Assembly: GCA_016871805.1 (NCBI GenBank)
Contig: VHCG01000001.1
Location: 1 to 64,000, forward strand
Source: Verrucomicrobiota bacterium
GTDB lineage: Bacteria; Verrucomicrobiota; Verrucomicrobiia; Limisphaerales; UBA9464
Reading direction: 5' to 3'
Length of the DNA: 64,000 nt
In this document: in pieces, positions 1-64,000 of the stretch
Layout: the number at the start of each line of letters is the position of its first letter
Position numbering within the stretch: the stretch's first letter is position 1
The notes under the pieces: generated by a model
Databases searched by the model: none
What the model was told of the DNA's origin: nothing
Seen by the model: only the letters and a program-made list of their open reading frames with translations
Position numbers and translations under genes: made by a program

Positions 1-1251
1 ACGGTGGAGTCGACCGGTCCCGTGCACGAAATCGACGGTCGAGGACTACACGTCACACCCGGCCTCATCGACGCCCACAGCCACTCGATGATCGTAGGGG
101 GCGTGAACGAGGGAAGCCTTCCAAGCAGCGCGATGGTGCGGATCGGCGACGTGGTGAACTCAGAGACCCCGAACATCCACCAGCAGCTCGCGGGCGGACT
201 CACCCTCGCGAATCTCCTGCACGGCTCGGCCAATCCCATTGGAGGCCAGAACCAGGTCATCAAGCTGCGTTCGGGGGCCTCTCCCGAAGGACTCAAGTTC
301 ACCAACGCCCCGGTAGGCATCAAGTTCGCCCTCGGCGAGAACGTCAAACAGGCCAACTGGGGGGACAAGTTCACCACCCGGTTCCCCCAGACCCGCATGG
401 GCGTGCCCACCTTCATCGGCAACCGCTTCACCGCCGCCCAGCAGTACGCCGCGACGTGGAAGTCCTGGCGCGACGGCGGCCGGACGGGACCCGCACCCCG
501 ACACGACCTCGAGCTGGAGGCCATCGTCGAGATCCTCGAGGGCACGCGGCTGATCCACTGCCACAGCTACCGACAGGACGAGATCCTGGCCTTCCTGCGC
601 CTGATGGAGTCGTTCGGCGTCCGGGTCGCAACCCTCCAGCACATCCTCGAGGGCTACAAGGTGGCCGACGAGATTGCGCGCCACGGTGCCGGGGCCAGCG
701 CGTTCGCCGACTGGTGGGCCTACAAGTACGAGGTGATCGACGCCATCCCCTACGCGGGCGCCCTGATGCAGGACCGCGGGGTGGTGGTGAGCTTCAACTC
801 CGACTCCAGCGACCACGCCCGGCGCCTCAACTTCGAGGCCGCCAAGGGGATCAAATACGGCGGGATGTCGCGCGAGGCCGCCCTCAACCTCGTGACCCTC
901 AACCCCGCCAAGCAGCTGCGGATCGACCGTTGGGTGGGATCCCTTGAATCGGGTAAGGATGCGGACTTCGTGGTCTGGTCGGGCGATCCGCTCGACTCCT
1001 CGAGCGTCTGCCTGCAGACGTGGATCGAGGGTCGACAGTACTTCAGCCGTTCCCGGGAATCCGAACGCGCGGCCTCCCTCCAGCGCGAGCGCGAGGGGCT
1101 GCTGGCCAAGGCGCGGCGGTTGTCCGGCGACGGGGGATCCGATGGAGCCAGCCCCGGCGCCCGGGAGAAGTTCTTCCGCCGAGCCCTCGAGCAGGCCCGT
1201 CACCTCGGCGTCGAGAACTGCCAAGACTGCCTCCTGCCCCGCAACCCCTGA
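1..1251 (+). CDS. Amidohydrolase family protein (imidazolonepropionase-like), 5' truncated by window edge
   Basis: Frame open from base 1; metal-dependent hydrolase motif GLIDAHSHS; C-terminal NPAKQLRIDRWVGSLESGKDADFVVWSGDPL. Confidence 0.85.
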   Translation, partial: TVESTGPVHEIDGRGLHVTPGLIDAHSHSMIVGGVNEGSLPSSAMVRIGDVVNSETPNIHQQLAGGLTLANLLHGSANPIGGQNQVIKLRSGASPEGLKFTNAPVGIKFALGENVKQANWGDKFTTRFPQTRMGVPTFIGNRFTAAQQYAATWKSWRDGGRTGPAPRHDLELEAIVEILEGTRLIHCHSYRQDEILAFLRLMESFGVRVATLQHILEGYKVADEIARHGAGASAFADWWAYKYEVIDAIPYAGALMQDRGVVVSFNSDSSDHARRLNFEAAKGIKYGGMSREAALNLVTLNPAKQLRIDRWVGSLESGKDADFVVWSGDPLDSSSVCLQTWIEGRQYFSRSRESERAASLQREREGLLAKARRLSGDGGSDGASPGAREKFFRRALEQARHLGVENCQDCLLPRNP

Positions 1252-1270
1252 ACCCGACAAGGACCCGACC

Positions 1271-2578
1271 ATGACCCTCCGCCCTGTCCTTCCCCTGCTC
1301 CCGCTGATCGGCTCGGCTCTCGTCGCCCTGGACACCTGCGCCGAGACTCTCCTCCTCCGGAACGCCACCCTCCACCCGATCACCGGTCCGGAGATCCCAT
1401 CGGGACACCTTCTGGTGCGCGACGGCAGGATCGTCACGGTGGGCACCGGGACATCCACCCCGACCGCCGACACGACGATCGACCTGAAGGGGCATCATGT
1501 GTTCCCAGGCCTCATCGCCCCGACCACGGTTCTGGGGCTGCAGGAGATCGACGCCGTGCGGGCGACCCGGGACACCACCGAGAGCGGCGAGTACACGCCC
1601 GATGTGTATTCCTGGAAGGCGGTGAATCCCGATTCCGAACTGATCCCGGTGGCCCGGGCCAACGGCTACACCCATGCGCAGCCGATCCCGATCGGAGGGG
1701 TCGTGGGTGGCCACTCCGCGGCGATGACCCTGACGGGCTGGACGATCGAGGACATGGCATTCCGGCAGGACGTCGGTCTGCACGTGAACTGGCCGGAGTT
1801 CAGACTCGACACCACGCCGAAGGAGCGGGCCGCCGACAAGGACTCCTGGAAATCGCCGGAGGACCAGATCAAGGCCCGCGAAAAGCGCCTGCGCCAGATC
1901 GACGACTTCTTCACCGAGGCGGAGGCCTACGCCAAGGCCAAGGCGGCGAACGGTCCGGGGTTTGCGATCATCCCGGCCTGGGAGGCGGTGTTGCCGGTGG
2001 TGCGGAAGGAGGTGCCCCTGTTCCTGCACGTCAACGAGCAGCGGCAGATCCGCTCGGCCATCGAGTGGGCGGCCCGACGCCAGTACCGGGTGGTCCTCGC
2101 GGGGGGACGTGACGCCTGGCGGGTGGCCGACCTCCTCGCAACGCACAAGGTCCCAGTGGTCTACGAGCACGTCTTCACCGAGACCCTGCGCGACACCGAG
2201 CCCTACGATGTCCACTTCACCGCCCCGTCCATACTGGCGAAGGCCGGGGTGGAGGTGTCCTTTAGCGAGGGCACCGACCAGTTCGGGGCGTCGAACGTGC
2301 GGAACATCCCCTACGCCGCGGCCCAGGCCCGCGCGTTTGGGCTTCCGGTGCTGGAGGCGCATCGCGGTCTGACCCTGTATCCGGCCCGTGTGCTGGGGAT
2401 CGCCGATCGTGTCGGGACGCTCGAACCCGGGAAGGACGCGACCTTCTTCGTGGTGGATGGCGACATCCTGGACCTCCGGGCGCATGTCGAGCGGATGTGG
2501 ATCGCCGGCCGCGAAGTGTCGCTCGAGAGCCGCCACACCCGTCTCTACGACCGCTATCGCCAGCGTCCGCGGAAGTGA
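1271..2578 (+). CDS. Amidohydrolase family protein with N-terminal signal peptide
   Basis: ATG at 1271 (MTLRPVLPLLPLIGSALVALDTCAETLLLRNATLHPITGPEI); C-terminal LTLYPARVLGIADRVGTLEPGKDATFFVVDGDILD; tandem with the preceding paralog. Confidence 0.85.
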   Translation: MTLRPVLPLLPLIGSALVALDTCAETLLLRNATLHPITGPEIPSGHLLVRDGRIVTVGTGTSTPTADTTIDLKGHHVFPGLIAPTTVLGLQEIDAVRATRDTTESGEYTPDVYSWKAVNPDSELIPVARANGYTHAQPIPIGGVVGGHSAAMTLTGWTIEDMAFRQDVGLHVNWPEFRLDTTPKERAADKDSWKSPEDQIKAREKRLRQIDDFFTEAEAYAKAKAANGPGFAIIPAWEAVLPVVRKEVPLFLHVNEQRQIRSAIEWAARRQYRVVLAGGRDAWRVADLLATHKVPVVYEHVFTETLRDTEPYDVHFTAPSILAKAGVEVSFSEGTDQFGASNVRNIPYAAAQARAFGLPVLEAHRGLTLYPARVLGIADRVGTLEPGKDATFFVVDGDILDLRAHVERMWIAGREVSLESRHTRLYDRYRQRPRK

Positions 2579-2594
2579 ATTCGCCAAGGGCCGC

Positions 2595-3893
2595 TCATCC
2601 GCGCCCCAACGCCTTCGCGGCGATGTCGCGTCGGCACTGCATCCCCTCGAATCGGATCTCGTCGACCGCCGCGTAGGCCGCGTCCCGGGCGCCCTGGAGG
2701 GTCGACGCCCACGCCGTCACTCCCAGGACCCGGCCGCTGCTCGTCACCACCCGACCGTTCTTCAACGCCGTGCCGGCATGGAACACCTTCACGCCCGGCA
2801 ACGCCGCCGCCCGGTCCAGGCCCTCGATCGGCAGGCCCTTTGGATACGACCCCGGATACCCCGGGCTCGCGGCCACCACGCAGACACTCGCGTTCGAGGA
2901 CCACTTCAGGGTCATCCGATCCAGGGTGCCCTCCACGCTGGCGTTCAGGAGCTCCACGAGATCGTTCTCGAGGCGGGTCAGATACACCTGGGTTTCCGGA
3001 TCCCCGAACCGGGCGTTGAACTCGAGGACCCTGGGGCCCTTTCGGGTCAGCATCACCCCGGGATACAGCAGCCCCCTGAAATCGATCCCCTCCGCCCGAC
3101 ACCCCGCAAGCCACGGCTCGAGGATCTGGCGTCCAACCGAGGCCAGCTCGGTGTCCGAGAGAAATGGCGCCGGGGAGTACGTGCCCATCCCGCCGGTGTT
3201 GAGACCCTGGTCGCCGTCGAGCGCCCGCTTGTGGTCCTGGGCGGTCGGGAACAACAGCGCGGTCTTTCCGTCGCACAGGGCATGCAGGGAGACCTCCATC
3301 CCTTCGAGCAGCTCCTGGATCACGACCCGCGACCCGGCCGCGCCAAAGGTGCGGTCGACCAGGATCTCGTCCAAGGCGCGATGGGCCTCGTCCACCGAGT
3401 GGGTCAGCAGCACCCCCTTGCCGAGGGCGAGGCCGTCGGCCTTCACCGCACAGCGTCCGCCGAGCGACTCACAGAACCGCCGGGCCTCCTGGACATCGGA
3501 GAACGTCCCGGCGCGGGCCGTGGGAATCCCATGGCGGGCCATGAAGTCCTGGGAGAAGACCTTCGAGGACTCGAACTGGGAGGCCTTGCGATTGGGACCC
3601 CAGATCCGGAAACCGTGTTCCTGGAAGAGGTCGACCACACCGAGCGCGAGCGGGTTGTCGGGACCGACGACGGTCAGGTCAGGTCGATGGTCCCGGGCAC
3701 AGGCGAGGAGCGCCGGGAGGTCCTCGGCACCGATGGGGACATTGACGACCGGGGTTCCGTTGGCGGCCAGGGTCTCGCCGCAGGTCCCGGCGTTGCCCGG
3801 GGCGACCCAGAGGGCCGTGGTGTGCGGGGACTGCGCCAGCTTCCAGACCAGCGCGTGTTCACGACCGCCGGAGCCCAGGACGAGGACTTTCAT
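2595..3893 (-). CDS. purD: Phosphoribosylamine--glycine ligase
   Basis: MKVLVLGSGGREHALVWKLAQSP start; ATP-grasp residues; GDPETQVYL. Confidence 0.95.
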   Translation of the reverse strand: MKVLVLGSGGREHALVWKLAQSPHTTALWVAPGNAGTCGETLAANGTPVVNVPIGAEDLPALLACARDHRPDLTVVGPDNPLALGVVDLFQEHGFRIWGPNRKASQFESSKVFSQDFMARHGIPTARAGTFSDVQEARRFCESLGGRCAVKADGLALGKGVLLTHSVDEAHRALDEILVDRTFGAAGSRVVIQELLEGMEVSLHALCDGKTALLFPTAQDHKRALDGDQGLNTGGMGTYSPAPFLSDTELASVGRQILEPWLAGCRAEGIDFRGLLYPGVMLTRKGPRVLEFNARFGDPETQVYLTRLENDLVELLNASVEGTLDRMTLKWSSNASVCVVAASPGYPGSYPKGLPIEGLDRAAALPGVKVFHAGTALKNGRVVTSSGRVLGVTAWASTLQGARDAAYAAVDEIRFEGMQCRRDIAAKALGRG

Positions 3894-3960
3894 CGCCCTT
3901 CAGCCAACCAGCGGCGTCCTCCCCGGTGCAACCGATTTCCCGAACGGCAGACGTCGGAGA

Positions 3961-4233
3961 TCAGCCGCCGGCGAATGCCGGGATGATCGTGACCTCGTCA
4001 CCCGGACGCAGCGTGGTGTTCTGCTCGTCGAGGAACCGGATGTCCTGGTCGTTCACGAAGACCAGCACCGAACCACGGATCCGGCCGTCCTCGCGGCACA
4101 GGCGTTCCCGGACACCGTGGAACCGGCCCTGCATCTGGTCGATGGCATCGGTCACGGTCTGGGCCGAGACATGCACCACGTCCTCGCCGCCGAAGAACCG
4201 GCGGAGGGTGGGCGGGATGGAGATGCGGATCAT
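3961..4233 (-). CDS. ThiS/MoaD-family ubiquitin-like sulfur carrier protein
   Basis: 90 aa, beta-grasp-like (MIRISIPPTLRRFFGG...LRPGDEVTIIPAFAGG) ending in the diglycine needed for thiocarboxylation. Confidence 0.85.
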   Translation of the reverse strand: MIRISIPPTLRRFFGGEDVVHVSAQTVTDAIDQMQGRFHGVRERLCREDGRIRGSVLVFVNDQDIRFLDEQNTTLRPGDEVTIIPAFAGG

Positions 4234-4240
4234 GGCAGGA

Positions 4241-5509
4241 TCAGGCGTTGACCAGCTCCGCACCGTCGGCCACCCCGAGCGCCTCGAACTCGCGGAGGCT
4301 CGGGCGGATCTCACGGGTCTGTCCGACATGACCCACGACCGCGTCGAGGGTCTTGAGACCGTTGCCCGTGATGCAGAGCACGGCGCTGGAGTCGGCCGGG
4401 ATCTTGCCCTGGGCGATGAGCTTCCTGGCGACCCCGACGGTCACACCGCCGGCCGTCTCGGCGAAGATGCCCTCGCACTCGGCCAGCAGCCGGATTCCCT
4501 CGCGGATGTCGTCGTCGGTCACGTCGTCACCCGACCCGCCGGTCTCCTTCATGACGCGCAGCGCGTAGAAGCCGTCGGCCGGGGTGCCGATGGCAAGGGA
4601 CTTGGCGATGGTGTTGGGTTTCTGGGGCTTGAAGAAGTCGAGCCCCGCCTTCTGGGCCTGGGTGATCGGGTTGCACCCGGTGGCCTGGGCACCATGGATC
4701 TTCCACGGCGTCTTCGGAACGATCCCGAGCTTGGAGAACTCCTGGTAGCTCTTGTGGATCTTGGTGAGGAGGGACCCCGAGGCCATGCAGACGACGGTGT
4801 GTTCGGGGATCCGCCAGCCGAGCTGTTCCTGGATCTCGAAGCCCATGCTCTTGGAACCCTCGGCGTAGTAGGGGCGCATGTTCACGTTCACGAACGCCCA
4901 GCCGTACTTGCCGGCGATCTCGGCGCAGAGGCGGTTGACCTCGTCGTAGTGCCCTCGGATGCCAATGACATTCGCGCCATAGACCAGGGAGTTGACCACC
5001 TTGCCCTGCTCGAGGTCGTGCGGGATGAAGACGAAGCACTCGAGCCCGGCTGCGGCGGCGTTGGCGGCGACGGAGTTGGCGAGGTTGCCGGTGGAGGCGC
5101 AGGCGACGGTCTTGAAGCCGAGCTCGACGGAGCGGCTGAGGGCGACACTGACGACGCGGTCCTTGAACGAGAGGGTCGGGTAGTTGACGGCGTCGTTCTT
5201 CACCCAGAGCTCGCGGATGCCGAGACGCTTGGCGAGGCGGTCGGCCTTCACCAGCGGGGTGAATCCGACCTCGCGTCCGACCGTGGGCTCGCCCGCGACG
5301 GGGAGCAGCTCGCGGTAGCGCCACATCGTCTGCGGCCGACGCGCGATCACCTCGCGGGTGAGCTGCGTCTTGATGCGGTCGTAGTCATAGGCGACCTCGA
5401 GGGGGCCGAAGTCGAACTCGCACACATGGGTGGCGCCCAACGGATACTCGTGACCGCACTCACGGCACTTCAGCGCCTTCATGAATCCCTGATTCTCGCT
5501 CATAGGCAT
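4241..5509 (-). CDS. thrC: Threonine synthase-like PLP enzyme with N-terminal Zn-ribbon-like segment
   Basis: CRECGHEYPLGATHVC N-terminus; PLP lysine motif NYPTLSFKDR; ASTGNLANSVAANAA; start could be 5503 or 5509. Confidence 0.85.
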   Translation of the reverse strand: MPMSENQGFMKALKCRECGHEYPLGATHVCEFDFGPLEVAYDYDRIKTQLTREVIARRPQTMWRYRELLPVAGEPTVGREVGFTPLVKADRLAKRLGIRELWVKNDAVNYPTLSFKDRVVSVALSRSVELGFKTVACASTGNLANSVAANAAAAGLECFVFIPHDLEQGKVVNSLVYGANVIGIRGHYDEVNRLCAEIAGKYGWAFVNVNMRPYYAEGSKSMGFEIQEQLGWRIPEHTVVCMASGSLLTKIHKSYQEFSKLGIVPKTPWKIHGAQATGCNPITQAQKAGLDFFKPQKPNTIAKSLAIGTPADGFYALRVMKETGGSGDDVTDDDIREGIRLLAECEGIFAETAGGVTVGVARKLIAQGKIPADSSAVLCITGNGLKTLDAVVGHVGQTREIRPSLREFEALGVADGAELVNA

Positions 5510-5572
5510 GATGTCCGGGCCCAGGCGCTCATCCCGAGGGGGATCGGGATCCATGGTCCGCGGTCCGGGCAC

Positions 5573-5603
5573 AAAAAAACCCTTCTCGCGGGATGAGAAG
5601 GGG
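5573..5603 (-). terminator. Rho-independent terminator of the SAM riboswitch expression platform
   Basis: Minus strand CCCTTCTC-ATCCCGC-GAGAAGGG followed by TTTTTTT. Confidence 0.93.
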
Positions 5604-5620
5604 TCGGACAACCGGACCGG

Positions 5621-5760
5621 CGCTTCTCATCTTCGCAGGTACCAACCTCCTGTCGGAGAATGTCACCTGCCGGATTTGGCACCTGGTCGTTGAACTGCCG
5701 GTTCAACCGGTTGCCGTGGCTTCATCGGGCCGTATCCCTCTGCCACTCTGGATGAGCGTC
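5621..5760 (-). promoter_or_regulatory. SAM-I (S-box) riboswitch aptamer
   Basis: Minus strand GCTCATCCAGAGTGGCAGAGGGATACGGCCCGATGAAGCCACGGCAACC ... AGGTGCCAAATCCGGCAGG ... GAAGATGAGAAGC: conserved S-box core with P1 closed by CTCATC/GATGAG. Confidence 0.95.
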
Positions 5761-5874
5761 CTTGGAAACCCAAAGACCGAGGACCATGGCGTGATGCCCC
5801 ACCGGGTTGTCAACGGATTTTCCCAAGCTTCCGCCCGGCACACTCGGTCCGCCCCGAGCACCAAGCCCAGGTCC

Positions 5875-5921
5875 GGTGGGTGCCGTTGTGCCCGATGGCG
5901 CTGGGTGCGACAGCACCCACC
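5875..5921. repeat. Imperfect long hairpin, possibly a diverged relative of the dispersed hairpin repeat
   Basis: GGTGGGTGCCGTTGTGCCC-GATGGCGCT-GGGTGCGACAGCACCCACC. Confidence 0.5.
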
Positions 5922-5991
5922 TCACCCCAGTACCGACTCTTCACAGAACATCCAGGTCCTTCCAAGGGGTCACAACAGGTTGAGCCTCTCG

Positions 5992-6040
5992 TGGGTGCAC
6001 CCGGTGCACCCAGTGATGCAGGGCACTGCATCCCCCACCA
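5992..6040. repeat. Dispersed two-hairpin intergenic repeat, copy 1
   Basis: GTGGGTGCACCCGGTGCACCCAGTGATGCAGGGCACTGCATCCCCCACC; shares the core of copies at 10537, 23110, 31717 and 40926. Confidence 0.85.
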
Positions 6041-6079
6041 GCGGAGCCACGTTTCGTGGTCCTCCCCCTTCCTCCGTCC

Positions 6080-6700
6080 TCAGTCCTGGTTGGCCGTCGC
6101 GCGGATGGCCTGGGCGAGCACCTGGGACATCTGGGCGACCAGCTGGCTGACGGTGTCGGCCACCCCCTCGGGATGGACTCCCGGCGATGCGGGCTTCTGG
6201 GTGATCCGGATCTCCCCGTCCTTGTAGGTCTTCGAACCGTCCGACGACGTGACCCTCCACCAGACCACCAGGGTCCCCTGCCCTTCCGGGGTCACATCCA
6301 GACGCTCGACCGTGACAGACACCGACCGGTTGACCTCGTCCTTGAGCCAGGAGGACAGCCGAATGCTGTCGGTCGGAACAAGCGTCGAAAGATTCTCGGC
6401 AAGGCTACGCTGGATGAGGGAGTCGAGTCGCTCGGCCCACACCGCGGCATCGAGGTAGACCATCTCGTTGTTGTCCTTGCGGACCGCCATCGAGGCACGC
6501 TGGAGGTATCCCGGGACCCGGACTAGGGCCACCCCGATGCCGGGGGGCTTTGCGAAGGCCTCGGTCGTGGGCGGGGTGACGATCGGGGACAGGACGAACT
6601 GGCGGGGTGTCACCGTGTTGCGTCCCATCAGGCAGCCGGAGGCGACGAGGGCCACGAGGATGAGGGAGGCGGGGAGAGGGCGGCGGAGGAGAGCGATCAT
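6080..6700 (-). CDS. PqiC/YmbA-like ABC-transport auxiliary lipoprotein
   Basis: Lipobox LVASGC near N-terminus; downstream of and overlapping an MCE protein. Confidence 0.7.
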   Translation of the reverse strand: MIALLRRPLPASLILVALVASGCLMGRNTVTPRQFVLSPIVTPPTTEAFAKPPGIGVALVRVPGYLQRASMAVRKDNNEMVYLDAAVWAERLDSLIQRSLAENLSTLVPTDSIRLSSWLKDEVNRSVSVTVERLDVTPEGQGTLVVWWRVTSSDGSKTYKDGEIRITQKPASPGVHPEGVADTVSQLVAQMSQVLAQAIRATANQD

Positions 6701-7683
6701 GGGGTTTCGGCGGGCGGCTTGCGGCCGGTAAGGAGGGCGTTGGGATTCAGCCGGAGGAAGTCCGCGAGCTCACCGATGGCCCGGGCGGCCGCCGCGAGCT
6801 GTTCGAGCGCCGCCGACACGTCGGTCCGGAACGGGGCGTTGGGACGGATCAGCGCCGACACCTGCTCCAGCCCGCCGGACAGCTTCTCGAGCGTCTTCTG
6901 GGCCTGGGTCATCAGCTTCTCGGTCTCGTCCGCCAACGGGTCGACCCGTCCATCAAGACGCTTCACCAGGGACCGTCCCTCGACCAGCAGCTGGCGGAGC
7001 TCCGTGAAGGAGTTCGTCAGCTCCGGCGAGCTCACCGCCCGGTTGGCGGACAGCAGCAGGTTGGTCAGCCCCGCATTGATGCCCTTCACGTCCAGCTCGG
7101 AAAGCCCGTTGTCCACATGCGACAACAGGACACTGACCTTCTCCGAGATCCCCTTGAAGTCGACGCTGCCAAGGTTTCCGAGGAGCTCCTGGATGGTCGA
7201 CGGATGGGTCGGGATCTCCATGTATTCCTTGTGGAGCTGGTGGAAGATCGGAGACGACGCCTTGGCAACCATGTCCAGCTCCACATGGAGGACTCCCGTC
7301 ACCAGGCTGTCGGAATCGAGCTTCCCACGAAGGCCATTCTCGATGCTGGCCTTCAGGAATATGGGATCGGCCAGATCCAGCCGGCCGTCGGCCTTCTGCT
7401 CAAGGATGTCCTCGTCGATCTCGATGAGCACCGGGTTGGCGAAGTCGTTGGTCGCCTGGTTGTGGAGGATCATGACCTCCTTCACGGAACCGATGGTCAC
7501 GCCCTGCCACTTCACCGGAGCCCCGGGATTCAGGCCCTTCATGGAGTCGTTGAAGTAGAGGATGAACTCGGTCTTGTCGGAAAAGAGCCGGCCCGATCCG
7601 AAGGTGACGATCGCCACCACCGCGAGGGCGAGGCCGGAGACGACGAACAGGCCGATCAGGGTGGGGTTGGCTTTGGTGCTCAT
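6697..7683 (-). CDS. MCE/MlaD family protein
   Basis: Single N-terminal TM then TEFILYFNDSMKGLNPGAPVKWQGVTIGSVKEV. Confidence 0.9.
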   Translation of the reverse strand: MSTKANPTLIGLFVVSGLALAVVAIVTFGSGRLFSDKTEFILYFNDSMKGLNPGAPVKWQGVTIGSVKEVMILHNQATNDFANPVLIEIDEDILEQKADGRLDLADPIFLKASIENGLRGKLDSDSLVTGVLHVELDMVAKASSPIFHQLHKEYMEIPTHPSTIQELLGNLGSVDFKGISEKVSVLLSHVDNGLSELDVKGINAGLTNLLLSANRAVSSPELTNSFTELRQLLVEGRSLVKRLDGRVDPLADETEKLMTQAQKTLEKLSGGLEQVSALIRPNAPFRTDVSAALEQLAAAARAIGELADFLRLNPNALLTGRKPPAETP

Positions 7684-7701
7684 GGGGGGATGCGCCTTCG
7701 G

Positions 7702-8472
7702 TCAGTGGGACGCCGGGATCCCGGACGGGTTGCCGCGGCTGAGGAACGTCCGGACCTTGGGGTTGTCGGAATGCAGCAGCTCACGGGGATTGCCCCGCGC
7801 CTGCATCGTCCGGGTCTCCGGATCCAGGAAGATCGAGTCGTCGGCGATGGCGAAGATGCTGGCCAGCTCGTGGGTCACCACGACGATGGTGGCCCCCAGA
7901 CTGTCCCGGAGTTCAAGGATGAGATCGTCCAAGTTGCGGGAGCTGATCGGATCCAGCCCGGCCGAGGGCTCGTCGAAGAACAGGATCTCCGGGTCGAGCG
8001 CCATGGCCCGCGCCAGTCCGGCCCGCTTGCACATGCCACCCGAGATCTCCGACGGGTAGAAGTCCTCGAACCCCTTCAGCCCCACCAGCGCCAGCTTGAG
8101 CCGCGCCACCTCCCGGATGTCGGCCGCCGACAGGTCCGTGTACTCGCCCAGAGGCAGGCTCACATTCTCGAGGAGGGTCATCGAGCTCCACAGCGCCCCA
8201 CCCTGGAACAGCACTCCGAAGCGACGCAGCCGCTGCTGCCGACGGTCGTCGTCCATCGACCAGAAGCTCTGTCCCTCGTACAGGATCTCCCCCTTGGCCG
8301 GACGGATCATCCCGATCAGATGCCGCAGCAGGGTGCTCTTGCCACAGCCGCTGCCGCCCATGATCACGAAGACAGAATGCGGTTTCACCTCGGCCTGGAT
8401 GTCCCGCATGACCACGTAGTCGCCATACGCCATGGTCAGGTTCCGGATCTCGATCTGGGTGTCGGGGTTCAC
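7702..8472 (-). CDS. MlaF-like ABC transporter ATPase
   Basis: Walker A GGSGCGKST; signature SGGMCKRAGLARA; Walker B ILFFDEPSAGLDP; GTG start at 8472. Confidence 0.9.
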   Translation of the reverse strand: MNPDTQIEIRNLTMAYGDYVVMRDIQAEVKPHSVFVIMGGSGCGKSTLLRHLIGMIRPAKGEILYEGQSFWSMDDDRRQQRLRRFGVLFQGGALWSSMTLLENVSLPLGEYTDLSAADIREVARLKLALVGLKGFEDFYPSEISGGMCKRAGLARAMALDPEILFFDEPSAGLDPISSRNLDDLILELRDSLGATIVVVTHELASIFAIADDSIFLDPETRTMQARGNPRELLHSDNPKVRTFLSRGNPSGIPASH

Positions 8473-8480
8473 GCGGGAGA

Positions 8481-9620
8481 TCAGATCTTGAGCGCGTTGC
8501 AGAGGACGGCGAAGACGCCGTCGAAGACGATGATGGAGGTGATGCCGGCGACGACCGCCCGGGTGGTCGCCTCGCCCACCGCTGCGGCGTTCGATCCGCA
8601 TTGGATGCCCCGAAGGCATCCCGTGTAGGCCACCAGGAATCCGAAGATGCCCCCCTTGAAGACCCCCAGCAGGAAGCTCTTCAGCCGGATCGCCTGGATC
8701 GTGCGGTCGATGTAGACCGTCGGCGAGACGTCCATGACCGAGGACGACACCAGAAGTCCGCCCAGGATGCTGATGAGGTCGGCGAACACCACGAGCAGCG
8801 GCATCGTCAGGACGAGGGCGATGATCCGGGGCAGCACGAGGAACTCGACCGGCGAGATGCCAAAGGTCCGGAGCGCGGCGATCTCCTCGTTCACCTTCAT
8901 CGTTCCGAGCTGTGCCGCAAAGGCCGCACCCGTCCGACCACACAGGATCACCGCCGTCATGATCGCGCCCATCTCCCGGACCGTTCCGATCGCGACGGTG
9001 TCGGCCACGAAGATCGTCGCCCCGAACTGCGACAGCGTGGTGGCCCCGACGAAGGCGAGGATGAGGCCGACCAGAAAGTTGATCAGCGCGACAATCCCCA
9101 GCGCGCCCGGGCCGGTCTGCTGGATCACGAGCAGGAGGTCCGGCAGCCGGAACTGCGCCTTGCCCTGGAAGAGCCGACCGAGGGCGATCAGCACCTCCCC
9201 GAGGAAGGTGAAGAGGTTGAGGCTCTCCTCCCAGGCCCGGACCGTTCCAGCGCCCAACCGAGCGAGAAAGGGCTTCGCTCCGCCGACACGCCGGACATCC
9301 GACGCCTCCGGCACGGCGGTAGCCAGACGCAGCAGCCGTCGGACACCCTCGGGCAGCGCCGAGTCGTCGACCGGGACACGGCGTCGGCGGCAGAGGTCCT
9401 GGATCCGGGCCACCGCGGCCACGAACCGCGAGTCCCAGCGGGAGAGGCCCGAGGCCTCCAGGAGGACCCCGGGCGGCGGCGGTTCACTGGCCAGCGCCTC
9501 GGTCAGAGGATGAAACTCCGGGAACCGGGCCGAGGCGTTCCAGGATCCCGACATCCGAAGCCGCACCGTCCCGGAACGATCACGTTCCAGTTCGAGCTGT
9601 GCGGGTGACGGGGAATCCAT
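8481..9620 (-). CDS. MlaE-like ABC transporter permease with N-terminal STAS-like domain
   Basis: STAS-like N-terminus (LLEASGLSRWDSRFVAAVARI) followed by MlaE permease (REMGAIMTAVILCGRTGAAFAAQLGTMKVNEEIAALRTFGISPVEFLVLPR). Confidence 0.9.
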   Translation of the reverse strand: MDSPSPAQLELERDRSGTVRLRMSGSWNASARFPEFHPLTEALASEPPPPGVLLEASGLSRWDSRFVAAVARIQDLCRRRRVPVDDSALPEGVRRLLRLATAVPEASDVRRVGGAKPFLARLGAGTVRAWEESLNLFTFLGEVLIALGRLFQGKAQFRLPDLLLVIQQTGPGALGIVALINFLVGLILAFVGATTLSQFGATIFVADTVAIGTVREMGAIMTAVILCGRTGAAFAAQLGTMKVNEEIAALRTFGISPVEFLVLPRIIALVLTMPLLVVFADLISILGGLLVSSSVMDVSPTVYIDRTIQAIRLKSFLLGVFKGGIFGFLVAYTGCLRGIQCGSNAAAVGEATTRAVVAGITSIIVFDGVFAVLCNALKI

Positions 9621-9754
9621 GCCGGGCAACGGCACCCACCGACCGGATCGAGTGGATCCGGACGACACGTACCGACCCGGCGACGCTAGAGGGTTTGATC
9701 CGGCCGATCCAAGCGGCGAATTCCCCTCTCGACACGAGAACGCCAACCGCTCGG

Positions 9755-10420
9755 TCAGGCCTCCGGAGTCGTGCCCAGGACGAGATCGAACCGGGCGAGC
9801 CACTCGCCCGCCTTGGACCCGGGCATCGGCTTGAAGTCCACGGTCACCGCATTCCGCTCCTTCGCCGTCTTCAGGTCCTTCCAGATCCCGTCCTTCTCGT
9901 TGCCCGGATGCCCCTTGATGTAGAGCTGTGTCGTGAGGAGCTCCTGTCCACCCCGGCGAACCTTGAAGTGGATGTGGGGTGTCCGGGGCACATAGGGCAC
10001 CGGCTTGAGGGTCCGGAACAGGTATTCGCCGGAGCTTCCGGTCGAAAATCGCCCGAATCCCTGGAACTGCTTGTCCTGGCGCGACCGGTTGGCGGAGTCG
10101 GCCGTGTTGAGATAGACCCCGTTCGCATCGCACTGCCAGATCTCGACGACCGCATTCCGAAGGGGGCTACCACGACTGTCGAGCACCCTGCCGGAGACGT
10201 ATCCGACCTCCCCCACGGCGGGGGTCAGTGCGTTATTGATGACGATCAGGTCGTTGTCGGTGTCGAGCGGCAGATGGTTGGGATAGTACGGCCCCTCGGT
10301 GGCGGCAGGAGTGAGGGTCAGGGCCTCGGCAAAGGCACCGACGGTGGAGAACATGGAGGTGGCGAGTCCGGCGGTACGGAGGAATGCGCGACGGGACTTG
10401 AGGGGAAGGAGGAGTTCCAT
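9755..10420 (-). CDS. Intradiol ring-cleavage dioxygenase-like protein with Tat-like signal
   Basis: SRRAFLRTAG Tat-like motif; TEGPYYPNHLPLDTD; VVEIWQCDANGVY; PHIHFKVRRGGQELLTTQLYIKG. Confidence 0.88.
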   Translation of the reverse strand: MELLLPLKSRRAFLRTAGLATSMFSTVGAFAEALTLTPAATEGPYYPNHLPLDTDNDLIVINNALTPAVGEVGYVSGRVLDSRGSPLRNAVVEIWQCDANGVYLNTADSANRSRQDKQFQGFGRFSTGSSGEYLFRTLKPVPYVPRTPHIHFKVRRGGQELLTTQLYIKGHPGNEKDGIWKDLKTAKERNAVTVDFKPMPGSKAGEWLARFDLVLGTTPEA

Positions 10421-10536
10421 GGCAGTGGCGAGAGAGGACCGTTTCGACCGGTGGTGTGACGAGCGGAATCTCGCTTCAGGGAACCGGCGCAACGACGTTC
10501 CCCACCGAGCCCCGGGGGAATCGACCGCTCCACACA

Positions 10537-10581
10537 TGGGCGCTCCCGTACCCGGTGCCGCAGGGCACTGCGGCACCCACC
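10537..10581. repeat. Dispersed two-hairpin repeat, copy 2
   Basis: GGGCGCTCCCGTACCCGGTGCCGCAGGGCACTGCGGCACCCACC; a repeat right-end-like tract (CCTCCACGTCTCCACGTCTCCGCGTCTCCGCGTG) lies about 60 bp downstream. Confidence 0.8.
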
Positions 10582-10725
10582 GACACGCGCCCCTCGGAGG
10601 TGATGCGTTGCGCCCAGGCAGAAGAGACCCGTCCCTTGCCTCCTCCACGTCTCCACGTCTCCGCGTCTCCGCGTGCCTCCCTTCGTCTTCCCCTGCATGA
10701 CACTCCCGACTCCGGGACGGTCGTG

Positions 10726-11933
10726 TCACAAACGTCGGTCCCGCAGGGCCCAGTGCAGCAGGATCAGTCCGGCAGCGCCCCCCAACAGCAGGAGGACGAT
10801 CGACCGCAGGGGCTGGAGCATCGCTGTCATGGCCTCCCCGGCGGTCGCGGAGACCAATCGGGGTTCCGCGGCGGCGGTGAGGCTTCCCAGTCACTCCGAG
10901 AGTTGAGACACGGTCTTGTCGAAGGTCTTCGCCGTGTTCTCCAGCGCCCCGAGACGGACCACCAGGTCACGGCTCGTCTGCATCAGCCCGACGATCTCGG
11001 GCTGGTGGACGAGGGCCTCGGTCAACCGCTCCGGCATCCCGTTGAGGGTCGACTGGAACCGATCGGACTCCGAGGTGAGGACGGGCTCCAGTCGTTCGAA
11101 GCTCTTCAGGGATTGCACGGCCGCCTGAACCTCCTGCTGCGCCAGGGCGGCCGCGAGGGCTGCCTCGGTGTGCCATTCCAGGAGCCGGGGCATCCGGCTC
11201 AGCTGGAAGATCATCCGCTCCCCCAGGAGGATGGCGTTGTAGAGGCGTCCATCGAGCGACCCGAAAAGGCCGCCGGAATCCTCCCCCACGTTCCCGACGG
11301 TCCTCGCCATCTCGTCGGCCGTGGTGTTGAACCGCAGGAATGTGACATCCATCCGTCCCGGGTGGGCCACACGCCACGATTCAACCCCTTCAGGATGCGG
11401 TCGATCTCGTCCTGGGAGCGGTATCGAAGGCATTCGGTCAGCATCCCTTTCCGGATCTCGCCAAGGGCCGCCTCCAGCGGAGCCGCCTCGGCCCCCAACA
11501 ACGTCGTGCCCCGCCCCTCGACCACCCAGACGCGGTAGACCATCTCGGTGAGGATGGTCATGCCCACGATCTGGGACCGAAGGGTGATCCCGTTCATCAT
11601 GGACATGCAGGAGGACGCAAAAATCGCCCGCAGCTCCAGGAGCTCGAAGCGAGCCTCGGCGGAGGCCGTTTTCTGGGAGACCTCCCAGCAGGCCCCAGCC
11701 ACCCGTGCGAGGATCCATTCGGCGACATTCCGGTTCTGGACCCACTCGATGATGAGCTGCTGGGCGGTCTGGGACGACGCATCCTCGCCCACTGCCGGGG
11801 GCGAGCCAGCCGGGGGCGTCTGGGGACGGGTCGAGACACACGCGGCGCACAGGACCGTGAGCCCCGCCACCAGAGCGGCAAGGAGACGCCGGACCCAGTT
11901 GGTGACGTGGGGCGATGCAGGATGGGATGTCAT
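10726..11933 (-). pseudogene. Putative lipoprotein gene with frameshift near 11385-11388 and in-frame TGA at 10891-10893
   Basis: ORF 11211..12020 carries the N-terminus (MTSHPASPH...LCAAC) and ORF 10891..11850 the C-terminal part; adding one G in the GGGG run joins them. After the TGA the frame stays open for a hydrophobic segment (LRSIVLLLLGGAAGLILLHWAL). Confidence 0.65.
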
Positions 11934-13567
11934 GGAGACTTCGAGGGGGCGACCGGTGGCTGACCGCCCGCGGGCGTCATGTTTCGGAGGAGCAGCAGAG
12001 GCCGACCCGTCTTCTGCCATCCGTCGAGCAATGCGGTGGGGACCGGCGTCGGACCCTTGATGTAGGACCCCAACAGGATGTCCTCCGCGCCGTCGCGGTC
12101 GAAGTCGCCGGCATCCATGGACACCCAGCGTCCGGTGGCGCTCTCGCGGAAGGTGGAGGCGGTGAACCGGTCCGCTCCCTCGTTCCGGAAGAAGACGAAG
12201 CTGCCGCGTGGCGCCTTCTGGTACTCGGGAAAGAACGAGATCGTGGCGATGTCGGGATCCCCATCCCGGTCAAAATCCCGCACGACACTGTGATAGGCCC
12301 CGTAGAGCGGCAGGAAGAAGGCCTCCTTCCATCCCCCCCCGGGCTGGGAGGCATGGAGACGCACACCGTGCACCCGCTTGGCCGGCGACGAGAACTCCCC
12401 GTTGTCGCCGTTCGTCACGAGGAAGTCCGGACGCCCATCCCGGTTGAAGTCGGCCACGGTGAAGTGGCTGTGGCCCCAGTAGGGCGGGCGCTGGAACACG
12501 GTCGACCGGGTGAACCCGCCACGGCCGTCCCCCTTGAACAGGAAGAGCGCCTCGGTCTCCTGCGCCACCAGCGCCGCGATGTCCAGCCGGCCGTCCCCGT
12601 CGAAATCCGCGATCTCGGTCCGCAGCGTCCCGGGAATGGGCAGGAGCTCATGCTCACGATGGGACCCGTCGGCCATGGACTCCCACCACGACAGCCGTCC
12701 GAGGTTGTTGCCAAAGCAGCTGACCACCAGATCGGGCCGGCCATCGCCATTCAGATCCGCCTCGTTGGCATCCGTCGTCCGGGGCAGACCCGAGAGCACC
12801 GGAGGCGTGGCGGACCATCCATTCGTCGGACGGAGCCAGAACACGCTGCCACCCCGCTCATCGGTCGGCATGAAGCTGCCCAGTCCCGACGCCAGCATCG
12901 ATCCGCCCACCGGACGGAGGGATCCGACCGACGCCCCGAGAGCCGCACCACCGGCAACCCGTCCGTCCGGACCGACCCATTGGAGCGATTTCCCGAAGTC
13001 GTCGGCCATGAGCGCCCCACCCTCCGGCAGGATGCGGAGGGCGGTCACCGCCGGCTGGGGTGAGCGGATGGGAAGGATGGCGGACTCGAACCCGGGAACC
13101 CCGAGGCCGATGGGAAGCGGTGCGGTCTGGGGCAGCGGCTTCTCCGGGGCGTTGGCCAGGTAGTAGGAACAGATGTCGAGCCACTGGGCCTCGGTGACCA
13201 CGGGCTCCAGCGGGATCCGATGGTGCTGTCGGAGCGTCTGGACATCGGCGCTCCGGTCGAGCTCCGCCGTCGAGAAGCCCAGGCGGTATTTCATCCGGGG
13301 CAGGATCTGCTCGAACCACGTGGCGCGGTCGACCGCATCGGGCTCCGGGAACAGATGGCACGTGGTGCAGTAGGTGCGGGCGAGCTGTGATCCACGGGCC
13401 ACCGCGAGGCGATCCTCCGGGTTGGGCAGCGCAGAACCCGACGGGTCGGCCGCCCCGCCCGGGAGGACCGAACCGAGGACCGCGAGGATCAGCAGGACTG
13501 GAGTGGAGGAACGCACCGGCTCGATGGGAGAACCTACCCACGGGGCCTCCGGCAGGGCAAAGGACAA
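11930..13567 (-). CDS. Secreted FG-GAP/VCBS repeat protein with N-terminal c-type heme motif
   Basis: Signal peptide; CTTCH heme motif; repeated DxDGDGxxD segments (DLNGDGRPDLVV, DFDGDGRLDIAA, DFNRDGRPDFLV, DFDRDGDPDIAT). Confidence 0.85.
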   Translation of the reverse strand: MSFALPEAPWVGSPIEPVRSSTPVLLILAVLGSVLPGGAADPSGSALPNPEDRLAVARGSQLARTYCTTCHLFPEPDAVDRATWFEQILPRMKYRLGFSTAELDRSADVQTLRQHHRIPLEPVVTEAQWLDICSYYLANAPEKPLPQTAPLPIGLGVPGFESAILPIRSPQPAVTALRILPEGGALMADDFGKSLQWVGPDGRVAGGAALGASVGSLRPVGGSMLASGLGSFMPTDERGGSVFWLRPTNGWSATPPVLSGLPRTTDANEADLNGDGRPDLVVSCFGNNLGRLSWWESMADGSHREHELLPIPGTLRTEIADFDGDGRLDIAALVAQETEALFLFKGDGRGGFTRSTVFQRPPYWGHSHFTVADFNRDGRPDFLVTNGDNGEFSSPAKRVHGVRLHASQPGGGWKEAFFLPLYGAYHSVVRDFDRDGDPDIATISFFPEYQKAPRGSFVFFRNEGADRFTASTFRESATGRWVSMDAGDFDRDGAEDILLGSYIKGPTPVPTALLDGWQKTGRPLLLLRNMTPAGGQPPVAPSKSP

Positions 13568-13663
13568 AGGGAGAAAGGGCCCATGGCCTCGACCCGGCGG
13601 CGTTCCGATCCGATCGGTTCCGGAGCCGTCCCGGTCTCCTCGAGTGCCGGGAGTCCAGACGCC

Positions 13664-14176
13664 CTAGGTCCCGAGCTGCGCCTCCAACAACCGGGTCACC
13701 TCGGCGAAGCGCTGCCGGTTCTCCGGCTTGAGATCCATCAGGAACTGATGGGCCTCCAGACAGCATCGGGTGGTCTCGGATTTCGGGGAGGTCAGCGCCG
13801 CGATCTCCTCGACGCCTCCATCCGGCATCCGGAGCGTGGTGCCCTCGATGACCCGGACCAGCGGGAGGACCCCAAGGTTGTCGAGCAGGTCCCGGACCCG
13901 CGCGTTGGGATTGATGAGCGTGAATCGGGCGTCGCCGGGTCCACGCGGACACGTCCCGGGGTCGCTGGCCAGCGCGGCAAGGACACCCGAGAAGGTGCTG
14001 TCCATGATCCGGCAGTCACCGAGGTCGACACAGAACTGGTGGATGCCCTGGGACTCGAGGCGCTGGATCAGCACCTTGAATTGCCGAGCCCCCTCCACCG
14101 CGGCACGACCCAGCACCCGGACACAGGCCCGCGGCGACTCCACCCAAACCAGGATCTGGGACGCGGCTGCAGACAT
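13664..14176 (-). CDS. STAS-domain protein (anti-sigma factor antagonist-like)
   Basis: FCVDLGDCRIMDSTFSGVLAALA STAS phosphosite-like segment. Confidence 0.75.
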   Translation of the reverse strand: MSAAASQILVWVESPRACVRVLGRAAVEGARQFKVLIQRLESQGIHQFCVDLGDCRIMDSTFSGVLAALASDPGTCPRGPGDARFTLINPNARVRDLLDNLGVLPLVRVIEGTTLRMPDGGVEEIAALTSPKSETTRCCLEAHQFLMDLKPENRQRFAEVTRLLEAQLGT

Positions 14177-14336
14177 CTCTCGAAGACCTTCCGCAGGAGT
14201 CCGCGTCGGGTCAAGACGGCCGGTCCCGTAACACAAGGAATCCTCCGTCGTTCCCGGTGGCCTGCGATCTGGCACAGTCTGGGATTGTCGAAGCCCGAAC
14301 GATGCAGTCTGTTGTGGGCTGCACGCCGCATCGCCT

Positions 14337-14630
14337 ATGCCCAAAGCCCCCGCCCGAAGAAAGACGCCCGCGAAACGACGCCCCGCGAAGGAGAGACGCC
14401 GGCTCTGGCTGACCGTCTCGGCCGAGATGACCACGAAGCCGGTCCTGTGGATGATGAGCCGTCGGTTCGACGTCGTCTTCAACATCCGCAACTCGTCGAT
14501 CACGAACGAGGTCGGACTCATCGCGCTAGAGCTCGAGGGCGATCCGAAGACGGTGGAGGGCGCCATCAAATGGTTCCGCCGCCAGGGAGTGCAGGTCGAC
14601 CCCGTGGAGCTGTCCACGATGGAGGGCTGA
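14337..14630 (+). CDS. NIL-domain protein
   Basis: LWLTVSAEMTTKPVLWMMSRRFDVVFNIRNSSITNEVGLIALELEGDPKTVEGAIKWFRRQGVQVDPVE matches the NIL domain pattern. Confidence 0.8.
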   Translation: MPKAPARRKTPAKRRPAKERRRLWLTVSAEMTTKPVLWMMSRRFDVVFNIRNSSITNEVGLIALELEGDPKTVEGAIKWFRRQGVQVDPVELSTMEG

Positions 14631-14688
14631 GTCCCCGCGGGGCGGGGTCATCCCGCAGACACCCGATCCCGGCATCCCGATCCCGGGC

Positions 14689-15663
14689 TCAGGCAGGGAT
14701 GCAGGACTCCAGGAAGTCGAGCACGCGGACGTCCGCCCAGCAGTCGCCGGAGGCATCGGAACGACTCGCGAACGCCACATGCGATCCATGGCGCGGGGCC
14801 TCGAGGAAGAGGTGCGGATGCTCCCGCGCAAGATCGAGCGGAAAGCACTCCGGAGCCAGCATGGGGTCGTCCTGCGCGTTCAGCAGCAGCGTCGGAATCC
14901 GCAGGGCCGGCAGGAAGCGGAGCGACGAGCAGCGGGCCCAGTAGTCCTCGGCATCGCGGAACCCGTGGATCGGGGCCGTAAAGGCGTCGTCGAACTCGGC
15001 GAAGGTCCGCATCCGACGCCAGTCGGCCGCCGGGAATGCCCCCCCGAAGCGGGCCTGCTTCGCCTCCATCTTGGGTCCGAGATCCCGCAGGAACCGGCGC
15101 ATCGGCCAGCCGAATCCGACCTCCGCGATCCGCAGCGCCGCGGACCGGAGGTCACACGGGACGGAGATTCCGATCCCGGCGTGGACCCCGCGTCGCGCCG
15201 GCCAGTCCTCACAGAGAAACTTCAGGGTCACATTGCCCCCCAGACTGAATCCGGCAACGGCGACCGGAACCCCGGGAAGCATCCGCGAGACATGGTCGAC
15301 CACGGCGGCAAGATCCTCCGAGGCGCCGCTGTGGTAGCAGCGCATCAGCCGGTTGGGTTCGCCCGAACATCCCCGCATGTTCCACGACACCACCTCCCAA
15401 CCCCGTCGGGATGCGGCCCGCGCCAGCGAGGTGGCATAGGACCGCCGCGAGTGGCCCTCGAGGCCATGGCTGACGACCAGACAGCGACGCCCCCCGGTGC
15501 GCCACCAGTCGAGGTCGAGGAAATCGCCGTCCGGGAGCTCCACCCGCTCACGGACCCAGGGCCCCTCGGGAACCCTGCGGACGAATCCCGTCCAGAGCAG
15601 CTGGACCCACGGGCTGTGCCCCCACCACGGAGGCAGATATCCCGAAGGCAGGACCACCGGCAT
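14689..15663 (-). CDS. YheT-family alpha/beta hydrolase
   Basis: VVSHGLEGHSRRSYATSLARAA; SWNMRGCSGEPNRLMRCYHSG; VAVAGFSLGGNVTLKFL. Confidence 0.88.
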   Translation of the reverse strand: MPVVLPSGYLPPWWGHSPWVQLLWTGFVRRVPEGPWVRERVELPDGDFLDLDWWRTGGRRCLVVSHGLEGHSRRSYATSLARAASRRGWEVVSWNMRGCSGEPNRLMRCYHSGASEDLAAVVDHVSRMLPGVPVAVAGFSLGGNVTLKFLCEDWPARRGVHAGIGISVPCDLRSAALRIAEVGFGWPMRRFLRDLGPKMEAKQARFGGAFPAADWRRMRTFAEFDDAFTAPIHGFRDAEDYWARCSSLRFLPALRIPTLLLNAQDDPMLAPECFPLDLAREHPHLFLEAPRHGSHVAFASRSDASGDCWADVRVLDFLESCIPA

Positions 15664-15671
15664 GCGGCGCC

Positions 15672-16571
15672 TCAGTCGATCCGGACCGCACCGCCAGACG
15701 GATGAGTGGCACCGCCCGGGGGCGGTGCTGGAAGCAGATCGGCGTGCGTGATCCGTTCCCATCCGGGTTGCGACAGGAAACGTCGCAGCTCCGGACTCGT
15801 CAGCGCTTCGAGCTCGGCAGCATGGGAGTCCTCATTGGGGTTCATGCAGATCTCATAGGTCCCGGGCGGCAGCTCCTCGAGCATGCGGAGGAGGTAGCGC
15901 AGGTTCAGGGGACGATCGGTCAGGCATCCGAGGGAATGGTCCGTCATGACCATCCCCGCGGCGGTCAGGATGGGTCGGGAATGACGGTCGAAGCGCTTCA
16001 TGAGCCAGCCGCAGAACAGATGCGGGAGGCTTCGGAAGGGAAAGATCCGGAGGTTTGTCAGGAGCGGATCGTAGTGGGTCCGCACGATCGGGATCTGCCA
16101 CTCGACCTGGTAGCGGGCGAGTAGGGAGGCGACCACGGGATGGCTCTGGAATCCGCCGCGTCCCGCCACGAAGGCCATGGGCAATCCGGTCGACCGAAAC
16201 AGCCGGATCTGTGCGCTGATCTCGGACTGCAGGGGTGCCCGAAGGCGGGCATTGAGCAGGTAGCGGAGATGGGTGCCGAGAAGGCCCTTCGGGAACTCGA
16301 ACCGCTGGTCGACCAGTCCATGGATCTCGCTGGGCTTGAGGGCCGACATGCCATTCCAGAGGACCAGCTGCAGACCCACGGCGAGGCCGGGATTCTCCCG
16401 GGCGAGCGCCACGGCGTTGTCCCGGGCCCAGGCACGACCCGCGAGCGACGCCGCACCCAGGACCCCCTCCTGGAACGCCCGGATCACGGCCTGGTTGTCC
16501 CGGATCGACCGCCCGAAGTTGTCGGCGGTGAACAGGACACGCGTCCGGGGCTGGAACGCCTCAAACTCCAT
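15672..16571 (-). CDS. ChbG/HpnK (YdjC-like) family protein, apparently lacking metal ligands
   Basis: HpnK-like layout (LFTADNFGRSIRDNQAVIRAFQEGVLGAASLA, VGLQLVLWNG, PMAFVAGRGGFQSHPVV), but ADDFG is ADNFG, GLHL is GLQL and the HxHxHLHP region is RGGFQSHP. Confidence 0.8.
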   Translation of the reverse strand: MEFEAFQPRTRVLFTADNFGRSIRDNQAVIRAFQEGVLGAASLAGRAWARDNAVALARENPGLAVGLQLVLWNGMSALKPSEIHGLVDQRFEFPKGLLGTHLRYLLNARLRAPLQSEISAQIRLFRSTGLPMAFVAGRGGFQSHPVVASLLARYQVEWQIPIVRTHYDPLLTNLRIFPFRSLPHLFCGWLMKRFDRHSRPILTAAGMVMTDHSLGCLTDRPLNLRYLLRMLEELPPGTYEICMNPNEDSHAAELEALTSPELRRFLSQPGWERITHADLLPAPPPGGATHPSGGAVRID

Positions 16572-17433
16572 AGGCGGCGAATGGAAGACCGGTCTTGACC
16601 CGGGTCCATGCCAGCGCGATGCAGCCCAGCTTCTGGATCCGGTTCAGGCGAAGGGGTTGCGGTGACAGCACGTCGAAGCCCGAAGCCTCGAGACGCAGCA
16701 GGAGCTTCCAGTAGACGGCACCCATGATCTCCGCTGCGACCATGGACTGCCGCTCGCCTGCCGGCAACAGCTCACGGGCCCTCGAGAAGTAGGCCCTCGC
16801 CCGACCCGCGAACGCCGCGGCGGCCCGACGGAACCCCGGGGAATCGCGGTGCCCCAGCACGTCCTCGATCGTCACCCCGTGCGACTCCAGCTCGGCCCGA
16901 GGGAGATACACCCGGCCCCGCACGGCGTCGTTGCCAACATCCCTAAGAATGTTGGTGTACTGGAGCGCCTTCCCGAGGGCGTCGGCGTACTCCCGACATC
17001 GCGGGTCCCGATATCCGAAGATCTCGATGCTGAGCAGTCCGACCACCGAGGCGACCCGGTAGCAGTAGCGGTCGAGTTCCGGGTAGTCGGCATAGACCGC
17101 CGGCTCGAGATCCTGCTCCACCCCGAGAAGGAGCTCGTTGAACAGGTCGAACGGGAGCCGGTAACGGGCAATGAAGAGCTGGAGTTCCAGGTTCACCGCA
17201 AAGGCGGGGGCTTCTCCCCCGCAGGCGCGACGGATGTCCTCCCGCCAGCATTGAAGGGCGGACCGACGTTCCGGGACAGGCTTCGTGTCCTCGTCCGCCA
17301 CATCATCCACCTCCCGGCAGAAGGCATACAGGGCGCTCATCGCCGCGCGGCGATCCGGGGGCAGGACCACGAAGGCCAGCGCTAGGTTCGAGGCGCTGCG
17401 CTGGGCGATCTGGTCACTGACCTCGGTGCTCAC
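16561..17433 (-). CDS. Squalene/phytoene synthase family protein (HpnD-like)
   Basis: YAFCREVDDVADE; YCYRVASVVGLLSIEIFGY; ALQYTNILRDVGNDAVRGRVYLP; GTG start overlaps upstream stop. Confidence 0.9.
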   Translation of the reverse strand: MSTEVSDQIAQRSASNLALAFVVLPPDRRAAMSALYAFCREVDDVADEDTKPVPERRSALQCWREDIRRACGGEAPAFAVNLELQLFIARYRLPFDLFNELLLGVEQDLEPAVYADYPELDRYCYRVASVVGLLSIEIFGYRDPRCREYADALGKALQYTNILRDVGNDAVRGRVYLPRAELESHGVTIEDVLGHRDSPGFRRAAAAFAGRARAYFSRARELLPAGERQSMVAAEIMGAVYWKLLLRLEASGFDVLSPQPLRLNRIQKLGCIALAWTRVKTGLPFAAYGV

Positions 17434-17776
17434 AGCGGCGGCTCTTCGGCATTGGCCGATCCCTTGGGCGGAAGGCCGCCGGTCTCGGCACGGGTCGGGT
17501 TGCGGGACCGATGCTCGCGACGGCGACGACGTCGACGACGACGCCCGGACTCCTCCCCTCCGGACGCGCTTCCATCGTCCAGGATGATCCCACGCTTCTG
17601 GGACTTCGGACGGCGTCGGATGAAGACGGCCCAGACGAGGAGTCCGAGGATGATGGAGGAGACGACCAGGATGATCGGAAAGAAACCCTGCAGGGAGTGC
17701 TGAGCCCCGGGGGCAAGACTCTTTGGAAGGGGGGTCCCATCCGGGAGATTGGCGGCCAGGATCTGGACGGGGAACA

Positions 17777-17780
<4 letters not shown>
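17430..17780 (-). CDS. Small single-pass membrane protein with polyarginine tail
   Basis: TM segment GFFPIILVVSSIILGLLVWAVFI followed by ESGRRRRRRRRREHRSR; start and stop both overlap neighbours by 4 bp. Confidence 0.75.
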
Positions 17781-19227
<1,447 letters not shown>

Positions 19228-19231
<4 letters not shown>

Positions 19232-20652
19232 GTCCGGAGGCGCATAAGTGATCGGGCCGGCAGGGTAACGGTGAACCGGGTGCCCGTTCCAAGCTCCGAT
19301 TCCACGCCCACCGTCCCGCCATAGAGCTCCGTGTTGTTCTTCACGATGGCCAGACCCAGTCCCGTGCCCCGGTTCTTGGTGGTGAAGTAGGGCTCGAAGA
19401 TCTGCTTGAGACGTTCCGGAGGAATCCCCGGCCCCGTGTCGCGGACGGTCACGAGGACCGAGAAGTCGGGACCGGTCCGGGTCGAGAGGAACAGCTCACC
19501 CCGCCCCTCCATCGCCTCCCGGGCGTTCGTGAGGAGGTTGGCGAACACCTCCGCGAAATGACCGCGTTGACCCAGCAGTTGCGGCAGCCCGGGCGTGTAG
19601 TCCCGGTGGACCCGGATGCCGAACTTGGCACCCTCGGGCAGGACCTCCGACACGGCCCGGTCCAGCTCCTCGTTCAGATTCACCCGCTCCACCCGGCCCT
19701 CCGAGAGCCGCGCGTAGCCCATCAGCTCCGTGATGATCCGGTCCGACCGCCCCACCTCCTCCTGGATGATCGAGATCTGCTGGGTGATCTTCTTCCCCTC
19801 CTTCACCGTCCGCTGGAGCGTGAACGCCGCATTGTTGATGACCCCGAGCGGGTTCTTCAGCTGGTGCGCGATCTCCGCCGCCAGGCGTCCCGCCGCCTCC
19901 AGCTGCTGCTGCTTGATCTGGAACTCCCGGGCATCCAGCTCCCGCTGACGCTGTCGGTCCGCCAGGATCTGGATGCCCGCGCAGCAGACCGTCAGCAGCA
20001 GCAGCAGCAGCATGCGCAGGATCAACGACTCCGTGATCGGTGCGCCCCCCTCGTCGAAGAATCCACCCGACACCGTCCCGCGCCCGGTCGTGCGGATCAG
20101 CTCCAGTTCCGTCCCGGCCACCCAGTGGTCCAGGACCCCCGCCAGCAGATAGCCCAGGCTCACCATGAGGTTGATCGTGATCTGGACGTCCGCGCTCGGG
20201 ATGACCGCGGCATTGCGGACGACCAGCCCCAGAAACGCCCAGTACAGGATGCTGTCATACCCCCCCGTGACGAGGGTGAGCAGGGACAGCATGGCCCCGT
20301 CGAGGATCGCCATCGCCGAGGTCACCGGGATCAGCAGGCGGGTCGACACCTCCTCCATCTCCCAGTGGATGAGTCCCGCCCCGACGCTCAGGGCGAAGTA
20401 CAGGAGGAAGAAGGTGCGGACATAGCCCAGCACCTCCTGCTGGATCCCGGGCATGTCCCCCAGCCAGCCGGAGAAGAAGAGGAGGAAGGTGAGGAACACC
20501 AGAATGATCCCCTTGACCGGGATCCCGACACCCCGCTCCACGAAGCGGATCCGGACGTGGACCATCTCCTGCGGCGGGGGAGGCACCGCAGCCAGGGCAC
20601 GGAGCCGCGACCACGCCTCGCGCAGATCAGGAAGGGTCCGCGTCATCGACAA
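19228..20652 (-). CDS. Membrane sensor histidine kinase
   Basis: Multi-TM N-terminus; EIAHQLKNPLGVINNAAFTLQR H-box; HATPase motifs (NLLTNAREAM, VRDTGPGIPPE, GTGLGLAIVKN). Confidence 0.95.
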
Positions 20653-20737
20653 GTCCTCTGTGGCGCGTCGGACAGCCGGTCCCCCGGACGGCCGTGAAGC
20701 CCGGTGACGGGGATCCGCACGACGCGTCCGGAGGGCT

Positions 20738-21295
20738 TCATCCCGGTTCCGGGGTCAGTTCCAACGCACGGGCCACGATGCCCTCCACCGGCCAGAGCCG
20801 ACCCACACCCTCGTAGCCACACGAAAGCATCCCCTCCTCGGGCCCGATGAAGTCGACACCACGGGAGCGCAGGGTGGCGACATGTCCCTGGGTCGCGGGA
20901 TGCTGCCACATCCGACCGTTCATCGCCGGAGCGATCAGGATCCGGGCCTTCGGGTTCAGCGCCAGTGCGATGCACCCCAGGGCGTCGTCCGCCAGCCCCA
21001 GAGCCATCTTGGCGATCGTCTGCGCCGAGGCCGGAGCCACCAGCAGCAATGCCGCCTCGTCCGCCAGACGGATGTGCACCGGACGCCACCCCTCCTCCTC
21101 GTCGTAGAGGTCGGTGACCACCGGGTTCCGCGACAGCGTCTTGAACGGCAGCGGCAGCACAAACCGCTGGGCATCCCGCGTCAGCACCACGTTCACCGAC
21201 CGCCCCGCCTTCGTCAGCTGGCTCGCCAGGTCGATGGCCTTGTGGGCGGCGATCGATCCGGTGACACCCAGGACGACGAGTGGTGAGGAGGCCAT
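20738..21295 (-). CDS. coaC: Phosphopantothenoylcysteine decarboxylase-type flavoprotein (CoaC only)
   Basis: VLGVTGSIAAHKAIDLASQL; ILIAPAMNGRMWQHPATQ; about 185 aa, no CoaB domain. Confidence 0.85.
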   Translation of the reverse strand: MASSPLVVLGVTGSIAAHKAIDLASQLTKAGRSVNVVLTRDAQRFVLPLPFKTLSRNPVVTDLYDEEEGWRPVHIRLADEAALLLVAPASAQTIAKMALGLADDALGCIALALNPKARILIAPAMNGRMWQHPATQGHVATLRSRGVDFIGPEEGMLSCGYEGVGRLWPVEGIVARALELTPEPG

Positions 21296-21314
21296 GATTC
21301 CGAAACCCTAGTCC

Positions 21315-21935
21315 TCAGTCGGAAAGTTGGAAGTCCTGACGGTCCCGACGCAGCGCCTCGGCATCGTGGATCGCCCGCAGCCGGGCCAGATCCGACTCCC
21401 GGGTGTCGCTCAGCAGCAGGTAGTCGAACTCCGTCCACCGCGCCGCCTCGGAACGGGCGGACTCCAGTCGACACCGGAGCGATTCCTCGGAATCCGAACC
21501 CCGACCCCGAAGCCGCTGCTCAAGCTGGGACATCGTGGGCGGGGTCAGGAACACCGTCACCAGCGCCCGGACCAGGATCGGATCCGACTGCGCCGCCCTG
21601 CGGACCAGGTCGGCACCCTGGACATCGATGATCAGGAGCACATCCCTGCCCTCGCCCAGCAGCTCCAGGACGCTCGACCTCAACGTCCCATAGCTCCGCC
21701 CATAGACGGTTGCGTGCTCGAGGAACTCCCCACGCCCGACCCTGGCGGCGAAGTCGTCGGCCGAGAGGAAATGGTAGTCGACCCCCTGGACCTCCGCGCC
21801 GCGCGGCGCCCGGGTGGTGCAGGTGGTGACCCGACGGAGATTCGGGGCGTGTCCCAGCAGGGCCTCGCCAACCGTGGTCTTCCCGGCGCCCGAAGGGGCG
21901 GACACCAGCAGGATGAATGGGGTTCTGCGGATCAT
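21315..21935 (-). CDS. gmk: Guanylate kinase
   Basis: LVSAPSGAGKTTVGEALL; TTCTTRAPRGAEVQGVDYHFLS; LIIDVQGADLVR. Confidence 0.93.
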   Translation of the reverse strand: MIRRTPFILLVSAPSGAGKTTVGEALLGHAPNLRRVTTCTTRAPRGAEVQGVDYHFLSADDFAARVGRGEFLEHATVYGRSYGTLRSSVLELLGEGRDVLLIIDVQGADLVRRAAQSDPILVRALVTVFLTPPTMSQLEQRLRGRGSDSEESLRCRLESARSEAARWTEFDYLLLSDTRESDLARLRAIHDAEALRRDRQDFQLSD

Positions 21936-22807
21936 TCGACGTTCTGGACCTGTTCCCTAAACCGTTCGAGTTCGGTCTTCAAGCCCACCACCTCGACCGC
22001 GATCTGCGCGTCATTCGACTTGGAACCGATGGTGTTGACCTCGCGGTGGATCTCCTGGGCGAGGAAGTCGAGCTTCCGGCCCACGGGATCCCGGCTGCGT
22101 CGACAGTCCTCGAACTGGACGAAATGGCTCTCGAGGCGCGCCAACTCCTCGCTGATGTCGGACCGATCGGCAAACAGCACGAGCTCCTTGAGCAGCCGCT
22201 CGTCGTCGGCCTGCACCCCCTCGAGCCCCGCCGCGTGGATCCGCTGGAGCAGACCCTCGCGATATCGCTTCTGGACCTCCGGAGCGCGGTCACGGACGCG
22301 TGCGCTGGCGGAGCGGAGGGCCCCGATGCGTTCGACCAGATCGCGTTCGAGCGCACCGCCCTCGCGGTCCCGCGTGGCGTTGAACTCCTGGAGCGCGGAC
22401 CGCACCGCGGCCTCGATGGCGGGCCAGAAGGCCTCGGCGTCGGCCACCGTGGATCCCGGACGCAGGACTCCGGGACACCGCAGGAGGGCGTCGAGGGTCA
22501 CCGCCCCCTCGAGTTGGAGGTCCTTGGCGAGGGATCCGAGCTCCCGGGCATAGGCCTCGGCGAGCGGACGGTTCAGCTGCAGGGCGAGGGCGTTGGCCGG
22601 GAGATCGAGATCGACCCGGACCTCGACCCGACCGCGGGACACCTCCCTCAGGACCTCCTCGCGGACCCGGGATTCCAGGGGCTCAAGCTCTGCCGCGAGG
22701 CGGGTCTGCACCTCCGCCTGCTTGCGGTTGACGGAGCGGATCTCGACCCCCACGCGGACCCCATCCGCCACATGGACACCACGGCCGAAGCCGGTCATCG
22801 AACGCAT
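21932..22807 (-). CDS. YicC/YloC family endoribonuclease-like protein
   Basis: MRSMTGFGRG N-terminus; C-terminal GRKLDFLAQEIHREVNTIGSKSNDAQIA. Confidence 0.93.
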   Translation of the reverse strand: MRSMTGFGRGVHVADGVRVGVEIRSVNRKQAEVQTRLAAELEPLESRVREEVLREVSRGRVEVRVDLDLPANALALQLNRPLAEAYARELGSLAKDLQLEGAVTLDALLRCPGVLRPGSTVADAEAFWPAIEAAVRSALQEFNATRDREGGALERDLVERIGALRSASARVRDRAPEVQKRYREGLLQRIHAAGLEGVQADDERLLKELVLFADRSDISEELARLESHFVQFEDCRRSRDPVGRKLDFLAQEIHREVNTIGSKSNDAQIAVEVVGLKTELERFREQVQNVE

Positions 22808-22882
22808 GCGCAGAGGCTGACCGTCAGCTCCGACCAACGCGAGCGCGAACCCAGTGGGGGCGGGGCACGCGGAGGAAGCGGG

Positions 22883-23268
22883 GACTCACACGGTGACGCA
22901 GAGGCACGGAGGAAAGGCGGGGGAGATCAAGACGGAGGCGATGCCGGTAGGGCTGTGCTCCGCCACGGTCCCATCTTGATCCGATGCGCGTCGTGCACCC
23001 GTGAAGGCGGACGGGTTCGTCTGCGGCGTCAGAGGATCCCGGCTGGAACCACAGGTCGACCAACCCCTCGTGGTCTAGATGGGGACGCCACGGAGGGCGT
23101 CCCCACCGGGGTGGTCGCTCCTGCGCCCAGTGATGCAGGGCACTGCATCACCCACCCATCGATGCCTTCGGCTTACGAACCGGTGCCACACCAACCCCGT
23201 GATTCCGTCCGCTTTTTCACCTCCCTCTCCCGGTTCTCCCTCCGCGTCTCCGCGTCGCCGTGTGAGTC
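22883..23268. repeat. MITE-like dispersed element, full-length copy A (386 bp) with terminal inverted repeats
   Basis: Left GACTCACACGGTGACGCAGAGGCACGGAGG; right end reverse complement GACTCACACGGCGACGCGGAGACGCGGAGG; interior similar to 31480-31887. Confidence 0.85.
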
Positions 23269-23306
23269 TTCTTCCCCCTCCCTGCGTGCACCGATACGCT
23301 CCCGGG

Positions 23307-24257
23307 ATGATTCCCAGCGTGCCCGACCCCCTGTCCCTGATCCGACCGCGTCGACGCATCGAGGGTTTCTCGGCCATCCTCCTGCCGTTCCTCTCGGAGG
23401 GTTCCGTCGACTGGGACGGATTCCGCGGACACGTGCGTCGGACCGTCGAGGCCGGACTCGGACCCGCGGTCAACATGGACACCGGGTTCGGCAACCTGAT
23501 CAACGAAGCCACCAAACGCCACGCCCTGGAGATCACACGCCAGGAATGCGCCGGTCGATCCTACGTCGCTGGCGCCTTCGTGGGCGATGCGCCCGGGGCC
23601 GCGTTTGCCCGCGATGCCTACGCCCGCCAGATGGAGATGATCCAGGAGTTCTCCGGCATTCCGGTGATCTTCCAGAGCCATGGCCTGACCGGCCAGCCCG
23701 ACGACACCATCGTTGCCGCCTACGCCTCGCTTGGGGCGCTCTGCGACCGGTTCGTGGGGTTCGAGCTCGGCACCATGTTCGCCCCGTTCGGCAAGATCTA
23801 CTCCCTCGACGTCTTCCGCGGGTTGATGGGGGTGAGGTCGTGTATCGGGGCCAAACACTCGTCGCTCCGTCGGGATCTCGAATGGCAACGGCTCGTCCTG
23901 CGCGATGCCATCCGGCCCGACTTCCGCGTGTACACCGGGAACGACCTCGCGATCGACATGGTCATGTACGGCAGCGACTACCTTCTGGGGCTGTCGACCT
24001 TCGCCCCCGACGTCTTTGCCCGACGCGACGCCGCCTGGGCGGCGGGCGACCCGGCGTTCCACGAACTCAACGACCTGCTGCAGTACCTGGGGTTCCTGGC
24101 GTTCCGTCCGCCCGTGCCCGCCTACAAGCACAGCGCCGCACAGTTCCTGAAGCTCCGCGGCTGGATCGGGTGCGACGACACCCATCCCCGCTCGCCGCGG
24201 CGACCGGAGTCGGATCGGGAGATCCTCGCCGACATCGTGGCCCGGCTCCCGCGGTAA
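23307..24257 (+). CDS. Dihydrodipicolinate synthase/N-acetylneuraminate lyase-like family protein
   Basis: [57 protein letters not shown]. Confidence 0.75.
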
Positions 24258-24364
24258 GACTCTGAGACCTCCCTGAACCCCTTCGTCCCCATGCCCACCG
24301 GAACCCTGAACCCCACAGCACGGCGGGCGGATCCGGTCCGTGGAACCCGGGAGGCCTGGGTGTC

Positions 24365-25651
24365 ATGACGGGGGGACGTCGCCTGGGGGTGCTGGTCACG
24401 GCGGCGTTGGCGCTGGTGTTCGATGGTGTCGAGCTGGGGCTCATGCCGGTCGCCTCGCTCTCGGTCTCGAAAAGCCTGCTCGGGGCGAGCTACACGCCGA
24501 CCCTGGGTGGCGACTGGTTCGCGCGGTTCACCGCAGCGCTCATGCTCGGGGCGGCCGTCGGCGGGATCGTCCTGGGAAACCTCGGGGATCGCATCGGCCG
24601 GACGCGGGCCCTCGGCGTGAGCGTGCTCGCCTACTCGGTGTTCGCCGGCCTCGGGGCGTGGGTCCGGAGCCAGGAAGAGATGCTGGCGCTGCGGTTCCTC
24701 GTCGGACTCGGCGTCGGTGGGGTCTGGCCCAACGCGGTCGCCCTGGCGGCCGAATGCTGGCCCGACAAATCGCGTCCCCTCGTCGCCGGACTCATGGGGG
24801 CCGCCCTCAACGCCGGCATCCTCGGTCTCTCTCAGGTCGCCCGACTCTGGCCCGTCACCCCGGACTCCTGGCGCTGGCTCTTCCACCTCGCCGCCGTGCC
24901 TGCAGCCCTCGGACTTCTCGCCCTCCGGATCGTCCCGGAATCGCCCCTCTGGCTCGCCCAACACGCGAAGGGATCCACCGCGAACCCCGACTCCACCCCG
25001 GCCCCGACGGCAAATCCGGTCCGCGAGCTCCTGCGTCCGCCCCTGCTCCACACCACCCTCGTCGGAATCCTGCTGGGATCCATTCCCATGATCGGCGCGT
25101 GGGCGGCGAGCAAGTGGATGATCCCCTGGGCCGACGCCGTCGCAGGCGCCACCACGCCCGGCTACAAGGCCTCGACCCAGGGGGCCTGGGCGTTCGGTGC
25201 CGTCCTCGGAAGCTTCGTCGGCGCCCAGGTCGCCGTGCTGCTGGGACGTCGACGCGCCTACGCCGCGATCAGCCTCGGGGCGGCGGCGCTGACGGTGGGA
25301 CTCTTCCGCGGCACCGTGCCGCTCCGACCGGAGTTCCTGCCGTTGGTCTTCGCCCAGGGCTTCGTCGGCACCCTCTTCTTCGGCTGGCTTCCGCTCTATC
25401 TCCCCGAGCTGTTCCCCACCCGCGTCCGGGCCGCCGGCACCGGCATCGCCTACAACGTCGGCCGCTTCGCCACCGCCGGCGGGGTCCTGCTCGCCGGATC
25501 CCTCTTCACCCTCCTCGGCGGCTCCTATCCGCAGGTGGGATCCCTTTGTGGACTCGTCTACCTGCTCGGTGTCGTCGCCATCCTCTGGGCTCCCGACACG
25601 ACGGATCGCACCCTGGCCCCAACCCCGGACCCGAAACCCTCCCGACCATGA
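24365..25651 (+). CDS. MFS transporter
   Basis: Multi-TM; GGIVLGNLGDRIGRTRAL; YLPELFPTRVRAAGTGIAYNVGR. Confidence 0.88.
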   Translation: MTGGRRLGVLVTAALALVFDGVELGLMPVASLSVSKSLLGASYTPTLGGDWFARFTAALMLGAAVGGIVLGNLGDRIGRTRALGVSVLAYSVFAGLGAWVRSQEEMLALRFLVGLGVGGVWPNAVALAAECWPDKSRPLVAGLMGAALNAGILGLSQVARLWPVTPDSWRWLFHLAAVPAALGLLALRIVPESPLWLAQHAKGSTANPDSTPAPTANPVRELLRPPLLHTTLVGILLGSIPMIGAWAASKWMIPWADAVAGATTPGYKASTQGAWAFGAVLGSFVGAQVAVLLGRRRAYAAISLGAAALTVGLFRGTVPLRPEFLPLVFAQGFVGTLFFGWLPLYLPELFPTRVRAAGTGIAYNVGRFATAGGVLLAGSLFTLLGGSYPQVGSLCGLVYLLGVVAILWAPDTTDRTLAPTPDPKPSRP

Positions 25652-28600
25652 AGTCCCTGCTGCGTCTCCTCCCGCTGACAATCCCGGTCTGGCTACCCGC
25701 CGCGGACTTCCACGATCCCAACGCCGACCGCGCGGCCCTGCCGAAGGTGCCCGTCGGGTTCGAGATCTCCTTCTTCGCCAAGGAACCACTCGTCCGACAA
25801 CCCTGCTCCATGGCGTTCGACGCCCGGGGTCGGCTGTGCGTCGGCATGGGACCCCAGTACCGGAACCCGAAGCCCGACACCCCTGGTGACAGCGTCGTGC
25901 TCGTGTTGGACGACGACGGCGACGGCCGGGCGGATCGCACCCGGGTCTTCGCTACCAGGTTCAACGCGATCCAGGGCCTCGCCTGGCACGGACGCGACCT
26001 CTGGGTCGCCAATGCCCCGGATCTGACCGTCGTGCGGGACCTCGATGGGGATGACGAGGCGGACGAATACGTCCGGATCTACACCGATCTCGGCAATCTC
26101 GAGCATGGGCTGCACGGGTTGAACTGGGCGCCGGACGGACGCCTCTACCTGAGCAAGGGCAATTCGAAGGGCCTCACCCAGCCGGGTCGGGTCGCGCCGA
26201 AGGCGTTCCGGGATCTCTGGGGCGTGCGGGCCCCGGTGGGCACGCCCGACCTGCCGCCCCCGCAGACGTTCCGCAAGGGCGAGTACCGGAAGGCCTACCA
26301 TGATCCGGCCGACGATTGGGGCCTCGAGGGCGGTGTGCTGCGGTGCGAGGACGGCGGGACCGGGCTCGAGATCGTGTCGCGCGGCATGCGGAACCCGTGG
26401 GACATGACGTTCGACGGCGGCTTCAACGCCCTGGTGACCGACAACGACCAGAATTCCGGTGACCGCGTGTTCCTGTCGTTCCAGGGGGCTCACTTCGGGT
26501 GGAACCATCCATGGAGCGCCCACTGGGGCACCCCACCCCATCCCCCGACGGCCCCGGTGAGCGGCCCCCTCCATGAGGGCTCGTACACCGGCATCGTGTT
26601 CGGCGATTCGCCGGCGTTTCCAGGATCGCATCGACAGGTGTTCTTCGTGAACGACTGGCTGCGGAAGGCGACCTTCGTCTGGCGTCCGGTGTGGGACGGC
26701 GCGCTGCTGAAACCCGCAGGCGGCGACTGGGAACCGTTCATCGACGGGGGCCGCTCGCTGTTCCGTCCGACCGATCTCGAGATCGGACCCGACGGCGCTC
26801 TGTGGATCCTCGGCTGGAGCGCCGGCTATGGCGCGGAGTACCGCGACGGACAGATGACCAGCGAGGGACGGGTGTTCCGCGTGACGGCCACCGGACGGAA
26901 GCCGGCGCCGGCCCTGGCGTCCAGGCGGGCCCGGCCGATGTCGGACCGGACCCCGACCGAGCTGATCGAGGATCTCGACGGACTCCTGCCGGTGTGGCGG
27001 ATCGATGCCCAGGACGAGCTGGTTCGACGCGGCGACACGGTCCGACCTGCCCTCCTCGCAGCCCTGAAGAAGCGACCGCCCTCCGAGACCCGCGAGACCT
27101 GGCTGCTCTGGACCCTGGGTCGCGGCCCGCTCGCGGATCGGTCCCGGGACGAGATCCTGCTGCAGTGGCTCAGGATGCCGGACACGGGTCTGAACCGCCG
27201 CATCCAGTGCGCGCGCATCCTCGCCGATCGGACCCGACGTCGCGGCACCGGCGCGGCATTGCCCAAGGCGGTGGTCTCCCTGCTGGAACACGCCGAGCCG
27301 CGCCTCCGCTTCGAGGCGGTCCAGGCCATCGGCCTGTGCCGACAGACCTCCACCCGCGACGCGCTGCTGCGCGCCCTGGCCACCGAATCGGATCGCGTCA
27401 CCGCCTACGCCGGCTGGCAGGCCCTGAGGCGCATCACGCCGGGGGACATTCTGGAGTCCCTGCTCGCCGACCCGCGTCCCGGCGTCCGACGCAGCGCCCT
27501 GCTGGCGCTGCTCGAGGATCAGGCCCTCGTGGACGGACAGGTCCGGCCCCTGGCGGCGGATCCGGATCCGTCGGTCCGGGAGATCGCTGCGCTCTGGCTG
27601 CAGAAGTCGGGCGCCGGCGCCGGAAGCGTCGAAGTCCGAGGCCGTCCGCTGGAGGCCGTGTTGTCGGGAGGCAAGGCCCACGAACCGGTCCTGCTGCCGG
27701 TGCGCTCGACGTCGACCACCCTCGACCAGGCCCTGGCGGCACTCGATTCCGGCTCTGCCGAACGCGGGGCCCGATGGTTCCACGCCCCGGGTGGGGCCGG
27801 CTGCGCACAGTGCCACCGGTTCAACGGTCAGGGAAATGCGTTCGGACCCGAACTCACAGCCATCGCCGACCGGGCGCCGGTCCGCCACCTCGTCCAATCC
27901 CTCCTCGAGCCCAATGCCGTCATCACCGAGGGATTCCAGCTCCTGACCGTCCAGACCCGGGACGCCGAACACTCCGGCATCCTCCTCGAGGAGAGCGGAC
28001 TGTCGGTGACCCTCGGCCTCGCGACCGGCGAGCGGGTGGTGATTCCGAAATCGAAGATCGTCGACCGGACCACGGAGAAGACCTCGGCCATGCCGGCGTT
28101 CGACACCGTCCTCGGTCCCGCGGAGGTCGCAGACCTCGTCGCCTACCTCCGAAGCCGTCCCGCGCCTGCCGCATCGACCCCGGCGACGGCAACACTCCCG
28201 GCAGCCACATCGGGATTCGGGTTCGAGGACACGGAGGGACGACTCCGGATCCGACGGAACGGCCAACCGCTGGCGGAGTTCGTATACCGGGACGACCGGA
28301 TCCTGCGCCCCCACTTCGCCAACCTCCATGCCCTCGACGGTTCCCGGGTCACCCGCCGCCAGCCGCCCGTGTCGGGACAGGACGCAACCGACCACGACAC
28401 CATGCATCCGGGGCTGTGGCTGGGGTTCGGTGACATCAGCGGCGTCGACTTCTGGCGCAACCGCGGCCGCATCGACCATGTCGCGTTCGTCGACTCCCCG
28501 TCGGTCCAGGAGGGCACCCTCCGCTTCGCGACGGAATCGCGGCTCCGCGGTCCCGACGGCACCACGCTGGGTGCGATGACGAACCGGTTCACGATCCAGC

Positions 28601-29082
28601 CGGGGGACGGCTTGTGGATGCTGACGTGGGAGGCGGTCCTGGTGCCAGCGGGGACCGAGCTGGTGCTGGGGGACCAGGAGGAGATGGGCTTCGCGGCACG
28701 GGTGGCCACACCGCTGACCGAGAAGATCGGGGGTCGGATCCTCAGCAGCACGGGGCGGGTGTCGGCCCAGCAGACGTGGGGACAGGCGGCCGACTGGTGC
28801 GACTACGCCCGGGCGGTGGAGGGGCGGTCGACCGGGATCACCCTGATGGCGGATCCATCCAACTTCCGACCGAGCTGGTGGCACAACCGGGACTACGGCG
28901 TCTTCGTGGCGAACCCGTTTGGTCGCGAGGCGATGAAGCAGGGGGCGAAGAGCGCCGTGGTCGTGAAACCGGGGAGCCCGCTGCGCCTGCGGTTCGGAGC
29001 GGTGCTGCATTCCGGTCCGGCCGAGCCGCCCTTCGATCCGACAGCGGCCTACCTGCGTTTCAGAAACCGCTCCACTCCCTGA
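25648..29082 (+). CDS. PVC-type membrane-bound dehydrogenase: beta-propeller + HEAT-like + c-type cytochrome + DUF6807-like domain
   Basis: PVGFEISFFAKEPLVRQPCSMAFDARGRLCVGMGPQY; HEAT-like segment; CAQCHRFNGQGNAFGPEL; C-terminal HHxx-like GQDATDHDTMHPGLWLGFGDISGVDFW; ATGA overlap with upstream MFS gene. Confidence 0.85.
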   Translation: MKSLLRLLPLTIPVWLPAADFHDPNADRAALPKVPVGFEISFFAKEPLVRQPCSMAFDARGRLCVGMGPQYRNPKPDTPGDSVVLVLDDDGDGRADRTRVFATRFNAIQGLAWHGRDLWVANAPDLTVVRDLDGDDEADEYVRIYTDLGNLEHGLHGLNWAPDGRLYLSKGNSKGLTQPGRVAPKAFRDLWGVRAPVGTPDLPPPQTFRKGEYRKAYHDPADDWGLEGGVLRCEDGGTGLEIVSRGMRNPWDMTFDGGFNALVTDNDQNSGDRVFLSFQGAHFGWNHPWSAHWGTPPHPPTAPVSGPLHEGSYTGIVFGDSPAFPGSHRQVFFVNDWLRKATFVWRPVWDGALLKPAGGDWEPFIDGGRSLFRPTDLEIGPDGALWILGWSAGYGAEYRDGQMTSEGRVFRVTATGRKPAPALASRRARPMSDRTPTELIEDLDGLLPVWRIDAQDELVRRGDTVRPALLAALKKRPPSETRETWLLWTLGRGPLADRSRDEILLQWLRMPDTGLNRRIQCARILADRTRRRGTGAALPKAVVSLLEHAEPRLRFEAVQAIGLCRQTSTRDALLRALATESDRVTAYAGWQALRRITPGDILESLLADPRPGVRRSALLALLEDQALVDGQVRPLAADPDPSVREIAALWLQKSGAGAGSVEVRGRPLEAVLSGGKAHEPVLLPVRSTSTTLDQALAALDSGSAERGARWFHAPGGAGCAQCHRFNGQGNAFGPELTAIADRAPVRHLVQSLLEPNAVITEGFQLLTVQTRDAEHSGILLEESGLSVTLGLATGERVVIPKSKIVDRTTEKTSAMPAFDTVLGPAEVADLVAYLRSRPAPAASTPATATLPAATSGFGFEDTEGRLRIRRNGQPLAEFVYRDDRILRPHFANLHALDGSRVTRRQPPVSGQDATDHDTMHPGLWLGFGDISGVDFWRNRGRIDHVAFVDSPSVQEGTLRFATESRLRGPDGTTLGAMTNRFTIQPGDGLWMLTWEAVLVPAGTELVLGDQEEMGFAARVATPLTEKIGGRILSSTGRVSAQQTWGQAADWCDYARAVEGRSTGITLMADPSNFRPSWWHNRDYGVFVANPFGREAMKQGAKSAVVVKPGSPLRLRFGAVLHSGPAEPPFDPTAAYLRFRNRSTP

Positions 29083-29111
29083 GCCATCCAGAGCCATCCT
29101 CGCCCCGGTCC

Positions 29112-30596
29112 ATGTCCGAACCCTTCAAGCTGACCCGCATCGCCTCGCTCAAGACCGTCGACGAGTTCCGTGCCCATCTCGCGTCGCTCGGACTCGACAT
29201 CCCGACCGAGGACACCCTCGCCACAACCGGGTCCCCGCTGCTCCAACCGGTGGGCGGACTGACGATCCACGGGAAGACGATCGGCAACCGGTGGGCGATC
29301 CACCCGATGGAGGGCTGGGACGGCACCACGGATGGCGGGGTCACCGACGACATGCGGCGCCGCTGGCGTCGGTTCGGAGAAAGCGGGGCGAAGCTGATCT
29401 TCGGCGGCGAGGCCATGGCGGTCCGGCCCGACGGACGGGCCAACCCGAACCAGCTCATCCTCCAGGAGTCCAACCGCGACGGACTCCGGGAACTCCTCGG
29501 CATCCTCCGCGACGCCCACCAGCAGCACCACGGGACCACGGAGGACCTCGTGGTCGGGTTCCAGCTGACCCATTCGGGACGCTTCTGTCGTCCGAACGAC
29601 AAGAAACGCTTCGAGCCCCGGGTCGCCTTCCGGCATCCGCTGCTGGATGGACGCTTCCGGGTGGACTCCGACGCCCAGGTGCTCACGGATGACGAGGTCC
29701 GGGACCTGATCCGGGACTACGTCCGCGCGGCGCGCCTCGCACAGGAGGTCGGAGCCGACTTCGTCGACCTCAAGCACTGCCACGGCTACCTGCTTCACGA
29801 GTTCCTTGGCGCCCACACCCGCCCGGGCCCCTACGGCGGCAGCTTCGAGAACCGGACCCGGATCCTGCGTGAGATCGTCGAGGGTATCCGGGCCGACGGG
29901 AACCCCATCGACATCGCGGTCCGCCTGAGCGCCTTCGACTTCGTCCCGTTCCGTCCGGATCCGGCCCGATCACAGCCCGGCAAACCCGGTCCCGGAATCC
30001 CGGAGGACTACTCGGCCCACCTTCCCTACCGGTTTGGATTCGGGATCGATCCGCACCATCCGGAGACACACGACCTGACCGAGACCTTCCGGTTCGCCGA
30101 CCTTTGCGTGGACCTCGGGATCCGGCTGCTCAACCTCACCGCCGGATCGCCCTACTACAACCCGCACATCCAGCGCCCCGCAGCCTATCCGCCATCGGAT
30201 GGCTACCAGCCGGCGCACGACCCGTTGATCGACGTGGCGCGGCAGCTGGACGTCGTGCGCCGGGTGAAGGCCCACCTCGCCGGACGCGGCGCCGCGGTGG
30301 TCGGCACCGCGTACAGCTACCTGCAGGAATACCTGCCCCACGTGGCGCAGGCCGTGGTGCGACGGGGCTGGACCGATCTCGTCGGCCTCGGACGCATGAC
30401 CCTCAGCTATCCCGGCATCCTGTCCGATGCGACCCGCCAGGGAGTCCTGACGCCGCGGCTGCTGTGTCGGACCTTCAGCGACTGCACCACCGCGCCGCGC
30501 AATGGTCTGATCTCAGGGTGCTATCCGCTCGACGACCACTACCGGGTCAAACCGGAGGCCAAGCGGCTCAAGGCGATCAAGAAGGGATCGGCCTAG
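29112..30596 (+). CDS. NADH:flavin oxidoreductase (Old Yellow Enzyme family)
   Basis: HPMEGWDGTTDGGVTDDMRRRWRRFGESGAKLIFGGEAMAV; LKHCHGYLLHEFLGAHTRPGPYGGSFENRTR. Confidence 0.9.
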   Translation: MSEPFKLTRIASLKTVDEFRAHLASLGLDIPTEDTLATTGSPLLQPVGGLTIHGKTIGNRWAIHPMEGWDGTTDGGVTDDMRRRWRRFGESGAKLIFGGEAMAVRPDGRANPNQLILQESNRDGLRELLGILRDAHQQHHGTTEDLVVGFQLTHSGRFCRPNDKKRFEPRVAFRHPLLDGRFRVDSDAQVLTDDEVRDLIRDYVRAARLAQEVGADFVDLKHCHGYLLHEFLGAHTRPGPYGGSFENRTRILREIVEGIRADGNPIDIAVRLSAFDFVPFRPDPARSQPGKPGPGIPEDYSAHLPYRFGFGIDPHHPETHDLTETFRFADLCVDLGIRLLNLTAGSPYYNPHIQRPAAYPPSDGYQPAHDPLIDVARQLDVVRRVKAHLAGRGAAVVGTAYSYLQEYLPHVAQAVVRRGWTDLVGLGRMTLSYPGILSDATRQGVLTPRLLCRTFSDCTTAPRNGLISGCYPLDDHYRVKPEAKRLKAIKKGSA

Positions 30597-30618
30597 CCAA
30601 TCCACGGAAGCGACCGCC

Positions 30619-31473
30619 ATGCACCACGACCCCATCGGCCTGATCGGACTCGGACTGATGGGTACGGCTCTGACGGAGCGCCTGCTGGAGCATGGCCTCC
30701 CGGTGGTGGTCTGGAACCGGACCCGATCGAAGGCCGACCCGCTGATCGCCCTCGGGGCGCGCTGGAGCGACAACCCGCTCGTGGACTGTCGAAGGGTCCT
30801 TGTGAGCCTCTATGACAGTGCCTCGGTGGAGGCGGTCCTGACACCTCTTCTGGTCCAGGCCCCGGTTGGCCGGGTGATCCTCGACACGACGACCGGCGAT
30901 CCGGAGTCGACGATGGCCCTCGGTTCGAGATGTGCCGATCGAGGCCTCCAGTACCTCGATGCGCCCATCTCAGGCTCGAGCGAGCAGACCCGACGGGGCG
31001 ACGTGACCCTCTTCGTGGGGGGGGACCGGGCGACGTTCGAGTCGTGCGCCGACCTGTGGTCGATCCTGGGCCGTCGGGTGCTGCATGTGGGACCGTGCGG
31101 GAGTGCGGCCCGGATGAAGCTGATCACCAACCTCGTGCTGGGACTGAACCGCGCGGCGTTGGCGGAGGGCTTGGCGTTCGCGGAGGCGCTGGGAGTGGAT
31201 CCTGCCGCGGCCCTCGAGGCGCTCAAGAACAGCAATGCATTCTCCCGTGCGATGGACGTGAAGGGCGACAAGATGGTGTCGCGGGACTATGCCCCGCAGG
31301 CCCGGTTGTCCCAGCATCTGAAGGACGTCCGACTCATCCTCGACGCGGCGAGTGGGTCAGGACTCACGCTGCCCCTGGCGGAGGCCCACCGTCGACTGAT
31401 GGAACATGCGGAGCGGCTCGGACTCGGTGACCAGGACAACAGCGTCATCCTCGAGGTCCTTCGTCGGAGGTAA
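30619..31473 (+). CDS. NAD(P)-dependent oxidoreductase (3-hydroxyisobutyrate dehydrogenase-like)
   Basis: IGLIGLGLMGTALTERLL; DAPISGSSEQTRRGDVTLFVGGD; GSAARMKLITNLVLGLN. Confidence 0.9.
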   Translation: MHHDPIGLIGLGLMGTALTERLLEHGLPVVVWNRTRSKADPLIALGARWSDNPLVDCRRVLVSLYDSASVEAVLTPLLVQAPVGRVILDTTTGDPESTMALGSRCADRGLQYLDAPISGSSEQTRRGDVTLFVGGDRATFESCADLWSILGRRVLHVGPCGSAARMKLITNLVLGLNRAALAEGLAFAEALGVDPAAALEALKNSNAFSRAMDVKGDKMVSRDYAPQARLSQHLKDVRLILDAASGSGLTLPLAEAHRRLMEHAERLGLGDQDNSVILEVLRRR

Positions 31474-31479
31474 CGAGGG

Positions 31480-31887
31480 GACCCACACGGCGACGCGGAG
31501 ACACGGAGGAAAGACGAGGGAGATGAGGGAGACGAAGACCGAGGCGATGCCGGTAGGGCTGTGCTCCGCCACGGCCCCATCTCGATCCGATGCGCGTCGT
31601 GCACCCGTGAATGGGGACGGTGTCACTGACGCGTCACAGGATCCCGGCTGGGCCGGTTCGATCCACTCCACCCTCGCGGTCTAGATGGGGACGCCACGGA
31701 GGCCGTCCCTACCGGGGTGGGCGCTCCCGCGCACAGTGATGCAGGGCACTGCATCACCCACCCATCGATGCCTTCGGCTTCGAAAAGCACCGGCAACTCA
31801 TGGAGCCAAGGCACCGCTGCCACCCACCCCTTCTCGCCCTGCCTCTCTCCCGTCTTACCTCCGCGTCTCCGCGTCACCGTGTGAGTC
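31480..31887. repeat. MITE-like dispersed element, full-length copy B (408 bp) with terminal inverted repeats
   Basis: Left GACCCACACGGCGACGCGGAGACACGGAGG; right CCTCCGCGTCTCCGCGTCACCGTGTGAGTC; interior resembles 22883-23268; fills the gap between convergent genes. Confidence 0.85.
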
Positions 31888-31898
31888 CCCTCCCCCGA

Positions 31899-33377
31899 TC
31901 ACGACAGGATCTCGGAGACAACACGGCCATGGACGTCGGTCAGACGGAAATTGCGCCCCTGGAACCGGTAGGTCAGCCGTTCGTGGTCGATTCCCATCAG
32001 ATGCAGGATCGTCGCCTGCAGGTCGTGCACGTGGACCCCATCAGTCACCACGTTCATGCCCAGATCGTCCGTCTCCCCGTGGCTCAACCCCGCCTTCACC
32101 CCGCCCCCCGCCATCCAGGTCGTATAGGCGTAGGGATGATGGTCCCGACCCCAGTTCTTGCGGTCGTCGAGAGCGCCCTGGATGAACGGGGTCCGACCAA
32201 ACTCCCCGCCCCAGATCACGAGCGTGTCGTCGAGCAACCCGCGCTGTTGCAGATCCAGGACGAGTCCGGCCGACGGCTGATCGGTGTCGCGGCACTGGGT
32301 GTACAGCTCGGTCGTGAGACTCCGATGCTGGTCCCATCCGGGGGGCATCACCTGGACGCATCGGACGCCCCGCTCGACGAGGCGTCGGGCCATGAGGCAG
32401 TTGTACGCGAAGGTCCCTTGCTCCCGGACGCTCGGCCCATAGAGCGAGAGCACGCTTTCGGGTTCCTTCGACAGATCCGTCAGTTCCGGAACGCTCGTCT
32501 GCATCCGGAACGCCATCTCGTACTGGGCGATGCGCGCGGCGATCTCGGGATCGCCATGCTCCTGGAGCTTCCGCGCATTGAGCGCCGCCAGGTCGTCGAG
32601 CATGGCGCGGCGCAGGGAGGGATCGAGTCCCGAGGGATTGCTCAGATAGAGGACCGGATCTCCGTTGCCGCGGAACTTCACGCCCTGGTAGCGCGAGGGC
32701 AGGAACCCCGAGCCCCAGTAGAAATCGTAGAAGATCTGTCCGCAGGTGGTGCCCTTGCTGACCGAGGTCATGACCACGAACGCCGGCAGGTTCTCGGTCT
32801 CGCAACCCAACCCGTAGGTGAGCCACGCCCCGAGCGTGGGGCGTCCCGGGATCTGGGCGCCGCTCAGCATCAGCGAGATCGCCGGCGCGTGGTTCACGGC
32901 GTTGGTATGCATACCCTTCACGAAGCACAGTCGGTCCGCCACCTGGGCTGTGTACGGCAGGAACTCGCTCACCCAGGCGCCGCTCTGTCCGCGCTGGTGG
33001 AAGGGCTCGACCGGCGCCAGCAGCAGCTTGCCGTCGGCCTCGCCGGTCATCGTGCTGAAGCGCTTGCCCGCAACGTAGCCGTCGGGGACGGACTTCCCGT
33101 GCAGCTCCCGGAGCTTCGGCTTGTAGTCGAAGAGGTCGACATGCGTCGGGGCCCCGTTCTGGAAGAGATAGATGACGTGCTTGGCCCGGGGCGGCTTCGG
33201 TGGATACCCCGGCAGTCCCTGGAGCCCACCGCCCGACATCGCAGCCGCGGCCCCGCCCCGTCCCAGCAGCGACGCCAGCGCCCCGGTGCCAAGGGCCGTG
33301 GCCCCACGCCCGAGGAAGGTTCTCCGGTTCAGCAGCAGCTGGCTCTCGTCCAAGGGGTTCATCGGATCATTCGACAT
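31899..33377 (-). CDS. DUF1501 domain-containing protein (Tat-like signal)
   Basis: NRRTFLGRGATALGTGALASLL; HVIYLFQNGAPTHVDLFDYKP; LVIWGGEFGRTPFIQG. Confidence 0.92.
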   Translation of the reverse strand: MSNDPMNPLDESQLLLNRRTFLGRGATALGTGALASLLGRGGAAAAMSGGGLQGLPGYPPKPPRAKHVIYLFQNGAPTHVDLFDYKPKLRELHGKSVPDGYVAGKRFSTMTGEADGKLLLAPVEPFHQRGQSGAWVSEFLPYTAQVADRLCFVKGMHTNAVNHAPAISLMLSGAQIPGRPTLGAWLTYGLGCETENLPAFVVMTSVSKGTTCGQIFYDFYWGSGFLPSRYQGVKFRGNGDPVLYLSNPSGLDPSLRRAMLDDLAALNARKLQEHGDPEIAARIAQYEMAFRMQTSVPELTDLSKEPESVLSLYGPSVREQGTFAYNCLMARRLVERGVRCVQVMPPGWDQHRSLTTELYTQCRDTDQPSAGLVLDLQQRGLLDDTLVIWGGEFGRTPFIQGALDDRKNWGRDHHPYAYTTWMAGGGVKAGLSHGETDDLGMNVVTDGVHVHDLQATILHLMGIDHERLTYRFQGRNFRLTDVHGRVVSEILS

Positions 33378-35886
33378 TCAGGGCCTCGTCGAGATTCAGC
33401 ACCGTGCTGCACACGACCGTCCATGCCGCCAACGAGGCCGGATCCAGATCCGTGGGAATCCGGATCTCCCCGACCTCGACCAGCTCCCGGGCGCGTTGCG
33501 GCTCGGTCGCGAAGCGCTGTCGGTACCCGTGGAGGGATCCCAGCAGGCGTTCCTGCTCCGCGGCATCGGGGAGACGTCCCACCACCTCCCGGTAGAGCCA
33601 GCGGAGACGCTCGGGGTCGGTCTCGGCAGCCCCAGCCACCCGCGCGGCCAGGGCGCGGGCGGCCTCGACGTAGGTGATGTCGTTGAGGGTCAGCAGGGCG
33701 TGCAGAGGGACATTCGTTCGCGGGGTTCGGACCGTGCAGGTCTGACGGCTTGCGACATCGAAGAACAGGGTCGGTCCCACGATCCGGCGCCAGAACACGT
33801 AGAGGCTCCGACGGTAGAGCGACGCGCCATGGTCCTGCTCATAGCGTTTGGTCCCGAACGTCGCCTCCTCCCAGATCCCGGGCGGCTGGTAGGGCTTCAC
33901 CGGCGGACCGCCGATGTCCTCCACCAGCAGTCCGGCATGGAACAGGGCCGCGTCGCGGATCATCCACGACGGCATCCGAAGCCTTGGACCCCGGGCCAGG
34001 AGCCGGTTCTCCGGATCCCGTTCCCGGATCTCCGGAGGCGTGCGCGACGACTGACGGTAGGTGGCGCTGGTGACGATGAGCCGATGAAGGTGCTTGAGAT
34101 CCCAGCCGGAGTCGCGGAACTCGACCGCCAGCCAGTCGAGGAGCTCCGGGTGACTCGGCCGCTCGCCTTGGAGACCGAAATCCTCGGCGGTCTTTACGAG
34201 TCCAAGGCCGAAGAAGAGCTGCCAGGACCGGTTGACCGCCACCCGTGCAGTGAGGGGATGTCCGGGGGACAGGATCCATTGGGCGAGGCCCAGCCGGTTG
34301 GTCGGAGACCCGGCCGGGGAGGTCGAGAGCCCCTGCGGCACTGCGGCCCGAACCCGGGCTCCAGGCTGCTGGTAGTTGCCCCGAGCCAGCACGAAGGTGT
34401 CCCGGAACTTCTCCTGGTCCTCCATGACCATGACCCGGGGGATGGACCGGTTTAGTCCGTCCCGCTCGTCCCGGAGACGCTTCTGACGCTCCAGCGCTCC
34501 GGCGTACGGCGCATCGTTCGTCCTCCAGTGGGCGGCCAGCTGGTTGAGACGCCCCCCATCCCGCAGTTCGGGATCCTGCGCGAGCGCGTCCTGGATCTCC
34601 TTGGGCAGATCCCGGACGCCCGACGCCTCCACCACGGGCTTCCCGGCCGGCCGGGGGAACTTGACCGACTCGAGGGTCCGCACCGTTCCGGCGACCGCCT
34701 TCAGCTCGGTCTCGAGCCGCTGGCGTCGCTCCTTCTGGGTCTCGGAGGGCCATTCGAGGTTTGGACGTGCCTGCGGATCCCCACCGCCGCCATCGACCGC
34801 CGTGCGATCGAAGAAGGCGAGCAGACTGAAATAGTCCTGCTGGGTGAACGGATCGTATTTGTGGTCGTGACAGCGCGTGCAGTTGAAGGTGGCCCCAAGC
34901 CAGACGGTGGCGACGGTCTCGGTCTGGTCGAACAGGTAGTCGATCCGGTTCTCCTCCGGGATGCGTCCTCCTTCCCCGTTGATCATGTGGTTGCGGACGA
35001 ATCCAGTGGCGAGGCGCTGCTCGGGTGCCGGCGAAGGGAGGAGATCCCCCGCCAGCTGCCACGTGGTGAAGTCGTCGAAGGGGCGGTTGGCGTTGAACTC
35101 CCGGACCACCCAGTCGCGCCACGGCCACATGGTGCGTTCGCCATCGCCTTGGTAGCCATTGGAGTCGGCATACCGCGCCGCCTCGAGCCAGTCCCACGCC
35201 AGCCGTTCGCCATGGCGTGGCGAGGCGAGCAGGCGGTCCACCTGACGCTCGTAGGCTTCGGGTTGTGTGTCCTCGACGAACCTCCGGATCTCATCGGGCG
35301 TCGGGGGCAGCCCGGTCAGATCGAAGGAGAGCCGACGCAACAACGGTTCCCGCGAGGCCTCGGGCGCGGCCTCGAGACCCTCCCTCGCCAACAGGGTCCG
35401 CACGAAGGCGTCGATCGGGTTCGACACGCCCGGGACGGACGGCGGCGTGGGGCCCTGCGGGGGCTCGTAGGCCCAGTGGCGTCCCCAGGCCGCGCCCTCG
35501 GCGATCCAGCGGGTCAGGGTCGCAATCTGGTCCTGCGACACCGGACGGTGCGCCTCCGGTGGCGGCATGAGATCATCCGCATCCCCGGTGAGGAGCCGTC
35601 GGATCACCTCGCTCGCCTTCGGGTCGCCGGGGACGACAGCCACCTTGCCGCTCCTGCCCGGACCGATCGCCTCCTCAAGGACATCCAGCCGCAGGCCCCC
35701 TTTGCGGGCGGCCGCATCGGGCCCATGACAGGCAAAGCAGTGGTCCGAGAGGATGGGTAGGACGTCGCGGGAGAACCGCACCGGCTCGGCGGCCTGGGCG
35801 GATCCGAGCCCGAGGGCGAGTCCAAACAGGGCCCCGAGGGACTTCCATCGCGTGGCAGGATTCCAGGCCCGGAAGTCCGAGGTCAT
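33367..35886 (-). CDS. PSD1/DUF1549-DUF1553 domain protein with cytochrome c-like N-terminus
   Basis: FSRDVLPILSDHCFACHGPDAAARKGGLRLD; FDLTGLPPTPDEIRRF; TFNCTRCHDHKYDP; QFNANRPFDDF-like segment. Confidence 0.92.
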   Translation of the reverse strand: MTSDFRAWNPATRWKSLGALFGLALGLGSAQAAEPVRFSRDVLPILSDHCFACHGPDAAARKGGLRLDVLEEAIGPGRSGKVAVVPGDPKASEVIRRLLTGDADDLMPPPEAHRPVSQDQIATLTRWIAEGAAWGRHWAYEPPQGPTPPSVPGVSNPIDAFVRTLLAREGLEAAPEASREPLLRRLSFDLTGLPPTPDEIRRFVEDTQPEAYERQVDRLLASPRHGERLAWDWLEAARYADSNGYQGDGERTMWPWRDWVVREFNANRPFDDFTTWQLAGDLLPSPAPEQRLATGFVRNHMINGEGGRIPEENRIDYLFDQTETVATVWLGATFNCTRCHDHKYDPFTQQDYFSLLAFFDRTAVDGGGGDPQARPNLEWPSETQKERRQRLETELKAVAGTVRTLESVKFPRPAGKPVVEASGVRDLPKEIQDALAQDPELRDGGRLNQLAAHWRTNDAPYAGALERQKRLRDERDGLNRSIPRVMVMEDQEKFRDTFVLARGNYQQPGARVRAAVPQGLSTSPAGSPTNRLGLAQWILSPGHPLTARVAVNRSWQLFFGLGLVKTAEDFGLQGERPSHPELLDWLAVEFRDSGWDLKHLHRLIVTSATYRQSSRTPPEIRERDPENRLLARGPRLRMPSWMIRDAALFHAGLLVEDIGGPPVKPYQPPGIWEEATFGTKRYEQDHGASLYRRSLYVFWRRIVGPTLFFDVASRQTCTVRTPRTNVPLHALLTLNDITYVEAARALAARVAGAAETDPERLRWLYREVVGRLPDAAEQERLLGSLHGYRQRFATEPQRARELVEVGEIRIPTDLDPASLAAWTVVCSTVLNLDEALNVE

Positions 35887-35899
35887 GACGACACTCCGC

Positions 35900-37246
35900 T
35901 CAGATCGCAGGCACGTTCCATCCCTCGCGATACGAGCGTCGGATCCAGGGGTTTGCGTCCGGCATGTGGGTGAACTGGAGCCGCTTCGCGTCCCAGTCCA
36001 GCGTGGCGTTGGGGAACCGCGTGGCGACGCCGCCCAGCAGGATGGATTCGGTAAGGGGTCCGGAATAGGAGAAGGGTGTCGAGGTCTTGGCCTCGCCCCG
36101 GACCGCATCGATGAACTGATGCCAGTGGTCGACGCCCTCCACCACAGGGAGCCCGTCGGTCACCACCTTGCCGCCCTTCAGGACGATGGGCATGGAGACG
36201 TGCGGGATGATCATGACGCCTTCGGTGCCGATGAGGATCGATCCCTGGTCGGGGAGATCCTTTCCGGCCAGCAGGGCCCGGATCTCGGCGGGCGGACGCT
36301 GGTTGCCGTCGTACCAGGTGATCGGGATCCGGCTGGGGATCGTGTACCGCGTGGCGGGGAAGACGTAGCGGATCAGGGCGTTGTTGGCCCAGGAATCGGC
36401 GTTGGGCGACGGCCCCTCGCTGCGCACCGAGACGGGTGCCGTGAGGGCGAGGGCGGCGAAGACGGGGTCGAGGATGTGGCAGCCCATGTCGCCGAAGGTG
36501 CCGGTGCCGAAGTCGAGACGACGGCGCCAGTTGGCCGGGTGGTACCAACCGTTGCCGATGAAGGGGCGGTAGCGGCAGACGCCGAGCCATAGGTCCCAGC
36601 TGAACCCGGCTGGCACCGGATCGATGCGGTTCGGCTTCGGCGACAGATCCCCCCAGTCCTTGCTGCTCCACGTGTGGACTTCATTGACCTTGCCGATCGC
36701 CCCGGCCTGCACCTGGGCCACCGCGGTGCGGTATTCCTTGGCCGAGTGGACCTGGATGCCCATCTGGGTCGGCACCTTCCGCGCCGCGGCCATGAGGGCC
36801 ATCTGACGGCTCTCGTAGACGTCGTGCGTCAGGGGTTTCTGTCCGTAGACGGCGATGCCACGGTCGAGGGCCGACAACCCCATCGGCGCGTGCATGTGGT
36901 CGGGGGTCGACACGCTGACCGAGTCGAGCTTCTCGCGGTCGAGCAGCACGCGGTAGTCCTCATAGACCCGGGCGTCGGGGAAGCGCTTGCGGAACTCGGC
37001 GGTGCGACCGGCATCGGCCTCGGCGACGGCGACCATGCGGACCTTGGGGTGCGAGGCGATGGACGTGAGATCGGCCCAGGCCATGCCCGAGGCACCGAAG
37101 CTGGCGTGGAGGACCTGTCCGGACGGCGGGTTCGCGAGAAGATCACGCGTGATGAACGGGGCGGCGAGGAGTCCGGAGGCGCCGGTCTTGAGGAACGAAC
37201 GCCGTGTGGAGGCGGAGACAGTGTTCACGGGTTGAGGACGTGTCAT
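35900..37246 (-). CDS. Gfo/Idh/MocA family oxidoreductase (Tat-like signal)
   Basis: STRRSFLKTGASGLLAAPF; VSVSTPDHMHAPMGLSALDRGIAVYGQKPLTHDVYESRQM. Confidence 0.92.
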   Translation of the reverse strand: MTRPQPVNTVSASTRRSFLKTGASGLLAAPFITRDLLANPPSGQVLHASFGASGMAWADLTSIASHPKVRMVAVAEADAGRTAEFRKRFPDARVYEDYRVLLDREKLDSVSVSTPDHMHAPMGLSALDRGIAVYGQKPLTHDVYESRQMALMAAARKVPTQMGIQVHSAKEYRTAVAQVQAGAIGKVNEVHTWSSKDWGDLSPKPNRIDPVPAGFSWDLWLGVCRYRPFIGNGWYHPANWRRRLDFGTGTFGDMGCHILDPVFAALALTAPVSVRSEGPSPNADSWANNALIRYVFPATRYTIPSRIPITWYDGNQRPPAEIRALLAGKDLPDQGSILIGTEGVMIIPHVSMPIVLKGGKVVTDGLPVVEGVDHWHQFIDAVRGEAKTSTPFSYSGPLTESILLGGVATRFPNATLDWDAKRLQFTHMPDANPWIRRSYREGWNVPAI

Positions 37247-37507
37247 GGAAAGACGTGATGAAACCCATCCGTCCTCAGCGAGGCACGCGAAAAGAGCGGA
37301 GTGCAGCAGACCCATCCAATGGAGATGTGGACCGCAGTCGAACGGGAAGGGCCGACGGACGCGGAGACTCGGCACCGCGTGAATCCCTCGCCTACCCCTC
37401 GCCGTATGGGCCGCGCTCTTTGCCCTGTAACCCATTCGTCACCTCTGGTGTCCTTGCTCCTGTCCTGCCCGGATGCGCCCCAACCGCGGCGCACCCCTCC
37501 ATCGGTC

Positions 37508-38194
37508 ATGAACAAGAACGAATCCCTACTGCAGTTCTTCTCCGCCCAGAGCGCCGAGATCCCCTACGGACTGTTCCTCATCAACTTCGTCCTCGCCGCC
37601 GTCCTCGCCCACCTGCTCGGACGCCTCTATGCCCGGTTCGGCCATTCGCTGTCGAACCGCGAGATGTTCGGCCGGAACTTCATGGTTCTGAGCATGACGA
37701 CGATGCTGATCATCACGATCGTGAAGTCGTCGCTGGCGCTGTCGCTGGGACTCGTGGGGGCGCTGTCGATCATCCGGTTCCGGACCGCCGTGAAGGAACC
37801 CGAGGAACTGGGCTATCTCTTCATCTGCATCGCGATCGGACTCGGGCTCGGCGCGCAGCAGACCGTCATCACGATCGTGGCGTTCGTGATCCTGTCGGCC
37901 CTGATCGCCCTCAACCGGATGGTCCGGGGACGCGAACCGGGACCGAGCCTGTACCTGACCCTGTCAGCGCCCCGGGACCGGAGTCCCGGTCTGGCCGCCT
38001 GGACGGCCGCGCTGCAGCGTCACACGAGGGACCTCCGGCTGCGGCGGTTCGATGAGACCGACTCCCACCAGGAGGCGTCGTACCAGGCCGCCTTCCCGGA
38101 CCTCAGGACGGTGGAGACCTGCCTGGAGGAGTTCCGGACCCGCCATGCCGACACGCGGGTGCGGCTGATGGACGACCGCGGCATCGGCACCTGA
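37508..38194 (+). CDS. DUF4956 domain-containing membrane protein
   Basis: ALSLGLVGALSIIRFRTAVKEPEELGYLFICIAIGLGLGA. Confidence 0.9.
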   Translation: MNKNESLLQFFSAQSAEIPYGLFLINFVLAAVLAHLLGRLYARFGHSLSNREMFGRNFMVLSMTTMLIITIVKSSLALSLGLVGALSIIRFRTAVKEPEELGYLFICIAIGLGLGAQQTVITIVAFVILSALIALNRMVRGREPGPSLYLTLSAPRDRSPGLAAWTAALQRHTRDLRLRRFDETDSHQEASYQAAFPDLRTVETCLEEFRTRHADTRVRLMDDRGIGT

Positions 38195-38201
38195 CGGCCC
38201 C

Positions 38202-38891
38202 ATGGCGGATGCCTCGGAGAACGGATTCCGCTTCGAGCGGAAGTATCACATCACCGACGTGCCGTTCGGTGAGGTGGAGCACTGGGTCCGCCAGAGCCCG
38301 GCGGGGTTCCGGGAGATCCATTCGACCCGGACCATCAACAACATCTATCTCGACACCCCGGGGCTCGATTCCTACTTCGAGAACGTCGGGGGTCTGGCCG
38401 AGCGCACCAAGCTCCGGATCCGCTGGTATGGGGCGCTGCTCGGCCCCATCGCCAAACCGGTGCTCGAGTTCAAGATCAAGCGCGGGATGGTCGGCACCAA
38501 GGACTCCCATCCGCTGGCCCCCTTTCGTCTGGAGCCCGGGTTCAGCATCGCCGACCTCGAGAAGGCCGTCCGCGACTCCGTCCTACCCCCGGATGTCCGG
38601 GCCGCCCTCGAGGACGTGGAGCCGGCGATGATCAACCGGTACCATCGGAAATATTTTCTGTCGGCCGATGGCACCTACCGCGTGACGCTCGACTGGGGAC
38701 TCGAGTTCTACCGGGTCGACCGGCATGACACCCGGTTCACCTGCCCGAACCGGCTTCCGGACAGCACCGTGATGGAGCTGAAGTATGCCGGTGAGGTCGC
38801 CGAGCTCGACGAGCGGATCACCAACTTCTTCCCGTTCCGGGTGACCCGGATGTCGAAATACGTCACCGGCATGGAGGCGGTGGAGGGATGA
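38202..38891 (+). CDS. VTC-domain polyphosphate polymerase-like protein
   Basis: FRFERKYHI; INNIYLDTPGLDSYFENVGGLAERTKLRIRWYG; VLEFKIKRG; TVMELKYAG. Confidence 0.88.
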   Translation: MADASENGFRFERKYHITDVPFGEVEHWVRQSPAGFREIHSTRTINNIYLDTPGLDSYFENVGGLAERTKLRIRWYGALLGPIAKPVLEFKIKRGMVGTKDSHPLAPFRLEPGFSIADLEKAVRDSVLPPDVRAALEDVEPAMINRYHRKYFLSADGTYRVTLDWGLEFYRVDRHDTRFTCPNRLPDSTVMELKYAGEVAELDERITNFFPFRVTRMSKYVTGMEAVEG

Positions 38892-40870
38892 ACCCGTCCC
38901 GCAGGGCGGGGGCATCGGATCCCTTGGCGTGGATCTCCCCGGCCCAGTTCAGCTGGGGGCTGACGGCCCTGCTCGCCCTGCTCGTGACGGCATTCCACCA
39001 GGATCTGCTCCAATACAATCGGGAGCCCGAGGTGGTCCTGTCCGAGATCCTCGCCGTCAACCACTCGGCGCTCGACGACGCCGACGGCGACTTTCCGGGG
39101 TGGATCGAGCTCCAGAACCGGAGTGGTCGACCGGTCGACCTCGCCGGATGGCATCTGACCGATGATTTCCGCAATCCGACGCGGTGGACCTTCCCGTCGG
39201 TAACGCTCGACCCGGGCGCATTCCTCGTGGTGTTCGCCTCGGGCAAGGACCGGACGAACCGGGTGGAGGACCTTCATGCGAACTTCAGACTCGACCCGAA
39301 GGGGCGGTTCCTCGGGCTCGCACGCCCCGGGGGCGGTGTGTTCGAGGACGAATTCCAGCCGAAGTATCCGGCTCTCCCAGGCGACGTCTCCTTCGGCAGG
39401 CTCCAGAGCCGTGGGGACAGTCCGTTCCCGCTGCGTCGGCACGGACTGTTCGTCACGCCCAGTCCTGGGGAGACGAACCGGGGGGAAATGCTGGGCCAGG
39501 TGGCGGACACGCAGTTCAGCCATCCCCGAGGCATCCACGACCAGCCCTTCATGCTCACGATCGGATGTCGCACCCCGGGGAGCGAGATCCGGTACACCCT
39601 GGATGGGTCCCTGCCCCGACCGGACCGTGGCGTCGTCTACTCCGGGCCAATCGCAATCACGAACACCACGATCCTGAGAGCCGCCGCGTTCCGGGTCGGA
39701 TTCCGGCCCTCGAATGTCGACACGCTGACGTTCCTGTTCCCGGCAGGAGCACGACCGGTTCCGGAGACCTCGTCGCTGTCGGAGGAAACACGGATCCGGA
39801 CCCACCCACTCCCGCCGCGGACCACCCTGTCCTCAGTCCCCATCGTGTCCCTGGTGCTGGATCCCGCGGACCTCTGGGATCCGACCCGTGGACTGCAGGT
39901 GAACCCGCTGCAGACGGGGGATGCCTGGGAGAAGGCCGCATCGATGGAATGGATCGAATCGGGGTTCACCGGGAGTCGCACCGGGGACCGCGCCGCCTTC
40001 TGTGGCCTCTCGGTCCATGGATCCTCGGGAGGGAACTTCGGCCCCGACACCAAGCTCTCCTTCCGACTCGTGTTCCGAGACCTCCATGGGACTCCGGAGT
40101 GGTCCGGGCGTCTCTTTGGTCCCACGGGCGCCAAACACTTCAAGACCCTCCTGCTGGACGCGGGATCCCCGGTTGGGGAATCCATGGACACCCGACAGGC
40201 TGGACCTAACCTCATCCGGGGCGCCCTCACCCGGGAGACCTTCCGTGCCATGGGACAACCGGCACCGGATGGGCGATTCGTCCATGTCGTGCTGAACGGG
40301 AGCTATTGGGGCGTGTACGACCTGCAGGAACGGATCGACACCCGATTTCTTGCGGATCGGTTGGGCGGCAAGCCCTCGAACTACACGATGCGCAGTCCCA
40401 ACGGGGTGGCTTCCCGGGAGGACACGGCATGGCTCCGGATCCGCGAACTGTGCGGTCTGGGGATGTCCGATCCGGGACGCTATGCGGAGCTGGAATCCCT
40501 TGTGGACCTCGAGGCGTTTGCCGATTTCGTGGTACTCCGGACCCAGGATAGATCCCGGGGCGACTTCGACGCCCCGGGATGGATCGCAGTCCGGCGGGAG
40601 TCGCCGAGGGTGGGGGCCTATCTATTCCTGCCACAGGGTCGTCACCTCCGGAAAGGGGAAGACGAGGAGCGGACGCCGTTGGATACCCTCTCCCCGACAA
40701 CGCTGTATCGATTACTCCAGTCGCAGCCCCGATTCATGAGTCTCCTTGAAAAGAGACGGCGCATGCACGAGTCGCCGGGGGGAGCCCTCTCACCCGCGGC
40801 CATGGAGGCGCGGCGTTCGGAGCTGTTGGAGAGGGTCGAACCGGCCCTCGGGGCTGAGATGCTCCAGTGA
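38888..40870 (+). CDS. Lamin-tail + chitobiase-like + CotH-like protein, catalytic site apparently degenerate
   Basis: Lamin-tail-like SEILAVNHSALDDADGDFPGWIELQNRSGRPVDLAGWHLTDD; CotH-like LSFRLVFRDLHGTPEWSGRLFG, VLNGSYWGVYDLQERIDTRFL, GALSPAAMEARRSELLERVEPAL; ATGA overlap with VTC gene. Confidence 0.8.
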   Translation: MNPSRRAGASDPLAWISPAQFSWGLTALLALLVTAFHQDLLQYNREPEVVLSEILAVNHSALDDADGDFPGWIELQNRSGRPVDLAGWHLTDDFRNPTRWTFPSVTLDPGAFLVVFASGKDRTNRVEDLHANFRLDPKGRFLGLARPGGGVFEDEFQPKYPALPGDVSFGRLQSRGDSPFPLRRHGLFVTPSPGETNRGEMLGQVADTQFSHPRGIHDQPFMLTIGCRTPGSEIRYTLDGSLPRPDRGVVYSGPIAITNTTILRAAAFRVGFRPSNVDTLTFLFPAGARPVPETSSLSEETRIRTHPLPPRTTLSSVPIVSLVLDPADLWDPTRGLQVNPLQTGDAWEKAASMEWIESGFTGSRTGDRAAFCGLSVHGSSGGNFGPDTKLSFRLVFRDLHGTPEWSGRLFGPTGAKHFKTLLLDAGSPVGESMDTRQAGPNLIRGALTRETFRAMGQPAPDGRFVHVVLNGSYWGVYDLQERIDTRFLADRLGGKPSNYTMRSPNGVASREDTAWLRIRELCGLGMSDPGRYAELESLVDLEAFADFVVLRTQDRSRGDFDAPGWIAVRRESPRVGAYLFLPQGRHLRKGEDEERTPLDTLSPTTLYRLLQSQPRFMSLLEKRRRMHESPGGALSPAAMEARRSELLERVEPALGAEMLQ

Positions 40871-40925
40871 GAGACGGGACGGAGGTAGATCCATCCCACT
40901 CCAGAGGCTCTGCGCCAGGTGTGCC

Positions 40926-40971
40926 GTGGGCGCTTCCGCGCCCAGTGCCGCAGGGCACTGCGGCACCCACC
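40926..40971. repeat. Dispersed two-hairpin repeat, copy 5
   Basis: GTGGGCGCTTCCGCGCCCAGTGCCGCAGGGCACTGCGGCACCCACC. Confidence 0.85.
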
Positions 40972-41072
40972 GGATCAGCACCACCGGCAGCACCACCGGG
41001 GTGGCCTCCACACCAGGCAGTGCGGCGTCCAGAAAGGATCAGCCCACTGAGGGCGCGGTGGGGCCAAAGGGA

Positions 41073-42734
41073 TCAGGATCCGAGCAGCTCCTCGGCATGC
41101 CGACGTGCGGCGGCGGTGGCTCCGCCCAGCATGCGGGCCACCTCCTCGATCCGATCGGTACGGCCCAGTCGGCTGACGAAGGACTCGGTTCGGCCATCCT
41201 GGACTTCCTTGGTGACACGATAGTGGACATGCCCCGCCGCGGCCACGGGGGCCAGGTGGGTGATGCACAGCACCTGGTGTTGTTCGGCGATCTGGCGGAG
41301 CTTCGCACCCACGCCTGAGGCCGTCTCGCCCCCCACGTTGGCGTCGACCTCGTCGAACACCAGCACCGGCACCTCGTCCTCCCGCGCCAGCACGGTCTTC
41401 AACGCCAGCATGACCCGCGCAAGCTCGCCGCTCGAGGCGATGGCGCGTAGTGGCCGGGCCGGCTCGCCCGGATTCGGGGCGAACAGGAACTCGCACTGGT
41501 CGAAGCCCGTGGGCGAAGGCGTCTCCGACCTCGAGAGCCCGACCTCAAGCTGGCTCTGCCGGAAACCCAGAGCGGCCAACTCCTTGCCCGCCGCTTTCGA
41601 CAGCTTGCCAACCAGCTTCCGTCGGGCGGCGGTCAGGTCGTCCCCCGCCTTCGCCAGTGCCACTTCAGCCCGCTGGAGTTCCGCATCCAGGCGGATCAAC
41701 TCGGCATCCCGTCCCTCGAGCTGCCCGAGACGGAGTCGCGCCTCGACACCGAAGGCGGCCACGTCGGCAAGGGTCTGGCCATACTTGCGCTTCAAGGACT
41801 GGAGCAGATTCAACCTCTCCTCCAGAAAGGCGAGCCGCTCGGCGTCGACATCGACCGAGTCGCCGTAACGGGACAGTGCAACCTGGAGTTCCTGGAGCAG
41901 CACCAACGCCTGGGCGTGGAGCGATGTGAGGGAGTCGACACCGGGATCCAGTCGCTGGAGATCCTGCAGCACCCGTCCCAGCGACCCGAACCGGGTCAGT
42001 ACGGCGTCGTCCTGCTCCGACAGGAGCTCCAAGGCACCTCGGGACAGCTCGATCAGGCGGGCCGCGTTGGCGGCACGGTGGTGTTCCGCCTCCAGCGCCT
42101 CGTCGTCGTCCGTGAGCCGGGCCGCCTCGATCTCGCGGACCTGGAACCGGAGCAGGTCGAGCTGGCGGGCATAGGCCTGCTCGTCCACCACGAGGGCACG
42201 TCGGGCCGCAAGAAGTTCCTCCCGTTGCCGGAAGGCCTTCTCGAACATCGATCGCGCGAGCCCCAAACCCCCGAAGGCATCGAGGACCGCAAGCTGGCGG
42301 GACGGTTTGAGGAGGGACTGATGGTCGTGGGGTCCGTGGAGGTCGACCAGATCGCCGGCCACCTCGGCGAGGGTGCCGAGACTGGTCGGGGAGCCATTGA
42401 CGAACTGTCGGTTGGTCCCGGTCGACGTGAAGGTCCGCTTCAGGATCAGCTGACCGCCCTCGCAGGGTTCGAGGCCGTGTCGGACCAGAAGCTCCGGGTC
42501 TGGCAGGGGCCTCTCCCGCTGGCCGACCTCGAACACCGCCTCGACGGTGCAGGCGTCGGCTCCCGACCGGATCAGGGTCCGGTCGGCCCGCTGTCCCAGG
42601 ACGAGACCGAGGGCTCCGAGGATAACGGATTTGCCGGCCCCGGTCTCCCCTGTCAGCACATTGAGGCCCGGAGCCAGCTCCAGGGTCAGGTCCGCCACGA
42701 GGGCGAGGTTACGGATGCGGAGGGTCGTCAGCAT
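41073..42734 (-). CDS. recN: DNA repair protein RecN
   Basis: MLTTLRIRNLALVADLTLELAPGLNVLTGETGAGKSVILGAL; VLVFDEVDANVGGETA; QVLCITHLAPVAAAGHVHYRVTKE. Confidence 0.95.
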   Translation of the reverse strand: MLTTLRIRNLALVADLTLELAPGLNVLTGETGAGKSVILGALGLVLGQRADRTLIRSGADACTVEAVFEVGQRERPLPDPELLVRHGLEPCEGGQLILKRTFTSTGTNRQFVNGSPTSLGTLAEVAGDLVDLHGPHDHQSLLKPSRQLAVLDAFGGLGLARSMFEKAFRQREELLAARRALVVDEQAYARQLDLLRFQVREIEAARLTDDDEALEAEHHRAANAARLIELSRGALELLSEQDDAVLTRFGSLGRVLQDLQRLDPGVDSLTSLHAQALVLLQELQVALSRYGDSVDVDAERLAFLEERLNLLQSLKRKYGQTLADVAAFGVEARLRLGQLEGRDAELIRLDAELQRAEVALAKAGDDLTAARRKLVGKLSKAAGKELAALGFRQSQLEVGLSRSETPSPTGFDQCEFLFAPNPGEPARPLRAIASSGELARVMLALKTVLAREDEVPVLVFDEVDANVGGETASGVGAKLRQIAEQHQVLCITHLAPVAAAGHVHYRVTKEVQDGRTESFVSRLGRTDRIEEVARMLGGATAAARRHAEELLGS

Positions 42735-42828
42735 TGGACGTCCCTTGTTTCGACCCGAACCGCCGGGTTGCCAACCGGAATTTCGGGAACCTGGCCCCGG
42801 TCACACGGACGGGGAGAACACGGAGGGG

Positions 42829-42934
42829 GACCCACACGGCGACGCGAAGACGCGGAGAACAAAGAGAGGGGATCCGATGGCTTCAGCCCTTCCGTCCTTC
42901 TCGACCTCCGCGTCTCTGCGTCGCCGCGTGAGTC
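42829..42934. repeat. Short (106 bp) derivative of the MITE-like element
   Basis: GACCCACACGGCGACGCGAAGACGCGGAGA ... CCTCCGCGTCTCTGCGTCGCCGCGTGAGTC; hairpin interior absent. Confidence 0.8.
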
Positions 42935-42967
42935 CCTCCCTACCGCCCCCGTCCGCCGCCGTCCGCC

Positions 42968-44353
42968 TCAGGCCTTCTCCTGGATCATCTCGAACTTCGC
43001 GCCGCTGAGGATGCGTTCGACGAAGTTCGTCGTGTAGTTGCCGCGACGGAAGTCGGGGTCCTGGAGGATCGCCTGCTCGAACGGGATCGTGGTCTTGACC
43101 CCGGTGATCATGTACTCGGAGAGCGCACGGCTCATCCGGTTCATGGCCTCGGCACGGTCGCGTCCCACGGTGATCAGCTTGCCGATCATCGAGTCATAGT
43201 AGGGTGGGATCGTGTAGCCGGCGTAGGCATGGGAATCGATCCGGACCCCCGCTCCGCCCGGGGCGTAGTACATCTCGATCCGACCCGGACACGGCCGGAA
43301 GTCGCCGAAGGGATCCTCCGCATTGATGCGGCATTCCATGGCATGGCCCTTGAACTGGACGTCGCCCTGGGAGAAGCGGAGTTTTTCGCCAAGGGCGATG
43401 GCAATCTGCTCCTTCACGATGTCGATCCCGGTCACCTCTTCGGTGATGGGGTGCTCGACCTGGACCCGTTTGTTGACCTCGAGGAAATAGAAGTTGCCGG
43501 TGTCGTCGGCGATGAACTCCACGGTGCCGGCGTTGGTGTAGCCGGCGGTCTCGGCGATGCGGAGGGCGGCCTTGCCCATCTTGGACCGGAGGCCCTTGAA
43601 CTCCTTCTTGTCGAGCAGCGGCGACGGGGTCTCCTCGATCAGCTTCTGGTTGCGACGCTGGATGGAGCAGTCGCGCTCCCCGAGGTGGATGATGTTGCCC
43701 TTGGTGTCGCCGAGGATCTGAAACTCGATGTGATGGGGGTTCTCGATGAACTTCTCGATGTAGACCCCGCTGTTCCCGAACGCCTTCTCCGCCTCGGTCC
43801 TCGCGGTGTGGTAGCCCTTCACCAAGGCCACGTCGTTGTGGGCCACCCGCATCCCACGGCCACCGCCGCCGGCGACGGCCTTGATCATCACGGGATAGCC
43901 GATCTTGCGGGCAATGGTCAGGGCCTCCTGCTCGGTCTCGATGAGGCCGTCGGATCCCGGAGGGGTCGGCACACCGGCCTTGCGGGCGAGGACACGGCTG
44001 GACGCCTTGTCGTGGAGCGCGTTCATCGCCGCCGAACGCGGGCCGATGAAGCGGATGTTGCAGCTCTCGCAGACATCGGCGAAATGGGCATTCTCGCTCA
44101 GGAACCCATATCCGGGGTGGATCGCGTCGACATCCGCGATCTCGGCCGCGGAGATGATGCGGTCGATCCGCAGGTAGCTGTCGGTGCTGGGGCCATCCCC
44201 GATGCAGATGGCCTCGTCGGCCACCTGGACGTGCATGGAGTTGGCGTCCGCCTTGGAGTAGACCGCGACCGTCTTGACGTTCAACTCGCGGCACGCGCGG
44301 ATGATCCGCATGGCGATCTCGCCGCGATTGGCGACCAGGACTTTCTCGAACAT
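42968..44353 (-). CDS. accC: Acetyl-CoA carboxylase biotin carboxylase subunit
   Basis: [59 protein letters not shown]. Confidence 0.97.
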
Positions 44354-44439
44354 AGGGGGTTTCGATCGAAGGAGGATCTCGGGCTAGCAGGAGCGGTTTC
44401 CGCCGGCATCCCACCGGACGGCGACCCGCGGCAGACCGC

Positions 44440-44964
44440 TCAGAGCGGACGCACCTTGAACAGGGGCTGGCCGAATTCCACCGGCTTGGCGTTGTCGGAC
44501 AGGATCGAGGTGATGATGCCCCGGGTCTCGGCCTTGATCTCGTTCATCACCTTCATGGCCTCGATGATGCAGACCACGGTGTCCGGCCCCACCTCGGTTC
44601 CGACCTCGACGTAGGACGCCGAGTCCGGGGACGGGGAGCGGTAGAAGGTGCCGATCATCGGAGACTTGATGTCCAGGTCGCCCGAAGAGGCCGCCGAACC
44701 CGCGGCAGGAGCCGAGGCGGCCGGGCCTGAAGCCGGCCGGGCCAGCTGGGTGAACGCCGTCAGCTCCGGATCGTCCACCGGGGTCACCATCGGGACCCCG
44801 ACCGCGATCGGCCGCTTCAGCTTGATCTTGAATTCCTTCTCCTCGAGCTCGAACTCCGAAAGGGAGTTCTTCTTCATCAAATCAATGATCGCCTTGATCT
44901 CCTTGAGATCCACGTGGTGTCCCGGGTTGAAGTTGGTTGAAAACCTCGAAACGAAACGGGGCAT
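44440..44964 (-). CDS. accB: Biotin carboxyl carrier protein of acetyl-CoA carboxylase
   Basis: DLKEIKAIIDLMKKNSLSEFELEE; biotinylation motif IIEAMKVMNEI; alternative GTG start near 44913. Confidence 0.95.
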   Translation of the reverse strand: MPRFVSRFSTNFNPGHHVDLKEIKAIIDLMKKNSLSEFELEEKEFKIKLKRPIAVGVPMVTPVDDPELTAFTQLARPASGPAASAPAAGSAASSGDLDIKSPMIGTFYRSPSPDSASYVEVGTEVGPDTVVCIIEAMKVMNEIKAETRGIITSILSDNAKPVEFGQPLFKVRPL

Positions 44965-45086
44965 ATCAGCTCGTGGGCCTCCCCCAGCTCCGTCGCAGCG
45001 GGCGGATGCTGTATGAAGACCCCGTTACCGGTCAAGGCCCATGTCACCCCCCACCGAACACCCCTTCCGCAAGCCCCAAAACAGCC

Positions 45087-45524
45087 CTACGCCGAGGCGG
45101 TAACGTTAACAAGCGCCTCCAATCCAAGGAGGTACGAGGTCACACCAAAACCCGCGATCTGTCCCCGGCAGACAGCGGCGATGACGGAACGGTGTCGGAA
45201 CTCCTCCCGGGCGTGAATGTTGGAGAGGTGGACCTCGACGACCGGGATGCCGATGGCGGAGATGGCGTCCCGCAGGGCGATGCTGGTGTGGGTGAGGGCT
45301 CCGGCGTTCAGAACCACCCCGGCGCAGGTCGACCGCGCCTCGTGGAGCCAGTCCAGAAGCTCGCCCTCGTGGTTGGACTGCCGACAGTCGACCTCGACCC
45401 CGAGCTGACGGGCCCGATCCCGGACGGCGGACTCGATGTCGGCCAGGGTCGACCGCCCATAGACCTCGGGCTGTCGGGTCCCCAGGAGGTTCAGGTTGGG
45501 ACCGTTCAGCAGCAGCACCTTCAT
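45087..45524 (-). CDS. aroQ: Type II 3-dehydroquinate dehydratase
   Basis: [56 protein letters not shown]. Confidence 0.95.
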
Positions 45525-45637
45525 CCGACGATTAACGGAATTCCCCTCCCGGGTGTCGAGCCTTCGTCACCACGGGTCCCGGACAGAAAAGACTCAACGT
45601 TCCGGCCGGTTCCTGTTTACTCGCGCTTCCAAGATCG

Positions 45638-46945
45638 ATGAAGGACTCCCCTGCACCCGCCACCCTGAACCCGACCCCCTCCCCCGCAGCCGGGATCCGG
45701 GATCTCTTCCAGAACTATGTTGTCCCCAGCTATGGGCGGTTCGACCTCGTCCTGGACCGTGGCGCCGGCAGCCATCTCTGGGATGTGGACGGGCGCCGCT
45801 ACCTCGATCTCGGCGGTGGCATCGCGGTCTGCTCGCTGGGCCATGCCCATCCGGAGCTTGCCGAGACCCTGGCCACGCAGGCGCGTCGGCTCCTGCACGT
45901 CTCAAACCTCTACCATCACGAGCCGCAGGGACGTCTGGCCGAACAGATCGTGACGCGCATCGCCCCGGGCAAGGTGTTCTTCGCCAACTCGGGGGCGGAA
46001 TCCAACGAGGGTCTCTACAAGCTGGCCCGGAAGTTTGGACACGACGAGGGGCGTTTCGAGATCCTGACGGCCACGAACTCCTTCCACGGACGAACCCTCG
46101 CCAGCATCGCGGCCACCGGACAGGACAAGGTCAAGAAGGGGTTCGAACCCGCCGTGAGCGGGTTTCGTCATATCCCCTTCAACGACCTTGATGCCGCACG
46201 GAATGCCCTGTCTCCGGCCACCGTGGCCATCCTCATCGAGGGGGTGCAGGGGGAGGGCGGCCTGACTCCGGCGACCGTCGAATATCTTCTTGGGTTGCGA
46301 CGCCTCTGCGACGAGAACCGGATGCTGCTCCTGATGGACGGGGTCCAGTGCGGACATTTCCGGACGGGCCGATTCCAAAGCTTCCAGCGGCTGCTGGAAG
46401 GCGTGCCCGGAGCCGAATCGTTCCTGCCCGACGCCCTCTCGACCGCCAAGTCGCTGGGCGGCGGATTTCCGATCGGGGCCTTCTGGGTCCGTCAGAAGGT
46501 CCATGGGGTCGACCTCGCCGACCTCCTGGGACCAGGCACCCACGGAACCACCTTCGGCGGCACCCCCCTCGCCTGTGCCGTGGCCCTGAAGATCTTCGAG
46601 ATCATCGACCGCGACGGCCTGGTCGACCATGTGCGCTCGGTCGGGACCTGGCTGACGTCGGAACTCGCGACGCTCGCCGCAACCTACCCCGGGGTGATCC
46701 GGGGGATCCGGGGTCTGGGGTTCATGCAGGGTCTGGAGCTCCATCCGCGGGATCAGATCCCGGGCTTCGCCGGCAGCGACAGGCCGGCCAGCCTCCAGAT
46801 GGTCCATCAACTCCAGGAGGCCGGTTTGCTGACCATTCCCTCGGGCAATCAGGTGGTCCGTCTCCTTCCGGCCCTGAACCTGCCCCAGGACCAGCTGGCC
46901 GAGGGACTGGACTCGATCCGGAAGGTCCTTCAGCGGATCGCCTAG
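45638..46945 (+). CDS. Class III aminotransferase (acetylornithine aminotransferase-like)
   Basis: GGGIAVCSLGHAHPEL; FFANSGAESNEGLYKLARKFG; STAKSLGGGFPIGAFWV. Confidence 0.87.
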   Translation: MKDSPAPATLNPTPSPAAGIRDLFQNYVVPSYGRFDLVLDRGAGSHLWDVDGRRYLDLGGGIAVCSLGHAHPELAETLATQARRLLHVSNLYHHEPQGRLAEQIVTRIAPGKVFFANSGAESNEGLYKLARKFGHDEGRFEILTATNSFHGRTLASIAATGQDKVKKGFEPAVSGFRHIPFNDLDAARNALSPATVAILIEGVQGEGGLTPATVEYLLGLRRLCDENRMLLLMDGVQCGHFRTGRFQSFQRLLEGVPGAESFLPDALSTAKSLGGGFPIGAFWVRQKVHGVDLADLLGPGTHGTTFGGTPLACAVALKIFEIIDRDGLVDHVRSVGTWLTSELATLAATYPGVIRGIRGLGFMQGLELHPRDQIPGFAGSDRPASLQMVHQLQEAGLLTIPSGNQVVRLLPALNLPQDQLAEGLDSIRKVLQRIA

Positions 46946-48489
46946 ACCGATCCCGACGAACCCACCGTTCCCGTGGATTCCCCGGGATCCGGTACGATCG
47001 GAGGAGTCCCCGGATCCACCCGATCCACCACCGACCCGACCCTTCCGGAGGCCAGTCGGGTCTCCAGCCGCTGGCCCGGACGGAGTCCGTCGACACGACG
47101 CACTAGCTGCCCGGTCGACGGATCGAAGGTCAGGGAGTAGCCCCGTTCAAGGACCTGAAGCGGGGACAGGAGACGGAGGGACTGCCCCGCCTGATCCGAG
47201 CGGGACCGAAGTCGGTCCCGATGGCGGGACACTGCGACAGCCAGTCGGCGGCGGAGTTCGACCAGGCGCCGCCGGTCTCGCTCGAGGGCCACCTGGGGAC
47301 GCCGCGCCAGCAATCGGGACACCGACGACGACACCCGGGATACGGCATCCCGGACGCCCCGTCCCACCCCCCGGACGAGGGCGGCTGTCGCGTCGTCCAC
47401 CTGCTGGATGCGCGTCTCGAGCTGTCGCCGCGGATGTCGTCGCTCCAGTCGGAGGGTCCAGGACTCGGCCCGCTGGCCCCAGTTGAGAACCGTACGAGCC
47501 GTCAACACCCTCAATCGGCGCGCCGCGACCGAGAGCCGTCCGACAGCATCGATGTAGCCCGCCGTCAGCAATTCCCCTGCCGCGCTGGGGGTGGCGGCGC
47601 GCAGGTCGGCCACCAGGTCGGCGATGGTGAAGTCGATCTCATGACCCACCGCCGAGATCACGGGCAGCCCGGAGGCGGCGATCGCCCGGGCCACGACCTC
47701 CTCGTTGAAGGACCACAGATCCTCCAGGGATCCTCCGCCGCGCGTCACAAGGATCACGTCCAGGGACCCAGGGTGTGCCCGTTCCCAGGCGTTGAGCATG
47801 CCGATCGCCTCCGCGATCTCCGGCGCGGCGCCCTCGCCCTGGACGCGGACCGGGACGAGCACGAATTCCAGCCCGGCGAAGCGGCGTCCGACGACATGAA
47901 GAACATCCCGGATCGCGGCACCGGTGGGAGAGGTCACGAGGCCAACCCGACGGGGAAACCGAGGAATCAGACGCTTCCGTCCCACCTCGAAGAGGCCCTC
48001 GGCCTGCAGCCGGGCCTTGAGCCGCTCGAAGGCCGCCTGGAGCGCCCCGATGCCCTCGAGCTCCACCGACGTCACCCGCAACTGATACTTCCCCTGGGGT
48101 TCGTAGACCGTCAGCTCCCCGCCCAGGATGACCTTCACGCCGTCCCGGAGCGGGACCTTCGAGGCCGCCGATTGGCTCCGGAACAGCACACAGCCCAGCT
48201 GCGCCGTGGCATCCTTGAGAACGAAATAGGCATGGCCGCTGGCCTGCAGACGATGGTTGGAGATCTCACCGGAGACCCGGACGAATCCGAACCGGGATTC
48301 GAGGTGGCGCTTGATGCCCTGGGTGAGCTCGCTCACCGACAGCACCGGCGGGGGGCTGGCCGTCGGGGGCGGTTCGACATCAACGGCGGCCTCGACCTCG
48401 CACTTCGGCCGGCCGACCGGAGCTCCCGGACCGGTCCGCGGGGTGAAGAGGTCCCCGAAGTCCCACTGGCTTTTGGAGGATCTGGGCAT
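46942..48489 (-). CDS. xseA: Exodeoxyribonuclease VII large subunit
   Basis: PVLSVSELTQGIKRHLESRFGFVRVSGEISNHRLQASGHAYFVLKD; VTRGGGSLEDLWSFNEEVVARAI. Confidence 0.95.
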   Translation of the reverse strand: MPRSSKSQWDFGDLFTPRTGPGAPVGRPKCEVEAAVDVEPPPTASPPPVLSVSELTQGIKRHLESRFGFVRVSGEISNHRLQASGHAYFVLKDATAQLGCVLFRSQSAASKVPLRDGVKVILGGELTVYEPQGKYQLRVTSVELEGIGALQAAFERLKARLQAEGLFEVGRKRLIPRFPRRVGLVTSPTGAAIRDVLHVVGRRFAGLEFVLVPVRVQGEGAAPEIAEAIGMLNAWERAHPGSLDVILVTRGGGSLEDLWSFNEEVVARAIAASGLPVISAVGHEIDFTIADLVADLRAATPSAAGELLTAGYIDAVGRLSVAARRLRVLTARTVLNWGQRAESWTLRLERRHPRRQLETRIQQVDDATAALVRGVGRGVRDAVSRVSSSVSRLLARRPQVALERDRRRLVELRRRLAVAVSRHRDRLRSRSDQAGQSLRLLSPLQVLERGYSLTFDPSTGQLVRRVDGLRPGQRLETRLASGRVGSVVDRVDPGTPPIVPDPGESTGTVGSSGSV

Positions 48490-48522
48490 CGTCGGTTCTT
48501 CAGGAAGCGATCCGATCCGCGA

Positions 48523-49311
48523 TCACGACACGCCCAGCCGCTCCGAGATGCGGTGGATCGACCGGGCCCGGCCAGTGGACTCGTCCACATCCACCCAGCA
48601 TCCATTGAGCTGGACCCCTCGGGTGCAGACCTCGAACCGCTGGGGCGTCTGGGTAAGGAACCGTCTCAGGATGGGGGCCGTTTCCCGGCCGAGGACCCCG
48701 TCGTGCCCCCCGGTGAATCCGGCGTCGGTGATGCAGGCGGTCCCGCCCGGGAGGATCCGCTCGTCCGCCGTCTGCACGTGCGTGTGGGTGCCCACCACGA
48801 GGCTCACCTGTCCATCGAGATGCCACCCCAGCGCAATCTTCTCGGAGGTCGCCTCGGCATGAAAATCGACGATAACGACCGTCGCCTCGGCCTTGAGGGA
48901 GGCCAGTTCCCGGGGCCCGACAACAAAGGGGTTCTCGAGGGGCGCCATGAAGGTCCGACCCTGGAGATTCAGGACCCCGAGCGAGGCGCAGCCGGGACGG
49001 GTGACAACGGTGGATCCTCGACCCGGGACCTCGGGCGCATAGTTGGCGGGGCGCACGAAGCGGGGTTCGGACTGCAGGAGCTGGGAGACCTCGCGTTGGT
49101 CCCAGAGATGATCCCCGGAGGTGATGACATCGACACCGGCCGCGAAGATCTCCGCCGCGGTGGAGGGTGTGATGCCGGAGCCTCCGGCGGCGTTCTCGCC
49201 GTTGGCCACGACGTAGTCGAGCCCGAGGGACTCCCGGAGCACCGGGATCCGTTCCCGACAGGCCCGTCTCCCAGGTTCGCCCACGATGTCTCCGATGAAG
49301 AGGATGCGCAC
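48523..49311 (-). CDS. ymdB: YmdB-family (TIGR00282) metallophosphoesterase
   Basis: RILFIGDIVGEPGRRACRERIP; VVANGENAAGGSGITP; VDFHAEATSEKIALGWHLDGQVSLVVGTHTHVQTAD; GTG start. Confidence 0.92.
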   Translation of the reverse strand: MRILFIGDIVGEPGRRACRERIPVLRESLGLDYVVANGENAAGGSGITPSTAAEIFAAGVDVITSGDHLWDQREVSQLLQSEPRFVRPANYAPEVPGRGSTVVTRPGCASLGVLNLQGRTFMAPLENPFVVGPRELASLKAEATVVIVDFHAEATSEKIALGWHLDGQVSLVVGTHTHVQTADERILPGGTACITDAGFTGGHDGVLGRETAPILRRFLTQTPQRFEVCTRGVQLNGCWVDVDESTGRARSIHRISERLGVS

Positions 49312-49451
49312 CGCGCCGAGGTTGGGCCGACACCCACCGGCCGGCAAGGCGCGTGAGCACCGCTCGTGAGCACCATGCGCCGGGGCCGCGGTGGAACCCA
49401 CAAAACCGTTGTCCCCTGCGCCCCTGCGCGGGCAGGGTCCACGGTCTGTCT

Positions 49452-50789
49452 ATGCAACAGGTGAACATCGGACTGGTCGGGGGCGGAACGGTGGGAGGCG
49501 GAGTGCTTTCCGGGCTCCAGAGGAACGGCAACCTCCTGGCGTCGAGGCTGGGACTGTCCCTGAGCGTCGCCCGGGTCGCGGTCCGCGACGTCCGCAAATC
49601 CCGACCCGTGGCCCTTCCGGCTGGCGTGATCACTGGGGACTGGCGACAGGTGGTCGACGACCCGTCGGTCCACATCGTCACCGAGCTGATGGGCGGGACG
49701 ACGACGGCGAGGCAGGTCGTTCTCGCGGCGCTGCGCCGGGGCAAACCGGTTGTCACCGCGAACAAGGCACTGCTCTCCAGCCATGGCGAGGAACTCTTCG
49801 CCGAGGCCGCCCGTTCCGGGACCAATCTCTACTATGAGGCCTCCGTCGCCGGGGGTATCCCGATCATCAAGGTGCTCCGAGAGTCCCTCGTCGGAAACCG
49901 CGTCCAGCGCATCGCCGGGATCGTCAACGGCACCTGCAACTACATCCTGACCCGGATGAAGCTCGAGGGGGCCTGCTTCGAGGACGTCCTCAAGGACGCC
50001 CAGCGCCTCGGCTACGCGGAGGCGGAACCCTCGCTCGACGTCGACGGACACGACGCCGCCCACAAGATCGGGATCCTTGCCTCCCTCGCCCACGGGTTTT
50101 GGGTGCAGCCCGAACAGATCCACGTCGAGGGCATCCGCCACATCGATCCGCTCGACATCCAGTTCGCCGGACAGCTGGGCTACACGATCAAGCTCCTCGG
50201 CATCGTTCGCGAGGGTCCCGACCCCGGGAAATCCACCCGCCGCAACGGGGCCCGCCCCCGGCCGATCCAGGTGTCCGTTTATCCGGCTCTTGTCCCGAAT
50301 TCCCACGTACTCGCCTCGGTCAACCACGCCTTCAACGCGGTGGCCGTCCGCGGCGATGTCGTCGGCGACACCCTCTTCTACGGCCGGGGTGCCGGGGCGG
50401 ACGCCACCGCGAGCTCGGTGTTGAGCGACCTCGCCGATGCCACGCTAGACCTGAAGAACGGATCCCATCGCCGCGTGCCGCCGTTCGTCGCCCACGAGGG
50501 GCATGCGACCGTGAGCCCGATCGAGGACTTGGTGTCCCGCTACTATGTCCGGCTGTCGGTGCTCGATCGTCCCGGGGTGTTCGCGCGGATCGCCAACATC
50601 CTTGCCCGCTCCGGCATCGGCATCTCCTCGATCATCCAGCCGGAGGGACACGTCGGCGAGGCCGTGCCGGTGATCCTGATGATCCACGACGCCCCGAACG
50701 CCGCGATGCGCCGGGCCCTCCAGCAGATCGGGCGACTGCCCGCGGTGAAGTCGACGCCGGCCATGATCCGGGTCGAGCCCCTCGAGTGA
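49452..50789 (+). CDS. hom: Homoserine dehydrogenase
   Basis: NIGLVGGGTVGGGVL; TANKALLSSHGEELF; EASVAGGIPIIKVLRESL; IVNGTCNYILTRM; C-terminal ACT domain (DRPGVFARIANILARSGIGISSIIQ). Confidence 0.96.
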   Translation: MQQVNIGLVGGGTVGGGVLSGLQRNGNLLASRLGLSLSVARVAVRDVRKSRPVALPAGVITGDWRQVVDDPSVHIVTELMGGTTTARQVVLAALRRGKPVVTANKALLSSHGEELFAEAARSGTNLYYEASVAGGIPIIKVLRESLVGNRVQRIAGIVNGTCNYILTRMKLEGACFEDVLKDAQRLGYAEAEPSLDVDGHDAAHKIGILASLAHGFWVQPEQIHVEGIRHIDPLDIQFAGQLGYTIKLLGIVREGPDPGKSTRRNGARPRPIQVSVYPALVPNSHVLASVNHAFNAVAVRGDVVGDTLFYGRGAGADATASSVLSDLADATLDLKNGSHRRVPPFVAHEGHATVSPIEDLVSRYYVRLSVLDRPGVFARIANILARSGIGISSIIQPEGHVGEAVPVILMIHDAPNAAMRRALQQIGRLPAVKSTPAMIRVEPLE

Positions 50790-50841
50790 CGCGGACCGAG
50801 GGATTCCCGACACCGTCACCGCCACCCGTACCGTCTCCGGA

Positions 50842-51693
50842 TCAGATCACGAACTCGAGCGGTGGCGCCTTGGGGATGACTCCCATGGTCTGACCCCGCG
50901 CGAGGAACCGACGGATGCTCTCCCGCCCCTTCTCACCGTAGTCGAGGGTCCAGTGGTTCACATACATGCCGACGAAGCGGTCGGCCAGCTCCGCGCCCAT
51001 GTCCCGGGCCCACTGCAGGGAATGGGCCACCGCCTCGGGACGGTGATCGAGGCTGTAGCGGATGCTGGCGGTGAGGATGTCGCTGACCCGACGCCGAAGC
51101 TCCGGGGCGTGGCGCTTGTGGATGACATTGCCTCCCAGCGGCAGCGGAAGGCCGTCGTTCTCGTGTCCCCACCAGATCCCCAGATCCTCGCAGAGCTCGA
51201 GTCCCTCGTTCCGATAGGTCAGCTGCCCCTCATGGATGATCAGCCCGACATCGGCTTCCCCCCGCTTCACCGCGGCGAAGATCTGGTCGAAGGGCACGAC
51301 GAGGATGTCGAGTTCCTCGGCCCTGCGGCCCAGCCAAAGCTGCAGGGCCAGGAAGGCGCTGGTCATGCGTCCCGGCACCGCGATCCGGGACCGGGCCACC
51401 TCGTCCCGACCCATCCGTCGCGGGGACACGAGCATCGGACCGTATCCGTCTCCCATGCTGGCTCCGCTGGACAGCAGGGCGTAGGTCTCGCTCACATGGG
51501 CGTAGGCATGGATGCTGATGGCGGAGATGTCCAGCTCACCCCGGGTCGCCCGCTCGTTCAGGGTCTGGATGTCCTGGAGGATGTGCTCGAACCGAAGCCC
51601 CGGCGTGGGAAGACGATCCTTCGCGAGAGCGTAGAACATGAAGGCATCGTCCGGATCCGGCGAATGCCCGAGGGTGAGGGAGAGGGACTCCAT
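50842..51693 (-). CDS. mqnD: 1,4-dihydroxy-6-naphthoate synthase (futalosine menaquinone pathway)
   Basis: LGHSPDPDDAFMFYALA; DISAISIHAYAHVSETYALLSSGASMGDGYGPMLV; LPLPLGGNVIHKR. Confidence 0.93.
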   Translation of the reverse strand: MESLSLTLGHSPDPDDAFMFYALAKDRLPTPGLRFEHILQDIQTLNERATRGELDISAISIHAYAHVSETYALLSSGASMGDGYGPMLVSPRRMGRDEVARSRIAVPGRMTSAFLALQLWLGRRAEELDILVVPFDQIFAAVKRGEADVGLIIHEGQLTYRNEGLELCEDLGIWWGHENDGLPLPLGGNVIHKRHAPELRRRVSDILTASIRYSLDHRPEAVAHSLQWARDMGAELADRFVGMYVNHWTLDYGEKGRESIRRFLARGQTMGVIPKAPPLEFVI

Positions 51694-51742
51694 GCCCTCG
51701 AAGGATGGAATCGGTTCCCGGTTTCGTCGAGGGCCCTGCTCT

Positions 51743-53599
51743 TCAGACCCGGTGCAGTGTCACCCGGAAGACACCCTCGTTGGTCATCGCGATCAGTTCC
51801 GGCCGCTCCGGTTCGGCAAGGAAGGTCCAGCAACTGAACACGGGACCGGGACCGGAAACCTGGAAGACCCGTCGGGGCAACTCACCCGTCGCCCCACAGT
51901 CCCAGGCCCAAAGCGACGGCCCACGCGAGGAGTCGGTGGGCGTGAGCTGCAGGAAGACCACACAGTCCAGCACGGGATGGTAGACCGCCCTCGAAATCCG
52001 GGGCTGGCTCCACCGCCCCACCGGGAAACACTCGTGCCATCGGTTCGTTCCAAGGTCGAGCACCCAGAGATCATCGAGCGCGTGCCAGCTTCCATTGAAG
52101 GCCCCGAGGTCGGGATCCCGCTGCCCCTGTTTCCCGGTCAGGCTGCCGGAGCCGCCGAAGAGGTACCAGTGATTCCAGTCCCGCCCGGGGAACACCTGGT
52201 TCGAGGCTCGGGGCATGGGCACGACGTCGGCGTCCGTGACCCTCAGCCACTGGCCGCTGATCGGGTTCCATTCCCGGCGGCCCAACGACACGCCCATGTT
52301 CCCATAGCCTTCAAACCGACCCACTCTGCGCTGATGGGGATTCCAGTAACAGGGCCCGGTAAAGCGGAGGTCATTGACGAGCTGGACCTCGGGATGATCG
52401 AGGGTCGGCCCCTCCGGATTCACGCGGACCAGGTCGCCAGTGAACGATTCGACCCCAAAGAGGGTCCCCGAGATCGGATCCCGGACCGCAACACCCGCCT
52501 TGGGATATCCGGTCCACTCGAGGCTCGTCCGCTCCCAGGAGTCGAGCGAGACCGAGATGAAGGCGAGGCCGATCCGGTCATTGGCCGCGAGGGAATGGAC
52601 CCGTCGGCGTTTCCAGTCGCACAGTTGGGGAGAGCCGATCCAGGTCTCCATGCCGAACCGCTCCGGCGGGAGCCGTTCCCAGACCGCCCGGTACCGGGGC
52701 AACGACCGCCAGACATACGCCGCCCCGGCCATCACTCCCAGGGCCACCCCGCCCCGGATCATGTCCCGTCGGGACCAGCGACGCCCGCCTCGCATCACCC
52801 AGTCCAGATGCTCCAGGAGCGCCTCCGCCGTCGAGATCCGGTGGGTGTGGCGAGGGTCGGAGGCGCGCAGCAGGACCTTGTTCAGCCGCCAGCCGAACCG
52901 GTCCCAGTCCTTCGCCTCAACCACGGCCCGGGGCAGGGACGGAAACTGGAACCGATCGTTTCCCGTCCAGCACTCGTACAACGATCGGCCGAGGGCAAAG
53001 ACGTCCATGGCAGGCGACGCGGCCCCATCGGGAGGCATGTAGCCTTCCGTGCCGGGGAACTGCACATCCTGGTCCCCGTTCCCGAGGGAACCCAGGTCGC
53101 CCAGGACGGGCCGCCCTCCCATGAACAGCACATTGGCCGGCTTCACGTCCCGGTGCTGCAGTCCCGCCCGGTGCAGGAACGCCAGGGCGCCGGCTAGGTT
53201 CCTCCCGAGATCCACGACCTCGGAGGTCGTGGAAGGCCCCTGCATCGCCACCCGAAGGGCAAGGGTCGAGGGCACATACTGGTCGACACGGTTCGGATCG
53301 AAGGGCCGTTCCAGCTCCGCGTCATCCGCCAGGGGCATGTCCTCCCACAGCGTCCCGGAAGCCATGTCGACACCCGTCGACGTCAATGCGATGAGACCCG
53401 GCGGACGCTCCATGCCGGAGATCCGGAACCGAAGCGTCTGGAGCCCGGACAGCACCTCGGGCTGGACGGCCTGCTGGAGCTTCAGACAGCACCACCGTCC
53501 GGAGGGATTGATCGCCAGATATACCCAGGACCGGGGTCTCGAGGCCAGTTCCCGGACCAGCCGATACCCATCAGGCGCCTGGGGCGGCGTGGATGTCAC
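51743..53599 (-). CDS. Serine/threonine protein kinase with TM segment and C-terminal Kelch-like propeller
   Basis: LQHRDVKPANVLFMGGRPVLGDLGSLG; TM VALGVMAGAAYVW; Kelch-like NHWYLFGGSGS...LDDLWVLDLGTNRWHECFPVGRWSQPRISRAVYHP; GTG start overlaps upstream sigma stop. Confidence 0.85.
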   Translation of the reverse strand: MTSTPPQAPDGYRLVRELASRPRSWVYLAINPSGRWCCLKLQQAVQPEVLSGLQTLRFRISGMERPPGLIALTSTGVDMASGTLWEDMPLADDAELERPFDPNRVDQYVPSTLALRVAMQGPSTTSEVVDLGRNLAGALAFLHRAGLQHRDVKPANVLFMGGRPVLGDLGSLGNGDQDVQFPGTEGYMPPDGAASPAMDVFALGRSLYECWTGNDRFQFPSLPRAVVEAKDWDRFGWRLNKVLLRASDPRHTHRISTAEALLEHLDWVMRGGRRWSRRDMIRGGVALGVMAGAAYVWRSLPRYRAVWERLPPERFGMETWIGSPQLCDWKRRRVHSLAANDRIGLAFISVSLDSWERTSLEWTGYPKAGVAVRDPISGTLFGVESFTGDLVRVNPEGPTLDHPEVQLVNDLRFTGPCYWNPHQRRVGRFEGYGNMGVSLGRREWNPISGQWLRVTDADVVPMPRASNQVFPGRDWNHWYLFGGSGSLTGKQGQRDPDLGAFNGSWHALDDLWVLDLGTNRWHECFPVGRWSQPRISRAVYHPVLDCVVFLQLTPTDSSRGPSLWAWDCGATGELPRRVFQVSGPGPVFSCWTFLAEPERPELIAMTNEGVFRVTLHRV

Positions 53600-54231
53600 G
53601 AGAACGGCTCGGAGAGGTCCTGGACCAGCAAGGTGTTCCACTGGGCCTTGAGACGACGCACGATGCGATGCTGGATGACCCGCACGCCGATCTTGGTGAT
53701 GCCAAACCGGGAGGCCACCTCGGCCGCGAGACATCCTTCGAGGGCATAGGCCTCGAAGACCTGCCAGTGCTCCGGCCGGGTCCCGGACCGGACCCGGGCG
53801 AGACACACCGACCAAAGATGTCCTTCCATGTGCTCCCGGGCACGGCCGTCATCGGCCGGGGCCTCCACGGCTGGCAGCCAGATCTTGAGGCGCTTCACCG
53901 CCTCCACACCCAGCTGGTGTCGTCGATTGCGACGGTGCGCCTCGAAGATGAGCCGGTGCACCACGTGGCCCAGCCACCGACGAAACCCGTTCTGCATCGG
54001 CTCGAGCCGTCGGGACTCCAACATCCTCGCCACCCTGAGGAAGGCGTCCTGGACCACATCCTGCGACTCCGCCTCCGTAAGACCGCTCTGCTCACAGAGC
54101 CGGAGAATGGGTTTCTGATACTGGTCCCAAAGGGATTTCCACGCCGGCTCGTTGGACAGGTCCGCCGCGGAACCGAGCAGTTCTCGGTCCGTGGTCGCGG
54201 TCAGCAACAGGTTGGGATCAGTCTGCCGCAT
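53596..54231 (-). CDS. ECF-like RNA polymerase sigma factor
   Basis: LWDQYQKPILRLCEQSGLTEAESQDVVQDAFLRVARML; C-terminal HTH; possible upstream start at 54273. Confidence 0.85.
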   Translation of the reverse strand: MRQTDPNLLLTATTDRELLGSAADLSNEPAWKSLWDQYQKPILRLCEQSGLTEAESQDVVQDAFLRVARMLESRRLEPMQNGFRRWLGHVVHRLIFEAHRRNRRHQLGVEAVKRLKIWLPAVEAPADDGRAREHMEGHLWSVCLARVRSGTRPEHWQVFEAYALEGCLAAEVASRFGITKIGVRVIQHRIVRRLKAQWNTLLVQDLSEPFS

Positions 54232-54401
54232 GGAGTCGGGAGAGACTTGGAACCGGATTCCGATGGAACGCACTTACCCGGTAGCAATTACCCGTACATA
54301 GGCCGTGGACGACCGGGCGACTCAAGCAAAAGATTCCGAGGAATGGAGATTTCTCGATCCAGGATCGGTTCGTGGGTGGGTTCTCGTCCTCGGGAGCCGC
54401 G

Positions 54402-55253
54402 TCACAGCGGTTTCCACTTGCGGTGCCGGTATTTGTCCCAGACCCAGCGGAAGTCGGGGTTGTTCGGACCGCCACCGGCCCAGTTGAAACTGGGGATCCC
54501 GACCGCCGAATCCTTGGCGGCCTTCAGGACCTTTGCCTCGACCCACTTGTGGCCCTCGTAGTGGCCATCCTGAAACGAAAACGTGCTGAAGTTGCCGTGG
54601 AAGACCGCGAAGGGGTCGATCCAGCCCTTGCTGTCGGTGCTCAGTACCCAGGTGCCGAGGTTGGAGTTCCGGGGGTCGGATTCCTCGATGAAGATGAAGG
54701 ACTGCGACGGACTCTCGACCTCCGGCACCTTGATGTAGGGAGGCTGGGAGGACTCCCAGCCGAGGATGCCGTTCATGCCATTGGCCTTCGAGTAGCTGTC
54801 CCACGCCCACCCCGATCCCGGCTTTCGCCTCGCCCGGAGATCGCCCGGACAGTGGAAGGTGCCGAGGCCACCGATGTACTCCCACATGGGGGAGTTGGTG
54901 AACCCCCTGGCCACACGTTCCATCGCTTTGGCGAGCGGGATTCCGGCCGAGATGTCCGGCGTGGGCCCCTGCCAATAGCCGCCGCCGGTCAACTCCACCC
55001 GCTGCCCCTGCTTGTTCCGCCACCCCTCGGTCGCGGCCAGGAAGTCCTGGCCGTCGTTGGAGTACATGATCCACGCGAGGGCCAGCTGCTTCTGGTTGTT
55101 GGCGCAGGCGGCGCCGGTGGCCTTCAGCTTCGCCTTGCCGAGGGCGGGCAGAAGCATGCCGGCGAGAATGGCGATGATGGCGATCACCACCAGCAGCTCG
55201 ATGAGGGTGAATCCTGCGTGAAGGGAGCGCCTCGGGAACGGCGAGCGGATCAT
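54402..55253 (-). CDS. Type II secretion-like pseudopilin (prepilin N-terminal methylation motif)
   Basis: [53 protein letters not shown]. Confidence 0.93.
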
Positions 55254-55371
55254 GGGCCTACGCTAGCAAGGGATTCCGGACAGGGCCAGACACCAATTGG
55301 GGTTCCCACGCACACCACGACCCGCAAGAGACCTTTCGCCAGCGACCGTTCCGGTGTTTCCTCTCAGGGTC

Positions 55372-58335
55372 ATGTCGGGGGACACCATCCGCGTCGTCGG
55401 AGCACGTCAGCACAACCTGAGGAACGTGACCGTGTCGATCCCCCGGGACCGGCTCGTCGTGCTCACCGGCCCCAGCGGTTCCGGCAAGTCCTCCCTGGCG
55501 TTCGACACCCTCTTCGCGGAGGGACAGCGCAAGTACGTCGAGTCCCTGTCCGTCTACGCCCGGCAGTTCCTCGACCAGATGGAGAAGCCCGATGTCGAAC
55601 ACATCGAGGGTCTCTCCCCGGCGATCGCGATCGAGCAGCGGAGCAGCGCCGCGAACCCCCGCTCGACCATCGCGACCACCACCGAGATCTACGACTACCT
55701 GCGGCTCCTGTACGCCCACATCGGACAGCCCCACGATCCAGAGACCGGCCTACCGATGACCCGCAGGACCACCCCGCAGATCGTCGACACGATCCTCGCA
55801 CTCCCTCCGCAGACCCGCCTGATGCTGCTCGCCCCCCTCGTGACCGACCAGAAGGGGGAATTCCGCGATGTCCTGGAGCGCCTCAGCCGGGAGGGGTTCG
55901 TCCGGGCCCGGGTGGACGGGCAGATCGTCGAGCTGGTGGCCAACAAGCCCGTGCGACTCGACCCCCAGGGTCAGCACACCATCGAGGTGGTGGTCGATCG
56001 GCTCGTGGTCGCCGAGGGGATTCGCACCCGTCTGGTCGACTCCGTGGAGACGGCGCTGAAATGGGGCAACGGCCACCTGCTCACCCTGCACCAGCCGGGA
56101 GCCGGAGGGGGGGCTGGAAGCGTCGCCGGGACGGCGGTCTGGACCGAGACACGGCACTCGAACCACCTCTTCTCGCCCACGACAGGACGGACCTATGAGC
56201 CCCCGACACCCCAGCATTTCTCCTTCAACTCCCCCCGTGGCGCCTGTCCCGTGTGTCACGGGCTCGGACAGAAGCGGGTCTTCGATGCGACCCTGATCGT
56301 TCCCGACGACACCGTCTCGCTCGAGGCCGGGGCCGTGCACCCCTATCGGCGCCTGGGGGGCAAGCGGATGGTGACCTATTTCAAGGCCCTGCTGAAGGGG
56401 ATGGCCGGCCACTGGAAGGTGCCGCTGGACCGCCCCTGGAAGACGCTCCCCGAGGAGTTCCAACGGAAGCTGCTGCACGGGACGGGCGACGAGGAGGTCG
56501 AGTTCTGGTTCATGCACGGCGGGACACCCCGGAAGACGGTCAAGGCCTTCGAGGGCGTGCTGCCCCACCTCGAACGCCTCTACGCCGAGAGCGAGAGCGA
56601 GTTCACGCGGAACCGGCTCAAGGCCTACATGACGCTCGCTCCCTGCGATGCCTGCGGAGGGAAACGCCTCCGGCCCGAGCTGCTCGCCATCACCCTGCCC
56701 CTCGATCCCGTCCCGGGAACATCACCCCACCCCTCCGGGGGCGACACCCGGAACCCCGCGATTCCCGGGCTCCACATCGCCGGGTTCTGCGGGCTCTCGG
56801 TGGAACGGGCCGATGAATTCCTCGCCCGCCTGCCGCTCAACGAGCTCCAACGGCAGATCGCCGGGGAACCCGTCGGGGAGATCCGCAAACGGCTCGGCTT
56901 CCTGCGGAAGGTCGGACTCGGCTACCTGACCCTCGACCGGGAATCCGGAACGCTGTCCGGCGGCGAGGCCCAGCGCATCCGTCTGGCGACCCAGATCGGG
57001 GCCGGACTCATGGGCGTGCTGTACATCCTCGACGAACCCAGCATCGGACTGCATCAGCGGGACAACGAGCGCCTCCTGGAGACCCTGCGCCATCTCAGGG
57101 ACCTCGGGAACTCGGTCGTCGTGGTGGAGCACGACGAGGACACCATCCGCGCGGCGGACCATCTCATCGATCTGGGTCCGGGTGCTGGCATCCATGGGGG
57201 TGAGATCGTCGCCCAGGGAACCCCCGAGGAGGTGGCCCGGGATTCCCGCAGCCTCACCGGTCGATACCTCCGGGGTGATCTGCAGATCGAGGTCCCCTCG
57301 AAACGGATCCGTCCGAATCCCGAAAAACCGTGGCTGGAGATCCTCGGCTGCCGCGAGAACAACCTCCGGGACCTCGATGTCCGGATTCCCTTCGGAACAC
57401 TGACCTGCATCACCGGCGTGAGCGGCAGCGGCAAGTCGACCCTCGTGGACGACATCCTGCGTCGTGCCCTCTTCCGGCAATGGTACGGGTCGAAGGAGCG
57501 GCCGGGACTCCACCGCGAAATCCGGGGCACGGAATACCTCGAGAAATGTGTCGTGATCGACCAGACCCCGATCGGACGCACGCCGCGGAGCAACCCGGCG
57601 ACCTACACCGGGATGTTCAACGAGATCCGGGGACTCTTCGCGCAGCTGCCTTCGGCCCGGGTCAGGGGTTACGACGCCGGACGGTTCAGCTTCAATGTCC
57701 GGGGAGGCCGCTGCGAGAAGTGCGAGGGCGACGGGGCCCTGCAGATCGAGATGCACTTCCTGCCACCCGTCTATGTGACCTGTGACGTCTGCGCGGGTAA
57801 GCGGTACAACCGCGACACCCTCGAGATCACGTACAAGGGACTCAACATCGCCGACGTCCTCAACCTGACGGTGGACGAGGCGGTCTCCTTCTTCCGGGCC
57901 GTCCCCAAGCTCCACGACCCGGCCCTGACCCTCGCCGAGGTCGGTCTCGGCTACCTCCGTCTGGGACAGTCGGGCAACACGCTCAGCGGTGGCGAGGCCC
58001 AGCGGCTCAAGCTGGCCGCGGAACTCTCCCGGAAACACACCGGGCGGACCCTGTACCTGCTCGACGAACCCACCACCGGACTCCACATGCACGACATCGC
58101 CAAGCTGCTGGAGGTCCTGTTCAAGCTCCGGAATGCGGGGAACACCCTGGTGGTCATCGAACACAACCTCGATGTCATCAAGACCGCGGACTGGGTGATC
58201 GACCTCGGCCCCGAGGGAGGGTCTGGAGGAGGGCGAATCCTGGCCGAGGGCCCGCCGGAGGCGGTTGCCGCTTGCCCTGACAGCCATACCGGACGCTTCC
58301 TCGGACGTCATCTGACCCAAAGGAATGCGGCATGA
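55372..58335 (+). CDS. uvrA: Excinuclease ABC subunit A
   Basis: [103 protein letters not shown]; both ABC signatures. Confidence 0.97.
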
Positions 58336-58381
58336 AACCGAGAGTCGGTTGACCCCCGAAGGACTCGACCATATTGTTCGA

Positions 58382-59425
58382 ATGCCCATGGCGGCCCCTA
58401 TTCCAGTCGCAGCAGAGTTCGTCCTGAAGACCCGGGCACCCGAGGTCTCCTGGGACGAGATCCTCACACCCGCGAGGCCTTTTCTCGAGCAGGTTTCACG
58501 ACGGCTGGAGGCCCAGGTGGAGGGGTTCGAGCCGGAGATTTCCGGACAGGCCCGCTACGCCCTCGACAACCGCGGCAAGCAGCTCCGTCCGGCCTTCGTC
58601 GGACTCTGCGCGGGAAGCGTCGGCACCCTCGTCGAGGACCACATCACGATCGCGGTCCTGCTGGAGATGATCCATCTGGCCACGCTGGTCCACGACGACA
58701 TCATGGATGGGGCATCGGTCCGGCGGGGTCGACCCACGGTCGGCGCCCGTTGGGGAAACCACGTCGCGGTGCTCCTCGGCGACTGCCTGTTCGCCCATGC
58801 GATGCGCGTCGCGGCGGGACTCCAGAGCACCGACATCGCCAAGTCGCTGGCCGAGGCCTCCAACGCGGTCTGTACCGGGGAGATTCTCCAGACCAACCGT
58901 CGGCGCCGATGGGATCTCCCCCGATCCGAGTATCTGCGGATGGTGGAGATGAAGACGGCCGAGCTCTTCGCGGTGGCCGCCGAGCTCGGCACCCGCCACG
59001 CCGGAGGCACCGAGGCCCAGGTGGCCGCGCTCCGGGACTTCGCCCGGGCCGCCGGGACGGCCTACCAGATCTACGACGACTGTCTCGACCTCTACGGATC
59101 GGAATCCCTGGTGGGCAAGTCCCTCGGAACCGACCTCGCCACCGGAAAGCTGACCCTGCCGCTGATCGTGCTGCTGGAACGGGCCTCCCCCTCCGATGCC
59201 TCCGACATCCTCGGCTGGCTGGACGACTGGAAGCCCGACTACATGGTCGGCCTCCGCGCCCTCCTCGACTCCCACGGCGCCCTGGCGGAGTGCGCCGCCG
59301 TGATCGAGGAGCTGCTCCAGAAGGCCGGTGCCTCGCTCGGCGCCCTGCCGGACACCCCGCACCGCGATGCACTCCGCTCCTTCACCCGACTGATCTCCCG
59401 GCAGACCCTCCGGCTGTCCCGCTAG
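58382..59425 (+). CDS. Polyprenyl synthetase (trans-isoprenyl diphosphate synthase)
   Basis: GKQLRPAFVGL; LATLVHDDIMDGASVRRGRPT; AYQIYDDCLDLYG. Confidence 0.93.
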   Translation: MPMAAPIPVAAEFVLKTRAPEVSWDEILTPARPFLEQVSRRLEAQVEGFEPEISGQARYALDNRGKQLRPAFVGLCAGSVGTLVEDHITIAVLLEMIHLATLVHDDIMDGASVRRGRPTVGARWGNHVAVLLGDCLFAHAMRVAAGLQSTDIAKSLAEASNAVCTGEILQTNRRRRWDLPRSEYLRMVEMKTAELFAVAAELGTRHAGGTEAQVAALRDFARAAGTAYQIYDDCLDLYGSESLVGKSLGTDLATGKLTLPLIVLLERASPSDASDILGWLDDWKPDYMVGLRALLDSHGALAECAAVIEELLQKAGASLGALPDTPHRDALRSFTRLISRQTLRLSR

Positions 59426-59451
59426 ACGTCCCATCCCCGCGTCGGAGCCTC

Positions 59452-60084
59452 ATGGACCCGGAGACCTCCCGTACGCACGCCCCAGGAGGTGAGGTGTCCG
59501 CACCCGCGATGCCGGATGACATGCCGCTGGTCCGTCGGGCCCAGTCGGGCGACGACGAGGCCTACGAGGAGCTCATCCGACGGCACCAGCACCGCATCTA
59601 CGGACTCTGCTACCATCTGACGTCGAACCATGAGGATGCGGCGGATCTGGCCCAGGATGCCCTGATCAAGGCCTGGAAGGCCCTGAGATCCTTCAAGGGC
59701 GACTCCAGCTTCTACACCTGGCTGTACCGGATCGCCTACAACACGGTCCTGAACCATCTGAAGCAGCGTCGCAACCGCACACCGCATCTCAGCCTCGACG
59801 ATCTCGACTTCAACGCCGAGCACACGCCGGAGCTGCTGGAGCTGATCTCCACGATCACGCCCCGCCGGGACGTCGGACTCGCCGAGCTCCACCAAAAATT
59901 GAACGAAGCCCTACTGCGTCTGTCCGAGGAGCACCGGACCGTCGTGACCCTCCACGACATCCAGGGACTTCCCCATGACGCCATCGCCGAGATCCTGCAG
60001 TGCAACCCGGGCACGGTTCGGTCACGACTCCACTATGCCCGACAACAACTGCAGGGACTCCTCGGCGATTTCCTGAAACAGTAG
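59452..60084 (+). CDS. RpoE-like ECF sigma factor
   Basis: HQHRIYGLCYHLTSNHEDAADLAQDALIKAWKALRSFKGDSSFYTWLYRIAYNTVLNHLKQRR; region 4 HTH. Confidence 0.95.
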   Translation: MDPETSRTHAPGGEVSAPAMPDDMPLVRRAQSGDDEAYEELIRRHQHRIYGLCYHLTSNHEDAADLAQDALIKAWKALRSFKGDSSFYTWLYRIAYNTVLNHLKQRRNRTPHLSLDDLDFNAEHTPELLELISTITPRRDVGLAELHQKLNEALLRLSEEHRTVVTLHDIQGLPHDAIAEILQCNPGTVRSRLHYARQQLQGLLGDFLKQ

Positions 60085-60097
60085 CGAGCCGCATTCC

Positions 60098-60664
60098 ATG
60101 AACGACGAACAGGACCCTCATCCGAACATCGCCCGCCTTCTAGAACTCAAGCAGCGGGAGACTCCGCCGCCGGGATTCCACGACCGGCTGAGGTCGAGGG
60201 TCATGAGGTCGATCCGCGTGGAACGCGCCGAGGAGGTCCGACCCTGGTGGTCGGTCCTCTGGCTCCCGGTCTCGGGAAGCCGGTTCATGTGGGCCGCCAA
60301 CGGACTCGCAGCCGTCGGCATCGCCTTCCTCGGCACCGCCACCTTCCATGTGCTGTCCACCTCGGCGGACGCCGAGGCGGAGGTGGAGGTCTATGCGGCC
60401 CTGCCGCTGCCCGCGGAGGTCGGGATCCGCAACACGCTGGTCACCACCCCACACGCCCCCGGTCTCGTCGCCCAGGCCCCGCCCCGGCTCGAGTACCGTC
60501 CTCTCCCCGCCCAGGGAATCCTGGTGCCCATGCCGGCGGCCCTCCATGGATCCGTCACCCAACGGGATCCGAATGCGGACGACACCGCGCGACAGCTGTT
60601 CCGTCCCCCGTCCCGGAAGAACCCAGCCTTCATCCTGGTCAGCGAACGGATCGAGGGCCGCTGA
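60098..60664 (+). CDS. Small single-TM protein downstream of ECF sigma factor (possible anti-sigma)
   Basis: One central TM (FMWAANGLAAVGIAFLGTATFHVL); 13 bp after the sigma factor; no HxxxCxxC motif. Confidence 0.6.
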   Translation: MNDEQDPHPNIARLLELKQRETPPPGFHDRLRSRVMRSIRVERAEEVRPWWSVLWLPVSGSRFMWAANGLAAVGIAFLGTATFHVLSTSADAEAEVEVYAALPLPAEVGIRNTLVTTPHAPGLVAQAPPRLEYRPLPAQGILVPMPAALHGSVTQRDPNADDTARQLFRPPSRKNPAFILVSERIEGR

Positions 60665-60801
60665 TCCACTCCCCAGACCGAGGGCTGTCCTTCGGGTTGA
60701 ACCCACGGCCCACTAAGGCCACTTCGATCGGCCCCGGGCAGGGATGGAATGGGATCGGATGGGGATCTCCAATTCAGAGACCCCGATCTTCTCGGCGCCG
60801 C

Positions 60802-62202
60802 TCAGCGCGACTTCACGAACACCAGCGTCATCTTGAGCTCCGGGAACGGAATCGCGAACCGTCCATTCTCCTGGAGCGTCGCCTCACGATTGTCCGGCTG
60901 GGGTGTCGTGAACGTCAGGGGATACCGGTCCCCCGTCCTCGTCCAAGTCCCCTCGCCATCGAACGCGGGCAGCTTGGACGCCTTGCCTCCCCCGAGCAGG
61001 CGCTCGGCAGCGGTCTCATTCGGGTTCACCGCCGGCGCAGCCGGCTTCTCCGAGTCCTCCGAAGCCTGCCCCTCGCGGGTCCGCATGCCGTAGCGCTGAG
61101 CCAAGGTCGGATCCATGGCATACGGCCTGCCAGCCCCACCCGCCGTCTCACGCGGGGCGACCGGCGCCGGTGCCGCAGGGAATTCCGGCGGCGGCACCTT
61201 GAGGGTGAACCGGCCGTCGGGATACACATTGAACCGCGCCTTGCTCAGGATCGCATTCAGGGCCATCCGGAGGTTCTTGAGATCCGCGAAACCCAGATTC
61301 GCCCGCTTCCGACGCGCATCCGTGACGATCGCCGCCATGTCGGGACTCCAGCGTCCCAGGAGCCGCTCGTCGGCAAACTTGGGTGAGACCCCGGTCTCCA
61401 GGAACTTCCGGAGATCCGCCAGATCGAGCTTCTTCAGGGAGTCTACGATGTCGCGGTTGTTGAGAACCGCCTGGGTCTTGGGGTTGTTCAGAAGCGCCGT
61501 GAAGCCAGCCTGGTCCTGAAGGAGCTTCAGGTAGTCCGGGTCTCCGAGAATGTCCGAAACCTCCTGTGTCTCGACCAGGGCCAGGAACGGCGGGTACTCG
61601 ATGATCCGGTTGGTCAGGGCAGGATTGGCGTAGACGAGTCCGAGGACGTCGGCCACTTCGTTGAACTTGGTCGGTGTGCGATCCAACGGGGCGAAGGTGC
61701 GATCCCAGCCCGTGGACGCCATCCCGGAGCGGACCGCATTGACGAGGCCGATCGGAGCCGGCTCGTTTTCCGAGTGGATCTGGGTGGTCAGATAGGCCTG
61801 CCCATAGATCGGCTTGCCGACCGCAAGGAGCAGGATCACGCCGGTGAGCATGCCCACGAACAGGCCGATGGCGTGGTTCATCGCCTCGAAGGCCTTCCGG
61901 GTCGGCTCGTCCTCGCGGTACTTGATGTGGAGCTCCACCGGACGGTGGGCAGCGAACCCGCCGCCGAGCGAGGCCAGCCACACCACCGAGAACCCGGCGA
62001 TCGAGGGCAGGACCAACATCCAGGCCTGCGACTGCACCCCCAGCTTCGGCAGCAATGGCGCGGCCAGGGCTCCAAGCGTGGGCGCGAAGGCGAGGCCGAC
62101 GAGGGCACCGATCAGACCGACCGCCGAGCGGATGCCGCCCAGCTGGAAACCGAGGAACGCGAAACCGCCGACAAGTACGATGGCCAACACCCACATGAGC
62201 AT
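60802..62202 (-). CDS. CvpA-like membrane protein with long C-terminal extension
   Basis: N-terminal TM array VLAIVLVGGFAFLGFQLGGIRSAVGLIGALVGLAFAPTLG. Confidence 0.65.
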   Translation of the reverse strand: MLMWVLAIVLVGGFAFLGFQLGGIRSAVGLIGALVGLAFAPTLGALAAPLLPKLGVQSQAWMLVLPSIAGFSVVWLASLGGGFAAHRPVELHIKYREDEPTRKAFEAMNHAIGLFVGMLTGVILLLAVGKPIYGQAYLTTQIHSENEPAPIGLVNAVRSGMASTGWDRTFAPLDRTPTKFNEVADVLGLVYANPALTNRIIEYPPFLALVETQEVSDILGDPDYLKLLQDQAGFTALLNNPKTQAVLNNRDIVDSLKKLDLADLRKFLETGVSPKFADERLLGRWSPDMAAIVTDARRKRANLGFADLKNLRMALNAILSKARFNVYPDGRFTLKVPPPEFPAAPAPVAPRETAGGAGRPYAMDPTLAQRYGMRTREGQASEDSEKPAAPAVNPNETAAERLLGGGKASKLPAFDGEGTWTRTGDRYPLTFTTPQPDNREATLQENGRFAIPFPELKMTLVFVKSR

Positions 62203-62337
62203 GTCGTCAAGCTAGTCGCGGCCCTCGGACAAGTGCACGCGGAAAATGGGTAACAGAGGGGCCCATCAAGCCTTTCCCTTCCGCGTCCCCGTCCGTCGGA
62301 TTGACGGCATCCGGGACCTCCGTAGGTTGCGCCTCCC

Positions 62338-64000
62338 ATGGCCCGGAACCCCCACGCTGATCGAGCCCGTCCCAACGGTCGCGGCCCCCATCCCCAGGTG
62401 ATCCGACTCGAGGGGGTCCGACAGAACAACCTGAAGGGATTCAACCTGGAGATCCCCCTGGGGAAGCTGGTCGTGGTGACGGGCCTGAGCGGGTCCGGGA
62501 AGAGCTCCCTGGCGTTCGAGACACTCTATGCGGAGGGCCAGCGGCGCTACATCGAGACCTTCACCCCCTACGCACGCCAGTTCTTCGACCGGATGGACCG
62601 ACCCGCGGTCGATCGCATCGAGAACATCCCCCCCGCCATCGCCATCGAGCAGCGCAACGCGGTCCGGAGCTCCCGAAGCACCATCGGCACGATGACCGAG
62701 ATCTGCGACCACCTGAAGGTCCTCTGGCCCCACTGGGCCCGCAGACAGTGCCGGGGATGCGGCCGCACCGTCCGCCGGGAGCCACCCGACCTCGTATGGG
62801 AGACCGCGGGCACCATGAACGGCGAGGGCGCCGAGCTGATCGTGTCGTTCGACCTCCCCCTCACGGAACGCCTACCCATCCCGGAGCAGCTTGCGCTTCT
62901 CGGCCAACAGGGATTCCGCCGTCTGCTCATCGACGGCGGAGTCGTGCGACTCGAGGACGCCGCAGGGCGCGTTTCCTCCGCCTGCCGCTCGATCACCGTC
63001 GTCACCGACCGGGTCCGGATTGCCGCAGCGAACCGGTCCCGGTTCATCGACGCCTGCGAACAGGCCTACCGCTACGGACAGGGACGTCTGAAGCTCCACG
63101 GTCCAGGCGAGGAGGGCCGGAGATCCTGCCAGCCGTTCTCGGAGGGGCTCCATTGCGCGGCCTGCGACATCGCCTACCCCGAACCGACCCCCTCCCTTTT
63201 CAGCTTCAATAACCCAATCGGGGCCTGCCCGGCCTGCAAGGGGTTCGGCCGGGTGATCTCGATCGATCCCGACCTCGCCCTGCCCGACCGCTCCAAGACC
63301 CTCGCCGAGGGCGTAGTGAAACCATGGCAGTCTGGCATGAGCGCCGAATGTCAGAAGGACATGATCCGCGCCGCACGACGCTGCGGGATCCCGCTCCACG
63401 TCCCGTTCAACAGCCTCTCCGAGGCGCATCGCCAATGGGTTGTTTCGGGGGAGCCGGGATACGACGCCAACGATCCCGAACACAGCTGGCCCAACCTCTG
63501 GTACGGGGTCGAGGGCTACTTCCGCTGGCTCGAGAGCAAGTCCTACAAGATGCACGTGCGCGTGCTGCTGTCCCGATACCGGAGCTACCGCACGTGTGCC
63601 GACTGTGACGGACGCCGCTTCAACCCGGAGTCCCTGTCCTTCCGGATTCCCTCGGATGGCCCCGGAAAACCCGCACTCGATCTCGCCTCCTTCTACGCCC
63701 TTCCCGTCCGGGAGGCTCTGGCATGGGTCCGACGTTTCGAGGACCCCTCGGCACCCGTGACCGACCCGAGGGCCATCGCGCTCCGGGAGGTCCGGATCCG
63801 ACTCGAGTACCTCGAGGAGGTGGGACTCGGCTACCTGACACTCGACCGGCCCACCCGGACCCTGTCCGGCGGGGAGACCGAGCGGGTGAACCTGACCACC
63901 TGTCTGGGGTCACGCCTCACCCATGCCCTGTTTGTCCTCGATGAACCCAGCGTGGGGCTGCATCCGCGGGACACCGACCGACTAATCCGGATCCTCCATC
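62338..64000 (+). CDS. Second UvrA paralog, 3' truncated by window edge (absent from ORF track)
   Basis: Translated from ATG 62338: [83 protein letters not shown]...CRGCGRTV...LSGGETERVNLTTCLGSRLTHALFVLDEPSVGLHPRDTDRLIRIL; open to window end. Confidence 0.93.
   Translation, partial: MARNPHADRARPNGRGPHPQVIRLEGVRQNNLKGFNLEIPLGKLVVVTGLSGSGKSSLAFETLYAEGQRRYIETFTPYARQFFDRMDRPAVDRIENIPPAIAIEQRNAVRSSRSTIGTMTEICDHLKVLWPHWARRQCRGCGRTVRREPPDLVWETAGTMNGEGAELIVSFDLPLTERLPIPEQLALLGQQGFRRLLIDGGVVRLEDAAGRVSSACRSITVVTDRVRIAAANRSRFIDACEQAYRYGQGRLKLHGPGEEGRRSCQPFSEGLHCAACDIAYPEPTPSLFSFNNPIGACPACKGFGRVISIDPDLALPDRSKTLAEGVVKPWQSGMSAECQKDMIRAARRCGIPLHVPFNSLSEAHRQWVVSGEPGYDANDPEHSWPNLWYGVEGYFRWLESKSYKMHVRVLLSRYRSYRTCADCDGRRFNPESLSFRIPSDGPGKPALDLASFYALPVREALAWVRRFEDPSAPVTDPRAIALREVRIRLEYLEEVGLGYLTLDRPTRTLSGGETERVNLTTCLGSRLTHALFVLDEPSVGLHPRDTDRLIRILH

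Follow-up and report, generated by a model that had tools for sequence, protein, structure and literature searches.

The 386-bp element at positions 22883-23268 of the window, the 64,000-nucleotide stretch of verrucomicrobial DNA analysed here, is best read, with a probability of roughly 0.6, as a non-autonomous member (copy A) of a family bounded by terminal inverted repeats (TIRs), whose autonomous form would be a nuclease-driven GxxExxY unit. Among gene families, only GxxExxY was found with TIRs of this type, and it is probably the partner of the TIR family; the same TIR type around GxxExxY genes, which encode a nuclease of ~130 residues, suggests a mobile element of a very small and hitherto undescribed kind.

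Copy A is delimited by a left TIR (22883-22912), built from GACTC followed by the 8-bp units ACACGGTG ACGCAGAG GCACGGAG, and a right TIR (23239-23268), built from the 8-bp units CTCCGCGT CTCCGCGT CGCCGTGT followed by GAGTC; these and the features below are given without a strand. The arms are 87% complementary over 30 nt and perfectly complementary in their outermost 9 nt (GACTCACAC/GTGTGAGTC), which places the limits of the element exactly where the preliminary description had put them and bears out its ~30-bp imperfect TIRs. Inside lie module A (22944-22981), a hairpin common to many family copies and kept in the orthologous element of a congener (G001), and the internal hairpins reported in the same description: module B (23076-23111), the hairpin GGGGACGCC..GGCGTCCCC with arms near 23080-23105, and module C (23130-23151), the palindrome GTGATGCAGGGCACTGCATCAC, which elsewhere also occurs without TIRs. 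The fold-back of copy A has a z of -5.6, equalled by none of 100 shuffles. Judged from its sequence, copy A has no convincing coding frame of its own, as had been claimed: the long ORFs that cross it are high-GC open frames or an in-frame upstream extension of the right-hand gene, and do not convince as independent genes. The element fills 386 of the ~500 bp that separate yicC (TIGR00255 match, E 1e-70; likely ATG near 22807), on its left, from the right-hand gene, which starts at 23307. The naming of yicC as a neighbour stands; the right-hand gene is weakly DHDPS/DUF993-like, its DUF993 match being sub-threshold. The preliminary description held that the element could affect the expression of either neighbour; no sigma-70-like promoter or terminator match was found in the copy A interval.

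The source genome (3.92 Mb, 124 contigs, 91% complete) holds many relatives of this element. A DNA query with copy A matched locally at 81 places, and five of the copies beyond copy A are full-length, at 79-82% identity; the right-arm TIR pattern (<=3 mismatches) matched 109 times, compared with 0 for the same pattern read backwards as a control. Left and right TIRs formed 43 pairs in the 0.79 of 3.92 Mb covered by the pair statistics, 42 of them spanning 106-718 bp. Three further members fall in the window: copy B, a second full-length copy (31480-31887; 408 bp, 80% identity over the full length); a short copy (42829-42934; 106 bp) made of two TIRs with little interior; and a remnant (10537-10679) that joins module C (10537-10581) to a right TIR (10651-10679). 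The family ends read GGGACTCACAC../..GTGTGAGTCCC, with purine/pyrimidine tracts that fade outward; the TIR itself consists of 8-bp units in an array terminating in TCACRC../..GYGTGA, and the interiors vary, modules A, B and C being present to differing degrees among copies. Module C also appears away from TIRs in 15 of 65 copies in the 0.79-Mb sample (for example at 6005-6039 and 40926-40971 of the window), like an independent REP. Beside a family copy elsewhere in the genome, a 2.4-kb TIR-to-TIR span (C70:5243-7625) includes an ORF in which, by eye, a piece of a group II intron reverse transcriptase seems recognisable.

These dozens of dispersed, gene-free copies with common TIRs support the MITE-like identity proposed for copy A, and the genome-wide search for further copies suggested with that proposal is answered by the 109 TIR matches and 42 short pairs. 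The family is below ~0.7 kb, non-coding, TIR-bounded and present in multiple dispersed copies, but lacks detectable target-site duplications, which are usual for MITEs without being universal: permutation tests covering up to 9 bp adjacent to the elements and 70-bp windows detected none. The search for a transposase with matching TIRs was equally fruitless, none being present inside any TIR pair examined, and no gene other than GxxExxY was found inside family TIR pairs. On plasmids, copy A was unmatched and GxxExxY genes were few.

Comparison with congeners bears on the age of the family. The TIR pattern matched 81 times in G001 and not at all in G002 or G003. Elements with both flanks on one G001 contig occupy the same site in both genomes, and their interiors differ through internal loss or gain; several others are synteny breakpoints, with flanks on separate G001 contigs. 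This comparison is a biased sample, in which only occupied sites or breakpoints are seen, because most G001 contigs were picked for carrying TIRs. Copy A, for which the preliminary description had advised looking for an empty site, is instead a synteny breakpoint: most of the element is retained in G001 together with the right-hand gene, while other sequence replaces the left TIR and yicC. At another site (C52:11906-12591 against L325), the orthologous elements differ by ~260 bp of interior with a module C copy at each end, as though it had been lost or gained by recombination between the two. The occupied sites and breakpoints shared with G001 thus mark the family as old in this lineage, where it acts as portable homology. 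Copy A is thus a member of a MITE-like, TIR-defined family that is old and probably inactive in the source genome, a reading drawn from the dispersed TIR pairs, the missing target duplications and the missing empty site. Such a family would have spread in the common ancestor of the source genome and G001, and may now serve mainly as dispersed homology where the chromosome rearranges.

GxxExxY proteins often carry repetitive N-termini. With this in mind, and given the 8-bp-unit arrays of the TIRs, PF13366 was tested as the partner of the family. No GxxExxY (PF13366) gene was found in the source genome, at its 91% completeness. The single GxxExxY gene of G001 has on either side a family member with GACTCAC ends, the two being direct repeats, and that of G002 is similarly laid out, with a CTCTGTG-type end; in both cases the gene is between two elements, and no single TIR pair directly encloses it. 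At these two congener loci (L122, L121) the repetition of the elements extends to ~50 bp of adjoining flank. In G005 an octamer TIR pair does enclose the gene directly, with the start codon falling just beyond the left arm. All three proteins (G001, G002, G005) exceed the curated cut-offs of TIGR04256 / PF13366. The open literature yielded incidental mentions of GxxExxY, and nothing that links it with TIRs or octamer sequences or assigns it a function; the TIR association seen here by sequence comparison thus appears not to have been described for TIGR04256 / PF13366 in the literature found.

The association extends well beyond these relatives. Protein similarity was the sole criterion by which eighty GxxExxY loci were gathered from GTDB genomes. 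Verrucomicrobia, Planctomycetes, Proteobacteria, Desulfobulbaceae, Bacteroidetes and Chloroflexi are represented, judged by record title, and the loci are not all independent, because some come from close relatives. An octamer core lies within <=300 bp of the gene in 71/80 loci, and core density is 4.0 per kb there as against 0.24 per kb further out. The gene is enclosed by a correctly oriented octamer TIR pair (<=150 bp) in 55 of 78 loci, compared with 7 of 3635 displaced same-size windows from the same loci, and an inverted-repeat score blind to the octamer sequence reaches >=16 in 76% of GxxExxY loci versus 0/218. The resulting units are 396-624 bp long (median 449) and mostly amount to one ORF that reaches into its own TIRs, the stop codon falling in or past the right TIR in 37/54 units. 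Their ends, TCTCACRC../..GYGTGAGA or GACTCACRC../..GYGTGAACC, are of the type that bounds the window family. PF13366 genes taken without selection from the same bacterial order often have inverted end arrays built from other units (such as CGCGGAATA, CGCTAATCT or CACGGATTT), with a score >=16 in 19/32; the layout is therefore not limited to the octamer clade.

Several observations bear on the mobility of these units. In several pairs of units that come from unrelated organisms, DNA homology ends at the TIRs. A generic junction BLAST among the GxxExxY loci was swamped by tandem arrays, and a comparison within Sphingopyxis was used instead: relative to a small conserved gene, the unit lies upstream in L181 and L230 and downstream in L182 and L186, where the upstream position is unoccupied, and its orientation is inverted in L233. 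The ends of MITEs match the TIR variant of the unit at the same locus, with 2.0 mismatches versus 3.7, a difference reached in 0/2000 permutations and uncorrected for base composition. In a genome that carries a unit (G078), one short element (C71:9976-10134) has ends like both of those of the unit, with the interior missing. Tandem octamer elements with near-identical spacers of roughly 30-45 bp were seen in L185, L207, L208, L220 and L334, and in G028 (L333, L337, L339) an octamer MITE lies within an outer inverted repeat, CTGAGCCGTA..TACGGCTGAG, the two having been copied together.

For the GxxExxY protein, structure prediction gave a confident, nuclease-like model (pLDDT 90, pTM 0.82). The catalytic residues D75, E85 and K87 are 99-100% conserved, and E35, Y38, Q99 and N116 vary little or not at all. 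The nearest folds are PD-(D/E)XK nucleases such as the Cas4 protein SSO0001 and lambda exonuclease, at weak E-values (best E 0.006), and no PDB relative was found by sequence. From these comparisons we infer that the GxxExxY nuclease moves the elements. The autonomous form would be a ~450-bp arrangement of TIR, GxxExxY gene and TIR, in which the nuclease would recognise ends made of 8-bp units and start movement by binding the octamer arrays and cutting, host repair then inserting or copying the DNA. MITEs would derive from units through internal loss with both ends retained, and would owe their movement to a GxxExxY gene acting in trans for as long as one was present; the source genome may have lost that gene, or its copy may be unassembled. 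The absence of target duplications fits such a repair-based route, without being proof of it.

Alternatively, copy A could belong to an ordinary MITE family mobilised by an unseen classic transposase, with GxxExxY merely carried along by the same kind of element, perhaps as a defence or toxin-like gene. This idea builds on Rpn, another PD-(D/E)XK family once named transposases and reported as phage-defence toxins (PMC10327210), and it would account for a source genome with MITEs and without a GxxExxY gene. We nevertheless consider it unlikely, though not negligible: no other gene turned up inside family TIR pairs, GxxExxY is the sole gene of ~450-bp units whose ORF overlaps the TIRs, and TIR variants agree between units and nearby MITEs. 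Distinctly improbable, in our judgement, is a reading of the TIR arrays as sites with a regulatory or structural function around certain genes (terminators, or sites of protein binding or DNA processing), spread by recombination without transposition. Elements that are synteny breakpoints with exchanged interiors, the missing target duplications and the existence of tandem arrays would all suit it; however, the position and orientation of units vary among related genomes, with one position unoccupied, homology across phyla stops at the TIRs, and the copy A interval has no terminator-like site.

Two further readings are very improbable. Were copy A a conserved non-coding RNA or a cis-regulatory element of both neighbouring genes, its strong fold-back and the internal modules kept in the G001 ortholog would be expected, but its copies are dispersed beside many unrelated genes and the left neighbour differs in G001. 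A conserved ncRNA had been raised in the preliminary description as an explanation of the similarity, and finds no backing in a search of Rfam, which gave no match for copy A, or in an alignment of family copies, which gave no covariation support (covariation term +2.4). Equally improbable is an identity as a REP/REPIN that owes its movement to a RAYT (Y1) transposase, or as a four-helix IVP-type element. The internal palindromes are REP-like, and IVP genes have an analogous layout, with inverted 7-bp-unit arrays on either side, but neither TIRs nor modules occur near six Y1_Tnp loci, which speaks against RAYT/Y1 as the partner, and the IVP gene (PF05635) is disfavoured by its absence from the source genome and G001 and by ends that are 7-bp arrays, none of the tested IVP loci having octamer TIRs on both sides. 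The inverted 7-bp-unit arrays often seen at IVP (PF05635) loci L247-L271 (CAGCGGT, AGAATCC, GTTTTCA, GGCGTCA) form a parallel layout around an unrelated protein.

Bacterial MITEs are short, non-coding, TIR-bounded sequences present in many copies, intergenic in place and variable in their interior. The window family resembles them in size, TIRs, copy number, intergenic place and variable interior, and differs from them generally in having no target-site duplication, ends made of octamer arrays, no parent transposase that could be found and a probable parent with a nuclease. The MITE in hupL of Thiomargarita nelsonii has been proposed to derive from a PD-(D/E)XK_2 (YhgA-type) element (Flood et al. 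2016, PMC4853749) and, like the window family, is tied to a PD-(D/E)XK nuclease gene and not to a DDE or HUH transposase. A nuclease-type MITE parent therefore has a precedent from a different nuclease family: the hupL case concerns a PF12784/TIGR01784 nuclease in one organism, whereas the PDDEXK_3/GxxExxY genes seen here extend over several phyla and have matched ends. Rpn / YhgA-like nucleases promote RecA-independent recombination (PMC5350276); Rpn and GxxExxY are both small mobile PD-(D/E)XK nucleases, the proposed role of Rpn being DNA acquisition by non-classical joining, but Rpn belongs to the Pfam family PF04754 and not to PF13366. The 23S rRNA intervening sequence with an S23p/IVP ORF, 428 nt in Coxiella (PMC4990558), resembles the GxxExxY unit in being a selfish element of very small size whose one ORF is also small, but its type encodes a four-helix bundle protein unrelated to GxxExxY, uses 7-bp units and in the classic case occupies an rRNA site.

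Tentatively, and at slightly less than even odds, GxxExxY units can be viewed as a distinct cross-phylum class of mobile element. At ~400-600 bp they would rank with the smallest known autonomous DNA elements, and would combine a PD-(D/E)XK nuclease of ~120-140 residues as sole gene with ends built of octamer arrays and a lack of target duplication. They would be the parents of large MITE families, including that of the window, and would form one clade among several that each have an end-repeat unit of their own. GxxExxY proteins occur widely, and the proposal would make their gene the motor of a tiny mobile element while also giving an origin for a large class of intergenic repeats. If true, it would tie a MITE lineage to a PD-(D/E)XK nuclease and not to a classic transposase.
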